Shown piece by piece: positions 1 through 64,000 of a DNA stretch of 64,000 nucleotides (its first letter is position 1; the number at the start of each line of letters is the position of its first letter). The notes under the pieces were generated by a model. It was not told the DNA's origin. It searched no databases and saw only the letters and a program-made list of their open reading frames with translations. Origin of the DNA: Haloquadratum walsbyi J07HQW2 (GTDB lineage: Archaea; Halobacteriota; Halobacteria; Halobacteriales; Haloferacaceae); NCBI RefSeq assembly GCF_000415985.1, contig NZ_KE356561.1, forward strand, positions 1,337,415-1,401,414. The letters run 5' to 3'. The translations under genes were made by a program, and so were the position numbers.

Positions 1-530
1 CATGGTGAGAATCCGTGTGCATGTGCATGCAGGGTTCGCGGGCTGTGGCGGGTAGGTAGTGGGACAGGACTGCTGGCGATGGGAGTGCCAAGCCCAGCCC
101 AGCCCCGCCCCCGGTACTCCTCTCGTATCTTCCGTCGGATATGGGCTTCCAGAGTTAGGTTTGCCTCGGGAAGTCCAGCAAACTTCGACAGACTTGGAGT
201 TACTGTCTTGGACTTGCCAGCAGTCTGGCACTGCACTGTATCGGGTCAGTCTCGGAACCGACCCGACCCGACCCGACTGGTCACCAGACTGGGTTCGATT
301 ACTGCTTGGTTGCTTGGCTTGGGGCGGGCTGACCGCCATCGTAGGACTACGGCAAAATCGTTCTGTTCTCGCCTGTTTCCTATATACTTTGAGGGTCGCC
401 CACGAATTAACACTACTGATTAGAAATCTTAGAGTGGTCATCGAAGTTGGATTTGGATAGTCGCCCGGTTGTCGGATTCATCCTATCCTGTCCTGCGGCT
501 CAAGCCGCAGGGATTCTCCTCGAATATCTA
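1..530 (+). mobile_element. Decayed IS200/IS605-family element, right-end relic
   Basis: This G+C-rich stretch has no convincing gene. Its right edge, about 467-525, carries a perfect hairpin (CCTGCGGCT, loop CAA, then GCCGCAGG) followed by GATTCTCCTC. The same layout, a GTCGGATT(C/T)ATCC block then a G+C hairpin then TTCTCCTC, recurs at about 25710-25765 and partly at 27880. This is the form of IS200/IS605 (IS1341-type) right ends in haloarchaea. No TnpA or TnpB motifs are visible upstream, so the body is either too decayed to recognise or starts left of the window. Identification as an IS605 end rests on recall of the family; the shared end sequence is seen directly. Confidence 0.35.
258..278. 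repeat. Pentanucleotide repeat (CCGAC-type)
   Basis: About four tandem copies of a CCGAC/ACCCG pentamer lie inside the G+C-rich segment at the left edge. There is no associated gene. Confidence 0.7.
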
Positions 531-586
531 TAATACGTTATTTCGTCAAATGATACCGTGTCAATCGATATCAAAAGGATTCAAAA

Positions 587-817
587 TTAGTTGTTATCAG
601 GTGAGATCATGACGAGGTTCGATTTATCAACAAGATTATTTAATCGATTTGTTGATTGTGTGTCAAACTGCCGCTGACAGCGTTGTGTCCATGGTGTATC
701 TGTTGTTAGACCTTCTGTAAGCGATTGAGGATATGATGCAGATGTTGAAGTCTCAGCAGTAGTGTATGTTGATGATTCAGCTTGATTCTGTGTTGTCGTG
801 CGTGGATTCGTGCTCAT
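587..817 (-). CDS. Hypothetical Ser/Thr-rich small protein
   Basis: An open frame of 76 residues, unusually rich in Ser, Thr and Gln (N-terminal half about 45% S/T), with no signal peptide, membrane segment or recognisable domain. It lies alone between an IS relic and the 3' end of the deoxyhypusine synthase gene. No clear TATA box is seen at leaderless distance. It may be a real lineage-specific gene, a remnant, or chance; I do not recognise it. Confidence 0.22.
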   Translation of the reverse strand: MSTNPRTTTQNQAESSTYTTAETSTSASYPQSLTEGLTTDTPWTQRCQRQFDTQSTNRLNNLVDKSNLVMISPDNN

Positions 818-1022
818 GAGTTAAATTGAATTTGAGTTGGTTTTTGATTGTGTGATATGATGCGACGCAACATCATGGCATACGACATCGGTGAAAGATA
901 GCTGCATGGTGATGCATGCTACGGAAAATAGATTATAACGGCACGCGTACGATACTCATATTCAATAATATTACAGGGTGTGTAATAAACCTTAATGATT
1001 TATTGTGTAATGCATCATTGTA

Positions 1023-2165
1023 TCATGCATCATGGTGAAACTCATCACTGCGTTCACGAGCGGCAGCAACAAGTAATGGAAGTGTAATTGTTGCATCTCC
1101 CAGTACCGTAGCGTTTGCCGCTGACCGTTCTAATTTCCCCCAAGATCGTGCCTCATCTAGTGTCGCTCCTGAGAGTCCACCAGTCGCATCCGAATCCATT
1201 GTCAACTGCACGCCATACTCATATGCACCAGGAATCGTGAGCATCGTCTGAAGAACGTAGTTCTTTGGCACACCCCCACCGACAACGACAGCACCAGCAT
1301 GCTCAGCGTCAAATGCACGGTCAGAAAGATGTGTCATATCACCAAGTGCGTCAAGACCAAATGATGAGGTCTGTGAGTATACCCATGCTTGGATTCCCAA
1401 AACTGAGTCCTGAATTGCAGGGCAATATATGGGAACATCATGATTGTATGCTGCCGCAGCAATGCCTGGATCCTCATCGATATCTTTTTGCGTATTTTCC
1501 TCAGCGTTTGCCCGTCCAAGTTCAGCGGTAAATTCTTGAATCGAGATTTGACGTTCTACAGCGGGGAAGACATTCTCTCGGAGATGTGTTTCTAAAAGCG
1601 CGAAGTGTTCCTGTGGAAGGTATACATTATAGATTCGATCAACACCTTCCTCGCGCAACTTTTCATCATGTGCACGTGTTCCATCATGAGAATGTGTCTG
1701 ATCCGAGCTATCTTTATTTTCATAATCTGAATCAGCATCAGATGACGAGTGAACCTGTCCGTGGTGATGTTTTCCACCAACGGCTTCAATCGCATCGTGT
1801 GTGAGATTTGCCCCTGTTGTGACAAGGGCGTCAATATGTCCATCGCGAATGAGATCGGTGACAATCTGTCTCATTCCAGCCGGAACCATCGCCCCAGCGA
1901 GCCCAAAGAAAATATCAATGTCATCGCGAGCAAGCATTTGCGCATAAATATCAACTGCATTATCCATCGAAGCCGCACCAATCCCCGCATGTCCATACTC
2001 GCTTGCGAGCTCCTCAGCCGACATTCCCGATTTTACCTGTGCATGTCGAATCGGATCTGGCTCAAATTCATCACGAGTATGTGTTGGTTCCTCTGTGTTG
2101 TCAGTATCTGATTTATTCTGCTCTGTGACATCGTCTGTTGACTGGTCGTCATGTGAATCACTCAT
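1023..2165 (-). CDS. dys: Deoxyhypusine synthase
   Basis: Transfers the aminobutyl group of a polyamine (agmatine or spermidine in archaea) to one lysine of translation factor aIF5A, the first step of hypusine formation, using NAD. The 380 residues contain the NAD/substrate region GLAGAMVPAGMRQI near residue 85, the TGANLTHD block, the VVVGGGVPKN block, and the catalytic-lysine motif SWGKL with Lys at about residue 344. There is an acidic Ser/Thr/Asp N-terminal extension of about 40 residues and a His/Asp/Ser-rich insertion near residues 133-170. Both look like salt-adapted additions. Its neighbour downstream is the NIF3-like gene on the opposite side of a short gap. Function is secure from motifs; substrate preference cannot be told. 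Confidence 0.93.
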   Translation of the reverse strand: MSDSHDDQSTDDVTEQNKSDTDNTEEPTHTRDEFEPDPIRHAQVKSGMSAEELASEYGHAGIGAASMDNAVDIYAQMLARDDIDIFFGLAGAMVPAGMRQIVTDLIRDGHIDALVTTGANLTHDAIEAVGGKHHHGQVHSSSDADSDYENKDSSDQTHSHDGTRAHDEKLREEGVDRIYNVYLPQEHFALLETHLRENVFPAVERQISIQEFTAELGRANAEENTQKDIDEDPGIAAAAYNHDVPIYCPAIQDSVLGIQAWVYSQTSSFGLDALGDMTHLSDRAFDAEHAGAVVVGGGVPKNYVLQTMLTIPGAYEYGVQLTMDSDATGGLSGATLDEARSWGKLERSAANATVLGDATITLPLLVAAARERSDEFHHDA

Positions 2166-2225
2166 ATTCTCAAATGAACGACCTGAGTGGTTAGCTTCGG
2201 CGGTTCAAATCCGGTGAGATAACCG

Positions 2226-3044
2226 TTACAATCCGGTTGGATGGCTAATAAACGTCGTCTCGACTCCCCATGATTCAATCATTTCAGCAACACGCTTGAC
2301 ACCGAATGTTTCGGTTGCGTAGTGTCCGGCAAGGAATACTGTAATATCTAATTCCCGAGCTTCATGATATATTTGCTGTTTTCCTTCACCCGTAATGAAC
2401 GCATCCACATCAGCTGTCGCCGCCTCATCAAGCCAGTCGGCTCCAGAACCAGTAACAATTGCAACACTTTCAATTAGATCAGGACCAAACGGAAGTATCT
2501 GTACTGATTGATTGTCTAGTTGAAGACTCTCAAGTCGCTGCTGTACTGTTTCAACATTCACTGGATCCTCAAAGTGACCCTGGCACCCAATTGTCACCGA
2601 ATTAAGCTCTCCAAAAGGTGTTTGTGAATCAGGATTCAGGTTAATGTAGTCGGCAAGACCGACTGCATTTCCGAGTTGATGATGCCCATCAAGTGGAAGA
2701 TGTGAGACATATAAATCAATGTCAGCGCTCATAAGTGACGCAATCTGTGCATACTCACGTCCTGTTATGCGGTCTATCCCACCCCAGCTGATTCCGTGGT
2801 GAGTGATGAGCAGATCAACTCCACGTTCAATGGCAGTATCAATGGTTGCCATCGCAGCATCAACAGCAACGGCAACTGTATCAACCTTGTTTTCAGTGGT
2901 ACCAACTTGTAGTCCATTCATACTGGCATCAACATTGGCGTACACTGCTGTATCAAGGCGATCATCTAGACGGGTGATGAGTGTTTCTTCATCCATGTCT
3001 GATTGTTCAATGAGCTCTAGTATTGTATATTTGGACATGCTCAA
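2226..3044 (-). CDS. NIF3-family dinuclear metal-centre protein
   Basis: 272 residues of the NIF3/YbgI family, often labelled GTP cyclohydrolase 1 type 2 homologue. The diagnostic ligands are visible: a double His in LLITHHGISWGG (His82-His83) and the C-terminal GHYATETFGV block, which together bind two metal ions on the inside of a hexameric ring. The middle of the family fold, with VSHLPLDGHHQLGN carrying another His, is intact. The biochemical role of the family is unsettled; cyclohydrolase activity has been proposed for some members. Translation may start at the first or third codon, as both are Met. Confidence 0.88.
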   Translation of the reverse strand: MSMSKYTILELIEQSDMDEETLITRLDDRLDTAVYANVDASMNGLQVGTTENKVDTVAVAVDAAMATIDTAIERGVDLLITHHGISWGGIDRITGREYAQIASLMSADIDLYVSHLPLDGHHQLGNAVGLADYINLNPDSQTPFGELNSVTIGCQGHFEDPVNVETVQQRLESLQLDNQSVQILPFGPDLIESVAIVTGSGADWLDEAATADVDAFITGEGKQQIYHEARELDITVFLAGHYATETFGVKRVAEMIESWGVETTFISHPTGL

Positions 3045-3206
3045 GCTACCTATGTGACCGGATAATATCCGACATGGACTTCTGGATTAAGTGCTAGCAG
3101 ATTAAGCGAATAGTATTTATTCCGTATTCAACCGTGGCTTTCCATCTTACATACTGTATAACTCTATCGTGGGCTGCATTGATACTGTGCTGACATATCT
3201 CATCAA

Positions 3207-4883
3207 CTATCCAATAAATGGTGGTGTGGCTGTTGGAAGTGAAACAAGCCAGAGGCTGACGATTGTGTATCCCATCATGACGAAGATGAAGGGATACTGA
3301 CTGCGGATTGCTTGTAATCGACTTGGAAAGAGTTGATACGCTGTTGAATGTGCAACCCAGATTGCAACAAGATGTCCGGCAAGGATAAATACAATATTGA
3401 TAGCCGAAATCCAGGCTGGCAGCGTCAATATTGCTGGATTTGACGGTGGTGAAAATGGTGAAATGACAGCACCAAACAACGATGGTGATAGTGACAAAAG
3501 AAACCCAACATAGTGTGCAAGGTGATAGCCAACAGCGATAGCGATAAGTGATGGAGCGAATGCAACAGTGAGATCAGTAGCCGACCACGTTGTGAGTAAC
3601 CGATCCGCTGCAATGCGACCAGCAAACAAAAATGCAGCATAGAACAATATAAATCCACCAATAAAGAGACAAAGATACGTAATCACCGACGGGATACCAC
3701 TTGCGACAATAGCTCGAATCACCGCACCACCTTGTGTTGTTGTTACAAACCCACTGAATGTGAGCTCCCACACAAGCATCACAGCAACCGCGATATCCGA
3801 GCGATCTTCGATAAGTGGTGAGATTTGATCTGTCGAGGATTCACTCAATGATGGTACTGCATCGTTATCTCTTGATTGCGATTGTGACTGCGGGTGCGCT
3901 GTTGTTTCAATCGAACCCAGTTGGTTCTCTCCACCGTCGGTGGTAGCATTTGATGATAGTGATTGAGCGTTCTTTGTAGCTGTTGGGTCAATTCGGCTGT
4001 TTCCGATAAGAGTCATCGCAGGAATGCTGATTTGAACCTGTCCATTGCTCCAGTTGAAAGGTGCCGCCTGTGAATAGAATCTGAAGAACACCGACACAGG
4101 ATCGATATTCCGGAACCATGCCTCCCGAAAGATGATAGCACCAATGATGCTCACAATAAGATATCCACCGATAACAAGTGCTAGCAACGTTGGACGGGTG
4201 GTAATGGCAGTTGTTGTTTCAATCCAGATTAATATAAAAAGTCCAAATAGCGCCGGCCATCGATCAAACTGAGAGGGATATGAGACTGAACTAACAGTGG
4301 TTGGAATCACTGTAGCAATACTATGTGCTGGATTAAGTATCATCCAGACGTTTCCAAATACGTATGATGTGATCGTAATTCCTGCACGAAACCCAGCGAA
4401 AATAATAATAATAGCGACATTCACCGTCGGAATCTGTGGTCCAGTCAGCCCACGGATAATGATAATTGCCGCAAGAGAAACACCAATAACCGCTCCAAAT
4501 CGGCGTCCCCAATCATAGACAGGGCGCCATACTGAGAACGTGCTATTCCATGTATGGATTCGATTAAGTAACCGTCTGTCTGTAATAAATCCAGCAAGAA
4601 GCGCAGATGCACCAATCGCAGCCCCACCAGTGGCAACATATAGCCACCGCGGGATCGAGAGTGCATTTTCCGATGCCTCCGATAGTCCGACTGCTGCATT
4701 ACTTGCTGCTACCTCCCCAGTGAATATACCGATAACTGAGAGTATAAGTATGAAACTAACAATGAGACAGGCTCGCGAACGTGCGAATACAGACCGTTTA
4801 ACTGCGAATATATCGCTATACTGTTTCCATGCCATTCTATCGGTTTTACTCGTGGGACCTGGACTAATGCCAGATTGACGCAT
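3207..4883 (-). CDS. Polytopic membrane protein, possible metal-handling partner
   Basis: A membrane protein of about 558 residues with roughly twelve hydrophobic helices in two halves, separated by a Ser/Thr/Asp-rich cytoplasmic-type linker around the middle. Conserved-looking features include NPAHS in the first half and histidines placed in or next to helices in the second half (GYHLAHY, GHLVAIWVAH). The frame stays open upstream to 5072, overlapping the zinc-finger gene. I chose Met at 4883 because the upstream stretch is polar and low in hydrophobic residues, but 5063 or 4835 are possible. It ends a run of three same-strand genes with almost no spacing: Tat lipoprotein, C2H2 protein, then this. 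It resembles a family sometimes labelled fenitrothion hydrolase, a name I consider unsupported. Transport of a metal is inference. Confidence 0.6.
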   Translation of the reverse strand: MRQSGISPGPTSKTDRMAWKQYSDIFAVKRSVFARSRACLIVSFILILSVIGIFTGEVAASNAAVGLSEASENALSIPRWLYVATGGAAIGASALLAGFITDRRLLNRIHTWNSTFSVWRPVYDWGRRFGAVIGVSLAAIIIIRGLTGPQIPTVNVAIIIIFAGFRAGITITSYVFGNVWMILNPAHSIATVIPTTVSSVSYPSQFDRWPALFGLFILIWIETTTAITTRPTLLALVIGGYLIVSIIGAIIFREAWFRNIDPVSVFFRFYSQAAPFNWSNGQVQISIPAMTLIGNSRIDPTATKNAQSLSSNATTDGGENQLGSIETTAHPQSQSQSRDNDAVPSLSESSTDQISPLIEDRSDIAVAVMLVWELTFSGFVTTTQGGAVIRAIVASGIPSVITYLCLFIGGFILFYAAFLFAGRIAADRLLTTWSATDLTVAFAPSLIAIAVGYHLAHYVGFLLSLSPSLFGAVISPFSPPSNPAILTLPAWISAINIVFILAGHLVAIWVAHSTAYQLFPSRLQAIRSQYPFIFVMMGYTIVSLWLVSLPTATPPFIG

Positions 4884-5052
4884 ATTGACTGAGCGACTAT
4901 TGATGTGCATTGACGAACAGTTGCCATTATCTGATGAAGAGCGCTCAAACGTATAGCGGTACCCAGACGGGTTATTGGAAGCGGGTATGCACCAGCCCAC
5001 TACGGTATCTTTCGATGAACATGAATCGGTCCTACCCGTTTGAGCTTGATCA

Positions 5053-5304
5053 TTAGGACGCATAAAGTACATATAAAAACAAAAATCCGAAGTACAACAC
5101 GACTAACACGCCAAGCGCACGGATACGAAATGAACGAATTGCAGCTTCTTCTGTACTATATGCCTCACGATACGCATTTTGTTCGTCTTTCGTCATCACC
5201 GCTGGATGTCGAATGCCACGATGTAGAATATGATTATCCGCTGTATAGAAGTGTCGTCCACAGACATCACAAATATATTTCGAGTCTGGAGCATCCTGTG
5301 ACAT
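5053..5304 (-). CDS. Single C2H2 zinc finger with C-terminal membrane anchor
   Basis: 83 residues. Near the N-terminus is one C2H2 finger with spacing CX2CX12HX4H (Cys12, Cys15, His28, His33). A charged linker follows (residues about 36-60), and one membrane helix (VLVVLYFGFLFLYVLY) lies at the C-terminus. The finger would sit on the cytoplasmic face. The start lies only 2 nt after the stop of the iron-transport-like lipoprotein gene, and the membrane-protein frame follows directly, so the three are probably co-transcribed. A membrane-tethered C2H2 finger in an archaeon could sense or deliver metal or tether a partner; the role is unknown. Confidence 0.75.
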   Translation of the reverse strand: MSQDAPDSKYICDVCGRHFYTADNHILHRGIRHPAVMTKDEQNAYREAYSTEEAAIRSFRIRALGVLVVLYFGFLFLYVLYAS

Positions 5305-5306
5305 AA

Positions 5307-6404
5307 TTACTTTATTTGAAGCGGTAGTGAAACAGGATCCATATTCATAAACGCGGTTTCATATCCATCATGTCGGGCAATCTGTGGTGGTATTGTTGTT
5401 TTGATTTCAAGCATGAGTTCATCTGATAGCTGAGTGAGATTAGGGATTGATGCCCCATAATGATACCCAAGATCCGGATCAAGTGTCCGTGTCAGCGTCT
5501 TTGTAGTAATTGACGCCTCATTTTGTGAGATCGTTGTTTCCAGTTGCATCATTGGAAGTATAATATTATTATATGGAGTCCGAGCAGAGACAATGAGATA
5601 TGGAGTCTCAGTGTCTCTCTCAGATCTTTCTTGAGTCATCACGAACACTTCAAGATGTGCATCATCGGTGACAACGGTTCCTGCATGATGACCCGGAAAC
5701 GCATCGATAGATGGAGCCTGTCCGATCGGGACGCCACTCATTGATACCGGGTCAATTGCGCCAGGTGTTCCTCCATCTTTGGGCTCTTCAATCGATATAT
5801 CGTATAATTTATCAATCGTAAATGTAAATGGAATTATCGCTGTTGTGGCTGATTCGAACGCATCTGCAAATGAACCACTCCGATAAAATGACATCCCGCC
5901 GATACTGATCTGTGCGGTATACTCACCTTCTCCATTTAAACTGTAATTTGACCCATAGTGAAGTCCCATTTGTTGTGAGATCATGGGATATGCAACTTCT
6001 TGAGTGATCAGTTCGCCGTCGCGTCGAACACTGATCGTTACGCCCGAATCGATTGGGAGTGGTTGGTTACTTTTTTTATCCCAAAGGGCAGCCATCAAAT
6101 GGATATCATCATCTGGCTCAACTGGTGTTTTTTGATTTTCTTGACCGGCAAGGGTCCAAAATCGATGTGGATATGAGTACATCAATGCAACACCATAGCG
6201 ACCAGCAGTTGTTTGACCATACATACCCATTCCCTCGGTTATTGCTGGAATGTATACACCATCTGGACGATCCGACGCTAATGGTGGATCTCGCCAAGCT
6301 GACCTCCTCTCAAAACCAATTTGCTGGAGACATCCAGTAGAACCTGCCAATGCCAGCGACGTCACACTTGCGAGTAGACCACGCCGGGTAAATGATGATG
6401 ACAT
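5307..6404 (-). CDS. Tat-exported lipoprotein, iron-transport (Tp34/P19-like, DUF7350) family
   Basis: 365 residues. The N-terminus has a Tat-type signal (FTRRGLL) and a lipobox (AGSTGC), so the mature protein would be lipid-anchored outside the cell. The body has two beta-rich repeats. Met/His blocks GMGMYG, YPHRF, MGLHYGSNY, GHHAG and GYHYGA are spread through it. These recall the periplasmic iron/copper-binding Tp34/P19 proteins that feed high-affinity Fe(II) uptake. It is the first gene of the three-gene unit with the C2H2-anchor protein and the polytopic membrane protein. The family name is from recall; metal identity cannot be read from the sequence. Confidence 0.72.
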   Translation of the reverse strand: MSSSFTRRGLLASVTSLALAGSTGCLQQIGFERRSAWRDPPLASDRPDGVYIPAITEGMGMYGQTTAGRYGVALMYSYPHRFWTLAGQENQKTPVEPDDDIHLMAALWDKKSNQPLPIDSGVTISVRRDGELITQEVAYPMISQQMGLHYGSNYSLNGEGEYTAQISIGGMSFYRSGSFADAFESATTAIIPFTFTIDKLYDISIEEPKDGGTPGAIDPVSMSGVPIGQAPSIDAFPGHHAGTVVTDDAHLEVFVMTQERSERDTETPYLIVSARTPYNNIILPMMQLETTISQNEASITTKTLTRTLDPDLGYHYGASIPNLTQLSDELMLEIKTTIPPQIARHDGYETAFMNMDPVSLPLQIK

Positions 6405-6534
6405 TGTCTTATATTTGCAATACTCCGAGGAGCCGAATTATCCTTCCGAAATTTGAGTGTGACCACTACATTTGTCATTCATCGCATATGAAAAAGCGAG
6501 TGTTCTTCTGATGACTGTAGGAGTGCGTTGTAGC

Positions 6535-7404
6535 CTACAAGAATGAGTCAATGTGTTCTGCGACCTCCTCAGGGGTATCGCCAACTGGGACCCCAGCGTC
6601 AGTGAGTGCATTTATTTTTGATTCAGCCGTTCCGGTGCCTGAGCCTGAAACGATTGCTCCTGCATGACCCATTCGTTTTCCTGGCGGCGCAGTCCGTCCA
6701 GCAATGAATCCTGCAACTGGCGTATCCATCTCTTTGGTAATGAACGCGGCAGCTTGTTCTTCATCTTCACCGCCGATTTCACCACACATCACGACAGCTT
6801 CTGTTTGAGGGTCTGATTCAAACGCATCAAGCGTATCAATAAATGATGTACCAACAATCGGGTCACCGCCAATGCCGATTGCCGTTGTCTGTCCTATATT
6901 TCGATCGGTGAGATTTGAGACGACTTGGTAGGTTAATGTTCCTGAACGAGAAACTAATCCGACATTTCCTGGTTCAAATATATTGCCGGGGAGAATGCCG
7001 AGTTTGGCTTCACCAGGGGTGATGATTCCGGGACAGTTCGGTCCAATAAGCTGTGTGTCGACCTCTGCAAGTCGTTTGTTTACCTTCGCCATATCTTGGG
7101 TTGGGATTCCCTCTGTGATAGCAACAACAAGATCAAGATTAGCGTCAAGTGCCTCAAAAATAGCATCACTTGCAAACTTTGGAGGGACAAAGACGACTGC
7201 CGCATCCGCATCCTCAGTCCTAGCAGCCGCATCAACCGTATCGTAAACAGGTACACCGTTGACCTCATCGCCACCTCGACCTGGGACTGCACCAGCAACG
7301 ATGTTTGTTCCGTACGCAATCATTTCATCGGTGTGGAAATTCCCTTCACCGCCGGTTATACCCTGTACAACAACACGTGTCTCATTATCAACAAAAATAC
7401 TCAT
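6535..7404 (-). CDS. sucD: Succinyl-CoA synthetase (ADP-forming) alpha subunit
   Basis: 289 residues, full length. It carries the CoA-binding Rossmann region ([13 protein letters not shown] at residues 12-24), the GPNCPG block, and the phosphohistidine motif [16 protein letters not shown] with His247, the residue phosphorylated during succinyl-CoA to succinate plus ATP in the TCA cycle. The sucC stop and sucD start share one base (TGATG), so the two subunits are translationally coupled. Confidence 0.96.
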
Positions 7405-8546
7405 CAGTGAATCTCCTGTGCATTCATTACTGCTTGCTCAACCGCATCCGCAAGTGTCGCTTCAACCTCAATATGATCGGTGTTTAGAATCTCCATGCCT
7501 TCCTCAGCGTTTGTTCCAGCGAGTCGAACAACAACGTCTTTTGGAATTGTTTCAAATTTTTCGAGTGCTTCATTAATACCTGTCGCGACTTCATCACCTC
7601 GTGTGATTCCACCAAAAATGTTGAATACAATAGCATCAACATTATTATCGCTAAACACCATATCAAGTGCGTTTGCAACGCGTTCGGCTTTTGCGCCCCC
7701 GCCAATATCAAGAAAGTTCGCTGGAGTTCCACCATAATAATCAACCAAATCTAGCGTCGTCATCACAAGTCCAGCTCCATTCCCAATAATTCCGACATTG
7801 CCATCAAGTCGGACATAGTCAAATCCATACTCGTCTGCTTTTAGTTCAAGATCATCACCAGCAGTGATATCTTCCATATCAGCGAGCTTTGATTGTCGGA
7901 AAAGCGCATCTTCGTCAATATTCATTACCGCGTCAGCCGCAACAACATCCCGATCAGCCGTGATCATGACAGGATTAATCTCAATTTCAGACGCGTCTGC
8001 AGACTCATACTGTGCATACAATATTGAAACGATTTCAGCAACATCTAACGCAACATCATCAGGGACACCAGCATCAAAGACCACACGCCGAGCTTGGTAT
8101 GGGTGGAGACCAAATGCAGGGTCAATATGCTCGCGGGCGATTGCGCTTGGTGTCTCTGTAGCGACTGACTCAATATCTACACCGCCCTTACTCGAAACCA
8201 TCGCAACGGGCTTGCCGCTGCTGCGGTCCATGGTGATGCCAATGTATAATTCATCTTCAAAATCAACGCAAGCTTCAATGAGGACACTATTGACAGTATA
8301 TCCTTTAATTTCCATCCCAAGAATTTCTTTTGTATACGTTTTCGCCTCCTGTCTGTCAGTTGCAAGTTTGATTCCGCCGGCTTTTCCACGACCTCCAACA
8401 TGTACTTGTGCTTTAATTGCGACGGGGTATCCGATATCTTCGGTCGCTGTCAGAGCCTCATCGGGTGACGTTGCACGTCGCGAGTCAGGCACCGGGATTC
8501 CAGCATCAGCAAACAGTTCTTTTGCTTGGTATTCGTGTAAGCGCAT
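7404..8546 (-). CDS. sucC: Succinyl-CoA synthetase (ADP-forming) beta subunit
   Basis: 380 residues with an ATP-grasp domain ([20 protein letters not shown] start, [14 protein letters not shown] nucleotide-binding block, EINPV metal ligand) and the C-terminal CoA-ligase domain ([13 protein letters not shown]). It forms the alpha2beta2 or alpha-beta enzyme with SucD, encoded immediately downstream. A TATA-like element about 29 nt upstream of the ATG indicates a leaderless transcript driving both genes. Confidence 0.96.
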
Positions 8547-8570
8547 CGTCTCCCTGACTGGAGGGAATTG

Positions 8571-8579
8571 GTATAAATC
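8571..8579 (-). promoter_or_regulatory. TATA box of sucCD
   Basis: On the minus strand the sequence reads GGATTTATAC, centred about 29 nt from the A of the sucC ATG. This is the usual haloarchaeal spacing for transcription beginning at the start codon. It is inferred from sequence and spacing only. Confidence 0.55.
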
Positions 8580-8975
8580 CTGTTCATCTCCAATCGGTAT
8601 TAACCAGATATGGTTTCAGACCGGTGATTCAACCACGCATACAGAACTGCCTCCCCCGATTGCTTTGGTTGGATAATCGGGTAATAGCGTGAAGGGCTGT
8701 TCGAATCACGAACCAGTTTCATCCCGCTCTTAGTAGATTCATATTCAACTCTCACACCATATCAAATGCTTCGTTGTAAGTAGCCAGGACCTGTTGGATT
8801 AACTCAAATATTCCGGAACTAAGGGAGTAATTCTTCATTCCAATACACAGTTTGGAGACAGAACTGCTATTCTTGAGCTCCACCACAACTATCATCGACA
8901 CAAGTGATCCGAACTGACTCATGCAACTAGATTGTGTTTGCCCGGCATGCTGTTATTGGGCGGCAAGAATAGTGC
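8580..8975. other. Gene-free stretch
   Basis: About 400 bases between sucC and the RNR remnant. I see no open frame with protein-like composition, no tRNA and no strong hairpin. Confidence 0.5.
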
Positions 8976-9383
8976 ATGAACAGAGCCGAGGTTGATGCAG
9001 ACGACTTAGAGTTACTAATCAAACGCACCACTGGTGACACAATTGAAGAGCGATTAAGACATAACGCATATTACAATATCCTCCCAGCATGGTACCCCTG
9101 GCAGGACGCCGAAAGTGACCCTGCTGAGAGTCAAAAATAAATATTTGAGTGCGTCGTATAGAACGTCGCAAATGATAGCGTATCAACGACCCGCGACGGA
9201 TCACTGCCATCTACAAACAATGAGAGTAATGATACTAATGATATATATACTCTTGTGGCTGCCGGTAAGAGTTCTGAGTGTCCTAAATGCGGGCGTATGT
9301 CATTATACTACTCTGAGGGATGTAAGACGTATGAGTCACGTGGGTATGTTCTGAGTGTTGAACTCGATTGCAACTCACGATAA
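8976..9383 (+). pseudogene. Remnant of adenosylcobalamin-dependent ribonucleotide reductase
   Basis: One reading frame of 136 codons, broken by two internal stops (9138-9140 and near 9159), holds both termini of the B12-dependent class II ribonucleotide reductase of haloarchaea. The N-terminal part reads MNRAEVDADDLELLIKRTTG and continues through IEERLRHNAYYNILPAWY. The C-terminal part contains the zinc-ribbon-like tail CPKCGRMSLYYSEGCKTYES; the normal last Cys pair is changed to Tyr/Arg. About 900 central residues, including all catalytic ones, are missing. Because both ends stay in the same frame, a single large in-frame deletion followed by point decay is the simplest history. It cannot be functional. 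The family assignment comes from recall of haloarchaeal RNR termini. Confidence 0.7.
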
Positions 9384-10080
9384 TATCGAAGGCGATATCC
9401 TCAATTCGTCGGGCTGAGTCGTTTAACCCAACCATCCTTTGTTTGCTGCTGCTCATGTATCAAATAAGAAATTGTTGAGATACGGCTGAGAGAATTACAG
9501 AATTTTCAATCCAATGATATAGAACTGCTCACATTCAGTACCGTACATTATACTTATATTTGATAGATTCGATTTCGTATATTTGGCGACAAGTCTACCC
9601 TAATTGATGAGAATATCATAGAAATTAATAATGAAACAGTTCACCTGTGTCGATATATTCTTGAGGTATAGCCTCAGAGATATATGTATGTCTTCTGATA
9701 GTCGAAAAAGCATCGTCTCACAGCAGGGATATCCATCTCTGTGTTGTGAGATAGCGATGGTTCATCGCCACTACAAGTATGCTTGCCCTGAATATGGTGT
9801 CGGTTATGATTGTAGTGATAGGTTTTGGCGATAAGTATACCAATGGTAATGACTCTTGTTTCGAAATATATGTCAGTGAATGATTGCTTTATGAGCAGGA
9901 ATACCGTGATCAATGTAGACCTATCAGGCAATAAATTTGTTATCGATGAATAATTTTCACAGTGACACAGGATTTGATTTTGACTCGGCACTAAGTGTTA
10001 TGTCGCTCGGGTGCCTAGGTACAACGACGAATGAGTGGTCGGACGACCTGTCGAAATATGCAAGCGCGTGACCCGTAATA
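9384..10080. other. Gene-poor stretch
   Basis: About 700 A+T-rich bases. A 67-codon frame at 9631-9834 (plus) is Cys/Tyr-rich and shows no recognisable family or start signals, so I treat it as chance or decay. Nothing else protein-like is seen before crtB. Confidence 0.4.
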
Positions 10081-11121
10081 ATGGTCAGACACGAACAGAT
10101 CGAACGGAGTAAGACGATTCAAAAGCGCACAGGGAAGACGTTTCACCTCGCGACACGAGTGCTCCCAGAGCGGGTTCGACATGCCACATATGTTCTGTAC
10201 GCGTTCTTTCGAGTTGCAGATGAGGTAGTCGATGCTGCTGATGCTGCTCCTCCACCGCAGCAGCGCGAACGTCTGGCAGAACTTCGACGGCAGGCACTTG
10301 GTGAGGAGTCAACAGACGATCCAGTGCTTTCAGCATTTGCTGAACTGTGTGAAAGGTATAATATTCCAAATGAAGACGTGAATGTCTTTATTGACGCGAT
10401 GCTGGCAGACGTCGATACTGACCAGTATGAGACATACGACGATCTTGAAGCCTACATGGATGGGTCTGCTGCGGCTGTCGGACGTATGATGACGGCAATT
10501 ATGGACACTGACGATGCCGAGACAGCACTTCCACACGCAACAGCACTTGGTGAGGCATTCCAAATGTCGAATTTTCTCCGAGATGTGGGCGAGGATGTCA
10601 AAGAGCGTAATCGAGTCTACCTACCACAGGAAACGCTACGTCAATATGATGTATCCACATCACAGATTTTGAATCTTGAATTTGACGACAGTGTCCGAGC
10701 AGTGATACAACATGAACAACAGCGTACAGAGGCGCTCTATCGCGAGGGTGTGAAAGGGATTCAATATCTCCCAGAAGATTGCCAGTTTGCTGTATTACTG
10801 GCAGCAGTATTATATGCAGACCACCACCGTGCTATCGAACGTGCTGATTACGATGTTCTCTCCAGAACACCATCATTGTCAACGCCACGCAAGATCTGGT
10901 TGTTATTGAAAACGCGGGTTCATTGGGCAATAACACCCGATCCTGTTTCCGTTTTTCAAAAAGTGAGTGTGGTGCCGTATCCTGACGAACATGAGGATAT
11001 CGATGAGGCAGACCCAGATGCGCGTCGTGACCGCGAGCGTAGTCGTGGCTGGTCAATTGGTACCGAATTTGTTACTCAGCGTTTCTCAAGTCTCGTGCGA
11101 CATTTTACACGCGGTGAGTGA
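10081..11121 (+). CDS. crtB: Phytoene synthase
   Basis: Condenses two geranylgeranyl diphosphates to 15-cis-phytoene, the committed carotenoid step. The 346 residues show the two Asp-rich Mg-diphosphate motifs of squalene/phytoene synthases: DEVVD (Asp47, Asp51) and LRDVGED (Asp168, Asp172) followed by NRVYLPQE. The C-terminal 60 residues, rich in Asp/Glu/Arg, are a haloarchaeal extension. The gene faces the crtD-lyeJ-cruF operon, which takes its product on to bacterioruberin. Confidence 0.95.
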   Translation: MVRHEQIERSKTIQKRTGKTFHLATRVLPERVRHATYVLYAFFRVADEVVDAADAAPPPQQRERLAELRRQALGEESTDDPVLSAFAELCERYNIPNEDVNVFIDAMLADVDTDQYETYDDLEAYMDGSAAAVGRMMTAIMDTDDAETALPHATALGEAFQMSNFLRDVGEDVKERNRVYLPQETLRQYDVSTSQILNLEFDDSVRAVIQHEQQRTEALYREGVKGIQYLPEDCQFAVLLAAVLYADHHRAIERADYDVLSRTPSLSTPRKIWLLLKTRVHWAITPDPVSVFQKVSVVPYPDEHEDIDEADPDARRDRERSRGWSIGTEFVTQRFSSLVRHFTRGE

Positions 11122-11303
11122 CCGAGATTTAACCAGTAACTACTGAATACGATCGTTAAAGAAACCCAGCGGTCGAGAAAACACATAGTCTTGAGCCCTC
11201 TTTCGTAGAATTGACTTTATTCAACAGTATCGAAAGTTAGTGATGTGAATATATTTATTATATAACTATATCGTATTGAGATGCGGTATGCAGTGTGAAT
11301 TTT

Positions 11304-11316
11304 GGGGGCAAGCCCC
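11304..11316. terminator. Possible hairpin between convergent crtB and cruF
   Basis: GGGGC-AA-GCCCC lies between the 3' ends of two convergent genes. It is short and without a long T run; it could equally be an IS605 end relic. Confidence 0.25.
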
Positions 11317-11363
11317 GAAGCACTCACCTTGCTTATGTGTAGATCCAACTCACACATTGAAGA

Positions 11364-12215
11364 TTAGGATGGGCTCAGAAGTTTGGTGTCAAACCGTTCT
11401 GCTCGAAGAAGACCAATGGCAAACATAACTGCAAATGCAGTTGGAATATAATTGCCAAACCATGCATTGATTCCACCCCAGAGAATGATGAATGAGACAA
11501 GATCATCAAGCATGAATGCACACTCATCAACGCGCTGTAAAAGACCATGACGATCATATCCAAGGTCAAGTGCGAGCACGGCAATCGTTGCAGAGAGGAC
11601 CCATCCAGCATAGTTTGATACTGGAACGTTATAGAAAATACCACCATCTGGATACACCCAAAATCCAAGCGCAACAGCGCCTGGATCAAGGATTATGTCC
11701 ATCATCAATACAGTAGCAATGACTGTCAAAAGTCTGAAAAGTGTATGTTTAACTCGTGTCTCAAGGAGTAGAATGCAGAGGAGGTATGCATTCATTACAA
11801 GCGGAACAAAAAACACAGGAAGACCAAGTGGAACACCAGCAATGACTGGACCGAGGTCAACGCCATAGAAGAATTCACCATATGGGAATCCTGTATGTAC
11901 ACCAATATACTCGATTGCATACGCATATACAGTCAATGCACCGACAGACACTGCTGCACGTCGGTCTGTTAGTGGAAGCGCCGCAATAATAAGTGGTGAC
12001 CGCATGACAATCGTTCCAAGTAGGATCAACAGCCCATTGAATGCAAGCGGCTCTGGAAGCCATCCTTCAGCACTTGCAAGAAGAAGAACAATCCCATTGA
12101 GTGGGAAGAATATCGAAATCGTGAATCGATTTTCTCGAATAAGTTGATCGAGTCGGGTTTCCCAGTCAACTCGACTGCGTGGTATCTGGTCAAGGCGTTG
12201 AGAGCCTTCAGCCAT
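11364..12215 (-). CDS. cruF: Bisanhydrobacterioruberin hydratase (CruF-type, C50 carotenoid)
   Basis: About 283 residues with seven or eight predicted membrane helices. It belongs to the carotenoid hydratase family that adds water to both ends of bisanhydrobacterioruberin, the last step to bacterioruberin. Visible family features are the EYIGVHTGFPYGEFFYG block and DIILDPGAVALGFWVY, which hold conserved acidic residues in membrane segments. I set the start at the Met of MAEGSQRL; the frame is open upstream to 12257, inside lyeJ. The gene overlaps lyeJ by a few bases and closes the operon, matching the crtD-lyeJ-cruF order known in other haloarchaea. Confidence 0.9.
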   Translation of the reverse strand: MAEGSQRLDQIPRSRVDWETRLDQLIRENRFTISIFFPLNGIVLLLASAEGWLPEPLAFNGLLILLGTIVMRSPLIIAALPLTDRRAAVSVGALTVYAYAIEYIGVHTGFPYGEFFYGVDLGPVIAGVPLGLPVFFVPLVMNAYLLCILLLETRVKHTLFRLLTVIATVLMMDIILDPGAVALGFWVYPDGGIFYNVPVSNYAGWVLSATIAVLALDLGYDRHGLLQRVDECAFMLDDLVSFIILWGGINAWFGNYIPTAFAVMFAIGLLRAERFDTKLLSPS

Positions 12216-13083
12216 AGAGGAGCCTCCAAAGAGCACCCATAGTAAGAAGCATTCCAACGACCGTATTCACAGCCGGATACCACCAATATGCTCGATCAAC
12301 AGCGATATCAGACCAATAGATTGCAAAAACAATTACTGGGTATGCGAGTAACAGGAGCGCAATGCGGTTATCTAAGAATGCAAAAGAGACTGCAGCCGCA
12401 AGCCAACAACAAAGACAGTACGCATAGACACGAGGTTCACCGAGAAATGTCGCTGCTGTCTGAATACCAGCTTCACGATCAGGCTCGATATCTGGAATTG
12501 CCGAAAAGGTGTGCATACCCATTGTCCAAAACCATCCACCAGCAACGGCTACAAGCGGTGGCTGGGTCCCAGTCACCATCGCATATGCGGCTGCACCCGG
12601 AAGTATATATAGTCCATTTGACAGTGAATCAAGGATTGGGGTTGTCTTAAATCGTAATGGTGGTGCAGAGTATTGAAAGCCGAGGATGAAGAATCCAATC
12701 AGGTATGGCCATGCCACTCGGGGAGAAATAATGAACATCACGATACCGAGAGCGGTTGTCACGACAACACTCGCTGCTACAACTGGGTCGCCTTGCCAGC
12801 GAGTTTCCCTACCCTCTTTTTTTGGGTTAGCGACATCGATATTGGCATCAAACACGTCATTGACGCCATATAAAAATACATTCGCAGGAAACAGGAAATA
12901 AGCGAAGAGCACAATATTTTCTATTAAGAAAAGCTCTGAAACAGATGTTGCTCCAAAGGCGACAGCAACGACGATTGGTCCAGCAAGATAGAGCCAGAAT
13001 CGAGGTCGCGAAAGGATTAATAAATACCAGACGCGTCCAAGCACGTCGCGATTGGGTGTGTCTGTATCGATATCTGTCTGCAC
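12208..13083 (-). CDS. lyeJ: Lycopene elongase / 1,2-hydratase (UbiA-type prenyltransferase)
   Basis: 291 residues, a polytopic UbiA-superfamily enzyme. The two Asp-rich motifs that bind Mg-diphosphate are visible: NDVFDANID (Asn75, Asp76, Asp79, Asp83) followed by NPKK, and the second, PDIEPDREAG near residue 195. In the bacterioruberin route it adds a C5 unit to each end of lycopene, with hydration, giving the C50 skeleton. The gene sits 15 nt after crtD and overlaps cruF, so the three are one operon. Without context the family could be mistaken for a generic UbiA protein; the neighbours decide the call. Confidence 0.92.
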   Translation of the reverse strand: MQTDIDTDTPNRDVLGRVWYLLILSRPRFWLYLAGPIVVAVAFGATSVSELFLIENIVLFAYFLFPANVFLYGVNDVFDANIDVANPKKEGRETRWQGDPVVAASVVVTTALGIVMFIISPRVAWPYLIGFFILGFQYSAPPLRFKTTPILDSLSNGLYILPGAAAYAMVTGTQPPLVAVAGGWFWTMGMHTFSAIPDIEPDREAGIQTAATFLGEPRVYAYCLCCWLAAAVSFAFLDNRIALLLLAYPVIVFAIYWSDIAVDRAYWWYPAVNTVVGMLLTMGALWRLLYG

Positions 13084-13098
13084 GGTTGATTCAGTCCA

Positions 13099-14601
13099 TT
13101 AAGCTACCTGATCTGCCATTTTTTCAGCAGTCAATTGCCCGCTGATGAGACACATTGGAACGCCAATTCCCGGCGTGGTAAATGATCCAGTAAAGTACAG
13201 TCCATCGACAGCCGAGGAATGATGTCCAGGGCGAAGAAGTGCCGTTTGTTCAAGGGTATGTGCAAGTCCGAGTGCCGTCCCGGCAGTGCTGTTATACCGC
13301 TCTGCAAAGTCATCGACACAGAATGACCGTTCAACAACAATCCGGTCACGCAAGTCAACATCTGTGTGCTCAGCAATATCATCTAAGATGAGATTGCGAT
13401 ACCGTTGTCGTTGCTCCTCAGAGTCATCAAGTCCAGCCGCAATTGGGACGAGTGCGAAAAGATTTGAATGACCATCGGGTGCGACATCATCATCAGTTTG
13501 TGAGGGAACACAAAGATAATATGCTGGGTCCGCAGGCCAAGCCGGGTCATCGAATATTTTCTCAAAGTGCTCATCCCAGTCTGTCGGAAGCACAAGAGAA
13601 TGGTGAGCGAGATCACCAACATCGCCTTCGACGCCAAGATACAGTAAGAATGCTGATGGTGCATATGTCCGTGAATCCCAATAATCAGCGTCATACTGTC
13701 GTTTCTCTGGAGGAAGTAGCTCCATTTCTGTATGCCGGTAATCCGCGTTACTCACGACATACTCAGAGTAAAATTCTGCGTCGGTCTTTGTTCGGGTGAC
13801 AAACGCTCCTTCTTGACCACGAATTTCTGAGACAGGTGCGTTTGTGTGAAATGTAACCCCCAGTTCGTCTGCGAGTTCAACAATGCCGTCCACAACGCCC
13901 CCAACTCCATTCTCAGGATAATACACACCCATATTAAAATCAACATGGCTCATTAGGTTGTATAGTGCCGGCGTATTTGTCGGGGCTCCGCCGAGGAACA
14001 CGAGCGTGTATTGCATAATCTGCTGGAGTTTTGGATGGTCAAAATATCGCTCAACATGGTCCTGCATTGACCCCATCAATGACAACCCGCGGGCGTTCTT
14101 CATGACATCTAAATCAACGTAATCGGACAGTTCAGCTCGGTCCTCATATACGAAGTGTTCCATTCCAACTTCGTAATTTTTCTTTGATTTTTCAAGATAC
14201 TCATCAAAGCGATCACCGGCACCGGGCTCATATGATTCGAATACCTCTCGATTCTGTTCACGGTCAGGAACCATCTCAACGCGGTCACCGTCTTTAAAGA
14301 AGATGCGATAATGAGGATCAAGCCGGGTCAGCTCATAATATTCACTCGGTTCACGATCGAAGTAATTGAAAAATCGCTCAAAGACATCAGGCATCAGGTA
14401 CCACGATGGACCCATATCGAATTTGAATCCATCAACTTCAAGTCGGCTTGCGCGTCCGCCGAGTTGTTCGTTCTTTTCAAGAACCGTGACATCCGCACCT
14501 GCATCAGCGAGATAGCAAGCCGTAGAAAGTCCACCAAAGCCACCACCGATGACGACGACAGATGACCCGTCGGCGTCACTCAGATCTGAGACTGTATTCA
14601 T
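13099..14601 (-). CDS. crtD: Carotenoid 3,4-desaturase
   Basis: About 500 residues. The N-terminal FAD-binding motif VVVIGGGFGGLSTACYLADA is followed by LEKNEQLGGRAS. The C-terminal FAD block contains GLYFTGSFTTPGIGVP, both typical of CrtI/CrtD phytoene-desaturase-type oxidoreductases. Next to lyeJ and cruF it most likely introduces the 3,4 double bonds of bacterioruberin precursors rather than desaturating phytoene. The frame is open upstream to 14739, but a TATA-like TTTTATTG 28 nt before Met at 14601 supports a leaderless start there; Met at 14607 is the alternative. Confidence 0.9.
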   Translation of the reverse strand: MNTVSDLSDADGSSVVVIGGGFGGLSTACYLADAGADVTVLEKNEQLGGRASRLEVDGFKFDMGPSWYLMPDVFERFFNYFDREPSEYYELTRLDPHYRIFFKDGDRVEMVPDREQNREVFESYEPGAGDRFDEYLEKSKKNYEVGMEHFVYEDRAELSDYVDLDVMKNARGLSLMGSMQDHVERYFDHPKLQQIMQYTLVFLGGAPTNTPALYNLMSHVDFNMGVYYPENGVGGVVDGIVELADELGVTFHTNAPVSEIRGQEGAFVTRTKTDAEFYSEYVVSNADYRHTEMELLPPEKRQYDADYWDSRTYAPSAFLLYLGVEGDVGDLAHHSLVLPTDWDEHFEKIFDDPAWPADPAYYLCVPSQTDDDVAPDGHSNLFALVPIAAGLDDSEEQRQRYRNLILDDIAEHTDVDLRDRIVVERSFCVDDFAERYNSTAGTALGLAHTLEQTALLRPGHHSSAVDGLYFTGSFTTPGIGVPMCLISGQLTAEKMADQVA

Positions 14602-14624
14602 ATACATTGGTAAGACCGTCAGAG

Positions 14625-14632
14625 CAATAAAA
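14625..14632 (-). promoter_or_regulatory. TATA box of the crtD-lyeJ-cruF operon
   Basis: The minus strand reads GTTTTATTG, centred about 28 nt from the Met codon at 14601. It is inferred from spacing and helps choose the crtD start. Confidence 0.45.
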
Positions 14633-14947
14633 CGACTGACTATCAAAGCATATCTGTCCATAATAGGAATTAGGTAATGATTACACGTGTCACTGAGTTT
14701 ACGCTGATTATGCCTAGTTTTAACGACAAAGATTGACAATACTAGGATTTTCTAGTGAAGAGTGTGATTCTTTTCTTAAGCATCTCAGGAGTGAATTCTG
14801 TGGCATCTCAGTGAACTGACTCGGGGTCAATCCCCATGGTATTCGCCTCGGTTTTCTGTAAAATTACTATCGTATCGAAAGCATGAGATTTGACAGAAGA
14901 ATTAGTACATAGAACATTTTTTACCATCGCAAAGGGTAAGTCTCGAA

Positions 14948-15355
14948 ATGACGACATACGTCCTTGCAACAGACCACGTTGATACAAGTGCACGATTATG
15001 TGATTATCTTATATCCCGTTTGGAAGATTCTGATACGGTACATGCGGTTAATTCACTTTACGGTAGTGATAAAACAGAATCCCAGGAGATACGGGATGGT
15101 AAAGAAGCACTATCGGTTATCAGGTCACGACTTGGTGCAATAGCCACTATCGAAACCCGTCAGTTTGTCAGAGGAAATGACCCTGATGAAGATGTTCTTG
15201 TGCACGCTGAAGACGTCGATGCCGATGAGCTTGTTATCGGTGTGAAAAAACGAACACCGACAGCAAAAGTTGTTTTTGGATCAGCTGCACAGTCCATTTT
15301 ATTACAAACTGATCGACCAACTGCTGTTGTACCACTCACGGATATTGAATCATAG
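14948..15355 (+). CDS. Universal stress protein (UspA family)
   Basis: 135 residues with the single-domain Usp fold: N-terminal beta strand TTYVLATDHVDTS, central ADELVIGVKKR, and the C-terminal ATP-binding-type loop VFGSAAQSILLQTDRPTAVVPL. The usual G-2X-G-9X-G(S/T) pattern is only partly kept. A T-rich TATA-like tract lies about 30 nt upstream, fitting a leaderless mRNA. It has no operon partner. Its exact role in stress is unknown. Confidence 0.85.
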   Translation: MTTYVLATDHVDTSARLCDYLISRLEDSDTVHAVNSLYGSDKTESQEIRDGKEALSVIRSRLGAIATIETRQFVRGNDPDEDVLVHAEDVDADELVIGVKKRTPTAKVVFGSAAQSILLQTDRPTAVVPLTDIES

Positions 15356-15538
15356 CGACTGAGTCTTGTCATGTAGTATATGACACTAAGGAAGCTAGAT
15401 CATATCATGCGTGAATCGCTTGTGATCAAGACACGAGTTTGAGCTTTTGAGCACGATGACCAACGATCCACATATCTTTATTTTACGTTTCTAGTAGGCA
15501 CACAATCAGTATTGCTGACAAGTCTATTCTAGTCTAAT

Positions 15539-16498
15539 CTAGTCCGTATCGGTAACGTTTACGTCAAGATTCGATGACAAAAATGCATCAATATGTGCAA
15601 CAACGGTGTCAGCAGCAGGTTGATTGCATAACTCGGCATGGCTAAAAGAAAGCTCGATAGTGGTTGCATTGGGCATATCATCAGTCATTGATGAAATTGG
15701 TTTGATTAAATCACCTGATTCACTTGTTTTGTCTATAAGTACTGTTGGAACGGTTACTGGTGATTTGACAGCATCACGTGAGAGAGCAAGAAATGACCGT
15801 GCTGGAGTTGAGATATCCTCGGCGTTTCTTTGTGACTGGGCTATTGAATTAGACGGATACGATGCTGGCGCATCGATCAGTGCAAACTCGTTAGTATCGT
15901 AGACAGGAACTGTGTGTGGGCTAGTGAGTAATGATTGAACTCGATCACGAATACCTCGAATAAGTCCACGAAGTCGATATCGACGAGAGTGGGAATCGAA
16001 AAACGAGCGACCAGATCTGATTGGCGTTATTCCAATCATAGCGTCGACATCACTATTATTCGCAGCAACAGATGCTGCAACACCGCAGCCAAGATCAACT
16101 CCACATAAGATCAGCCGAGTGGTATCAACATCTGCCCGGGCACGAAGTCCGGCAAGAGCTGCCTCCCAATCATCACGTTGCGCTGCGGGATCAATATGAT
16201 TTCGTGGGGTGCCGTCGCTTTCGCCCATGTGTCGAACATCAAAATGAAAGAGCGCATATCCAGCATTAGCAAGACGTTCAGCGTACAAACTAGAAATAAT
16301 AGAACTTCTGCCAGGGAGACCACTCGCGGTGACAATTAATGCCGGGTCATTCGGACAGTCAGGTCGATATAGTGTGCCACGACATGCAACCTCCTCGCTA
16401 ATAAAACTCATCGCAACTGTCGAGAACATGTATCGAGATGGTGTCGTTACCGAGGACACATCAGCGACATGATGGTATGCTGAGTCAGGTGATGTCAC
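15539..16498 (-). CDS. Alpha/beta hydrolase with Asp at the nucleophile elbow
   Basis: 319 residues with an alpha/beta-hydrolase layout: a possible oxyanion region TASGLPGRSS near residue 57, strand FHFDVRHMGESDG, a nucleophile elbow LCGVDLGCG, and a C-terminal His in LSFSHAEL (His287). The elbow GxNxG position is Asp135 instead of the usual Ser. Asp nucleophiles occur in haloalkane dehalogenases and epoxide hydrolases, but the overall form here is nearer to acyl-peptidase-like hydrolases with a lid at residues 160-230. The substrate is unknown. The gene stands alone, separated from its neighbours by 180 and 540 bases. Confidence 0.7.
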   Translation of the reverse strand: MTSPDSAYHHVADVSSVTTPSRYMFSTVAMSFISEEVACRGTLYRPDCPNDPALIVTASGLPGRSSIISSLYAERLANAGYALFHFDVRHMGESDGTPRNHIDPAAQRDDWEAALAGLRARADVDTTRLILCGVDLGCGVAASVAANNSDVDAMIGITPIRSGRSFFDSHSRRYRLRGLIRGIRDRVQSLLTSPHTVPVYDTNEFALIDAPASYPSNSIAQSQRNAEDISTPARSFLALSRDAVKSPVTVPTVLIDKTSESGDLIKPISSMTDDMPNATTIELSFSHAELCNQPAADTVVAHIDAFLSSNLDVNVTDTD

Positions 16499-17042
16499 GA
16501 ATGATAATTCATATTCTGCATCTTGGGTATTGGTATTTATTTGTGGTCACTGACTTGTAGGTATATTAACTCTGATGGCATCAGCCGTGTCGATATCGTG
16601 TATGGAAGATTCAATTAAATCAATATCATTATATCAATCTTCATCAAACCATTTAGCGGACATCATATCATTTTCAGTGCTCTTGATTTATTTGTTTCAG
16701 TATACTTGTCTCAATCTACGTCGGATCTCACTCATCAGTGTCAATTGTATTAATTGATAACAAGATTCGACGTATCTCTTGACGATTTGATTTTACAAGG
16801 AATACGATAACATATGGACTAGCGATGAAGACATCATTAATATCGATTATATCCACATCGATTTTATTTGGTTGAGAATTGCGCCCCAATATTCGAACTC
16901 AGATTATCCATGTTAATTGAGGATGCGATAATATTGTTTGGGGTTTGTGCTGAAATGACTTCAACTGTACTCGGCTGATTGCCCGTTCGATTTTTAAATC
17001 CATACCAGCGAGATTATCCAATCACCAATATAATTGGATAAT
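16499..17042. other. Divergent intergenic region
   Basis: About 540 A+T-rich bases between two divergent genes. A T-rich element TTTTTAAATCC near 16990-17000 may be the TATA box of the NYN gene. No coding signal is seen. Confidence 0.45.
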
Positions 17043-17687
17043 ATGAGTATCCTCAGACGACTGTATGAATCATCAAGTCGGTCTGTTGCACTCTTCGTTG
17101 ATGGACCGAATATTCTTCGTGAGAAATTCGACGTCGATCTCGACGATGTGCGAGCAGCAGCAGACCAATTTGGGCGCCCTGCAGTGCGACGACTATATCT
17201 CGATGAGCATGCACCATCAGGGCTAATTCAGGCAGCAGAAGCACGAGGATTCGAGATTATCACTACAAGTAGTGACGTCGATGTCCGGTTAAGCGTCGAC
17301 CTTACGAAGGTTGCTGTGACAAATAGTTCCGACATCATCGCAATCGTCTCTCGAGACGCCGATTTCAAGCCTGCAATTGAGGTGGCAAATAGTCATGATC
17401 AACAAACAGTCGTTATATCACCAGGAGTTGATGGACGTTCTGATGCTCTTCGGAACGCAGCAACCACTCAGATAACTCTTGGCGAGCACGACGTGGAGGT
17501 AGATGCTAGCATATATAATCAAAGTGAGGATACATATGACGCTGAAGAGACCACTATGACTCGGCAAGAAGCGCAAAATGATAATAGACACATAGAATCG
17601 GATGATAATACCGGTGCTCATGGAGACTCAGATACAGGTTCTGAGACAACAGAAGATGCGCCAGCATTCGTTGGATATGATAATTAA
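17043..17687 (+). CDS. NYN-domain (LabA/DUF88-like) putative RNase
   Basis: About 214 residues. The first 140 form a PIN-like NYN domain: ALFVDGPNIL with its Asp, DVRLSVDLTKVAVTN, and IAIVSRDADFKPAIE. These supply the acidic residues that bind the metal for ribonuclease chemistry. The last 70 residues are an acidic, low-complexity Ser/Thr/Asp tail. I chose the ATG at 17043 over an in-frame TTG at 17034. A TatD-family hydrolase gene follows after 12-24 nt, so the pair is probably one transcript. The target is unknown. Confidence 0.82.
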   Translation: MSILRRLYESSSRSVALFVDGPNILREKFDVDLDDVRAAADQFGRPAVRRLYLDEHAPSGLIQAAEARGFEIITTSSDVDVRLSVDLTKVAVTNSSDIIAIVSRDADFKPAIEVANSHDQQTVVISPGVDGRSDALRNAATTQITLGEHDVEVDASIYNQSEDTYDAEETTMTRQEAQNDNRHIESDDNTGAHGDSDTGSETTEDAPAFVGYDN

Positions 17688-17699
17688 GTGCATGCATAG

Positions 17700-18566
17700 A
17701 TGATACTCAACATGGAGTCACTGGAGACACCGGTAGTTGATAATCATCTTCATATTGACCCAGAGCAAGGTCGAGGATTTGATGCTGTGAGGGACTTTAC
17801 CCGAGCTGGGGGAACACATCTTCTTATTGTAAATAAACCATCTTGGCATCTTGGTGTCACCCCAACATGTGGTTCAGATTTTGATGCTGTTTTTGAGAAA
17901 ACAGTTGATATTGTTGAGACTGCATCAGAGATACTTCCAGGACAAGCATGGCCGGTGTTAGGTGTTCATCCTGGATTGATCTCTCGATTGGTGGATGAGC
18001 GATCATATAATCCTGAGACAGCAGCAGAACTGATGTGTGCCGGACTTGACCGCGCAGCGTCGTATGTTCGTGATGACACCGCACTTGCACTGAAGTCAGG
18101 ACGACCACATTATGATGTTTCTGAGACAGTGTGGGCAGCTTCAAATCGAGTTATGCAGCATGCATTTAGCCTCGGTGGTGAGCTTAATTGTGCTGTTCAA
18201 CTGCATACAGAGGCGACAAATGATCTCACCGATGTTGCCACATGGGCTGAGGATCGAGGCGTTCCTAAACATCAAGTTGTCAAACATTATGCTGGAGGAA
18301 CCCTCAGCGGACCGACACCAAGTGTCATGTCAGAGAAAGACAGATTAGAGACTGCGGCAGTTGTGGACGACCCGTTTTTGATGGAGACAGATTTTATTGA
18401 TGACCCTGATCGACCGGGGGCAGTTCTTGGACCGAAGACTGTGCCTCGGCGTGTTAGATGGCTACAAGAAAATGGATATGAGACCGCAATTAAGCAAGCA
18501 CACATTGAAGCACCGAAAATGATCTATAGCATAGATACAAAGTCAACGCTTGCTTCAGATTCGTAA
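17700..18566 (+). CDS. TatD-like metal-dependent hydrolase
   Basis: 288 residues of the TatD/amidohydrolase superfamily. Metal ligands are visible as DNHLHID near the N-terminus, GVHPG in the middle, QLHTEA, VVKHYAGG and METDFIDDP near the C-terminus. Relatives act as 3'-5' deoxyribonucleases or uncharacterised hydrolases. It follows the NYN-domain gene directly, which suggests both act in nucleic-acid turnover. Start codons at 17700 and 17712 are both possible. Confidence 0.85.
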   Translation: MILNMESLETPVVDNHLHIDPEQGRGFDAVRDFTRAGGTHLLIVNKPSWHLGVTPTCGSDFDAVFEKTVDIVETASEILPGQAWPVLGVHPGLISRLVDERSYNPETAAELMCAGLDRAASYVRDDTALALKSGRPHYDVSETVWAASNRVMQHAFSLGGELNCAVQLHTEATNDLTDVATWAEDRGVPKHQVVKHYAGGTLSGPTPSVMSEKDRLETAAVVDDPFLMETDFIDDPDRPGAVLGPKTVPRRVRWLQENGYETAIKQAHIEAPKMIYSIDTKSTLASDS

Positions 18567-18713
18567 GCTATCAATATGACAGAGAATCCGGTTTCGTATC
18601 AGCCCCTCCCCCAGAAGATATGAGATAGTTTGATGAGTTGGCTCGTGGGCTCTGGTGTCACCATCTGCATACGACAAGAAAGGTCTTTGAGTACCGGCCG
18701 GAATTATGAAGAT

Positions 18714-19301
18714 ATGACTGAGGCTGAGGAGACATATTATACCGAAGAACGGTGGCAGAACTGGCTTTCACGTGTCGAAGAAGAAGATCTAGACCCAGAG
18801 AATGAGGATTCTGCACGACTACTGTTGAATTTACAAGACGATGCCGCAATCGCTATCGCAAAGATCGTATCAGCATTTGAGGAAGATAATCTTGACCAAT
18901 CAGCAGCACTTGACGAACTAGAGCGGGTTCGTGAAATCGTATTGGCGGAACCGGAATTTAATGTTGAAGAAACCTCTGAAGATAAAATAATGCTTGTCGA
19001 TGGTGTTCAGACAAGTCTAATTTGTGTTTTTTATGCTGCAGAGGAGTATATCCATGGGGGAACCGCAGAATCCGCACCATTAGCTGAGTATGTTGAGGCT
19101 GCCGCAGATGCTGAAGCTGATGACGATGTTGATGCTGCACTCGGATATTTGGTGCAAGCAGGAACGCGAATCATTGCAGGCGATGAACTCGACGTGACGA
19201 TTGTCGATGAAATTGAATACGGACTTGTCTCTGAATGGGTTAACGGGCTTGATAGTCTTCAAAGTGCAATGAGTGATCCTGAGGTCGTCGAAGAAGACTA
19301 A
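18714..19301 (+). CDS. DUF2150 family protein
   Basis: 195 residues, very acidic, beginning MTEAEETYYTEERWQNWL. It appears to be a helical soluble protein of the haloarchaeal DUF2150 family, whose function is unknown. No membrane segments or metal motifs are seen. The frame is open from 18630, but the conserved part starts at 18714, so I prefer that ATG. It is transcribed in the same direction as the TatD-like gene but 150 bases away. Confidence 0.8.
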   Translation: MTEAEETYYTEERWQNWLSRVEEEDLDPENEDSARLLLNLQDDAAIAIAKIVSAFEEDNLDQSAALDELERVREIVLAEPEFNVEETSEDKIMLVDGVQTSLICVFYAAEEYIHGGTAESAPLAEYVEAAADAEADDDVDAALGYLVQAGTRIIAGDELDVTIVDEIEYGLVSEWVNGLDSLQSAMSDPEVVEED

Positions 19302-19601
19302 CCGAGAGTGTCGTATCCAGCCTCGGTCGAGCAGTTATTCTCTGTTTTGCATACGCCCATAAAGTGTATATCTGCTGAATAATTTGTTTCGATCATTGTG
19401 TGAGATGACCGTAGATAATTTATATTTTATCCAGATATGACGCAATTAGTAGTAAATTATCACACATAATTACTTACATCACGTGACATACCCTAGTTGA
19501 GAGATATCAGTTGTGATGTCACGGTTATGCTCAGTATATTTTCGACAGACAACGTATCTATTATCGACAAATCCAAATACCGACGCATTGATACTAAAAA
19601 T
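19302..19601. other. Intergenic region before HMG-CoA synthase
   Basis: 300 A+T-rich bases. The HMG-CoA synthase frame is open back to 19497 but the added residues do not resemble the family. No other gene is seen. Confidence 0.45.
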
Positions 19602-20945
19602 ATGTCAGAGACTCCTGTCGGTATTGATGGAATTGAACTATGGAGTGGAAAGCTACGCCTTGACCTTCCGAACACGTTTGCGCCCGTGAGAGATGAAGAT
19701 CCAGCAAAATATACGAAAGGACTGGGGGTTGAGCATTCTTCACTTCCTGATGTGTATGAAGATATCGTGACGATGGGAGCAAATGCTGCAAAGCAGCTAT
19801 TAGATCGCAAGGGGCTGACGCCGAATGATATTGGTCGGATTGACGTAGCGACGGAGTCAGCATTTGATAATTCTAAGCCAGTCTCGACGTACATTGCAGG
19901 CTGTCTTGAAGAGGTGTATGAAGAGGACTTTCACCATGCAAATAAGGGAGAGCGGAAGTTTGCATGCGTTTCAGGCACTCAGAGCATTGATGATGCGTAT
20001 AATTGGATCCGCGCTGGGCGTCACCGGGGTCGTGCTGCGTTAGTGATCGCAACAGACACTGCATTGTATGAGCGTGGTGACCCTGGTGAAGCAACACAGG
20101 GTGCAGGTGCAGTGGCAATGATCATTGATACGGACCCAGACGTTGTTGCGTTATCAACTGAGCAAGGCTTTGGGAGCGCTGATGAGACAGATTTCCTCAA
20201 ACCAAACCAGCAGTTCCCGAGTGTTGATGGAAAACGATCCATGCAAGTGTACCTTGCACGGATGCGGGAAGCGCTTCAGGATTATGAATCAGTCGCTGGT
20301 GATACTCACCCTGATGACTTTGCTTATGTTCCTTTCCACACGCCGTTCCCAGGAATGGTGCGAAAGGCAGCACTTCTTGGGTTTAGACATATCTCACGGG
20401 ATACTGATGCCGAATCAGCACTTGCAAGTGAAATCGGAAATCAACCGCGAGAATCGGAATTTGTTTCTAGGGAGGCATATGAGGAAGCGATTCGTGAATA
20501 TATGGACGAGCTGAAGGAAACAGACACATATCGTGAGTGGTATGATGATGCAATTGATCCAACGGTTGATGTTGCTCGGATGGTTGGAAACTGGTATACA
20601 GGTTCAGTACACGTCGCACGTCTTTCAACGCTCATCGCGGCTGCAGACATGAACCGTGATCTTGCCGGCGAAAAGCTTCTTCTTGCATCATATGGGTCAG
20701 GTGCACAAGCAGAGATTCACGCCGAAACTGTGCAATCTGGTTGGCGTGAAGCAATCACACCAGTCAATATCGATGAACAACTTGAGGCTCGGTATGATCT
20801 CTCATTTGAAGAGTACGAACGCGTTCATGATGTACACAATCATGAAAAAGATATTGAGGTTGAAGCATTTACCACGCCAGAAGCGGAGTTTGTCTTTACG
20901 GGATGGGGACGAATGAGCGAACGGCGATATGAATACATCGAGTAA
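19602..20945 (+). CDS. hmgB: Hydroxymethylglutaryl-CoA synthase
   Basis: About 447 residues. Condenses acetyl-CoA and acetoacetyl-CoA to HMG-CoA, entering the mevalonate route that supplies archaeal membrane lipids and carotenoids. Thiolase-fold features are visible: general acid Glu in VATESAFDNSKP, acylated Cys122 in FACVSGTQS, the GAGAVAMII block, and the His region YVPFHTPFPGMV. I set the start at MSETPVGIDG; the 35 upstream in-frame residues lack conservation. The XRE regulator downstream is convergent. Confidence 0.94.
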   Translation: MSETPVGIDGIELWSGKLRLDLPNTFAPVRDEDPAKYTKGLGVEHSSLPDVYEDIVTMGANAAKQLLDRKGLTPNDIGRIDVATESAFDNSKPVSTYIAGCLEEVYEEDFHHANKGERKFACVSGTQSIDDAYNWIRAGRHRGRAALVIATDTALYERGDPGEATQGAGAVAMIIDTDPDVVALSTEQGFGSADETDFLKPNQQFPSVDGKRSMQVYLARMREALQDYESVAGDTHPDDFAYVPFHTPFPGMVRKAALLGFRHISRDTDAESALASEIGNQPRESEFVSREAYEEAIREYMDELKETDTYREWYDDAIDPTVDVARMVGNWYTGSVHVARLSTLIAAADMNRDLAGEKLLLASYGSGAQAEIHAETVQSGWREAITPVNIDEQLEARYDLSFEEYERVHDVHNHEKDIEVEAFTTPEAEFVFTGWGRMSERRYEYIE

Positions 20946-21139
20946 ATGTATAGTGAGTTGTCCTGCGTTGTTTGTATCTAGACCCGCTCATCTGTCTAAA
21001 TGAGACGTTTCGGTTTTAGTATGCATCCAGTCATAAAGAGTAATCCGTACTGCTGTATTGTATTTTATTTCTAATTATTACCAATCGTACGTGAGAAATT
21101 ATGCCATGTTATACATCAATAATTTAGCTGCCTGATGCA

Positions 21140-21850
21140 TCATAATAGTCGACGGATATCATCAATCATTGCCTCCAGGTCACGGTTCGAAACCGCAAGC
21201 GAAAACCCATCAATCGTTGCCAGTGCTGGGGCGTGCTCCCAAAGTTCCGTCTCAGTGACCCCGTGGAGCACAACTGCATTCGGGGTTGGATTGACAACGC
21301 GCATTGCTACGAGTGGAGATTCACCGCGTGTAATGCCTGTAAAGACAAGTGCACGCGATGTCGACTGCCCATAAAGTCGATAGAACTCTTCAGATGAAAG
21401 ACGAGTGATTGCCTCAATACTGTTAATGACTGTGTGACCACTGATTCGGCTATGATCACCACGGACGACTTCGGTCGCACCCATTGCCTCATATAATGTC
21501 TCAAGTGGGATTGTTGTTGGATATTCTTGAAGATCTTGCACAATGTCATTTTCAAATCCAGCGGAGATGACACGCGCGTACCGTCGAATACGACCACCAC
21601 CACGGGCTTCATCAATATCTAACAGCGCTTCAACCATCCGTCGGATAACGCCAATTCCTGGGCTTTCTCTACGTCCGCTTTCATAATCCGAAATTACTGA
21701 TGAAGACACATCTAATTGATCAGCGAGCGTCGTCTGGGAGATGTCAAAATCAGTACGCCATTTACGTAATGTTGCGCCAGGATCATCGCTAAGTGTAATT
21801 TCACCGGCGATTCGACGAGCTAGGTCATCCCGTGGAGTAGCAGTTGTCAT
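21140..21850 (-). CDS. XRE-family HTH transcriptional regulator
   Basis: 236 residues. An N-terminal Cro/C1-type helix-turn-helix spans residues about 25-60 (LRKWRTDFDISQTTLADQLD then SSSVISDYESGRRESPG). A C-terminal alpha/beta ligand-sensing-type domain follows, with ALVFTGITRGESPLVAMRVV, seen in a conserved haloarchaeal regulator family. It is transcribed towards the HMG-CoA synthase gene and away from a divergent membrane hydrolase. Target genes are unknown. Confidence 0.85.
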   Translation of the reverse strand: MTTATPRDDLARRIAGEITLSDDPGATLRKWRTDFDISQTTLADQLDVSSSVISDYESGRRESPGIGVIRRMVEALLDIDEARGGGRIRRYARVISAGFENDIVQDLQEYPTTIPLETLYEAMGATEVVRGDHSRISGHTVINSIEAITRLSSEEFYRLYGQSTSRALVFTGITRGESPLVAMRVVNPTPNAVVLHGVTETELWEHAPALATIDGFSLAVSNRDLEAMIDDIRRLL

Positions 21851-22076
21851 CCGAGCGACTCCTTATATACGCTATTCACGTGCATCTGCTAATCATTGCT
21901 ATCGACTACCGAAAAAGGGTATCGACCATTTGATTTTATCTGATGAAAATAGTTCATATGATATATCATTTAAATATTAATATAATTATATTGATATATT
22001 GCGCATAAGGCTGCCAATGAACTACGCCTTCGATAAAGGACGAATGCTCAAGCCTGTCTAAATTAGAAAGACAAAT

Positions 22077-22787
22077 GTGCCATCGACACTCGTTCATATT
22101 TCGCTTGGACTATTGCTCGCGGTTGGGGTTCTTGGGAATCAATTTACTGGACGGCACGCAGTAATCATTGCCGGGGCGACAGCATTACCAGATCTTGACG
22201 TTGCTCTTGAGGTAGTATTCTCTGGCGCTCATCGCGCTGTTGGACACACATTTGTTTTGCCAGCGTTACTCATACTGGGATTGGTCTGGGAGACACAATG
22301 GCGACAACAATCACTACTTCGACAGCGGTATGGAGATTCTGGTGTTGAGATATCATTTCTCGCCGTCGGGTGTATGTTTGCGGCTGGAATTGTCCCTGAT
22401 CTTGTTGTTGGAGGTGTTAATATATTCTATCCGCTCCATGATGCATTTATTACAGTCGATGGACGGCTACTATATTCAACAGATCGCGGATGGGTGCAGA
22501 CGTTTATTGAATCATCAACGTCACCAGACTCATCACAGTTACGGACAACAGAAAACTTTGAATTTCGAACTGTGATTGATGCAGAACCGACGCTGGGGAC
22601 AGACGCTGACTCAGGAGGTGGCGAGTCAGGACAGCCACAGGTTGAGCGAATTTTTCCCGTCGCGATGACAGGATTCCGAGGATGGCTTCTTCCGCTTGCG
22701 ACAGCTGTGATCTCACTTCGATTATATCGTGCTCGACGTGAGCGCACAGAGCGTGATGCAGTGGCAAATATAACAGAGGGACAGTAA
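22077..22787 (+). CDS. YdjM/DUF457-like membrane-bound putative metal-dependent hydrolase
   Basis: 236 residues with about five hydrophobic segments. The family signature is visible: His in TLVHISLG, ALPDLDVALE, and GHTFVLPAL, which form the candidate metal site of the membrane-embedded YdjM/DUF457 group. The start is GTG at 22077; an overlapping ATG two bases earlier is out of frame. Function of the family is poorly known. A GNAT gene follows on the same strand after about 95 bases. Confidence 0.78.
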   Translation: MPSTLVHISLGLLLAVGVLGNQFTGRHAVIIAGATALPDLDVALEVVFSGAHRAVGHTFVLPALLILGLVWETQWRQQSLLRQRYGDSGVEISFLAVGCMFAAGIVPDLVVGGVNIFYPLHDAFITVDGRLLYSTDRGWVQTFIESSTSPDSSQLRTTENFEFRTVIDAEPTLGTDADSGGGESGQPQVERIFPVAMTGFRGWLLPLATAVISLRLYRARRERTERDAVANITEGQ

Positions 22788-22882
22788 ATGGAGATTTAAT
22801 CACTGAGTAAACATACATTGATTATTTTTCGACAATTGATCAAATCATAATTCATGGAGCCGACTCAAACGAATATTGAATA

Positions 22883-23437
22883 ATGGTAACTTGCCCGCCA
22901 GAAGTCTCGATCCGTCCATACGAACAATCTAGTCATGAAGAGAAACTATGGGATTGTAAGCAAGCTTTCGAGCGTGAACTTGGCGCTAAGACGGGAGATT
23001 CTGAAAAAGCTGATATATATAACTCAAAATTAACAACGACGTATCATAACCGATGGTTGGAATGGGTTAGTCACTGTGCCGCATTGGACCCTGGGTGCAT
23101 AGCTGTTGCTACGGTCGATGACTGCACACAGACGCATAGTAGTAATAAAAAAGCAACTGAAGTAGACGGATACGCTGGTTACGCGTTTTTACTTCCGGAG
23201 TTATTCGGATTTATCTGGGATGCAGCCGTGCTCAATGAATTATATGTTGTTCCATCCTATCGGGGTGAAGGGGTCGCCGATGCACTGTTTGAGGTTATAC
23301 TTGCGACTGCACGTGAACAGACTTTGCCAGTCAACCGACTTGTATTAGATGTTGACCCGGAGAATGAGCGTGCTCGTAAGTTCTACGACCGCCATGGATG
23401 TAATCGGTGGGGCGAAATGCTCACACGGTCATTATAA
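22883..23437 (+). CDS. GNAT-family N-acetyltransferase
   Basis: 184 residues. The acetyl-CoA pyrophosphate loop appears as ELYVVPSYRGEGVADALFE and the late strand-helix as LVLDVDPENERARKFYDRHG. The N-terminal 90 residues are more variable and should carry the acceptor specificity. The acceptor, protein or small molecule, cannot be read. A membrane-protein gene follows on the same strand. Confidence 0.85.
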   Translation: MVTCPPEVSIRPYEQSSHEEKLWDCKQAFERELGAKTGDSEKADIYNSKLTTTYHNRWLEWVSHCAALDPGCIAVATVDDCTQTHSSNKKATEVDGYAGYAFLLPELFGFIWDAAVLNELYVVPSYRGEGVADALFEVILATAREQTLPVNRLVLDVDPENERARKFYDRHGCNRWGEMLTRSL

Positions 23438-23503
23438 ATTATCAAGATAGTCGAGTGGAGATTAGAATAAAGATTCTTTCGACCGCCCTGTATCATAATA
23501 AGT

Positions 23504-24013
23504 ATGTTTCAACGTTTCCGCGCGAATGGTCCAGCCCTCTTTGTTCCACTCGCGTGGGTTGTCGTTGGTGCCGCACACGTCGGATTCGTATCTTTACAGG
23601 CACTTACGATCGCCCATGCCGTGATGGCTATTATGTTGGCTGGTTTCGTTGTGCTCTCTCGGGATGATATGCGCGCAGGTGCCCTTCGGACGTGGTGGAT
23701 CATCGTTGCGATTGGGTTTGTCATTACAACCACTGGATTGGTCGGGTTACTTTCCACACCACTCAATCGCGGTCTTCTCCATATTGCAATTGGCGGGTGG
23801 ATGCTCCTTCCTGCGATTGGATTTATTGATACAGGGCGTCGGTCGAATGCAGCACTATTGACGACATTTGGTGCTGCGGTCATTTCCATTGCTGGGATGG
23901 TGGTCTATTTTATTAGTGGGAGTGGGAATGAAATGGCTGTAATGATTGCTGGATTAGTGCTTGTCGGAGTTGGTCAAACAATTGGAATTGTCGATGCAGT
24001 CATTCGGTATTGA
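23504..24013 (+). CDS. Hypothetical membrane protein, about five or six helices
   Basis: 169 residues, almost entirely hydrophobic helices separated by short loops (VPLAWVVVGAAHVGFVSL first, VMIAGLVLVGVGQTIGIVDA last). There are few charged residues and no catalytic motif. It could be a small haloarchaeal integral protein of unknown role. Translation probably starts at the ATG following a short leader. I do not recognise the family. Confidence 0.65.
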   Translation: MFQRFRANGPALFVPLAWVVVGAAHVGFVSLQALTIAHAVMAIMLAGFVVLSRDDMRAGALRTWWIIVAIGFVITTTGLVGLLSTPLNRGLLHIAIGGWMLLPAIGFIDTGRRSNAALLTTFGAAVISIAGMVVYFISGSGNEMAVMIAGLVLVGVGQTIGIVDAVIRY

Positions 24014-24089
24014 ACGTGGACACAGACATAGCCATAGAAAATAGATGAAAGTTCATCATATATACAACATCAACATTAGTTGACCTCTC

Positions 24090-25337
24090 TCAGGACGATG
24101 GTTGACTCCACTCATGAAGTGCCGATCGAATCGTCGAAGCTGATGCATCAAATCCACCACCCTGCGCAAACGATGGTCCGCCACCGCCACCACCACCGTA
24201 TCTATTCGTGAGCTCATCAATCACTGTGCCGGCATTGACCTCGCTTGCATCATCAGCAGCGATAACAACAAATGGGCGCTCATCAGTACCAACGACGACA
24301 ACAACAGACCCACGAGGTGTTCCCTCATCATTATTGCCGGATCGCGACTCGATAGCTCGCTTTGCAGCCTCTCCAGCATCGTTTGCGGCAACGGCTATCT
24401 CCGTAATAGAGCCAATACGCCAGACTGCAGTGTCGGTCTGTGTCGATTCGAAGTCAGTAATCGCTGAATCAACTATCTTCGCTTCTAGATCATTTACTCG
24501 TGAATCAAGCTCATCACGCTCATTACGGAGTGCAGTCGCCCGATCACTCAGTTCAGTGATATTTGTCTCCAACGTCATTGCCGTTTCGCGGAGTGCATGA
24601 TGTTGTGTTGCTCGCCGATCGATTCCTGTTGGTCCGACAGCAAATTCAACGCGTGTCATCCCCTCTCCCGGGTTTGATCGATCAAGAACTGTAACAGGAC
24701 CAACTGCATTGGTGTTTGCAACATGTGTGCCACCACATGCAGCTACATCCCATCCATCAATATCAACGAGCCGGACAGAGTCAGCGGAGCTCATTACACC
24801 CTCTTCGGTTTTGGTATTGAATGCCACATCCTCACGTGTTGTTGCCTCAGCCGTTGGGACTGTCTCCCATGTTATATCGCGACTTTCCCAGACGGTTTGA
24901 TTCGTTAGTTGCTCTAATTGAATGAGTGTTTGATCATCAATTGATGTAGTCGTGGTGAAATCAACACGAATTTTTTCAGAATCAATCCCAAATCCACCAT
25001 AACCAAGCTCATCAAGAATCCGACGACCAGCTCCATAGATAATATGGCTCGCAGTGTGTGCGCGCATACAGTAAGTTCGGAATTCATCATCAATTATACC
25101 GGTCACAGTATCGCCGGTATCAAACGTGGGTGTCGATGCGAGCGTATGTTCAATAACATCATTTACCGATTGCACATCCGTCACCTGGATGTCACCAAGT
25201 GTTCCGGTATCCGGTGGTTGTCCACCACTTTCATCATAAAAGTATGTATGATCTAATGTAACCGTCTGCTTGTTGAGTTCCGTGACGGTCGCAGTAAACT
25301 CACGCACAGTCGGGTCCTCCGGAGCGCGGGTTTGCAT
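24090..25337 (-). CDS. alaX: Alanyl-tRNA editing protein AlaX, long form
   Basis: 415 residues. It hydrolyses Ser or Gly wrongly attached to tRNA-Ala, in trans to alanyl-tRNA synthetase. The zinc site is intact: HTASH (His94, His98) and CGGTH (Cys201, His205). The N-terminal beta-barrel has FYDESGGQPPDTG. A coiled coil follows at residues 250-290. The C-terminal DHHA1-type domain ends in a run of Gly (GGGGGGGPSFAQGGG), as in AlaX-L. The start codon lies only 8 bases from an inverted IS605 right-end relic, so its native upstream region has probably been replaced. Confidence 0.92.
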   Translation of the reverse strand: MQTRAPEDPTVREFTATVTELNKQTVTLDHTYFYDESGGQPPDTGTLGDIQVTDVQSVNDVIEHTLASTPTFDTGDTVTGIIDDEFRTYCMRAHTASHIIYGAGRRILDELGYGGFGIDSEKIRVDFTTTTSIDDQTLIQLEQLTNQTVWESRDITWETVPTAEATTREDVAFNTKTEEGVMSSADSVRLVDIDGWDVAACGGTHVANTNAVGPVTVLDRSNPGEGMTRVEFAVGPTGIDRRATQHHALRETAMTLETNITELSDRATALRNERDELDSRVNDLEAKIVDSAITDFESTQTDTAVWRIGSITEIAVAANDAGEAAKRAIESRSGNNDEGTPRGSVVVVVGTDERPFVVIAADDASEVNAGTVIDELTNRYGGGGGGGPSFAQGGGFDASASTIRSALHEWSQPSS

Positions 25338-25344
25338 ATATGAC

Positions 25345-25560
25345 AGTTTGACATCCTCCCCGCCCTAAAGCGCGAGGATTCCACGAAGTGGATCTGCAGG
25401 TTGCGCGTTTCCTCGGGCTTGGCAAATACGCGTTCGCGTTTGCGTGTGCGTGTGCGCGACCCCCCGAAGGTTGCCACCGAGTTGTGACCAACGGTGTGCG
25501 TTCCAGCGCGTGTAGCTCTGTCACAAGAGCCTTCGTCCTCACATACAGCGAGCATTACAC
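25345..25560 (-). mobile_element. IS200/IS605-family relic, minus orientation
   Basis: Read on the minus strand, bases about 25390 to 25345 give GGAATCCTCGCGCTTTAGGG then CGGGGAGGATGTCAA. This closely matches the right end of the tnpB element at 51500-51545 (GGGATTCCTCCGCCTTCAGG then CGGGGGAGGAGGTCAA). The adjoining 170 bases are G+C-rich and could be decayed tnpB 3' sequence, but no TnpB motif remains. The similarity of the ends is seen directly; the rest is inference. Confidence 0.4.
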
Positions 25561-25770
25561 ATGACTGGCTATTCTATTCTATTCAACCAGCGAGGTACAC
25601 GGTTCGACTCGCCCGAAGCGTTAGTCCGTGTGATTGTGATTGTATGGGTGCAGAAAAGACTGTGTTGGAATATCAGGTCGTGCTATCGTCGGTGGTTTGT
25701 CTGATCGGTTGTCGGTGTCGGATTTATCCCCGCGCGAAACCACGGGGCTTTCTCCTCAATTCTCAGTAAC
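25561..25770 (+). mobile_element. IS200/IS605-family right-end relic, plus orientation
   Basis: GTCGGATTTATCC, then a CCCCGCG...CACGGGG hairpin, then CTTTCTCCTC, matches the end at 467-525 and lies back-to-back with the minus-strand relic at 25345. No transposase frame survives. A CTATT pentamer repeat occurs at 25571-25584. Confidence 0.35.
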
Positions 25771-25848
25771 CAGGATTAAATCAATCTCGCGATATCAAAT
25801 AAAAATAGAGGTCATCAACACGTACAAATTACTGTGACTGACGCTTAC

Positions 25849-26385
25849 TCACTCATCAACAAGTGTAATATCAAGCGTTGATTCAAGTTCGCGAATCAGT
25901 GACCCTCCAATACCCGCTCTTGTTGCCCGACCCTGCTCAACGGCAAGTATATCTCCTGATTCAACCTCCAGTTCAGTCGCTAACTCATCAACGGTAAATC
26001 CGTCAGCTTGACGGGCGGACGCTGCAATCTCACCATATTCAGAGACAAGATACGGAAGTTGGTCTTGTTCATAATTTGTCCCTTCACGCTCCCAGTGACG
26101 TGAGTCGCCAGTTGCTTGATCATGCATACGTGCATGCTGTTGCACAGCTCGTTTCTGTCGTGATGGCTCATCATCACTACGTTGTTCATTGCTATTACCA
26201 CCATGAGAATTACCCGCGCTACCAGGACCAGCCCCCGCATCATCGTGAGGTGCACACTCCTGACAAACGAGTAATTCCGCACCAGCAACGTTTGCTTGCG
26301 TGAGCGTTGCTGTTGATTGTCCACAAAGTTCACAACTGTCACCGTCACCGCTACCACCTCCGCTCCCGGTGGAGTACTTTGGCAT
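25849..26385 (-). CDS. MBF1-like regulator: zinc ribbon plus HTH
   Basis: 178 residues. An N-terminal zinc ribbon (Cys18, Cys21, Cys41, Cys44) is followed by a Gly/Ser/Asn/Asp-rich linker (residues 50-90) and a C-terminal helix-turn-helix (residues about 115-160: YGEIAASARQADGFTVDELA, then ATELEVESGDILAVEQG). This is the archaeal multiprotein-bridging-factor-1 layout, a proposed coactivator or ribosome-associated factor. It points away from the tRNA-Leu gene, with about 200 bases between. Confidence 0.85.
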   Translation of the reverse strand: MPKYSTGSGGGSGDGDSCELCGQSTATLTQANVAGAELLVCQECAPHDDAGAGPGSAGNSHGGNSNEQRSDDEPSRQKRAVQQHARMHDQATGDSRHWEREGTNYEQDQLPYLVSEYGEIAASARQADGFTVDELATELEVESGDILAVEQGRATRAGIGGSLIRELESTLDITLVDE

Positions 26386-26588
26386 AAGTATGCATTGTAA
26401 CTCTGTTTATATAAACCTCAGTTGAACTCAATAATAGTATTCGGGATTATATCTAATAGTGTTTGTGTGTTTATGATGATGTAAAGTCAGCCTGTTTCAG
26501 TATCTTACAGAGGGAGACATGATGTGACCCACTCATAGATCGATATGAAACATTACTGTCAGTATAAACTCAGTGAATAATAACGATG

Positions 26589-26673
26589 TGCGTGGGACCG
26601 GATTTGAACCGGCGGACCTCTACAGGACAGCGCCCTCAACGCTGCGCCGTTGACCTGGCTTGGCTACCCACGC
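26589..26673 (-). tRNA. tRNA-Leu(GAG)
   Basis: Read on the minus strand, an 85-base class II tRNA: acceptor stem GCGTGGG/CCCACGC with discriminator A, a D-arm region (TAGCCAAGCCAGGTCAACGG), an anticodon arm CAGCG-TTGAGGG-CGCTG giving anticodon GAG (codons CUC/CUU), a long variable arm (TCCTGTAGAGGT) and a T-arm with GGTTCAAATCC. The long variable arm and GAG anticodon fix Leu. CCA is not encoded and no intron is present. Confidence 0.95.
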
Positions 26674-26749
26674 TTGTAATATCGCGTCTTACGCAAGCAA
26701 AATTTGCTTATGGTAATTTATATGGGTTTCCTTTCGACTGGGCAGCGTC

Positions 26750-27363
26750 ATGGAGTCACAGTCAGTATTTTTTAATTATCGACGACCACTCAATTGCATA
26801 TAGTTTTGAGTATCCGCAGTCATATACTAGGACTCACTGCAGTGTTGACGCTTTTTTCTCACTCGGTGCTGTTCTTGCTGCTGTCTTGGGGATCATTCCT
26901 CAATCAGCGCTCCCAAGTGCTCCAACAACAGTAATTGAGCTAATTCCACATATAAATGCGATTATCAGCGCCATCGAAATCATAACTATCCTATTTGGAG
27001 TTCGGTTTATTCGTCACGGGGATGTGCGTCGCCACCGTGCGATGATGGTAACCTCAGTTGGACTATTCATTCTGTTCCTCGTGTTTATATTTATACAAGG
27101 TCATTACCAAAGGTCCAGCAGAATTTCTAGGTCCTGAAGTCATATATCAATACGTCTACCTTTCAACGCTCGCGATACATATTTTTCTTACAGTGGTGTG
27201 CGTCCCACTATTATACTATGTGGCATTGATTGCACTCTCACGACCCATTGAAGCAATCTATGAATCTCGATATAAACTCGTTGGACGTGTCGCCGCCTCA
27301 TTGTGGCTTATTTCGTTCGTACTTAGAAATGTCGTCTATGCGATGTTATATGCTGTACATTAA
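26750..27363 (+). pseudogene. DUF420 membrane protein, frameshifted
   Basis: Two overlapping frames together make a DUF420-family haloarchaeal membrane protein. The first half runs SLGAVLAAVLGIIPQSALPS, then HINAIISAIEIITILFGVRF, then RHGDVRRHRAMMV. The second half, in another frame from about 27090, runs KVITKGPAEFLGPEVIYQYV to the end VAASLWLISFVLRNVVYAML. A second break lies near the T run at 26850-26856, where upstream residues matching the family (LGLTAVLTLF) are in a different frame. A stop also follows the first candidate Met. At least two frameshifts mean an inactive gene unless they are sequence errors. Confidence 0.72.
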
Positions 27364-27499
27364 TTAACTGCATTTTCAATCCAAAAATAGCTGTTCAGTG
27401 AATTGAGCTTTCTGTGTAAAAATAGGATATGAATAGGTGTATTGAATATCCCGAATAGTTGATTAAATACTCAATATAGCTTGTTTCATTTTTACCATA

Positions 27500-27915
27500 C
27501 TAACTGGGATTGATGTAGTGATTCATATTGGTGATAGATTGAAGCATCTCAAGGACAAGTCCCGACTCCGAGGCTTCCCTGGTGAGGCTGCACTGTCCCG
27601 GCAAGGGAATTTCATTCCTCCCGACCTCTTCATGCGGAATCGGCTGGAAGTCACACCCGAACACGCTATGTGTCCGTGGGAGTGGGAATCGGAGTCGATC
27701 ACTGTCACTCCACCATCACCCTGACCCGGTGAAACCCCCGTCCCGTCGCACCGCCAGTTGCGGATGGTGAGAGGGACCACATTTCCAAACTGTCGCAGCC
27801 AGCAGTAGATGAAAGTCGGTAATCCGCCTGTGAGACTTCTGACTGTACGTTTATACGTCATGTAGCGTTATAACTGTGTATGTCGGCTTCATCCCCCCAA
27901 GCCACAAGACACTCA
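27500..27915 (+). mobile_element. Possible IS605-type relic
   Basis: This stretch is G+C-richer than its flanks and contains a plus frame ending near 27724 (DRLKHLKDKSRLRGFPGEAA onward) and a minus frame 27523-27861, neither recognised. The right side has GTCGGCTTCATCCCCCC at about 27881, echoing the GTCGGATT(C/T)ATCC block of the relics at 467 and 25710. The hairpin is lost. The assignment is tentative; it could also be a decayed gene from another source. Confidence 0.25.
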
Positions 27916-27981
27916 GCTTGATATCTGTAGATTCAAGCAGGAACAAGAAGACTTAGCATCTACAACGGGGAACATATTTTA

Positions 27982-28872
27982 ATGACAGATGCGACTTCTG
28001 AGTCCGATCTTAATTCAAACACTCCTGTCGACTTAGATAGGCAGGATTTCCGTGATCCCGATGCTCTCCGTCGCCGGTCCGGCGTATCAGGCGACCCAAA
28101 CTTTGATCAGCATTTTTTGATTGACGATCGAGTGTTAAATCGCATTCCAACATATTTATCAAATAATACGGACACGAGACATGTTCTCGAAATTGGAGCT
28201 GGAACGGGCGCACTCACCGATCGGCTGCTATCAGTTGGTGGTGTTGTTACCGTTGTTGAACGTGACCCAACACTCGCTTCGTTTCTTCATGAGGAGTTCG
28301 CCGATATGGTTGATGAGGACCGGCTCAATATCATCGAAGGCGACGCACTTGATGTCACAATTCCTCCATTCACTACATCTATCTCAAACCTACCGTATGG
28401 TATCTCCTCAGAAATTTTATTCAAATTACTTCCGTCTGACTGCCCGCTCATCGTGATGGTCCAACGCGAGTTTGGTGAGCGAATGGCTGCTGATCCTGGG
28501 ACGGATGCATATGGTCGGCTCTCGGTAAGTGCACAGCATTATGCTACTGTTGAGGTAGTTGAGACAGTTCCGCCGACTGCATTCGAACCGAAACCAGCGG
28601 TTGAGAGTGCGGTCATTCGGACGGAGCCACGGGATCCGGATTACACGGTTGCGGATGAAACATTCTTTCTTCGATTTGTGAAAGCAGTGTTTACACAGCG
28701 ACGAAAAACAGTCCGAAATGCAATTCGAAATACAGCGCATATTTCAATGCTTGATGCTCCTGAGGCGGTCGTTAGTGCAGCTGATGAGACATTGTTGTCC
28801 CAACGGGCTGGTGACTTGACTCCGAGTGAGTTTGCTGAATTAGCAACGATTGCTGCTGAACAGGGCAAATGA
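27982..28872 (+). CDS. ksgA: 16S rRNA (adenine-N6)-dimethyltransferase KsgA/Dim1
   Basis: 296 residues. Dimethylates two adjacent adenines near the 3' end of 16S rRNA during small-subunit assembly. The AdoMet motif VLEIGAGTGALTDRLL, the acidic loop VVERDP, and the catalytic motif SNLPYGISSEI are visible, plus the C-terminal helical RNA-binding part (FTQRRKTVRNAIRN). It overlaps the next methyltransferase gene by 4 bases (ATGA). In many archaea this pair follows rpl21e-rpoF-DUF655, which here lies 15 kb away on the other strand. Confidence 0.95.
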   Translation: MTDATSESDLNSNTPVDLDRQDFRDPDALRRRSGVSGDPNFDQHFLIDDRVLNRIPTYLSNNTDTRHVLEIGAGTGALTDRLLSVGGVVTVVERDPTLASFLHEEFADMVDEDRLNIIEGDALDVTIPPFTTSISNLPYGISSEILFKLLPSDCPLIVMVQREFGERMAADPGTDAYGRLSVSAQHYATVEVVETVPPTAFEPKPAVESAVIRTEPRDPDYTVADETFFLRFVKAVFTQRRKTVRNAIRNTAHISMLDAPEAVVSAADETLLSQRAGDLTPSEFAELATIAAEQGK

Positions 28873-29507
28873 CTGATAACGAGACGCAGGCCAATGCAAT
28901 TGATTCAACGCTCGCTGAACGGCGTGAAATCGAGACAACGGTTTATCAGCCTGCTGAAGACTCAGCACTGCTTGCCGACGCAATTAGTGAGCAAGGTCAT
29001 GGACGTTTGCTTGAACTCGGGACAGGTTCTGGATGGGTCGCTATCAAAAGTGCAGAGGAGGTTGATTCGATCACAGAAGTTGTTGCAAGTGATTTAAACC
29101 CATATGCATGCCACGCCGCTGCACAGCGGGCAGTATCATCTGACAAGGCTGCAGTACCAATTTCGATCGTCCAAGGAGATCTCCTCACTCCCTTCGCTGC
29201 AAATACTTTTGATACAATCGCATTTAATCCACCATATCTTCCAACAGACCCAGATGCTGAGTGGGACGACTGGATGGAGTGTGCACTCTCAGGTGGACGA
29301 TCTGGACGAGAAGTAATTGAGTCATTTATTGACACACTTGCTCGTGTGCTTACTCCTGATGGTACTGGGATAGTGCTCATAAGCTCTTTAACCGGATATG
29401 AAATGGTAACGGAACATATCGAGAGAGCCGGGTTTAGACATTCAGTCATAATCGAAGAATCATACCCATTTGAGACACTCTCAGTGCTTGCATTGGGACA
29501 ACAATGA
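28869..29507 (+). CDS. HemK2-like class I methyltransferase
   Basis: 212 residues. AdoMet-binding LLELGTGSGWVAIKSA (from residue 47) and the glutamine/adenine-binding tetrapeptide NPPY (120-123) place it with HemK/PrmC/Mtq2-type enzymes, which methylate a Gln in release factor or a Lys/Gln elsewhere. It lacks the N-terminal helical domain of bacterial PrmC, so it fits the short archaeal-eukaryal HemK2 form, likely acting on aRF1. It overlaps ksgA by 4 bases, implying coupled translation. Confidence 0.88.
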   Translation: MTDNETQANAIDSTLAERREIETTVYQPAEDSALLADAISEQGHGRLLELGTGSGWVAIKSAEEVDSITEVVASDLNPYACHAAAQRAVSSDKAAVPISIVQGDLLTPFAANTFDTIAFNPPYLPTDPDAEWDDWMECALSGGRSGREVIESFIDTLARVLTPDGTGIVLISSLTGYEMVTEHIERAGFRHSVIIEESYPFETLSVLALGQQ

Positions 29508-29571
29508 TATAACCCAGAAGAATATATTGCTTTAGCAAATATTAACTGGTATCATTGCGTATTATGAATTG

Positions 29572-30636
29572 ATGAGCGAATACGTAGCGACATCGCCTGG
29601 GTTGTTTCCACTTCCTGACTGGGCGAAGTCAGAGTTATCAGACCTGAAAGGTCATCAAAAAGAAGATTTAGTCACAGGCGATGAGTCAGCAGAAATCAAT
29701 GCAGTTTATGATACATCGCAAACGGAAGCTATTGAGACCCAACTTGAGATGGGACTTGACCGTGTCGTCAGCGGTCAGCACAGATGGGATGATATGCTTG
29801 CACATCCTCTGACGACTCATGACAATGTTGAGACTGGTGGGATTATTCGATATTATGATAATAATAATTTCTATCGAGACCCACAGATAACGGGTGAACT
29901 TACCCCCAAAAGCAATATCGCAGATGAATTAACGGCAACCGCAGAGAAACTGACAGAAATTAAAAACGCTGACGAGCCTGGTATGGATATCCCTGCGGAT
30001 GGTGCGGCTCTCCAGGCGGTCCTTCCTGGTCCATATTCATTAGTCGACCTTGCAACGAACAGTTATTATGAAGATGACGCAACGTTCCTCTCAGCAGTAG
30101 GGCAACTACTTGTTGAAGAGGCTGCAGCACTGCCATCACATGAAACGCTGTTTTTGCTTGAACCATCGCTTGTAACTGCTGCTCCAGATGATGATATTGC
30201 ACCACTGGTCTCAGAGGTACTCTCTAATATTGCAGACGTAACCGATTCTGAGGTTATTGTATACACTTACTTCGGCGCATTAGATGAGAAAACATACGCT
30301 CATCTCATGGATGCATCGGTATCGGCTCTTGGATTTGATATTGTTGCAGGTGATCGAGAACAAACGCTGCACAACGTTACCGAATATGGTGTTACCACAG
30401 ATATTGCGCTTGGTGTTGCAGATGGTCAGAATACACTTGTTCAATCATCAGGAACGCTTATTGAACGTGCAAATTGGTTCCAAAGTCAAGTTCCATCGAC
30501 TGATTTTGACACTGTCTATCTTACCACCAGTGCTGAACCATTCTATTTACCTGTAAATAAACATCGAGAGAAACTCACTGCACTGACAGCCGCAGCAACG
30601 AACAATCCTGACGTAACAACAGAGGTTGAAGCATAA
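29572..30636 (+). CDS. metE1: MetE-like protein, N-terminal-half type
   Basis: About 354 residues with a MetE-type (beta/alpha)8 scaffold: VSGQHRWDDMLAHPL near the N-terminus and LQAVLPGPYSLVDLATNSYY in the middle. It lacks the zinc ligands carried by its partner. Bacterial MetE is one chain with a folate-binding N-half and a zinc C-half; haloarchaea carry the two as separate genes. The stop overlaps the start of the catalytic half (TAATG). The methyl donor in archaea is uncertain. I chose ATG at 29572 over a TTG one codon earlier. Confidence 0.82.
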   Translation: MSEYVATSPGLFPLPDWAKSELSDLKGHQKEDLVTGDESAEINAVYDTSQTEAIETQLEMGLDRVVSGQHRWDDMLAHPLTTHDNVETGGIIRYYDNNNFYRDPQITGELTPKSNIADELTATAEKLTEIKNADEPGMDIPADGAALQAVLPGPYSLVDLATNSYYEDDATFLSAVGQLLVEEAAALPSHETLFLLEPSLVTAAPDDDIAPLVSEVLSNIADVTDSEVIVYTYFGALDEKTYAHLMDASVSALGFDIVAGDREQTLHNVTEYGVTTDIALGVADGQNTLVQSSGTLIERANWFQSQVPSTDFDTVYLTTSAEPFYLPVNKHREKLTALTAAATNNPDVTTEVEA

Positions 30637-31730
30637 TGTCACGTAACGCCAACAACCGCGCACAGTTCCGTCCAGAGGGTCATGATGCCGATCACTTCCT
30701 GTTAACAACCGTTGTTGGGAGTTATCCTAAGCCGAAATGGCTCAATCGCGCGAATGATCTTGTTGATGATGAGGACTCGACGTTCGATGATAATAATTTG
30801 ACTGAGGCACACGATGATGCGGCGCGTCTCATTACCGAAGAACACGAGCATGCTGGGCTTGATACAGTTGTTGATGGGGAGATGCGACGTGAAGAGATGG
30901 TTGAATACTTCGCACACCGAGTCCCAGGATATGAGTTTAATGGACCAGTAAAGGTGTGGGGACACAACTATTTCAATAAGCCATCTGTTGTTTCTGAGGT
31001 TGAATATGATGACCCATGGTTGGTCGATGAGTTCAATTTCACCACAGACGTTTCAAATCGACCTGTAAAAGTACCTATTACAGGACCGTACACGCTCGCT
31101 CGCTGGTCGTTCAATGAAGCATATGATACTGAAGAAGATCTTGCGTATGATTTAGCCGAACTTGTCAATGAAGAGGTGAGTCGACTCGTTGATGCTGGGG
31201 CAAAATATATTCAGATTGACGAGCCTGCGCTTGCAACAACACCGGATGATTACGCAATCGTTGGAGAGTCACTCGAGCGAATTGTTGACGGTATTAGTGC
31301 TGATGTTCGAATCGGCCTTCACGTTTGTTATGGAGATTATTCGCGGATTTATCCTGAGATCAATGATTTCCCCATTGATGAGTTTGATCTGGAACTTTGT
31401 AATGATGGGTATGAACAGATTGAGGTATTCACTGACCCTTCATTTGAGCCAGATCTTGCACTTGGTGTTGTTGATGCTCATGATGCAACTGTTGAAACTG
31501 TTGCAGAAATTAAACAAAATATTAAATACGGACTCGAAATCGTTCCACCTGAGCGGCTTACGATCTCGCCAGATTGTGGGCTGAAGCTGTTGCCGAGGGA
31601 AATGGCTCGTGAGAAAATGGCAAATATGGTACAAGCTACTCGTGAAATTGAGGCTGAACTTGATGCTGGTAAGATCGAAGTCCCAGCTGTTGAGGATGCA
31701 CCGGTTGCATCGCAAGTCGACTCAGCATAA
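30636..31730 (+). CDS. metE2: Methionine synthase, MetE catalytic (zinc) half
   Basis: 364 residues. Transfers a methyl group to homocysteine to make methionine. The zinc ligands expected for MetE are visible: His229 and Cys231 in GLHVCYGDYS, an acidic residue in ELCNDGYE, and Cys314 in SPDCGLK. Substrate-binding blocks TVVGSYPKPKWL, VVDGEMRREEMVEYF and PITGPYTLARWSF are intact. It forms a coupled pair with the upstream MetE-like gene. It is cobalamin-independent by family. Confidence 0.92.
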   Translation: MSRNANNRAQFRPEGHDADHFLLTTVVGSYPKPKWLNRANDLVDDEDSTFDDNNLTEAHDDAARLITEEHEHAGLDTVVDGEMRREEMVEYFAHRVPGYEFNGPVKVWGHNYFNKPSVVSEVEYDDPWLVDEFNFTTDVSNRPVKVPITGPYTLARWSFNEAYDTEEDLAYDLAELVNEEVSRLVDAGAKYIQIDEPALATTPDDYAIVGESLERIVDGISADVRIGLHVCYGDYSRIYPEINDFPIDEFDLELCNDGYEQIEVFTDPSFEPDLALGVVDAHDATVETVAEIKQNIKYGLEIVPPERLTISPDCGLKLLPREMAREKMANMVQATREIEAELDAGKIEVPAVEDAPVASQVDSA

Positions 31731-31955
31731 TAAAATACTACTTTCATTATGTCTATATTTGATCGACTGATCAGTTGATTTTTATGAATGCAGTTTGAGT
31801 AACATATTTCATCAAGCGAACTCAGTTGAATGTGTAAATTTGTACTATTAAAGTATTGAATTATTGACTTGACATCATCCATTGGCTATACAACTCAAGA
31901 GAGCGAGTACCAATATTCATCGAATAAAGTCTGCGCTAGTTTATCTGAGCGAGTT

Positions 31956-31975
31956 AAACCACGTAAGCGTGGTTA
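31956..31975. terminator. Hairpin between convergent metE2 and ndk
   Basis: AACCACG-TAAG-CGTGGTT forms a perfect 7-bp stem with a 4-base loop a few bases after the ndk stop codon. It could end transcription of ndk, or be an IS605-type left-end hairpin, which has a similar CCACG...CGTGG form at 50064. Confidence 0.35.
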
Positions 31976-31979
31976 CTAT

Positions 31980-32456
31980 TCATTCATACAACCACGGATC
32001 ATCAATCCGTTCGTATGTGTAGAGTTCCGACTCATCAAAGAAGAGTTTGATTTCGCGCTCATTTGCTCCTTCATCCTCGTGGTCAGACGCATGGATCACG
32101 TTCCGACCGAGATCAAGTCCGTAATCGCCACGGATTGTACCCGGAGCCGATTCGGCCGGGTCGGTTTCGCCAACCATTGATCGAACTTGTCGAGTTGCAT
32201 CCGCACCCTCCCAGACCATTGCAAACACTGGACCAGCAGTAATGAATGATACAAGCTCATCAAAGAATGGTTTCTCCTCGTGTTCACCGTAATGATCACG
32301 TGCGGTTTCTGTATCAAGACGGGAGAACTTTCCGCCAACAAGAGTAAGTCCTCGGTCTTCAAACCTATTCACGATCTCACCAATGAGTCCACGCTGGACA
32401 CCATCAGGCTTGACCATCACAAAGGTACGTTCGTGCGTTGGCGTTTCCTCACTCAT
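31980..32456 (-). CDS. ndk: Nucleoside diphosphate kinase
   Basis: 158 residues. Moves the gamma phosphate from NTPs to NDPs through phosphohistidine. Motifs include the start [19 protein letters not shown], the Lys in KPDG, and the active-site His122 in GRNVIHASD. It ends the translation cluster rpl7ae-rps28e-rpl24e-ndk, overlapping rpl24e by 4 bases. This gene order is common in haloarchaea. Confidence 0.96.
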
Positions 32457-32644
32457 TCATTTGCGCCCTCAGTGGATCCAGCTTCAGTCCACTCCAGATT
32501 ACGGGGTTCGCGACCAAGACGATAGTTCTTTTCAGCTTTTGAGTCCTTGAAATGCAGGATTGTTCCGTCAGTTTTGACGAGCATTGTCCCAGTCCCAGGC
32601 TCGATTTCTTCTCCAGAGAAATCACATGTTCGTGTTTCAACCAT
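32453..32644 (-). CDS. rpl24e: Ribosomal protein L24e
   Basis: 63 residues beginning [20 protein letters not shown]. The fold core is intact ([26 protein letters not shown]). The zinc-binding Cys of other archaeal and eukaryal L24e are reduced to one (Cys7): the second of the first CxxC is Ser and the later pair is absent. I believe this loss is shared by other haloarchaea. The gene overlaps ndk and lies 3 bases after rps28e. Confidence 0.93.
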
Positions 32645-32647
32645 TAA

Positions 32648-32872
32648 TTATTGACCCCCAATTGAGTCAGCATCTCGTTGTGTTTCACGAAGCTGTAATA
32701 CATCACCTTCGCGAACAGGACCAAGCACGTTGCGTGTAATAATACGGCCCTGATTAGAACCTTCACGAATGCGGCATTTGACCTGCATCGCCTCGCCATG
32801 CATTCCGGTTTTGCCAACAATCTCGATTACCTCCGCAGACGTTGAGTCACTTGCGGTCTCTTCAGCGCTCAT
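32648..32872 (-). CDS. rps28e: Ribosomal protein S28e
   Basis: 74 residues. The S28e OB-fold is clear: [56 protein letters not shown]. An N-terminal acidic extension of about 10 residues is a halophilic addition. It is the second gene of the rpl7ae operon, 6 bases after rpl7ae. Confidence 0.95.
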
Positions 32873-32878
32873 TGTCGC

Positions 32879-33241
32879 TTATCGAAGTTCCTCAACCTTC
32901 GCGGTAATGTCATCGACATCGCTGTCTGCCTCGCCGGCGTCAACGATGGCAGCAGCAGCAGAGCCTACTTCAAGACCCGCTGCTTGCCCAATCTCATCCT
33001 GTGTCTCAACGAAGGCGAGTGTAATCCCCTTTTCTTCTGCAAGTTCTGGCAGATGCATCACAATTTCCTCAGGGGAAACATCTTCAGCGACGAGAACAAG
33101 CTCAGCAGTGCCGCGTTCGATAGCTTTGGTTGTTTCGTTCGTTCCTTTCTTTACTGTTCCTGTATCCCGGGCAACCTCAAGTGCTTCAAGAGCATCATCT
33201 GCGAGGTCAGCCGGCACATCAAAGTCTACATAAACTGGCAT
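32879..33241 (-). CDS. rpl7ae: Ribosomal protein L7Ae
   Basis: 120 residues. A kink-turn RNA-binding protein of the large subunit and, in archaea, also of C/D and H/ACA guide RNPs and RNase P. The signature stretches [20 protein letters not shown] and [20 protein letters not shown] are present. It is the first gene of the four-gene operon. A leader of about 90 bases with a TATA box near 33357 precedes it. Confidence 0.97.
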
Positions 33242-33351
33242 TGGTATTCTCCATTCCTGCTCGTGGGCTCGACTGCTTCGCCGGCGAATCGTTCCCTGAC
33301 GGCGAGGAGTATCATCAACCCCGTGCAGGTTGTAACCACTGATAACCTTGG

Positions 33352-33363
33352 ATTACATAAAAG
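33352..33363 (-). promoter_or_regulatory. TATA box of the rpl7ae operon
   Basis: The minus strand reads CTTTTATGTAATC, about 115 bases before the rpl7ae ATG. Transcription would start near 33330, giving a leader of about 90 bases, unlike the leaderless genes nearby. A longer leader could be a site for L7Ae control; that is inference. Confidence 0.35.
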
Positions 33364-33802
33364 CGCTTTCAATGCCGGTGTCGCATGCGAAACAAACACA
33401 TACCCACCAGGATAGCCTAACAAGCAGTTATTTCTGAGATCGAAATTTTTTCTTCATGAGTTGTCAATGAGCGTTACTAGAATAGACGTGGAAATGAGTA
33501 TTCAGCTGTAGTTGTGTCTCTTTGAAATACTGCTGAATATTCACAGACTGTATTCATCGTTTCTACAAATAAACAAGTTGACCCCGAGGTAGTTCACATA
33601 GTCCCGCTGTCGTTAGTTCCTGATAGAAGCGTTCACTCAAAAAAGCTGGCAACTGGCAAACCAGATCGTCATGTCTGTGAGATACTCATTGTAAAGATGA
33701 TTGTTCTGTATGCTCAATTTCCAGAGAATATGAAGAGGAATATTAAAATTGAATCCGACTTATTTTGATATTGGAGACGTAAGATAATCATCAGATATAG
33801 TT
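33364..33802. other. Divergent intergenic region
   Basis: About 440 A+T-rich bases between the rpl7ae promoter and the DUF456 gene. No protein-like frame, tRNA or strong hairpin is seen. Confidence 0.45.
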
Positions 33803-34288
33803 GTGACAGTTTCAATGTGGGGATGGATTGCACTCAGTCTCGCCGCAATAGGTGTGATCGGAAGTGTAATACCGCTTATTCCTGGTGCTATTGTATCAAC
33901 AAGTGGTGTGTTGACGTATTGGTGGGCAAGTGGATTCAACGATCCACAATTAGGTGTCCTTACGATATTATTATTCGTCGGTATCATGACCGCTGTCGTT
34001 GACTTTGCTGGTGGAGCACTTGCCGCCCGCATGGGTGGTGCATCAACGACGACGACCGCCGTGGCGGTCATTGTTGGGATTGGTCTATTATTTATTACGG
34101 GTCCTGCCGGATTTCTTGTGGGGCTTGCAGGGACTGTATTTGTTGTTGAGTTCTCACAATGTGCTGATAGTGAGACAAGTATGAGAGCTGCTCTTGCTGC
34201 AACAGGCGGTGTTCTTGCCTCAACAGTAATTCAGTTTATCATGACCAGTGGTATGTTTCTTACCCTCGGTATAATCGTATTCAGATGA
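33803..34288 (+). CDS. DUF456 membrane protein
   Basis: 161 residues with about five membrane helices. The DUF456 pattern appears as IGSVIPLIPGAIVSTSGVLT then YWWASGF in the first third, followed by VVDFAGGALAARMGGASTTT with the Gly-rich re-entrant stretch. Start is GTG at 33803, or ATG at 33815. The function of the family is unknown. It stands alone. Confidence 0.8.
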   Translation: MTVSMWGWIALSLAAIGVIGSVIPLIPGAIVSTSGVLTYWWASGFNDPQLGVLTILLFVGIMTAVVDFAGGALAARMGGASTTTTAVAVIVGIGLLFITGPAGFLVGLAGTVFVVEFSQCADSETSMRAALAATGGVLASTVIQFIMTSGMFLTLGIIVFR

Positions 34289-34503
34289 AGTAAGTGATTC
34301 ATCAGAATATATACTTGAGTTCCTCTTAAAAATAAACTTGAGGCGTTCTCTTTGCATTTCTGTGATGACCGCGTGAGTCTGGATTTTAGCCATGGAGTAT
34401 GAGAACTATGCGGTGTTGTATCTCCTTCCTGCTCAGGGCTTGAGTATCATAACGATCGTTGGGGAAATTCAGTATCTCGGTTAATCTGAGTTGACTTATC
34501 TAA

Positions 34504-35148
34504 TCATGACCATGCAATCACACGCGCTGGTGCACCATCAGCATCGACTCGGAGTGGACAAACGAGAAGTTCAACAGTATCATCAGGAAGTGATGTAATA
34601 TTACAAATATTTTCAATAATTGGGAGACCAGCACCCAATAACGCGTGGTGAGCAGGGACCGTCTCTTCACCGGTCGGATCAGGGCTAATCGTATCAATTG
34701 CAATCGCAACATCAGCCGAAGCACATTTTTTTGCTGTTTGCGGAGCGAGTGCCGGATGGTCTACCATCTGTGGGGTTCCCCACGCATCTGCCCATCCGGT
34801 GTGGAAGATAATGAGTTCAATAGCTGTCGCGGGGTCGGTAAGTGGTGGGAGGACGGATGGATCAATTAATGTGTTTGCCTCGAATGAGCGACAATCAACA
34901 ATATGAGCGTTGAATCGGAGTTCATCTGGGGTAAATGTCTCAATCGATTCCCCATCAGGCTCAGTATGTGATGGTGCATCAATATGTGTTCCCGTGTGCG
35001 TCCCGAATTTGAGTGTTGACACACGATATCCATCGGTTGCAATATCTGCGTGCATCTCAACATTGACCGGTGGATCCTCAGGATAAACCGGCATTGACGA
35101 CTCAATCTTTCGTGTTAGGTCAATTAGTTCAGACTCATCAGGAAACAT
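34504..35148 (-). CDS. Cyclase-family (kynurenine-formamidase-like) metal hydrolase
   Basis: 214 residues. The metal-binding signature HTGTHIDAPSH is complete, preceded by DLTRKIESSMPVYPEDPP and followed by IDTISPDPT and a C-terminal PLRVDADGAPARVIA. Family members hydrolyse N-formylkynurenine, isatin and related amides; the substrate here is not determined. No tryptophan-degradation genes are nearby. It sits upstream of, and on the same strand as, no obvious partner; gltX lies 26 bases to its right on the same strand and may be co-transcribed ahead of it. Confidence 0.85.
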   Translation of the reverse strand: MFPDESELIDLTRKIESSMPVYPEDPPVNVEMHADIATDGYRVSTLKFGTHTGTHIDAPSHTEPDGESIETFTPDELRFNAHIVDCRSFEANTLIDPSVLPPLTDPATAIELIIFHTGWADAWGTPQMVDHPALAPQTAKKCASADVAIAIDTISPDPTGEETVPAHHALLGAGLPIIENICNITSLPDDTVELLVCPLRVDADGAPARVIAWS

Positions 35149-35174
35149 TGGTATTGCATAGTGATGTCGTTAGA

Positions 35175-36935
35175 TTATGAGTGTGTCCAATAGACGGTCA
35201 TATCAGTATTTGTTGTTTGCTCGTGTTTGCTATCAATCCGGGCGAATCCAACGCGTTCGAACTGAACGAGATCGCCAACAGAAGTATTGATCAACTCAGG
35301 TTCAGCAACGCCGGTGATATCACCGTCTGGCGTTCGCATTCGAACTGATATAGCTGATGATGAATCAGGAGCTGGTGCCCAATGAATTACATTGACCTCG
35401 TCTTCTCTCACCACATCTATACTATCGTCTGTTGGCCTGAACTGATTGCCATCACGCTGGACGCAGGCATATCCTTTCAACCAGACGCGATTGCCATCTA
35501 CCGGGACGTCTGCAGACTCTATTGTGATTGCATCAGTAATTGGTATCGTTCGTTCGCCCCGTTCAGGATTATCCGGGTGGAGCGGAGGATGTCCAGCTGT
35601 CATATCCCCTGATGTTGTATCGAGTGTGAATGATTCACCATTGCGAACGAGGAAGTATCGATTTGCCTCATCATCGATATGTTTGCGATTATTCGAATAT
35701 ATCGAACTCATCGAGAGCTCAACGTTCGTTGTTGATGTGCCAAGATTAATCATTGACTCAACAATTGCCTCCCCCGTTATTCCGCGACGACGAAGGCTCT
35801 GAAGCGTCGGTGCACGTGGGTCATCCCACCCATCTAATTCGTCCCCCTCAATTTTTTCAGTGAGTGTTGATGTTGACAGTGAAACATCATATGCATCAAC
35901 ATTGATATGTCCCCAATGGACGACTTCAGGATACTCCCAGTCGAAATAATTATACACAAATCGCTGTCGTTTTGCGGAGTCCTGTAAGTCAATTCCACGA
36001 ATAATATGTGTAATGCCTGTTTCATGGTCATCAATTCCGGATTGGAAATCAAGCATCGGCCAACAGCGATAGTCGGCTGCGCTCGCTCGAGGATGAGGTG
36101 TATCGATCAGTCGAAATGCAACCCAGTCGCGGAGTGCAGGATTTTTATGTTTGATGTCGGTTCGGACACGTAATACCATCTCTCCGGCAACATATTCTCC
36201 CTGAATCATCGCCTCAAACTCGGTGCGTGTCTGGTCAATAGATTTCTCACGATGAGGACATGCCTCTCCGGCGTTTTTTAACTCTGAAAAGTGTTCACCT
36301 GAACAAGAACATGTGTACGCCCCACCAACATCAATGAGATCCTGTGCATAATCATAATATAATTCAAGTCGGTCAGAGGCACGGAGGACGTCATCTGGCT
36401 CAAATCCAAGGTATGTGACATCCTCAAGAATATCATCGTACGCATTAAGATCTGGACGCTTAGTTTCAGGGTCGGTATCATCAAATCGGATGATGAATGA
36501 TCCGTCATATCGATTGCTGTACGTTCCAATGACCGCTGGCATCCGGGCGTGACCGATATGCCATGGACCATTTGGATTTGGCGCCGCTCGCATTCGGACC
36601 GACTGAGTAGGTTCTTTATCAGTAACACCCGGAAGCGATGGGAGATCATATTTATTTGAGTTATCAGCAGATTCAATCTCTTTGAGGGCTTCTGGTGCAA
36701 GCGTTTCAAGTCGATCACGACGTTCGCCCGCTGAGAGATTGTTAATCTGAGAAACAACACTACCGATGATTCCGGGGATGGCATCACCATGCGGGCGGAA
36801 TTCCGGGTTCTCTCCCATGAGCGGACCCATTATTGCGCCCATTTCGGCATCGCTATTATGTTTTACTGCATTCAAAAGTGCATGTTTTTCTGCAGATCGC
36901 TCAATACGGTCGCGTAACTCGTCGTCAATACTCAT
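35175..36935 (-). CDS. gltX: Glutamyl-tRNA synthetase (archaeal, non-discriminating type)
   Basis: 586 residues. Class I synthetase of the GlxRS archaeal/eukaryal branch. The HIGH motif appears as PNGPWHIGHAR, the KMSKS loop as a divergent STSTLTEKIEGDELDGWDDP, and the C-terminal half is an anticodon-binding beta-barrel. The N-terminal ~100 residues are the archaeal-specific helical extension. It charges tRNA-Glu and, with an amidotransferase, supplies Gln-tRNA. The frame is open upstream to 37061, but the family begins at MSIDDELRDRIE (36935). Confidence 0.95.
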   Translation of the reverse strand: MSIDDELRDRIERSAEKHALLNAVKHNSDAEMGAIMGPLMGENPEFRPHGDAIPGIIGSVVSQINNLSAGERRDRLETLAPEALKEIESADNSNKYDLPSLPGVTDKEPTQSVRMRAAPNPNGPWHIGHARMPAVIGTYSNRYDGSFIIRFDDTDPETKRPDLNAYDDILEDVTYLGFEPDDVLRASDRLELYYDYAQDLIDVGGAYTCSCSGEHFSELKNAGEACPHREKSIDQTRTEFEAMIQGEYVAGEMVLRVRTDIKHKNPALRDWVAFRLIDTPHPRASAADYRCWPMLDFQSGIDDHETGITHIIRGIDLQDSAKRQRFVYNYFDWEYPEVVHWGHINVDAYDVSLSTSTLTEKIEGDELDGWDDPRAPTLQSLRRRGITGEAIVESMINLGTSTTNVELSMSSIYSNNRKHIDDEANRYFLVRNGESFTLDTTSGDMTAGHPPLHPDNPERGERTIPITDAITIESADVPVDGNRVWLKGYACVQRDGNQFRPTDDSIDVVREDEVNVIHWAPAPDSSSAISVRMRTPDGDITGVAEPELINTSVGDLVQFERVGFARIDSKHEQTTNTDMTVYWTHS

Positions 36936-37185
36936 TATACAATAATCTACTCTCCCAAGTAAAAACAAACGCGGATTATGGAACAAACCGGAATCACGTT
37001 TTTGAATGCGGTTACTCCGCCCTACTCGACTGTTAGTTGAGTGAAATACACTCTGGTGCACATGCTTGACAGTAAACAGCTTATGCGTAGAATCAACAGT
37101 ATCGGTTTCTCATATCACAGGCTGGATGTGACTAGCAGTTTTAACGATAATCAGCGGTACGAAAAACTAGGTTCCCGTCTCAGGC

Positions 37186-38232
37186 TCAGTATCCCCGAGT
37201 GACTAAATAATCAGCAATATCACACAGCAGCGACCGCGCATCGTTATCCGGGAGTACCTCAAGATGATCTTTTGCCCGCTCAATAAGATCGGTCGCCGTT
37301 TCACTGGCATAATCGATTGACCCAACCTCATCAAGTGTTTCAACAGCATTTTCGACTGCTGCTTCTGAGACAGCATCGACATCTGTCGAATCAAGTAGTG
37401 ATTCAACGTCAACACCTTGCTGGCGCGCGTGAAGTGTGATCAATGTCTCTTTGTTCTCAATGAGATCTGACCCACGCTGTTTGCCTAGTTGCTCAGATGG
37501 GACAGTAAGATCTAATACGTCATCTTGAATCTGGAAGGCTCGACCGGCGTCAATACCATATTGATACAGCGCTTCGACAACATCTGAGTCTGCATCCAAT
37601 AGCAACGCTGTTGTTGAGGTTGCAGCACCATACAACACAGCCGTTTTGAGTTCAACCATTTCAAGATATTCCTCAGGAACAACCGCATCACGATGTTCAA
37701 ACTCAACATCAAGTGCTTGACCCTCACAGATTTGTGTGCAAGTCGTTGCAAGACGACTAACAGCAGCAACACCATTTGCTGGATCTGCGCCAGTATTTGA
37801 GAGTAACTCAAATGCTTTTGCATAGAGCGTATCACCAGCGAGGATGGCTGTTTCAGTATCGTATTCACGATGGACCGCAGGAACACCGCGACGGAGATCA
37901 TCATCATCCATAATGTCATCATGGATCAGTGTGAACGACTGGATAACCTCAATGCTTGTCGCCGCAGACATAACATCAACCTCGTTCTCATCAAGTGCCG
38001 GAAATGACCGATAATCAGCCGTCAGTGGGTCAACGTCCGAAAGCGATTCAGCAGTCAGTAATGCTACAGTCGGACGAAGACGCTTCCCGCCAGCCTCAAG
38101 CAAATACCGCGTTGCTTCATAGAGTCGTTCAGGTGACTGCATTGGGACATCCGTATCCAAGGCATCATTGACGAGCGTTCGGCGTGCACGTACAGCATCG
38201 AGCACCCGTTCTTCCGTCGCGTCCGAACTCAT
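37186..38232 (-). CDS. idsA: Geranylgeranyl / farnesyl diphosphate synthase
   Basis: 348 residues. A trans-prenyltransferase that builds C15-C20 diphosphates for archaeal lipids and for crtB. The first Asp-rich motif is HDDIMDDDDLRRG and the second is FQIQDDVLDL; KRLRP near residue 50 binds isopentenyl diphosphate. The start follows the RNase J stop with one base between, so the two are coupled. Met at 38232 fits the family start better than the in-frame Met at 38253 inside rnj. Confidence 0.94.
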   Translation of the reverse strand: MSSDATEERVLDAVRARRTLVNDALDTDVPMQSPERLYEATRYLLEAGGKRLRPTVALLTAESLSDVDPLTADYRSFPALDENEVDVMSAATSIEVIQSFTLIHDDIMDDDDLRRGVPAVHREYDTETAILAGDTLYAKAFELLSNTGADPANGVAAVSRLATTCTQICEGQALDVEFEHRDAVVPEEYLEMVELKTAVLYGAATSTTALLLDADSDVVEALYQYGIDAGRAFQIQDDVLDLTVPSEQLGKQRGSDLIENKETLITLHARQQGVDVESLLDSTDVDAVSEAAVENAVETLDEVGSIDYASETATDLIERAKDHLEVLPDNDARSLLCDIADYLVTRGY

Positions 38233-38233
38233 T

Positions 38234-39586
38234 TTACCCCACCAGTTGGACAATATTACCGTTACGTGTCACATGAAGATCGCGACCAAGTGCATAACCT
38301 TGTGACTCAGCAAGATCGACATATGGCGAAAGACCCTCAAGATCTTGATGCGCTGGGATAATATGCTGCGGTTGAAGCGCATCCATCATCTGGTAATGTC
38401 CTTCTTCACGTAGATGACCTGAGACGTGGATTTCATCATAAATTCGGGCACCCTGCATTTTTAGAAGTCGTTCGGACTGGTAACGTTGACCTTCATTCGT
38501 TGGTTCAGGGATAACGCGTGCTGAGAAAATGACTTTATCTCCATTTTCAAGTTCAAATGGCGTTTCACCACGCCCCATCCGCGTGAGCATTGCTCTGGGC
38601 TCACCCTGATGACCAGTGACGATTGGGAGATAATTCTCCTTACCCTCTTTCATGATGCGTTTGAACGTCCGATCAACAGATTTTCGATGACCGTACATGC
38701 CGACATCATCTGGGAGGTCAACGAATCCAAGCCGTTCTGCGGCTCCGGAATACTTCTCCATTGACCGACCTAATAATACGGGCTGACGATCAATTTCTTT
38801 TGCAAACTCGACAAGCGATGAGACACGAGAAACATGCGATGAGAAGGTTGTAGCAACGATTCCTCCATCATAGTCCTCAATTGATCTGATAGTGTCTTTC
38901 AGATGAGATCGCGCGTGTGACTCTGAAGGAGTGCGTCCCTTACGACCTGCGTTCGTACAGTCTTCAATGTAACAGAGAACGCCATTGTCCTCACGTCCAA
39001 TCTCGCGGAATCGCTTCATATCTACAGGATCTTCTAATACTGGTGAGTGGTCTATACGTTTATCAAGACCATAGACAATTGCTCCCTCAGGTGTGTGAAC
39101 AACCGGATTAATTGCATCAATAATCGAGTGTGTGACGTGAACAAACTCAAGTTCGACATTTCCACTTTCACCGATTGACATTGCCTCGCCTGCGGACATC
39201 CTCAACAAGTCGTTCTTGACATTGAATTTGTTTTCACTGTCAATTTGTTGTTTTACTAACTCGATTGTGAATGGCGTGGCGACAATCGGAGCATCGTACC
39301 GATGTGCAAGTTTTGAGAGTGCGCCGATATGGTCCAGATGACCGTGAGTAGGGACGATTGCCTGTACGTCACCCTCAAGATCAGACATAATACGATCATC
39401 TGGGATTGCACCCATATCAATCAGATCGAGACTATGCATCGTTTCGGTCTCCACGTTATCGTGGATCAGGACCTGACTAAGATTCAGACCCATATCGAAG
39501 ATGACTATATCGTCGCCTGTTCGGACGGCGGTCATCTGTCGACCGACTTCTTCGTATCCGCCAATTGTTGCGATTTCGATTTCCAT
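38234..39586 (-). CDS. rnj: RNase J-family metallo-beta-lactamase ribonuclease
   Basis: 450 residues. The zinc motif HGHLDH (81-86) and the beta-CASP blocks ([36 protein letters not shown] and the final IIPAHQ) place it with archaeal RNase J, a 5'-3' exoribonuclease and endonuclease. It has no KH domains, unlike archaeal CPSF-type enzymes. It is the first gene of a pair with idsA, an order common in haloarchaea. A leader of about 35 bases carries a small hairpin (39608-39621). Confidence 0.93.
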
Positions 39587-39967
39587 AATTGAATCCGAGC
39601 ATCGAAAGCCACTGTTGTGGCGAAGGTGCTCACTGAAATGCCCCGTCTTATATCTTGTTAAACCATCTATTTACAGTCGCAATCGTAATCGTAATCGTAT
39701 GATCATGACCATGATCGTGATTTGCAGCATCGTATTTGCTATACGGCGTAGTCCATTTTGATCATACTCAAAGATAGTCCACGGGTTTGTTATATTAGTA
39801 TCAAATGTGGACATGTGTTGATCTGAGCTCAGTTGAGACATGATCATTCATCCGATAAGTGATGATTCATTTCGATATTATACGCCGCGTGATGCTGCAC
39901 ATACTGCGTTATGATACGATGTGGGATCGATCGGCCCCGGCGTCTTACAGCACGTTGGTCGTCGGTC
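39587..39967. other. Intergenic region with hexamer repeat
   Basis: Includes a rnj leader hairpin GCCAC-TGTT-GTGGC (39608-39621), a TATA-like TTATATCTTG near 39650, and a three-copy AATCGT repeat at 39681-39699. No gene is seen. Confidence 0.45.
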
Positions 39968-40006
39968 CCCGCGTGCACTAGACTAGCTAGTGCACTTACC
40001 CGCGGG
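39968..40006. ncRNA. Strong hairpin; candidate structured RNA
   Basis: Two stacked perfect stems: CCCGCG with CGCGGG, and TGCACTAG with CTAGTGCA, loop ACTAG, joined by a one-sided CTTACC bulge. It sits within a G+C-rich island (about 39920-40012) in an A+T-rich gap between rnj and lsm. The strand and function are unknown; the wider 39920-40012 region may be part of it. It could be a small RNA of guide type or an unusual palindrome. Confidence 0.35.
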
Positions 40007-40117
40007 AGCATTGGTATTAGCATATATTCGACCACATGGTAAAAACTACGTGGGTCAACTTCACTGCTAGTATAAAATATAAGATGAGATATAGAATACT
40101 CAGGTTCCTTCGGCACA

Positions 40118-40125
40118 TTTAATAT
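40118..40125 (+). promoter_or_regulatory. TATA box of lsm-rpl37e
   Basis: TTTAATAT, centred 26 bases before the lsm ATG, implies a leaderless transcript. Confidence 0.5.
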
Positions 40126-40146
40126 CAATACCGAACGGCATGAGGT

Positions 40147-40380
40147 ATGAGCGGACGACCTCTTGATGTTCTTGAAGCCGCGCTTGATAATACGGTTACT
40201 ATCACACTTAAAGATGGAAGTGCCTATTATGGCACACTTGCAGGATATGACCAGCATATGAATGCAGTTCTTGACCCTATTGGGGCATCTGAAAACACCG
40301 ATCCTGGTGCATTGGACGTCACAACAGTTGAAGACACAACGATTATACGCGGCGATAACATTGTTACAATCAATACATGA
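40147..40380 (+). CDS. lsm: Archaeal Sm-like RNA-binding protein (LSm)
   Basis: 77 residues with Sm1 ([20 protein letters not shown] then HMNAVLDP) and a short Sm2 ([11 protein letters not shown]). It forms a heptameric ring that binds U-rich RNA and is linked to small-RNA function in haloarchaea. It overlaps rpl37e by 4 bases (ATGA), a conserved archaeal arrangement. Confidence 0.96.
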
Positions 40381-40553
40381 CTGGTGCCGGCACTCCAAGT
40401 CAAGGAAAGAAAAACACGACAACACATGTGAAATGTCGCCGATGTGGAGAAAAGTCCTATCACGCTAAGAAGAAAGTATGTTCATCCTGTGGGTTTGGTA
40501 AATCCGCAAAACGGCGTGATTACGAGTGGAGTTCGAAAACTGGCGATAACTAA
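40377..40553 (+). CDS. rpl37e: Ribosomal protein L37e
   Basis: 58 residues beginning [20 protein letters not shown]. The zinc ribbon is intact (Cys20, Cys23, Cys35, Cys38) and the Arg/Lys-rich tail [11 protein letters not shown] is typical. It starts inside the lsm stop (ATGA overlap), so the two are translationally coupled. Confidence 0.95.
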
Positions 40554-40957
40554 ATAGATCTTAATTCCACGGTATTCTCGAAATCATTGTGATCTGAATT
40601 TAAATATCGCACACTGTAGTAACTACCAAAGAAAATCAACTGCTGTTCATTTCAGAAGAAATTAGTTTTCCATTGTTTTCGGATAAATCCGGGAGCCGAG
40701 TCCTGACATACCGGCAGTTGTCCAAGACTACTAGTCGTACCTGCTGTGTATCATACAGTTGAGTTAGTATAGCACTTAGAATAAAATAACATACTGGGTG
40801 ATATACATACTGTCAAGATACAACCTCGAGGATATATGATTGCGATATATAGATAATGAACATTATATATGCACAATCGTGTATACTCACCGACGCTTTG
40901 ATGTCTGAAAACAGCATATGAATGGGTTTTTACCCCCTAGCAATTGTATGAATAAGT
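40554..40957. other. Intergenic region before purF
   Basis: About 400 bases without a protein-like frame. A weak T-rich element (GGGTTTTTACCCC) lies about 30 bases before purF. Confidence 0.4.
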
Positions 40958-42904
40958 ATGTCTGACGGGCGGGATTTGACCCCCACACCCAGACGTGCGA
41001 TAGAATCAAAAACGGAATCGAAATCCGAAACAAAACCGGATGCTAATCCAGACGCGGACATAGACGCAGATGCGAACGCGAACATAGACAGAAAATCATA
41101 TTTTGAGGTAACGTCTCAATCATCAGCGAATCGTAATATTCCCGATGATGAGATACACTTCGAAACCGATTTTGAGACTGATATTATTCGAAATGAAACC
41201 AGTGATTCTGATGGTGCTATCGATGAATCGAGTGATCTGAACTCAACATCATCCGATACGGAAGGATCAGTCCCCGTATCACGGTCACCGAAACTTGATC
41301 GCTTGGAAGCTGACAAGCAAGAACGGGAACGGGAACAAACGGACTCAGGATCTGGACCGACCGAGAAATGTGGCGTTGTTGGTGTAGCACTCTCTGAGCG
41401 GTGTGCTGCACGACCATTGTATTATTCGTTATATGCGTTACAACACCGCGGACAGGAGTCGGCAGGAATTGTCACACACGATGGCTTCCAACAACACAGT
41501 CACGTTGAGATGGGACTTGTCGGTGATGCATTTGAAGAATCAGATCTTAATACACTCGCAGGGGGTACTGGGATTGGACATGTCCGATATCCAACCTCCG
41601 GAGGTATCAATGCCTGCTGTGCACAGCCATTTTCTGTTTCCTTTAAATCTGGGTCGCTTGGACTATCACACAACGGCAATCTCATCAATGCAGACGAGAT
41701 TCGTGATGAACTCGAATCACTTGGTCATGCATTCACCTCAGACGGTGATACCGAGGTTATAGCGCATGAACTTGCTCGAAACTTACTTGAATCGGATCTC
41801 GTTCGTGCGGTTAAACGGACCATGGAACGGATCCATGGATCGTATGCATTGACTATCATGCATGATGAGACCGTGCTCGCTGTGCGTGACCCTGAGGGGA
41901 ACCGGCCACTCTGTATCGGTAAGGTTGAGGATGGATACGTTGTTGCCTCAGAGTCTGCCGCAATTGACACACTTGATGGTGAACTTGTCAGAGATGTCCG
42001 ACCTGGTGAACTCGTTGTTCTCGATTCCGACGGCTCTGGGTTTGAGTCATATCAGCTCACTGATCGTGAAAACACTGCACACTGTTTCTTCGAACACGTT
42101 TATTTCGCACGCCCAGATTCAGTGATCAACGATACACTTGTTTATGAGGCGCGACGAAATCTAGGTCGAGAATTGTGGGCTGAACAAGGAGTTGAGACAG
42201 ACGTTGTTATGCCTGTGCCCGATTCAGGTCGTGCGTTTGCCTCTGGATACGCCGACGCCGCGAATGAAACGACTGCCGACGGGGATCCTCGAGAGACAAC
42301 TAGTACGGGTGAAGATGTGGTTGAGTTTGCTGAAGGATTGATGAAAAATCGGTATGTCGGTCGGACATTTATTATGCCAACACAGGATGAACGTGAACGC
42401 GCTGTCCGACTCAAACTTAATCCAATTAAAAGCACGATTGAAGGACGGTCAGTGACGATTATCGATGATAGTATCGTCCGTGGGACAACATCACGACAGC
42501 TTGTTCAGCTTCTCCGTGATGCTGGTGCGTCTGAAGTCCACGTTCGGATTGGTGCTCCACAGATTATTGCCCCTTGTTATATGGGAATCGACATGGCTTC
42601 ACGTGAAGAACTCATTGCTGCTGATAAATCAACTGAGGAAATTCGATCAGAAATTGACGCCGACAGCTTAGGATATCTCTCTGTTGATGCGGTCGCAGAT
42701 GTGCTTGGTGAGCATCGCTCGGATCTCTGTCTCGGCTGTGTCACGGGATCATATCCATACGATATTGATAATGAGGACTGTGACCGCGATGTTACGCGAC
42801 CGGTTATCGATGGACCTGACACGAGGACAAACTCAAGCGACCAACAGAGTGAGTCAGAGCAAGGAACTGCATCCGACGGTGAGCCAGCACATGCTGATGA
42901 TTGA
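40958..42904 (+). CDS. purF: Amidophosphoribosyltransferase with long pro-extension
   Basis: 648 residues. Makes 5-phosphoribosylamine from PRPP and glutamine, the first step of purine synthesis. The catalytic N-terminal nucleophile Cys of the glutaminase domain is Cys138 (EKCGVVG), so 137 residues precede it. In other haloarchaea the Cys lies a few residues from the start. The extension is Asp/Asn/Ala/Ser/Glu-rich (DADIDADANANID) and must be removed for activity. The glutaminase (ALQHRGQESAGI) and PRPP-binding (VTIIDDSIVRGTTSR) parts are intact. The C-terminus has another acidic tail of about 40 residues. Confidence 0.92.
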   Translation: MSDGRDLTPTPRRAIESKTESKSETKPDANPDADIDADANANIDRKSYFEVTSQSSANRNIPDDEIHFETDFETDIIRNETSDSDGAIDESSDLNSTSSDTEGSVPVSRSPKLDRLEADKQEREREQTDSGSGPTEKCGVVGVALSERCAARPLYYSLYALQHRGQESAGIVTHDGFQQHSHVEMGLVGDAFEESDLNTLAGGTGIGHVRYPTSGGINACCAQPFSVSFKSGSLGLSHNGNLINADEIRDELESLGHAFTSDGDTEVIAHELARNLLESDLVRAVKRTMERIHGSYALTIMHDETVLAVRDPEGNRPLCIGKVEDGYVVASESAAIDTLDGELVRDVRPGELVVLDSDGSGFESYQLTDRENTAHCFFEHVYFARPDSVINDTLVYEARRNLGRELWAEQGVETDVVMPVPDSGRAFASGYADAANETTADGDPRETTSTGEDVVEFAEGLMKNRYVGRTFIMPTQDERERAVRLKLNPIKSTIEGRSVTIIDDSIVRGTTSRQLVQLLRDAGASEVHVRIGAPQIIAPCYMGIDMASREELIAADKSTEEIRSEIDADSLGYLSVDAVADVLGEHRSDLCLGCVTGSYPYDIDNEDCDRDVTRPVIDGPDTRTNSSDQQSESEQGTASDGEPAHADD

Positions 42905-43216
42905 ATCAGATATAACGCTCTAAACCACTCTGTCATACTTTATTTCTGTAGACGAAGCTGACTGGATTTATAACTCAATTTTACCTATATACGTCAGAAG
43001 GACCTGGTGACACCATCGGCGATGGTGCAATAATCGATGCTCCTGAATCGCAGCAAATTAAAAAGCGTTCTATTTAATCTGCAATTTAGAGTTATGCTTG
43101 GAGTGAGTCTGCTATGGAGTTCAAACTGAATGAAAGATCATATTAACGGTGGCTACCATCAGCTGTGAGTGAATAAGATACTATAGAGAGCCTTGTTTTC
43201 GGAATCAAACCGCGTT
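42905..43216. other. Intergenic region with a palindrome
   Basis: The convergent gap after purF includes a 17-base near-perfect palindrome, CACCATCG-G-CGATGGTG, at 43011-43027. No gene is seen. Confidence 0.45.
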
Positions 43217-43864
43217 CTATTCACTCGGTGCGACAAAGACATTATATTTAAGATCGTCTTCGTGTAGCTCCTCAAGAATTCTATCTTTGAGAATCGAAGA
43301 GGGATGATGAAGTCCCGCTACTCGTTCTTCTATTTGTTCGAAGCTCTCAAATGGTCCACGCTTTCGCTGATCAAGAATATTATTTCGGAGCTTCTTGCCA
43401 ATCCCTGGAAGTAGATTTAATTGATGGAGTCGAAGCGTGATCGGTTGAGCATTATTATAGAAATCGACAAACCGGCGCTCATCCGCGTTGATTATCTCCT
43501 CAACTGCGTACTCAACTTCGTTTTGTGCTGTATTTGATAGGTCCGTATAGCTAATCTGCCGGAATTCATCGACCAATTGTCGAGCTTCGGTTGGACCAAC
43601 AACGACACGATCACCGATTGAAGCATCGGCATCTTCGGCTGCATCAAGTGTCAACTCATATAATCTAAAATCGCGTTCCCCAAGCGCATATGCTAGTGGG
43701 TCACGCTGATGCCGCGGGCGATTATCATCACTGCGCCCATGTGGAAGATGATCAAGGATAACTGCACGGCGAACATCCGTCTCGGCGTCTGGACTATTAT
43801 TACGACCGTCGCTTTGATCCGACTTATCAGTAGGATTAGCGTCGGTGTCCTCGCTTTCGGTCAT
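43217..43864 (-). CDS. DUF655 putative nucleic-acid-binding protein
   Basis: 215 residues: an acidic N-terminal ~35 residues, a core beginning RRAVILDHLPHGR, and a C-terminal helix-hairpin-helix (LLPGIGKKLRNNILDQRKRG). The archaeal DUF655 family usually sits beside rpl21e, rpoF and ksgA and is probably tied to ribosome or RNA function. Here it follows rpoF after about 270 bases on the same strand. Confidence 0.88.
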   Translation of the reverse strand: MTESEDTDANPTDKSDQSDGRNNSPDAETDVRRAVILDHLPHGRSDDNRPRHQRDPLAYALGERDFRLYELTLDAAEDADASIGDRVVVGPTEARQLVDEFRQISYTDLSNTAQNEVEYAVEEIINADERRFVDFYNNAQPITLRLHQLNLLPGIGKKLRNNILDQRKRGPFESFEQIEERVAGLHHPSSILKDRILEELHEDDLKYNVFVAPSE

Positions 43865-44136
43865 GGTTATGACAACATATACACCGAGTGTGCACTTAAA
43901 TAATGAGGCAGGAAGTGAACAGAATCAATCCGTGGTATCTACTAGCAGTCATATTTCACCGCCGAATTCCAGCTGCGGTGTCGAATCACATTCGTGTGAT
44001 GGTCATGATAAACAGTATTCACGGGAGGTTATTATATGCAGTTGATAGTGGTATTTGTATATCTTATATATCAGAGAAATTTTTCTATCTCTTCGATTGA
44101 TACACATGCGCAAATATCAAAATATACTGACGCTGT

Positions 44137-44493
44137 TTAAGCGTATTTCTTGACAATATTGAGTATTGCATCTAGCTCGTCGCCACTGAGCGCATACCGC
44201 TCTTGTGCGTATACAGCACGGAGTTCATCGCGATTCTGTGGAAGGAGATCAGCAATTTTGATTGCCGTTGAGTTATCAACTTTCTCCTCAGTAAGCAGTT
44301 CATCAACGAGTTCCCGTGAATCAGAGGGGTCGAGGTCAGCAAATCTGTTTACATGCTCGATAGCACGTGCAAGCTCGTACCGAAGATCACGATCGGCCTC
44401 GGCGGCACGTTCGGCTTCAACATTTTGAAGCGACAGTTTGACTTCTGAGACAGTTTGATACTCATCATCGAGTTTTTCTTTGAAGATCGTCAT
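44137..44493 (-). CDS. rpoF: RNA polymerase subunit F (Rpb4 homologue)
   Basis: 118 residues. The Rpb4/RpoF fold of mostly helices is recognised from EVKLSLQNVEAERAAEADRD and the C-terminal QERYALSGDELDAILNIVKK. It pairs with RpoE (Rpb7) to form the polymerase stalk. It lies between rpl21e and DUF655, the usual archaeal order. Confidence 0.9.
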   Translation of the reverse strand: MTIFKEKLDDEYQTVSEVKLSLQNVEAERAAEADRDLRYELARAIEHVNRFADLDPSDSRELVDELLTEEKVDNSTAIKIADLLPQNRDELRAVYAQERYALSGDELDAILNIVKKYA

Positions 44494-44612
44494 GTGTATT
44501 GAGGATAATTGTAATATCGATAAAAATTAAATTTCTTGATTATGATTAGGATCAGAATATGCGGAATCGACTTGAAACTGAGATGTCAATTCATATCGCC
44601 ATGAATTCATAC

Positions 44613-44903
44613 TCACTCCTGTGGACGAAGGTGTGCTGAGCGTGCGATAATCGTTTTTTCTTTACCACCATCGACGATCTTAATTTTGAACGCTCGTCCT
44701 TGCTTCCCAGTCACCTCTCCGGTATGACCGTTGAATCGGGGATGAAAACGACCTTCGCGGACACTTGGGTCAATCCGAAGATGGACTTTTTGCCCTTCGT
44801 CATATTCTTGAATCGATCGTTGTGGTGGTGACATCCCTCGTTCGCGCGGAGAGTTCGAAAGTTTGTCGCGAGTTCCAGTCATTGGGCCATTCGAACTTGG
44901 CAT
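44613..44903 (-). CDS. rpl21e: Ribosomal protein L21e
   Basis: 96 residues: [20 protein letters not shown] start, the [20 protein letters not shown] core and [16 protein letters not shown]. The first Met matches the haloarchaeal family start. A TATA box 31 bases upstream suggests a leaderless or near-leaderless transcript. Confidence 0.95.
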
Positions 44904-44930
44904 TATTGTTTATATTATCTTCGACGGATG

Positions 44931-44937
44931 TATAAAA
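44931..44937 (-). promoter_or_regulatory. TATA box of rpl21e-rpoF
   Basis: The minus strand reads GTTTTATAC, centred about 31 bases from the rpl21e ATG. Confidence 0.5.
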
Positions 44938-45025
44938 CGCACGTTACGGACCTGTTATGATTTCATATGGAATATGTGGAAGTCACAAGCAAAAATTAAG
45001 CCACCTGCTGTAATATCATATAATT

Positions 45026-45301
45026 ATGGCGCAAGATTATGCAAGTGGGACCGAGCAACCCTCCAGCGAGACGGTGGTATGCACTGAAGAGGCTGAGCGG
45101 ATAACGCACGGTGATTCAAGTTCAAAGGTTGAAATATTCGGACTTGGCGTCTCAGTGACAATCTTAATCGGTGCAGTCGGCGGTGTTTTTGCAATGTGGG
45201 TTCTGCCGGTTGACAGTGCCGTGCCGTTATTCCTGGGGGTTGGAGTCGGATTTATTCTATCACCGGTCATTGGTTTAGGAATGTTGTGGCGTCAGAATTG
45301 A
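45026..45301 (+). CDS. Small membrane protein, two helices
   Basis: 91 residues: an N-terminal polar ~35, then two membrane helices (FGLGVSVTILIGAVGGVFAM and VPLFLGVGVGFILSPVIGLG). No family is recognised. It stands between the rpl21e and EF-1beta genes, transcribed from the opposite strand to both. Confidence 0.6.
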   Translation: MAQDYASGTEQPSSETVVCTEEAERITHGDSSSKVEIFGLGVSVTILIGAVGGVFAMWVLPVDSAVPLFLGVGVGFILSPVIGLGMLWRQN

Positions 45302-45376
45302 GATAACTACGATCAATAGATGGACTTGTAGTTACGAATGATTTACTATAAGCTAAGAGATACAAAACCGATTATA

Positions 45377-45643
45377 TTAGATTCGACCAACGTTTTCAAC
45401 GGCGACGCTCTCAACACCGTTGACGTCACCAAATGACTCCTCGACAGCTTCAGTCCCACCAGCATCATCTGGAACGATGACCGTTGGAAGAAGTGCAACA
45501 AGTCCGAAAGCTACGTCATCTCGTTCAAATCCGTTTATTTTAGCGCCCTCTGGTAGCGATTGTTCAAGACGTTCTTGTAGTTCATCAAGATCAATATCAG
45601 GACTATCTGGCATGACCTTGATTTTTGCAGCTACCTTTCCCAT
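45377..45643 (-). CDS. ef1b: Elongation factor 1-beta (aEF1B)
   Basis: 88 residues. The guanine-exchange factor for aEF1A. It contains the C-terminal catalytic domain only, as in archaea: [39 protein letters not shown]. It follows the zinc-finger microprotein by 2 bases, so both are co-transcribed. Confidence 0.95.
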
Positions 45644-45645
45644 CG

Positions 45646-45825
45646 TTATGGTCCTCTGAATCCACAGTCAGGACATTCATACAGATTACTCTGCTTTCGG
45701 CACGTCGCACACCGTGAAATATCACAGCCACATTCTGGACAATCAAAAGTGGCAGCACTCATTCCAGAGATGTTAATACCGCAGGACACACACTGTCTGG
45801 CGTGCCGCTGGTCGGTCTGACTCAT
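45646..45825 (-). CDS. Zinc-finger microprotein (HVO_2753-like)
   Basis: 59 residues starting [12 protein letters not shown]. Eight Cys form two zinc ribbons: CVSC, CPECGCD, CATC and CPDCG, ending in CGFRGP. It closely resembles the haloarchaeal small zinc-finger protein HVO_2753, studied in Haloferax for effects on swarming and biofilm. Its tight link to EF-1beta suggests a translation-related role. Met at 45840 is an alternative start. Confidence 0.88.
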
Positions 45826-46002
45826 ATTTTTACTAACCAACCAGTGATGTTTAACCGTTTCTTTTTATGAATTCTGGGACTCTCACAGCATACATATCAA
45901 CAATTTAATGTTTTGAGATTGTAGATGAAAGGGTATGTGAGATATCTGTTGATATTTCAACGCACACTAACCGTTCTATATCAACATATCAACAATATGT
46001 AC

Positions 46003-46373
46003 TCATGTGAGTGCAACGGTCACTGCAACAACTAGAGCAATTGCACTTCCAAGTGCTGATAGCCGAATCGCCTCACGACCACATCCATCTAGTACAAGTC
46101 GACGTCCAGGGAGAACACCGGGTGCAGGTGATGCTTCAGGGACATCAAGAGCAAGCCCGGAACAACAGATGAGAATGTATATACGATGCCATTTGAAGGA
46201 ACGGCTGCCTCAACAGCAACAAGTGAGCCTGGAAGCGTTGATGCAACTCCAACAAACAGAAATGCAACGCTATTTACCTGGAATCCCGGGACAAGTCCTG
46301 TGCAAGTTCCAAGATGTCGCATCGAGATATGCATATCCAAGAATCGCTGCTGCTGTGATATGACGTCCGTCAA
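46003..46373 (-). pseudogene. Truncated, frameshifted TctA/DUF112-type permease
   Basis: On the minus strand, one frame runs LGTCTGLVPGFQVNSVAFLF to SSVVPG, then a second frame continues ALDVPEASPAPGVLPGRRLV and LDGCGREAIRLSALGSAIAL to a stop at 46003. This is the start of a haloarchaeal tripartite-tricarboxylate-transporter-like permease, normally about 400 residues. A one-base change near 46158 breaks it and the rest is gone. Confidence 0.62.
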
Positions 46374-47031
46374 ATATTAGCGAAAAATAGCGTTAATGTT
46401 AATATTGATATTAATTCTACGTGATGTATGATTATCACAGTAATTTGGACTGCTGACGGATTACTACATTAACCTACCGTACCCTCTGCCCTACTCTACT
46501 CTACTCTAAGTAACCGATAAAATACCTGTGTGGCTCGGTCGTCACTATTGTTACAACTATTTATCTGTAGTTAGATACGGGATAATCTGGAAGCTCCCTC
46601 GACATAGAATGATAGGAAACATTGAAAGGGAGCACAGGTCAAAAACAGTGGATATGATACCGTAAACGCGAGATACGATGAGATCCGACAGTTTAGCCTC
46701 AGATTCATGTGGCACAGTCTGTATGTGGCGCTATCCAATTACGGAAGTCCATTCATATTTTTAAAGCACGATTCTTTATACTATGTCCGGCTGTGCAAAC
46801 ACCTGATAGATGCAAAAGCCTGCTTGGTATTGATCTTGAGAGATACTTGTCTGATTACATCTATGGTATAATTGAGGTGGTAACTCCTCCGTTCCTCAGT
46901 ACGCACTGAGGGCGAGCACGAGTACGAGTGCGAATAAAAGAGATGTCACTCCTGAATTATTTACTAAATCATAATAACGGACAGCGGCTAATTCAAATTC
47001 ATAATCAACAATGACAATCGCACAATCGCCG
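46374..47031. other. Gene-poor stretch
   Basis: About 650 bases with a CTACT pentamer repeat at 46490-46508. Two overlapping plus frames at 46707-46909 have protein-like hydrophobic stretches in different frames and may be a decayed gene, but I recognise no family. Confidence 0.35.
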
Positions 47032-47376
47032 TTAGCCGAAGAGATTACCTAGCCCTTCACCAGACGCTTCATCATCTTCATCATCTGCTTCGTCTGCTTC
47101 TTCTGTCTCGTCTGGCTCTTCTGCTTCCTCCTCATCAGCGTCGGCATCATCTTCAACTTCAGCCTCACCAGCGCTTGCACCTGCTGCAGGAGCGGGGGCT
47201 GCGGCGGCTGTGTCAATCGCTTCTTCAATATCGACATCGTCGAGAGCGGAGACAAGCGCTTTGACTCGGGACTCTTCAATGTCGGTTCCGGCTGCCTCAA
47301 GCACTTCTGTAACGTTATCTTCAGTAATCGATTCGCCTGTTTCATTCAGTGTAAGAGCTGCGTAAATGTATTCCAT
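47032..47376 (-). CDS. rpl12: Ribosomal protein P1/L12
   Basis: 114 residues. N-terminal dimerisation domain MEYIYAALTLNETGESITED, an Ala-rich hinge (AAAAPAPAAGASAG), a long Glu/Asp tail and the conserved C-terminal end EGLGNLFG that recruits translation GTPases. It is the last gene of the L1-L10-L12 operon, with about 107 bases after the L10 stop. Confidence 0.96.
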   Translation of the reverse strand: MEYIYAALTLNETGESITEDNVTEVLEAAGTDIEESRVKALVSALDDVDIEEAIDTAAAAPAPAAGASAGEAEVEDDADADEEEAEEPDETEEADEADDEDDEASGEGLGNLFG

Positions 47377-47439
47377 TTTAATATTCCTCGTTATCTGTTA
47401 TCTATGATTTATTTTCGCGCTGTTTGATATTCGTATGTC

Positions 47440-47461
47440 GATACGATACGATACGATACGA
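47440..47461. repeat. Pentanucleotide repeat (GATAC)
   Basis: Four to five tandem copies of GATAC between rpl10 and rpl12. Confidence 0.8.
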
Positions 47462-47483
47462 ACTGTCTCCGTCTCCTCAGGTT

Positions 47484-48563
47484 TTAGCCGAACATTGCAC
47501 CTAGACCTTCAGCACCATCGTCATCGTCATCATCATTGTCGTCAGTACCGGCCGTCTCATCGTCGGTATCAGCAGACTCATTATCGTCAGTGTCGGAGTC
47601 TGCATCTACGTTTGCGTTCGGGTCAGCCGTTGATGATGCATCCAGCTGTGCAGGCGTTTCAACGTCCTGTAACTCTGCCGGGAGTGCATCTTCATCGTCA
47701 ATATTCGCTGCAATCGATCGTACTTGTGCATCTGCTTTTGCGATGAGGTCTGGAAGCACTGCTGAGTCCTCAACGGCAGCAGATATACCGAGTGCTTTTG
47801 CATCGCCTGCAGCATTTGCAAGCAATGTCGGTGTGGTCTGTGCGGTCGGATATTTTGCATTGACCGAAAGGTTGCGTGCCCCTGCAGCGGCTGATTGGAT
47901 ATCGCTCTGATATGCATCAATATCTAGCTCAAGCTCATCTGGTTCGAAGAGGACACCATCAGCAAAGACACCACGAAGATCAAGACCGACCTCCTTTGGT
48001 TCGATTCCAAGCTCAGCAAGAACACCTGCAAGTTCACTGGAGACTTCCCCTCCAGAATCAAGCACTTGTGATTCCTCGGTAACCTTAATTGACCCATCCA
48101 TAATCCGTGCAGATGCGCCAACCTGCTGAAGTTCTCCGACGAACGGGCCGGGATCAACGCCTGTGTCGCCCTCAGGGATAACGATGTCATTTGGTGCGAC
48201 CTCACCAGCGCTGATTGGTGCCGGTGTCTTCGATGCCTCAAGTTGTCTGTACAGCCCGAATGGATTGTCATCTGTGCCGACAAGTGCAACCTGTCCAGCA
48301 ACAAATGAAGTAAGATCTTCATAACCATCGGCGACCTCATCAAGCGCACGGACGGTGAGTGTGTTTCGACTCATTCGTATCGCAGCACTTGGATAAAGAT
48401 CACGTCGCATGGTCTGAAGCTGCCGGCTTGGTATCCCAGCAACGTTTACAATCCCAATAGATTCATACTGGTCAATAAACGAGACGAGTTCATCGACCTC
48501 CTCACGCTTCCATTCAGGAATCGTGTCGGTTCTGCGCGCACTTGTGGCGGCACTATTGCTCAT
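47484..48563 (-). CDS. rpl10: Ribosomal protein P0/L10
   Basis: 359 residues. It holds the L10 rRNA-binding domain ([20 protein letters not shown] then LQTMRRDL), an insertion domain, the helical spine for L12 dimers, and an acidic tail ending in [10 protein letters not shown], the same end as L12. Asp-rich runs before the end lengthen it for halophily. It overlaps rpl1 by 4 bases. Confidence 0.96.
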
Positions 48564-49198
48564 GCAGGCACCTCAAAGGCTGGTCCCATCGTCGTTTTGA
48601 CGTACATTGAATCGATATTCAGTGGACCTTTCTCAAGGGTAGCCTCAAGTCGACGGATAATAACATCGACATTATCAGCAATCTCATCGGATCCCATATC
48701 TTGGGCACCGACGCGGGTGTGGAATGTTCGACGCTCGCGTGAACGAATTTGAACGGTGTTTTTCATGCGGTTCACTGTCTCAACAACATCATCGTCGGGT
48801 TGCAGAGGAGTTGGCATTTTTCCACGCGGACCAAGGATGGTCCCGAGGAACCGACCGATATCTTGCATCATGCCTGCCTCGGCAACAAAGAAATCAATCT
48901 CGTCTGCAAGGTCTTTCGCGGCGCCATCATCATCACCTAGCTCTTCGAGCTCGTCGCTGCTAAGTACCTGATCAGCCACATCCTCGGCTCGAAGGGCGGT
49001 TTCACCACTTGCAAAGACGACAATTCGTGTTTCCTGACCGGTTCCAGCGGGCAAGACCACGGACTCATCAACACGGTTCGACGGATCATTTAAGTCAAGA
49101 TCGCGGAGATTGATAGCGAGATCAACCGTCTCACGGAAGTTCCGTGTCGGTGCCTCATCAATCGCGCGAGAGACTGCATCAACTATCGTATCTGCCAT
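48560..49198 (-). CDS. rpl1: Ribosomal protein L1
   Basis: 212 residues. The L1 signature ([18 protein letters not shown] and the domain ends [20 protein letters not shown] and [12 protein letters not shown]) is intact. It binds the 23S L1 stalk and, in archaea, its own mRNA. A Shine-Dalgarno GGAGGTGA lies 3 bases before ATG, and a hairpin covers its start (49208-49234). L11, usually first in this operon, is not in the window. Confidence 0.96.
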
Positions 49199-49207
49199 TA
49201 TTCACCT

Positions 49208-49234
49208 CCGTAGTACGCAGGATTGCTGCTACGG
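49208..49234 (-). promoter_or_regulatory. Leader hairpin and SD of rpl1 operon
   Basis: On the minus strand: CCGTAG-CAG-CAATC-CTG-CGTA-CTACGG. A 6-bp stem, a one-sided 4-base bulge and a 3-bp upper stem resemble L1-binding sites in 23S rRNA and mRNA. The last bases of the 3' strand begin the SD GGAGGTGA. Autoregulation by L1 is known in archaea; this site is inference. Confidence 0.45.
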
Positions 49235-49733
49235 GTCAGTGAAACAGGTATCTGCCTGTCTCATCCGAATTTAAGGCACATGTTCTTATTAAGTCCGTCG
49301 AAGCACACATAAGATGCAACGCATCGAGCCCAAATGCGCTTGATTTATAATATTTCTAGGAATGTCATCCGAACAGTATCTTATGAATTGACAGTTTGAT
49401 GATGTATACAAAGTGTAGAACATGTCGATAGACAAATAAGACACAATATGTCTCATCAGTGTCGAAACTCCACCACAGAATTTTGAACTAAGTGTACTGA
49501 ATCTATTAATTAAAATGAGTGCGTATGCAGGATAGTTATCTTTTTTTATTTCAGTGGTTGGATGATAATGTAGAATATCTAATTGGTTTTTCATGCATCG
49601 GTCTTATTCGAATATCAGATAATCCTATGAGAATTTGATCATGGTTATGACCGTGCTGTCCAGTCCACTCTCAGTTATTAACTCAATTTCGAGTTTGAGT
49701 ACCTTTTAGTATGTATAGATTATCATAATTAAT
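49235..49733. other. Divergent intergenic region
   Basis: About 500 bases between rpl1 and a small plus-strand gene. On the minus strand a TTAAAT element (49270-49275) could be the operon TATA box. No gene is seen. Confidence 0.4.
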
Positions 49734-50015
49734 ATGAACTCATCTGATGCTGCACGGCAGCTCCGGTACGCAGTTACTACACAGACGGAGACATACGATT
49801 ATGAGGTTAGTCACTGGGAAGCAAACGCATATGAAGATATTTTTGATGATGTGATTGATGCTGGTGACCTCTCAGACGTTATGTCTGTTATTAAACGAAT
49901 TAGCGCTGAGTTTGACGACGGCACCCGACCCTCTGTAACAGAGGCACGTAAACTAGCAGACAGTGTTCTCACAACCGGTGGGCGACCCATTACCGACGGT
50001 GGCGACGCAAACTGA
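49734..50015 (+). CDS. Hypothetical small acidic protein
   Basis: 93 residues, mostly helical and acidic, beginning MNSSDAARQLRYAVTTQTET. It has no membrane segment or metal motif. It stops about 40 bases before the left end of the IS1341-type element. I do not recognise it. Confidence 0.5.
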   Translation: MNSSDAARQLRYAVTTQTETYDYEVSHWEANAYEDIFDDVIDAGDLSDVMSVIKRISAEFDDGTRPSVTEARKLADSVLTTGGRPITDGGDAN

Positions 50016-50049
50016 GAACTGTTAATCAGCGCATACAGTTATTATAGGC

Positions 50050-51545
50050 GGAGCAGGTGCAATACCACGGCCTGAAGCCCGTGGATACGCACCGTCACTC
50101 TGTAACACATCCCACTAGCTACGACACGGCTGGATATTCTACAGTATTTAACAAACAGGAGTTCATAACATTAAGGACTGGATGCCAACCACACGCCGAA
50201 CCTACGTTACGTTTGTCGTATCCAGAACCACTCGCAAGTGGCTGATGCACTCGACAGACACGGCTGGTCAGCATCCAAACTGTGGAACGTCGCTAACTAC
50301 TATGCCCGCCAACAGTGGGATGAAACCGGTGAAATACCCGCTGAAAAAGAACTCAAACACGAACTGAAAACACGTGCAAAATACAACGGACTGCATAGTC
50401 AGTCCAGTCCAGTCAGAAAGTTTTAGAAGAGCTTTCAGAAGCCTTCAGTTCATGGTTTGGCTCCAACGATGACCGGGACAGGACACCCACCGGGCTACCG
50501 CAAACGTAACTATTACGATACGACAGTAACAGAGTACACGAAGAACACCCACGCTCCACCGTGACGTGAAGAAGAAAGGCATCGCATCCGCACGACACAA
50601 AATACGACAGAATCCGTCTGAGCAAAGGTAAAATCACAAAACGGACGTGACTTCATCCTTTGCGAATACCAAGCACCACCAGAAGCAACGCTGAAGACCG
50701 TTCAACAAGTCCGTGCTGTCTGGTGTAGCTACAAGCAGCAGTGGGAGTGGGAGTTACACGTGGTTTGTGACGAAGAAATTGCCACTGCCACTGAATCGCC
50801 CGGTGACAACCCAGCAGGTGTCGACCTTGGCATTTGTAACCCTGCTGCTGTCGCGTTCTCCGACGATGCCTTGCTGTACTCTGGAGATGCACTCCGCGAG
50901 GACAAGCACTACTTCCAGTGCGAAGAATATCAGACTGAAGGACCGTGCGGTCCGTCACGCAAAGCACAGTGGGCACAAGAGAAACTAGCCAAACGAAAAG
51001 ACCACTTCCTTCACGCCCTCTCAAAAGACATCGTAGAACGGTGTGTTGAACACGATGTAGGAACGATAATCGTGGGTGACCCCAGTGGTGTCGATGAAGA
51101 CGATTGGATTGGGGTCGGCACGGCAACAAGCGGTTGGATAACTGGGCATATAAACGGGTAATGAACCTCATCGACTACAAAGCCCGTGAGCGTGGCGTCG
51201 AGGTTGAGATGCCCGACGAGTGGGGCACATCATCGTCGTGTAGCGTGTGCGGACACGAAGACGATGACAGTCGTGTCGAACGTGGCTTGTGGAAGTGCGA
51301 CCGCTGTGGTGTCGTCGCACACGGAGATGTGAACGGAGCCGATAACATCAGGCAGAAAACGCTACCCGTAACTCCCCCACTCGGGGATAGCGGTAACGGC
51401 TGTTTGGCCCAGCCACGCGTCATTCAGTTCAGCCGGACTCACGGTCACGGATTCCAACCGCGAGCCACCGTCGAATGACGCTGAAACCGTAATATCCCAA
51501 TGCTTGGGATTCCTCCGCCTTCAGGCGGGGGAGGAGGTCAACCTC
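50050..51545 (+). mobile_element. IS1341-type (IS605 family) element with broken tnpB
   Basis: A left-end hairpin CCACGGC-CTGAA-GCCCGTGG (about 50063-50082) and a right-end hairpin CCTCCGCCTTCAGGCGGGGG then AGGAGG (51512-51538) bracket one tnpB pseudogene. There is no tnpA. The right end in such elements also gives the guide RNA of TnpB. Confidence 0.7.
50182..51478 (+). pseudogene. tnpB: tnpB, RNA-guided nuclease, multiply frameshifted
   Basis: Pieces of TnpB in at least three frames: HGWSASKLWNVANYYARQQW (N-terminal helix-turn-helix), a broken middle (50430-50700) with stops, the RuvC-I motif AGVDLGICNPAAVAFS with Asp, the IIVGDPSGVDED region, and the C-terminal zinc finger (CSVCG, CDRCG) followed by DVNGADNIRQ with the last RuvC Asp. 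The breaks make it inactive. The codon use is G+C-richer than neighbouring genes. Confidence 0.8.
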
Positions 51546-51802
51546 CGTACGGTTGTATACGATTGAGTTGTCTAGATATGCCGATCAATATAAACAGAAT
51601 TTCATATAAACTATCTTAGAAGTGCGTTTGTTATTTATCCTACCCAAATACATCTGATGAATTTGTATGATGTATTCGCGTCAGCATCAGGCAGCTAGTA
51701 CATCGGATATCGTGATAATAAATTAATATTCCAGTAGGGATAGCAGTGATACGGTTCCCTCAGAACGTAACTAACGGTATTAGAAGATAATGGTGGCAGC
51801 AA

Positions 51803-52030
51803 TTACTCTCTTGATCTGAGATGTTCACAATCACCTACATGAACAGTCCTTGTTCCGCTATCGGGTTGTACAGTCAGTGCACCAGGAGCCTGAAGATCGA
51901 CAGCAACATCTTGAGTAATCTCTCTGGAGGTCGTGATACGTACCCGTTGATCAAGTGCCGTACTATATGTCCGCCATGCGCTCGGAATATCCTCTGTATC
52001 GATTGGACTCGTAAGCTCAGCAAACGAGAG
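51803..52030 (-). pseudogene. birA: C-terminal remnant of biotin protein ligase
   Basis: 75 codons on the minus strand read AWRTYSTALDQRVRITTSRE, then VAVDLQAPGALTVQPDSGTR, ending VHVGDCEHLRSRE. This matches the C-terminal SH3-like domain of haloarchaeal BirA (GDCEHLR end). An in-frame stop lies immediately before it and the catalytic domain is missing. Confidence 0.66.
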
Positions 52031-52146
52031 TTACTTCGGTTATTTGCACCGTTAAGCTATCATCGGAGACCATTACAGCACATTAGTTTATCATGAACAC
52101 GGAGAAATCCAAACCGGCTTATGTAAGTGATACCCATATTTTCAGT

Positions 52147-53181
52147 ATGACAGTTCGCGTTGGAATTCTTGGTGCAACAGGGGCGGTCGGACAGCGGTTC
52201 ATCAAATTACTCACCGACCACGATACGTTTGAACTTGCAGCACTCACCGCCTCAGAGTCGAGTGTTGGGAAACAGTACCGCGAGGCGGCAAAGTGGCGCA
52301 TCAATACACCAATTCCCGATGATATCGGGTCAATGACGGTAAAACCGACAACACCAGATGGTATTTCTGACGAGATCGATTTACTCTTCTCATCATTGCC
52401 ATCTGACGTTGCTGCTGACGTTGAACCGGCGTTTCTCGAGGCAGGATACGTTGTTTCATCGAATTCTTCAAATGACCGAATGTCTGCAGATATTCCGTTG
52501 ACAATTCCAGAAATCAATCCAGGACATCTAGATCTAATTGAACTGCAGCGTGATAATCGAGGCTGGGATGGAGCTCTCGTTAAAAATCCAAACTGCTCGA
52601 CAATCACGATGGTACCAACGCTTGCTGCGCTGGATCAATTTGGGCTAGAGTCGGTGAATGTTTCAACGCTTCAAGCAGTCTCAGGAGCAGGATACTCTGG
52701 AGTAACGTCGATGGAGATTATTGACAATACAATTCCATACATCGGTGGTGAGGAACCAAAGATGCAACAGGAATCTCGAAAGTTGCTCGGTGAGTTTGAT
52801 GGTGCTTCAGTGTCACTGCATGAGATGGACGTCGCTGCTTCCTGTAATCGGATTCCGACACTTGATGGACATCTTGAAAATGTTTTCGCCAAAACAAAAG
52901 CAGATATCAGCACTGAAGATGTTATTGAGGCGATGGAGTCGGTTCCTGGCGCAGAGCTTCCGTCCTCACCTGATCAGTTAATTCATGTATTCGATGACCC
53001 GAGTCGACCACAGCCACGGCTTGATCGCGAGCGTGGTAATGGTATGCAGATATCTGCTGGGGGAGTCACAGTGACAGACGCCGGATTGAAATACAACTGC
53101 CTTGCACACAATACTATTCGTGGAGCCGCGGGTGCTTCACTACTTAATGGTGAATTGTTAGTCGACGCCGGGTGGGTGTAA
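52147..53181 (+). CDS. asd: Aspartate-semialdehyde dehydrogenase
   Basis: 344 residues. Reduces aspartyl phosphate to the semialdehyde for Lys, Met and Thr synthesis. It shows NADP-binding VGILGATGAVGQRF, catalytic Cys in NPNCSTITM, and the late HEMDVAASCNRIP block with substrate Arg. The start is at 52147; the frame is open upstream to 52093 without family similarity. Archaeal/fungal-type asd. Confidence 0.94.
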   Translation: MTVRVGILGATGAVGQRFIKLLTDHDTFELAALTASESSVGKQYREAAKWRINTPIPDDIGSMTVKPTTPDGISDEIDLLFSSLPSDVAADVEPAFLEAGYVVSSNSSNDRMSADIPLTIPEINPGHLDLIELQRDNRGWDGALVKNPNCSTITMVPTLAALDQFGLESVNVSTLQAVSGAGYSGVTSMEIIDNTIPYIGGEEPKMQQESRKLLGEFDGASVSLHEMDVAASCNRIPTLDGHLENVFAKTKADISTEDVIEAMESVPGAELPSSPDQLIHVFDDPSRPQPRLDRERGNGMQISAGGVTVTDAGLKYNCLAHNTIRGAAGASLLNGELLVDAGWV

Positions 53182-53301
53182 GGCAATTTATTTACTCAAA
53201 TGGGACTAGTGCCTGCGTATTCGGATTGTATATGCTGGGAACATTTTATAACCAGTGTACGATAGGATAGATTCAAATAAGTATATACTAACGTTGAGAT
53301 G

Positions 53302-54315
53302 CTATATCACGCGGTTTTTGAGTGATTTGTCAGTATCAAATCTGCGGACATTTTCTGCAACAATATCTGCGAGTCGCTCCCAATACTGTGGGGTATGACC
53401 TGAGTTATGTGGTGTGATGAGGACATTCTCAAAATCCCACAACGGATGCGACGGGGGGAGTGGCTCTGGGTCCGTCACATCAAGTAATGCACCACGGATC
53501 TCACTTGCTTGAATTGCCCGTACGAGTGCATCAGTATCAACAATGGGACCACGAGCAATGTTAATTAATACAGCCTCTGGTGGCATTGTACGAAATGCTT
53601 CTGCATCAAACAGTCCAGCCGTTAGATCTGACAGTGGACAAGCAATAACAACGTATTCAGAGCGTGCAAGTGCTTCGTACACCGCGGCGTCCTCAAAACC
53701 AACAACTTCGTCTGTTGGACCACCCTTCTCTGGCGAGTAGCGAACGCCGATGGTGTGTACGTCAAATGGTTTCAGTCGTTTCGTTACTGCTGTCCCAATT
53801 GTTCCGAGACCGAGAACGCAGACGGTCGAATCTTTGAGCTCATATGATTGAAATGACCGCCACTCGCTACGCTCACCCCGGCGCCATGCGAGATGGAATT
53901 GGCGGGCAAATGAAAGGATACCACCAATAACATGTTCAGAAATATTCGGTCCATGCACGCCTGAGGCATTTGTGACAGCAATATCTGCGGTTTCAAACGC
54001 ATCTGTCTGGAGATGACCTGTCCCGGCATATACGCAGCCAAAGAGTGATAGATTATCTGCAACAACTGGATTTTCGGCTGATATATTGTGATCTGGTCCA
54101 AGTGCAACACCCGTCGGTAGTGAATGCCCAGTCACAATTTGTGCATTTGCAAGTAACTCTCGCTCCTCGACTGGAGTTTGAGCAAGCGTAATTGTTTGGT
54201 CAGGCAAACGCTCGCGCAAACACTCAACATACTCCTCGGCGGGGAGTCCGTGTATTTTCTGTTTGAGCACAACAACACCCGGGTCGGGGGTATTCGCATT
54301 GGTTACATCCGTCAT
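53302..54315 (-). CDS. D-2-hydroxyacid dehydrogenase (NAD-dependent)
   Basis: About 337 residues with the NAD fold (CVLGLGTIGTAV) and the catalytic Arg, Glu and His (INIARGPIVDTDAL, DVTDPEPLP, ITPHNSGHT). The substrate is unknown; it may be a haloarchaeal relative of phosphoglycerate or glyoxylate/hydroxypyruvate reductases. Met at 54315 or 54321 starts it. A flavoprotein gene is divergent. Confidence 0.88.
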   Translation of the reverse strand: MTDVTNANTPDPGVVVLKQKIHGLPAEEYVECLRERLPDQTITLAQTPVEERELLANAQIVTGHSLPTGVALGPDHNISAENPVVADNLSLFGCVYAGTGHLQTDAFETADIAVTNASGVHGPNISEHVIGGILSFARQFHLAWRRGERSEWRSFQSYELKDSTVCVLGLGTIGTAVTKRLKPFDVHTIGVRYSPEKGGPTDEVVGFEDAAVYEALARSEYVVIACPLSDLTAGLFDAEAFRTMPPEAVLINIARGPIVDTDALVRAIQASEIRGALLDVTDPEPLPPSHPLWDFENVLITPHNSGHTPQYWERLADIVAENVRRFDTDKSLKNRVI

Positions 54316-54404
54316 CAACATACAGGCGTACTCACGACCAGGATATATCAGTTATTGCTCATTGACTTCATGAGTAATTGATTCAGAAAAACCCGCAGTC
54401 ACGG

Positions 54405-54413
54405 TATTTAATA
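54405..54413 (+). promoter_or_regulatory. TATA box of the flavoprotein gene
   Basis: TATTTAATA, centred 30 bases before the ATG at 54439. Confidence 0.45.
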
Positions 54414-54438
54414 TCCGTCCAGACGATATGATATACAT

Positions 54439-55872
54439 ATGGAGCGATTCGATGTTGCTGTCGTCGGTGGAGGTCCAGCGGGTGCAGCAGCCGCGCATGC
54501 AGCCGGTATGAATGGTGCCTCTGCGATAGTCCTCGAACGCGGTGTCCCACGCGCGGACCGACCAGATCAACTTGGTCCTGATTCGACTGATGCTGCTGGA
54601 ATTCTTGATTATTGGGTTGATATCATGGGTGTTGACCCTGAGGAATTTCCTGACGATGTGATTCTTGATGAACTCGATCAAGCAACATTTATTGGACCGA
54701 CAGAGTCTCTAACGCTTGAGTCAACAGGGATTGACTCCTCATATGATAGCTTTGGATTCTGCATGCATCGCGCGCGTTTCGATGATTTTCTCCGCAAGCG
54801 CGCTGAAGATGCTGGCGCCACGTATCGTGTTGGCACAGCCGTTCGAGATGTCAATACAAGCGCTAATCGAATCGCTGCGACAGACGGTGGTATAGCAGCT
54901 GACGTGTCACATAACCAGAATATGGAACCGCGACATACGATTCAGCTTGCTGATAACACTGATATTGGGGCATCAGTCGTTATTCTTGCCGACGGACCAC
55001 AGCGACAGGTGACGAATCGTGTTCTCGATACGTATGTCCCATTTGATGTGACTGATCGGTTATCGACTCGTGAAGCAAATCATATTGCATATCAAGAACA
55101 CCGTGAACTGCCTGATGCGGTCGCTGAAGAGGTCTCAGGCTCAATTCTATTTTGGTGGGGACACATGCCTGGACATACAGCGTATCCATGGATCTTCCCA
55201 AATGATGGGAATATCGCACGGATTGGATTGACGATGCCGATTGGGATGACAATCGATGAGGTCTCCAATCCAGAGTCATATCCGTTGCTCAGCGCTGATG
55301 ATGACCAGCTCCCGCGTGGAAGTGAATACATTGAACGTCTTCTTGACCAGGAGTATGGTGACCGATACGACATTCCTGAAGATTTCCCACTTGTAGAGGA
55401 TCGTGGAAAAGATGATGGGACTGAAACATATGCCATCTCATCAACACAACCAATTGATTCGCCAACGGAAGCAGGCATTCTTATTGTTGGTGGAGCAATG
55501 GGGACGACGTCAGCATTTCACGAGGGGGGTGATCATACGGCGATGCGGACAGGTGCTATTGCTGGTGAAGTTGCCGCTACAGGGGAAATTGAAACATATA
55601 ATGATCGCTGGAAAGACGCTATTGGCGATGAGATCCTCCGAAACGTCGCAATGGCTGATATTGTCCGTGAGTATGAGCCAGATGACTGGGATTGGGCGTT
55701 TTCTACAGCACAGTCACTTCTTGATGACTCTGCAGGATATGGTATATTTGATATCGATAATCTCACCGCTGGGATTGGTGCTGCTCGGCTCTTAACCAAA
55801 TATAAACGAACGAAATTCCGCTATCGAAATAATAAATATGTCCAGATTCGTGAATCAGAGTATACAACCTGA
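54439..55872 (+). CDS. Geranylgeranyl-reductase-like FAD protein
   Basis: 477 residues. FAD motif VAVVGGGPAGAAAAHAAGMN at the N-terminus, the substrate-side CMHRARFDDFLRKRAED block, and the late FAD motif ILIVGGAMGTTSAFHEGGDH. The family reduces double bonds of geranylgeranyl groups in archaeal lipids or related isoprenoids. It lies just left of the integrated island. Specific substrate unproven. Confidence 0.82.
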   Translation: MERFDVAVVGGGPAGAAAAHAAGMNGASAIVLERGVPRADRPDQLGPDSTDAAGILDYWVDIMGVDPEEFPDDVILDELDQATFIGPTESLTLESTGIDSSYDSFGFCMHRARFDDFLRKRAEDAGATYRVGTAVRDVNTSANRIAATDGGIAADVSHNQNMEPRHTIQLADNTDIGASVVILADGPQRQVTNRVLDTYVPFDVTDRLSTREANHIAYQEHRELPDAVAEEVSGSILFWWGHMPGHTAYPWIFPNDGNIARIGLTMPIGMTIDEVSNPESYPLLSADDDQLPRGSEYIERLLDQEYGDRYDIPEDFPLVEDRGKDDGTETYAISSTQPIDSPTEAGILIVGGAMGTTSAFHEGGDHTAMRTGAIAGEVAATGEIETYNDRWKDAIGDEILRNVAMADIVREYEPDDWDWAFSTAQSLLDDSAGYGIFDIDNLTAGIGAARLLTKYKRTKFRYRNNKYVQIRESEYTT

Positions 55873-56229
55873 GCGTGACCGGTGAGGCACAACAGCCATT
55901 ACCACTCGATGTCTACTTTCTATCACACACCCTTTGTCCCCGTCCGAGTACTTCTATCATAGGAGCGATGAGTAGACGGCGAACCCGGGTGTGTAATATA
56001 CATGGGTTTGTCCGTACCCACCAACGGATCGCCTGACACGAGGGTTTCCCGGCTGACATAGCATGCCGCTGAAGGATGACGCCGGCCGTTAGTGTTCCGG
56101 GCGACATTAACATCTTTAACGTTATACTTTAAATACTGATAGTGTCTCGAAGAATAGGTGGTATAGAACATCAAAAGCGACCAGCGGATCACCTACTACT
56201 TCGGCACTCGTGGAAGTTCGAAGCCGACC
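55873..56229. other. Left flank of the integrated island
   Basis: About 350 bases where base composition shifts to G+C-rich. A minus frame (55923-56192) has a G+C-rich tail but no recognised family. It could hold the attachment site; I see no repeat by eye. Confidence 0.35.
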
Positions 56230-56769
56230 ATGGAGGAGATAGATTCCTTTATCACCGAGGAAATGGGACTGCTTCGGGACGACGGCGGTGCCAAATGGAC
56301 CGAGGGGATCACCGAGCTCATCATGCTCGGCATGGACTCCTGGCGACAAGGTCAGGTCGAACGGGCCCACCTTGTTTCACCCGAGCGCGTGGAGTCGCTC
56401 GAAGAACGGAACCGTGAGCTCCGTGAGAAAGTCAGCGATCTTAAAGCGAAAGTCGACAAGCTGGATCGAGACGACGGGAAGATCGACGCCGCCGTCCGGG
56501 TACAGCGCATTGAAGCTTCGATCCTGAAGATTCTGTGTAACAATATCGGGGCCAAATCTCCCAACTATATGAGCATCGAGGCGGTCGCCGATAAGACCGG
56601 TCACGACTACGACACTGTCGTTCACTACGCGGTTATGCTGGCGAGAGTCGAGTTTGGAGGCTACGTCCAGTTCGACCGGATGGAGGAGAATATCAAGGTC
56701 CAACGCGAGGATGCCTACGAGAAATACTGTGAGGCCGCCGGTATCGATGGAGTCACACTCGATGGATGA
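56230..56769 (+). CDS. Hypothetical coiled-coil protein, integrase neighbour
   Basis: 179 residues. The N-terminal part is acidic, residues about 55-85 form a coiled coil (LEERNRELREKVSDLKAKVD), and the C-terminal 80 residues may be a winged helix (ADKTGHDYDTVVHYAVMLA). It overlaps the integrase start. The G+C-rich codon use marks it as part of the acquired island. Probably an integrase-associated regulator; not recognised. Confidence 0.55.
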   Translation: MEEIDSFITEEMGLLRDDGGAKWTEGITELIMLGMDSWRQGQVERAHLVSPERVESLEERNRELREKVSDLKAKVDKLDRDDGKIDAAVRVQRIEASILKILCNNIGAKSPNYMSIEAVADKTGHDYDTVVHYAVMLARVEFGGYVQFDRMEENIKVQREDAYEKYCEAAGIDGVTLDG

Positions 56770-57927
56770 CGATGCGATTGGGGAGATCGTCGGCGAGCTA
56801 CGGGACGAGATCAAAGAGCTGAGACAGGAAAACCAGCGGCTCCGAGATGAGGCTGATGCGGAGGACGTGAAGCCACCAGCACCATCCAACGACGAGATCG
56901 TAGAGTCGTTCTTTACCGAGAAGAACTACGCCGAGTCGTCCGAGCGACCGAAACGGTTCTCTATCAAATACTTCCGAGCCCACATCGATGACATAGATCT
57001 CAGAGATGCTACCACAAGCCATGCTCTCGACTTCGCCAACAACTGGACGGGCGAAAGTAAGCCCCCGAAACGGGCGACGATGCTCACCTACCTCAGGAAT
57101 ATCAAAGTTCTCTACGACTGGATGATGCGACACGACTGGGGCCCGATGAGAACGTCGTCGAAGACGCACGAGACCGGTACAAGTCACAGAACCGGAGTCG
57201 TATCAAGAGGTCGGGCCAACACAATAGGACGGTCATTAAACCCGAAGAGTACCTCCAGCTCGTACGCTCGAACATGGGGACGCGTAAGAAATCGTTCCTC
57301 GTGCTGGCCGCCAAGACGGGACTCCGCCGGAAAGAACTGGTCTCGCTGAGAGTCCAAGATCTCGACCTCGAGAAACAGGTCGTGTACAACCGCTCTCCGA
57401 AGGGAGTCGGTGAGGTACGAGTTCCGAAGGATAGTGCCGATCAGAAGCTCCTCGACGACGAGGCCGTGTCTGCGATAGAGGATTGGCTCGACACCCGTGA
57501 GGCCACGCTTGAGCGGCTTGAGGAACGGGGACACGAGGGTCGGCGAGGCGACGGGGCGAAGCCCGATAGCGAGTGGCTCTACCCGAACGACGCAGGTGAG
57601 AAGTTGGACCCGATGTCGATGTCCCGGTGGTGGGACAAAGCGACGAACAGGGCACACCACCGAGTCAAAGACGATGATCCAGAGTTATCCGAGAAGTTCG
57701 CCTCGTTCACGTGCCACGACGCACGACGGTGCTACACCTCGTGGCTGAACTGGAACAGTTGTCCCCGCGACGTGATCCAGGCCCTACGAGGGGACGCTGA
57801 GGGGGATATGGTGGCCCTCTATACCCAACACGGTGAAGACCAGGTCCGACGGGAGTACGAGAAGGCGATGCCGACTCTCGGCTTATATTTGGGTAGTTTG
57901 GTCCATCCTCGGTTCTCGACCGATTAA
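56762..57927 (+). pseudogene. Tyrosine recombinase (integrase), single frameshift
   Basis: The N-terminal part from MDDDAIGEIVGELRDEIKEL runs through the SAM-like core-binding domain to RNIKVLYDWMMRHDWGP. Then the frame changes near 57140-57145 (GGGGCCC) and continues DENVVEDARDRYKSQNRSRI to the catalytic domain. That domain carries Arg in KTGLRRKELVSL, HxxR in TCHDARRCY, and the Tyr in TQHGEDQVRREYEKA. All catalytic residues remain. The total length is not a multiple of three. It is a one-base disruption: decay or sequence error. Confidence 0.75.
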
Positions 57928-58132
57928 CGAGTAGACCACTTAGTCGCAGTATGGGGTATAATTGTATGTACGTATTGGCGCGTAAGTACGTATGTGCGGG
58001 ATAATAGAGGGTTAGTTCAGACACAGACTGTGAGTGCCGGTCAACCGTTTGTGAGTGGCACCTTCTCAATCTCCCGATAATACTACTCTGAGCCCCACAC
58101 CCGTCCGTCAACCGAAAAACGAACCCGACATC

Positions 58133-59095
58133 TCACTCGTGGACTTCTGTTCCTGTCCGAAAGCTCGTGAGCTCGTCAATTCGACCCTCAAGATCCTCGA
58201 TCTCTTGGCGTAGTTCCTCGGCATCTTCACCCTCCGTCGCCGCGAGCTGTTCTTTGAGGCCCTGGAGGCGTGTCTCCTTGACCTCCTCGTCGACGTCGAC
58301 TTTGCGGACGTACTCGCTCTCCTCGATGTCGTACACATCCGCCTCGGGCAAGTCTGTGACTTCTAACGCGTCGTCGACCTTGCTCCGATCGATACCAGTC
58401 ACACGCTCGCGGTCGATCCCTTCAGCCTCCAGCTTCGCCAACACCTCATCCTCACCTTTCAGCGACCGATTGCGACGGGTCGTGCGCTGAACAGAGCCGA
58501 ACGGACCACTCACCGGACGGTCGTGGTGAAGCCGGGTCAGGAGCACCTCAGCGACATCCTGGCGGAGATCGTTGGCGTTGCGCTGGACATCCGATAACAG
58601 CGTGTAGAGGTTCACCAGCGCGTCCGTCTCCATCTCCGACAACGTGGTCACGTCGTGGCGCTCAAGGGCGTCAACGAGCAAGAGAGCGTCCGCATACACG
58701 TCCAAATCCGGTTCTGACCGTTCTTCGGGCTCGGCATCGGTATCGAGAATCTGTGTTGAGGTCGGGCCGTCCATTTCGGTGATCACGCCCGCGTCCTCGT
58801 CGATCTCGAACTTGGGATGTAGGCTCAACACCGTCGGGTACGGGTCCGCGTCAGCTGGGAGCCGATCAAGTTCGAAGCCGCCCGGCTCGTCGGTGATACG
58901 TCGGTACAACGTCTCAAACTGGTCGCGCTGAAGTGACCGCTTCTCGGCTGTGTTCTCTCCGGTGATGATGACGCATTGCTCCTGTACGTCGTCGATCCGG
59001 AATCGGTCGTGCGACAGCGGCGTAATCAGCGTAGCATCCTCGGGGAGATCGTCAAGTTCGTCGAGGAGCGTATGCCAGTTCACGTTGAAAGCCAT
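58133..59095 (-). CDS. Hypothetical acidic protein of the island
   Basis: 320 residues, soluble and acidic, starting MAFNVNWHTLLDELDDLPED. A coiled coil lies near the C-terminus (LQGLKEQLAATEGEDAEELR). G+C-rich codon use differs from the chromosome. I recall similar unnamed proteins on haloarchaeal plasmids and integrated elements, but know no function. Confidence 0.6.
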   Translation of the reverse strand: MAFNVNWHTLLDELDDLPEDATLITPLSHDRFRIDDVQEQCVIITGENTAEKRSLQRDQFETLYRRITDEPGGFELDRLPADADPYPTVLSLHPKFEIDEDAGVITEMDGPTSTQILDTDAEPEERSEPDLDVYADALLLVDALERHDVTTLSEMETDALVNLYTLLSDVQRNANDLRQDVAEVLLTRLHHDRPVSGPFGSVQRTTRRNRSLKGEDEVLAKLEAEGIDRERVTGIDRSKVDDALEVTDLPEADVYDIEESEYVRKVDVDEEVKETRLQGLKEQLAATEGEDAEELRQEIEDLEGRIDELTSFRTGTEVHE

Positions 59096-59271
59096 ATTCA
59101 GGCGAACGCAGACGGAGGGTAAAACCGTGAGGGACGCTTCTCGGGCCAGTCGAGGTCGTAGCTTGGGTGGCTGGTGGCATGAATGACTTGATGGGTATCA
59201 AACACGGGACTGTCGGCGAAGAATAAATGTGCATTATGTACAAATAGCACAGCTAAATGGTGAGTGTCAGA

Positions 59272-60308
59272 ATGTCAAAAAAGCGAATAAACATCAGCGT
59301 CGATCCCGACGTCCACGCCAAAGCCAAGCAACTGGGGCTTAATGTCTCCGGTGTTGCTGAACACGCCCTCCGAACCTACGTCCAGACGCTTCAACACAGC
59401 GACCAGTACCCATCCTCACCCGTCATAACCATACCGGCTGACTCTGCTGGCGACGAATCTCCCACCCCCAATATGACCCAGCACGCAGAGTCATCTGTCG
59501 AGGAGATCCCGACCGACTACGAGAATTATGCGAGAACCGTCCTGAATCGCGACGACACGACGCTCAACCAGCACCGCCGATACATCGGTGGCTCCTGCGC
59601 CACGCTGAAGAACCACCCCACGCGATCGCCGAAGCGGACATCATCGGATACCTGGAGTCCGAACAGCCTATGAGCGACTCGAAAAAGAACAACATCCTCT
59701 CGGCGTTGCGCGTGTTTTTCGGCGAGTACCTCGACCGTGACGTGGCTGACGAGTTCGAGATGCCAACGACGGGTCCCAGCCCAACCCACGTGCCGACGAA
59801 AGATGAGCTTCAGACCTTCTACGCGGCCATCGAGCAACCCAAGTACCGAACGATTTTTTTGATGTACGCCACCTCGGGGCTCCGCTCGACCGAGCTGTTA
59901 GAGCTCACCATGGAGGACATCAACGTGGAGATGCGGATGCTCGTGCCCGACAAGCAATCCGAGGTCAAGAAAACATGGGCATCATTCTACAACGAGGAGG
60001 CCGAAGCCGCTTTCGAGGCGTTCAAACCCCATCGTGACCCCGACGACGAACGAATCTTTCAGGACAGCAAGCCGACGGTAAATAAGACCTTTCGTGATCT
60101 CTCTGAAGAATCTGGTGTGAAGGTTACGCCGCAGATGCTTCGACGATGGTTCGCCTCTGAGATGGCCTCGCTCGGTGTGGACGCCAGCTACATCGATGCC
60201 TTTTGCGGGCGCACGCCGACCTCTGTACTGGAACAATACTATCTGGACTACTCGCCACGCAAACTCAAACAGATCTACCATGACGCTGGATTAACCATTC
60301 TTGAGTGA
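59272..60308 (+). pseudogene. RHH-like/tyrosine recombinase fusion, frameshifted
   Basis: The first ~35 residues (KKRINISVDPDVHAKAKQLG LNVSGV) resemble a ribbon-helix-helix/CcdA-like DNA-binding region. A recombinase core-binding part follows (YARTVLNRDDTTLNQHRRYI), then a frame change near 59590, and RHAEEPPHAIAEADIIGYLE continues. Catalytic Arg in ATSGLRSTELLEL, the LRRWFASEMA region and Tyr in EQYYLDYSPRKL are present; the usual HxxR is LRRWF. The total length is not a multiple of three. Confidence 0.68.
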
Positions 60309-60566
60309 TCAGATCCACTCACCGGGGATTGATTCGAGGATCACCGCGTGATCGTCGTACACTCGGTCGATTTTATTAATCACCTCACAGAGTTCTCGCG
60401 GCGTCGGCTTACGGACTTGATCGTAGTACAGCAATCCGTGATTGATCTCGTCTCGGAAGAAGTCATCATCAGACGTTAGGAGAGAGCTCAGTCCGAACAC
60501 GTGAAACGATATGCTGAGTTTCGTTGCCCAGAACGGACACGCATCGCTCTTCGACCATCTGATCAC
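60309..60566 (-). CDS. PIN-like (DUF5615) toxin-type protein, N-terminus altered
   Basis: 85 residues. The C-terminal two-thirds (LLTSDDDFFRDEINHGLLYY onward) matches the DUF5615 PIN-like proteins paired with DUF433. The N-terminal ~30 residues do not resemble the family and the first conserved Asp is missing. It overlaps the DUF433 gene by 4 bases. Likely truncated and inactive as a nuclease. Confidence 0.5.
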   Translation of the reverse strand: MIRWSKSDACPFWATKLSISFHVFGLSSLLTSDDDFFRDEINHGLLYYDQVRKPTPRELCEVINKIDRVYDDHAVILESIPGEWI

Positions 60567-60883
60567 AGAGAGTCCGCATCGGCGTTAGGAGTCACCTTAG
60601 ATCCCGCCGCAGGTGCACGGCTCTGCTCGGAGAGAGCCGTTCTGGTGGTCTCCTTTTGAGTTTGAATATATTCTATCAACTCCGGATGTTCGTCGTAGTA
60701 GTCGAGAGCTGCTTGGACCTGTGCGCGATCGAGATCCGGGTAGTCATCGAGCAATTCCTCGACAGTCGCTCCGTGTTCTTGAGCTGTGATACCGATCGAA
60801 AACACGCTGATTCGTGTTCCCTCTATTCGTGGTTTTCCGTGGAGCACGTCTGGTGTTTTTACAATCCGGATAGTGGTACTCAT
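60563..60883 (-). CDS. DUF433 antitoxin-type protein
   Basis: 106 residues. The DUF433 signature VLHGKPRIEGTRISVFSIG is followed by a VEELLDDYPDLDRAQVQAAL helix. DUF433 proteins pair with DUF5615 PIN-like nucleases as type II toxin-antitoxins. The last ~30 residues are a non-conserved tail. The pair lies in the island between the second integrase and the S-layer-like gene. Confidence 0.75.
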   Translation of the reverse strand: MSTTIRIVKTPDVLHGKPRIEGTRISVFSIGITAQEHGATVEELLDDYPDLDRAQVQAALDYYDEHPELIEYIQTQKETTRTALSEQSRAPAAGSKVTPNADADSL

Positions 60884-61184
60884 TAGCGTAGGCTACCTTC
60901 TGAACGAGAATAAATATTCGGCTGATTCTCGATATTCCTCGAACGCAACCGGCATCGTATGTCAAAGAGCATCAGTAGTCATCACAAGTGTGACACTGAA
61001 CCTGACGATCGCCTGTTTTGTCGTCCATCATACGGTGGCGACGTACTACCGTCGTGGTGGCGACACTCAGAGACCTATCCCTTGTCGTCAATTATCATAC
61101 TACTGTAAGGAGTGTTACGTACTGACGAGAGCCTGGCATACCTAATGCGGGCGCGAAGAGCCCGACTCATACGGAGGCCACAGC
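60884..61184. other. Intergenic region in the island
   Basis: About 300 bases. A decayed Cys/His-containing frame may be present at 60960-61145 (plus), but it is not recognised. Confidence 0.3.
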
Positions 61185-61886
61185 ATGAGCGGTAATATCG
61201 GCGAGAAAGCGCGTGCCGCGTTCCTCGCGCTCATCATGGTCACGTCCGTGATGATGGCGGGCGTGGCGTTTACTGGCTCTGCGGCGGCCAACACCTCAGC
61301 AGGGTTCGCCGCGGCTAATCCAGCCGATGCTGATTCAAGTATAAGCGACACCGATCACACATACTCAATCAATCTCTCGGCAACTGGAAGTGATTACAGT
61401 TCTGAGGTGCTCGGTGATGCCACAAACGCTGATACGTTCACAATCACAGATAGTGACGATGGTTTCGATTACAGTGGTATAGGTGGTGCTGACGTAGCTA
61501 TTGAGGTATTCGCTAACGACGGTACTCACCGAACGACCTATACCGGTACTAGTGACCTAACCGTTAAAACTGCAGACACGGCTACGCTTGAGATTGACGT
61601 TGATGCAGGAGCGACCACTGGTACCACTGCTCTTAACCAAGATGATATCATCCGGATTTCAATCGGTCCAGCAGTTGACACCAACGGTGTTAGCCATACG
61701 ACGGACACCGATGGAACCTACCAGTTGGATGCTCAACTTGCAACGGACGGAGACAGCTCAAGTGGCGTGACCGATTCGTCAACACTTGATCTGGATCTTC
61801 CTGGTCCCGTCAGTGGTGACGGCGGCATTTTGAGTATTCCGTCAATAGAGAATGCTGATCCTATATACACATACGTGCGCTGGTGA
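61185..61886 (+). CDS. S-layer-like secreted protein
   Basis: 233 residues. The N-terminus (EKARAAFLALIMVTSVMMAG VAFTG) is the signal peptide type of haloarchaeal surface glycoproteins. The mature part is rich in Ser, Thr, Asp and Gly and probably beta-stranded. It is much shorter than a normal S-layer protein (about 800 residues or more) and has no C-terminal PGF-type anchor. It may be a truncated S-layer gene or a small secreted protein. Confidence 0.6.
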   Translation: MSGNIGEKARAAFLALIMVTSVMMAGVAFTGSAAANTSAGFAAANPADADSSISDTDHTYSINLSATGSDYSSEVLGDATNADTFTITDSDDGFDYSGIGGADVAIEVFANDGTHRTTYTGTSDLTVKTADTATLEIDVDAGATTGTTALNQDDIIRISIGPAVDTNGVSHTTDTDGTYQLDAQLATDGDSSSGVTDSSTLDLDLPGPVSGDGGILSIPSIENADPIYTYVRW

Positions 61887-61993
61887 ATATTGAGTGTAAT
61901 AGAAAATATCTATCGGTAGACGTAGTTGGCATGTCGACGCGCAATAACTTTCGTCACTATAATTTAAATATTATCTGAGTTCTTGTTACACAG

Positions 61994-63103
61994 TTAGAGA
62001 TCAGCTACATCTTCGATAGCGTCTGTGAGCATCTTGATTGATTCAATATCATGTTCGCCCATGTGTCCAATGCGGAAGGTTGTTTCACCAAGCGTCGAAC
62101 CATAGCCATTTGAGAATTCCATATCATATTTGTCTGAGACAGCATCAATTGTAGCAGCAACATCCATATCTTGGATATTTTCAATACAAGCAACAGTCCG
62201 TGATTCATACCCCTCCTCAGGGAACATCTCGAAGTGTTCGCGCGCCCATGATCGAGTGTACTCAGCCATTTCACGGTGGCGTTGATTCCGCGCATCATGA
62301 CCTTCCTCAAGCATATACTCCATTTGTTTTTGATAGGCTAACATTACAGGGATTGCGGGTGTTGAGTGTGTCTGACCTTTACGATCATAATAGTCGATAC
62401 AGCGCTGAAACCCGCCATACCATGATGCGGACTCATTCTCAAGTTCACGCTCATACGCATCATCGCTGACAGCACAGATCGCCAGTCCTGGTGGCATTGC
62501 GAATGCCTTCTGTGAAGAAGTAAAAATAACATCAATATTATGTTTTTCAATATCAATATAATCGCCACCAAGACACGAAACCGCATCAACAACAAAGTAA
62601 GTGTCCGGATATTCAGCAACAACGTCACCAATCTCTTCAATTGGGTTACGGACACCGGTTGAACTCTCGTTCATCACACATGTGACAACATCGTAATCGA
62701 CAGTGCTAGATTCAATTGCCTCACGGACATCCATGGGCTTGACTGCTTTTCCCCACTCGTACTCAAGCCGATCAACGTTTTTTCCAAGTCGATCGGCGAC
62801 GTTTGCGTGGCGCTCACCAAAGCTTCCACACGTCGTACACAACATATGCTCATCAACAAGATTGAGCGTTGAAGTCTCCCAAAACTCAGTACCTGAGGCG
62901 GTGAGAATAATTATATCATTATCAGTCCCGAGAAATGTCTTCGTATCTTCAACAATCGTTGTGTATAGATCAGTCATTTGATCCATACGATGACCAAACA
63001 TAGGTTGGCTCATCGCTTCGAGGACCTCATCGCGCACTTCTGTTGGTCCGGGAATATACAGCGTCTTATCCGGATAATCATCAGTATATTGTTGTTTATC
63101 CAT
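61994..63103 (-). CDS. Class V aminotransferase, alanine-glyoxylate/serine-pyruvate type
   Basis: 369 residues. PLP-dependent. Start TLYIPGPTEVRDEVLEAMSQ, PLP-binding Lys199 in TSSQKAFAMPPGLA, and late FRIGHMGEH. It could make glycine or serine from glyoxylate or hydroxypyruvate. It stands just right of the island. Confidence 0.88.
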   Translation of the reverse strand: MDKQQYTDDYPDKTLYIPGPTEVRDEVLEAMSQPMFGHRMDQMTDLYTTIVEDTKTFLGTDNDIIILTASGTEFWETSTLNLVDEHMLCTTCGSFGERHANVADRLGKNVDRLEYEWGKAVKPMDVREAIESSTVDYDVVTCVMNESSTGVRNPIEEIGDVVAEYPDTYFVVDAVSCLGGDYIDIEKHNIDVIFTSSQKAFAMPPGLAICAVSDDAYERELENESASWYGGFQRCIDYYDRKGQTHSTPAIPVMLAYQKQMEYMLEEGHDARNQRHREMAEYTRSWAREHFEMFPEEGYESRTVACIENIQDMDVAATIDAVSDKYDMEFSNGYGSTLGETTFRIGHMGEHDIESIKMLTDAIEDVADL

Positions 63104-63432
63104 TATGTAATCACCTGTCTAGTCTTTGCTGCGGACGGAGATGGAATGGCACTTTTGATTTGTGGCGGTCAACGTACCTCTATATCCACCAAGCCATTAA
63201 ATCCCTCTGTGGGTCTTCGCTTCAATTCTGTGTAACAACCGCATTAGTGATATAACCTCAATCATAACACGTATCGGAACTCTATGGCGTCGTACCAGAT
63301 TCATGATTATGAATTCTCTTCATCAGCTTTCGGTAAGATAGGTGATTTCACACTCAATTAAACGATTTAAACTATTCGCTGTCCATCGGATCGGGGCGCG
63401 GATTCATCAGCATGCAGTGCGTATTAGCTGGT
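63104..63432. other. Divergent intergenic region
   Basis: About 330 A+T-rich bases between the aminotransferase and msrB genes. Nothing is seen. Confidence 0.4.
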
Positions 63433-63867
63433 ATGTCAGAGACTGAATCAGATATTGATACGACTTCGAAAGGGGATGCACTTCCGTCGACAGAGTCAGA
63501 ATGGCAAGAAATACTCACCGATGAGCAGTATGAAATCCTCAGAGAGCGTGGAACAGAGCCACGATTCGGTGGACCAAATATCGAACCGGACGATGATGGA
63601 CAGTATCGATGTGCAGGATGTAATGCGCCGTTATTCGATAATGAAACAAAGTTTGATTCTGGGACAGGATGGCCGTCATTTTTCGATGCAAATGAGGAGG
63701 TAGTCGAAACACAGGTTGACACTCGACACGGGATGGAGCGAATTGAAGTGCTTTGTAGCCGGTGCGGTGGTCATCTCGGACACGTGTTTGAAGATGGACC
63801 AGAACCGACAGGTCAGCGGTACTGTATCAATGCCGTTGCACTTGATCATGATACGGATCAAGAATGA
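63433..63867 (+). CDS. msrB: Peptide-methionine (R)-S-oxide reductase
   Basis: 144 residues. Repairs oxidised methionine. Zinc Cys60/63 and Cys108/111 (CAGC, CSRC), the SGTGWPSFF block and the catalytic Cys131 in RYCINAVALDH are all present. The start is at MSETESDIDT; an upstream in-frame Met (63412) adds residues without similarity. Confidence 0.93.
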   Translation: MSETESDIDTTSKGDALPSTESEWQEILTDEQYEILRERGTEPRFGGPNIEPDDDGQYRCAGCNAPLFDNETKFDSGTGWPSFFDANEEVVETQVDTRHGMERIEVLCSRCGGHLGHVFEDGPEPTGQRYCINAVALDHDTDQE

Positions 63868-64000
63868 GTAATCTCACTCAGAGTTTGGGACGAATACCCA
63901 GATATCAAAATATACAGATATGAACTGTGTTGAGCTGAAGGAGTAGCAAAACCACCTGGTGATGACATCTAAGCAAAAATGAAATATCGATACAATATTA
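63868..64000. other. Window end
   Basis: The last 130 bases show no feature. Confidence 0.4.

Follow-up and report, generated by a model that had tools for sequence, protein, structure and literature searches.

Three genes lying between 3207 and 6404 on the minus strand of the window, a stretch of 64,000 nucleotides from Haloquadratum walsbyi J07HQW2, seem on balance to encode a system for copper acquisition and hand-off across the cytoplasmic membrane, a reading in which our confidence is slightly better than even. By analogy, the module resembles the P19-FTR1, EfeUOB and CopC-CopD pairs, its membrane component coming from a family that carries no name, and in the best reading this family has replaced FTR1 or CopD and a membrane-tethered finger has been added. 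We infer that the metal is copper rather than iron and that the membrane component transports rather than assembles, and likewise the direction of transfer and the role of the finger. The sequence-only reading had taken the genes for a metal system, and this part holds; its generic metal, on the other hand, gives way to copper and haem-copper oxidases, which are favoured by the genomic context.

Gene 1 (5307-6404, minus strand) encodes a lipoprotein of 365 amino acids, gene 2 (5053-5304, minus strand) a finger protein of 83 amino acids, and gene 3 (3207-5063, minus strand, with the reading frame open to 5072) a polytopic protein of 621 amino acids counted from 5072. The close packing claimed for them is found, with two bases between genes 1 and 2 and an overlap of gene 2 with gene 3. 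Since the relatives of gene 3 likewise start with MRPxxQ, its start is probably the ATG at 5063 (MRPNDQ...), which makes the overlap with gene 2 11 bases long. All three reading frames are conserved at the protein level throughout the class and are thus far beyond chance. The module is flanked by a NIF3-family gene and a gene for deoxyhypusine synthase on one side, and by sucD-sucC on the other. Scans for sigma-70 promoters and terminators gave matches at chance level only, the models being ill-suited to an archaeon. The deoxyhypusine synthase (window 1023-2165) contains an acidic, His-rich stretch (KHHHGQVHSSSDADSDYENKDSSDQTHSHDG) within its domain match.

The product of gene 1 is predicted to be a Tat-exported lipoprotein with a P19/FtrA/FetP/Tp34-like domain and a DUF7350 domain. 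The Tat signal (TRRGLLA) and the lipobox Cys25 (6330-6404, minus strand) are conserved in 28 relatives, R7 and R8 of the Tat pair each being found in 96% and G24-C25 of the lipobox in all of them (28/28; 100% for C25). The P19-like metal domain comprises residues 57-162 (5919-6236, minus strand), where E57, M59, H80, H102, M104, M141, M146 and H149 are all invariant (28/28), and M141 and H149 fall in a stretch that aligns with PMVA.DGPHYG of FtrA and FetP. The DUF7350 domain, with its conserved RHDGYETAF, makes up residues 235-360 (5325-5702, minus strand). Pfam scores were 157 bits for DUF7350 and 25.8 bits for Iron_transport (PF10634), the latter above its cut-off of 21. A profile of the 28 relatives matched FtrA in the PDB (E 2e-7) as well as FetP and P19, and Tp34 weakly, while a weak structure model (pLDDT 55) gave FetP, FtrA and P19 as the top Foldseek matches (E 6e-6; TM-score to the query 0.26). 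The suggested kinship to P19 and Tp34 is thus confirmed, with the P19 beta-sandwich as its putative fold. Judged by its sequence, gene 1 encodes a member of the P19 family with the predicted metal residues intact.

Solved members of the P19 family bind copper, and the bacterial proteins serve iron uptake despite binding it. Relatives of gene 1 are present in 168 of 194 haloarchaeal genomes, while FTR1, already noted to be missing as a partner, was absent from the window's genome and found in 0 of 59 haloarchaeal genomes. Scanning genome contigs with the lipoprotein as query gave two loci only. A second, shortened relative of gene 1 is found in the same genome (G000:C1:3508930-3509508), with 58% identity over residues 5-194; it is fused in frame to unrelated sequence and looks like a broken copy. 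It could be argued that gene 1 acts as P19, FtrA and FetP do, with copper merely as a cofactor, and that gene 3 is an iron permease replacing FTR1. The P19 relatives that have been characterised take part, with FTR1, in the uptake of ferrous iron, the EfeUOB iron system also carries cupredoxin-like domains (PMC9174327), and the P19-like lipoproteins are this widespread in haloarchaea that lack FTR1. We nevertheless regard iron uptake as unlikely, as gene 3 displays conserved His and Met instead of an acidic iron motif, and in archaea as well as bacteria it neighbours copper enzymes and chaperones.

Searches of Pfam, NCBIfam and the PDB gave no match to the membrane protein encoded by gene 3, whether it was used singly or as a set of 27 relatives. 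The candidates FTR1 (PF03239; 0 matches in 27 members, and no conserved REXXE), CopD (PF05425; 0 matches in 27 haloarchaeal and three bacterial members) and CtaG or Cox11 (no Pfam or NCBIfam match) were all rejected. REXXE is missing from the window's protein, as had been remarked, and it is no feature of the family, occurring sporadically in 15 of 85 relatives. The protein is polytopic as proposed, but the number of hydrophobic segments is about 11, including an N-terminal one, and so slightly below the 12 or so helices first suggested. The charges of its loops alternate according to the positive-inside rule, which fits a polytopic topology whose mature N-terminus faces outward. The His/Met core lies in the last helices (3276-3524, minus strand) and consists of H517, H520, H567, H575 and M599 in the 621-residue numbering. 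All 85 sequences compared, bacteria included, share H520, H567, H575 and M599, while H517 is found in 77 of the 80 haloarchaeal ones; the remaining five of the 85 are outgroup members, four of them bacterial. Structure prediction of gene 3 failed (pLDDT 39, from an alignment of only three sequences), and a pore or pathway is therefore not visible.

The N-terminus of the protein differs between clades. The COX3-linked clade, like several bacterial and outlying members, has an A-x-A resembling the end of a signal peptide with a His right after it; in the window's clade the same site is Ser-Asn. Other proteins are known to bind copper through a mature N-terminal His, and the one in gene 3 may possibly be a ligand too, its exposure by cleavage being putative.

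The protein encoded by gene 2 (5053-5304, minus strand) is DUF7410-like and combines a C2H2 finger with a single transmembrane helix at the C-terminus. From the N-terminus it is made up of the finger (5206-5271, minus strand; C12, C15, H28 and H33), an acidic helix, a basic stretch and the hydrophobic helix (5062-5118, minus strand), which is immediately preceded by Arg residues. That the 83-residue protein is a tethered C2H2 finger was borne out by its relatives, in which the pattern C-x2-C-x12-H-x4-H is whole in 39 of 39 and is followed by a single hydrophobic helix. By the positive-inside rule, the basic stretch ahead of the helix would place the finger on the cytoplasmic side. The ligand spacing agrees with C-x2-C-x12-H-x3-5-H of the C2H2 zinc finger family (PF00096). 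The window copy scores below the cut-offs of both PF00096 (14.4 vs. 25.2 bits) and DUF7410 (10.5 vs. 27.5 bits); an oxidase-linked relative reaches 37.3 bits with the latter. The part of the module that is least accounted for is the finger, which might be an acceptor, a gate, an assembly factor or a structural subunit. That it senses or shuttles the metal is a guess, as an invariant C2H2 set fits a structural zinc site equally well. No finger gene was seen in the bacterial gene 3 loci or beside several of the lipoprotein-linked haloarchaeal copies, which suggests an archaeal accessory rather than a core component.

Conserved linkage of the genes had been named beforehand as a test of the module, and it was found. 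Gene 3 is present in 136 of 194 haloarchaeal genomes. The order lipoprotein-finger-gene 3 occurs in the window and in eight other loci examined, and finger-gene 3 or gene 3-lipoprotein pairs in other orders and orientations were found in many more, so that adjacency recurs across families. Haloferax mediterranei has the three-gene operon on plasmid pHME505. In order to limit selection, 40 copies of gene 3 without a known lipoprotein neighbour were sampled, and the finger gene adjoins 38 of these. Where the lipoprotein and gene 3 are linked they diverge in step (Mantel r 0.88, a statistic that ignores species history). The genes can also be separated; the finger and gene 3 are found without the lipoprotein, and gene 3 and the lipoprotein without a detectable finger. 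In genome G126 (L072, L071) the lipoprotein gene has stayed by sucCD while some 230 kb separate it from the finger and gene 3, so that even within the genus the operon is no fixed arrangement. Such splits are what would be expected if the genes were unrelated neighbours packed by ordinary gene density, but this is contradicted by the recurring adjacency and the correlated divergence, and we consider it very improbable.

The sample chosen away from lipoprotein genes also revealed the surroundings of gene 3. COX1, COX2 or COX3 is found within about 6 kb of 33 of the 40 copies, and a haem O synthase gene is also near 12 of them. In 20 control stretches located 500 kb off in the same genomes, COX genes were found in none (0/20; Fisher p 2e-10, for sequences that are not phylogenetically independent). 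The oxidase-linked copies fall mainly into two separate clades with different oxidases, one beside COX3 and the other, nested inside the clade that has the lipoprotein as partner, beside COX1-COX2. A strong COX3 match was found in 125 of the 136 genomes with gene 3 and in nine of the 58 without, at a threshold picked after the data had been seen (exponents 24 to 28 yield the same picture); this profile is partly confounded by genus, and counted by genus the association has p 1e-6. In g2, a genus of the same family with 21 genomes, gene 3 is absent throughout and only weak COX3 matches are found. In the window's own genome, a long distance separates the module from COX1 and COX3.

These neighbours suggest a second explanation, in which gene 3 takes part in oxidase biogenesis, either by inserting copper as CtaG/Cox11 would or by binding haem through its paired His. 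Such an assembly factor would fit the close association with the genes for COX3, COX2, COX1 and haem O synthase, and haem could be ligated by the paired invariant His of two adjacent helices. However, most members of the window's own clade pair with a P19-like lipoprotein and have no oxidase nearby, the bacterial copies are found near monooxygenases and unrelated genes, and the family matches none of the CtaG, Cox11 or CopD models. SCO is moreover present separately in the window's genome, so gene 3 is not a substitute for a missing SCO. An assembly role thus appears improbable to us. Oxidases also need iron in the form of haem, and the context by itself is therefore compatible with iron as well as copper. 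Some caution on copper is due because the bacterial P19 systems serve iron, and because a heavy-metal ATPase adjoining the module in Haloferax leans towards Zn/Cd, the models for these metals outscoring the copper model.

Searches with a consensus query, followed by searches with two bacterial members, found relatives of gene 3 on plasmids of Actinobacteria and Proteobacteria. The idea of an unrecorded haloarchaeal metal system must be adjusted accordingly; no described counterpart was found, but the gene 3 family is also bacterial and so not specific to haloarchaea. Gene 3 is immediately preceded, at seven actinobacterial loci and in Variovorax, by a gene for a small protein with a conserved H-x-H and mostly a signal- or lipoprotein-like start. 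A profile of these proteins matched the CuA domains of cytochrome oxidase subunit 2 best in the PDB. As this match is weak (E 0.004), a cupredoxin-like identity is probable rather than proven. Genes for the copper membrane monooxygenase hmoCAB are found near gene 3 in two mycobacteria, M. chubuense and M. dioxanotrophicus. In another, M. gallinarum, CopC is encoded close upstream, with COX3 and an oxidase assembly gene around the locus, and the Sulfitobacter locus contains a gene for a PCu(A)C protein. In several alphaproteobacterial loci no copper gene was seen, the neighbours being nicotinate and amino-acid genes. A search of viral contigs for further relatives gave none. The idea that the bacterial relatives are annotated as 'fenitrothion hydrolase' was dropped, as the records read 'hypothetical protein' and a literature search gave nothing useful. 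The passages searched of a paper on archaeal hydrocarbon monooxygenases make no mention of a gene 3-like protein.

When it comes to known systems, P19-cFTR1, FetMP and FtrABCD all have a gene for an outer P19-family protein beside one for a polytopic membrane protein, and the P19 domain of gene 1 shares their ligand-bearing motif. The module differs from them in that its membrane partner is not FTR1 and has no conserved REXXE, in the addition of DUF7350 to the lipoprotein, and in the tethered finger. EfeUOB, where a cupredoxin-like outer domain serves a membrane permease, is comparable to the bacterial gene 3 loci, but its permease is unrelated in sequence to gene 3, and neither EfeB nor an imelysin-like component was encountered next to the module. 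CopC-CopD and YcnJ similarly combine an outer copper protein with a polytopic membrane protein, and CopD/YcnJ have been suggested to act in copper import (PMC7558416); gene 3, however, has no CopD match, and CopD-like genes are found at other loci in haloarchaea. CcoA (CalT) imports copper for the cbb3 oxidase, and its suspected ligands are Met and His (PMC5829832). It resembles gene 3 in its candidate Met/His ligands and in the dedicated copper supply to a haem-copper oxidase that is proposed here. CcoA belongs to the MFS and serves cbb3 oxidases, whereas gene 3 gives no match to MFS models and in haloarchaea is linked to oxidase genes of the COX1-COX2-COX3 type.

The outer partners of gene 3 are of three kinds, all of them copper-binding types, and copper enzymes recur nearby; the simplest reading is thus that gene 3 handles copper delivered to it. 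In the copper hand-off proposed here, the outer-anchored lipoprotein would bind copper through its P19-type Met/His site and pass it to gene 3, which would move it inward or to a client along H517/H520, H567/H575 and M599 in the last helices. The finger, facing the cytoplasm, might receive the metal, gate gene 3 or hold it in a complex. In other genomes, cupredoxin-like proteins, PCu(A)C or possibly the N-terminal His of gene 3 itself would act as donors, and haem-copper oxidases or copper monooxygenases would be supplied by the family. A wider and more tentative proposal, to which we give somewhat less than even credence, makes gene 3 the first member of a new copper transporter family that spans two domains of life, with interchangeable outer donors (P19-like, cupredoxin-like and PCu(A)C proteins) and with haem-copper oxidases and copper monooxygenases as clients. 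Gene 3 would then be the aa3 importer, and the haloarchaeal finger the cytoplasmic acceptor.

The route by which copper reaches CuB of the aa3-type oxidases is a standing question, and the importer for these oxidases is drawn as an unknown box in a published scheme (PMC5829832). A survey of copper genes in Haloferax mediterranei cites the view that a specific heavy-metal uptake system is not known (PMC9240420). Gene 3 offers a concrete candidate that is readily deleted. If the copper reading is true, gene 3 may be the missing path for copper to copper proteins and to the oxygen-consuming oxidases. It would also explain why haloarchaea have P19-type proteins without FTR1, and provide the first functional setting for DUF7350 and DUF7410, on which a literature search found no paper.

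Some gene 3 loci deviate from those described above. In G156 (L076:9499-11084, 14574-14939) a transcription factor B-like gene is found between the finger and gene 3, and in this genome as well as in Haladaptatus (L110:9729-10088) a gene for a truncated haemoglobin lies a few kb from gene 3. A third, divergent clade of gene 3 (L068:10315-16001, L079:7242-14452 and L111:4238-7023) adjoins a beta-propeller gene, and in L068 and L079 a DUF7405 gene and relatives of gene 1 are found nearby. In this clade the first His (H517) is replaced by Glu.
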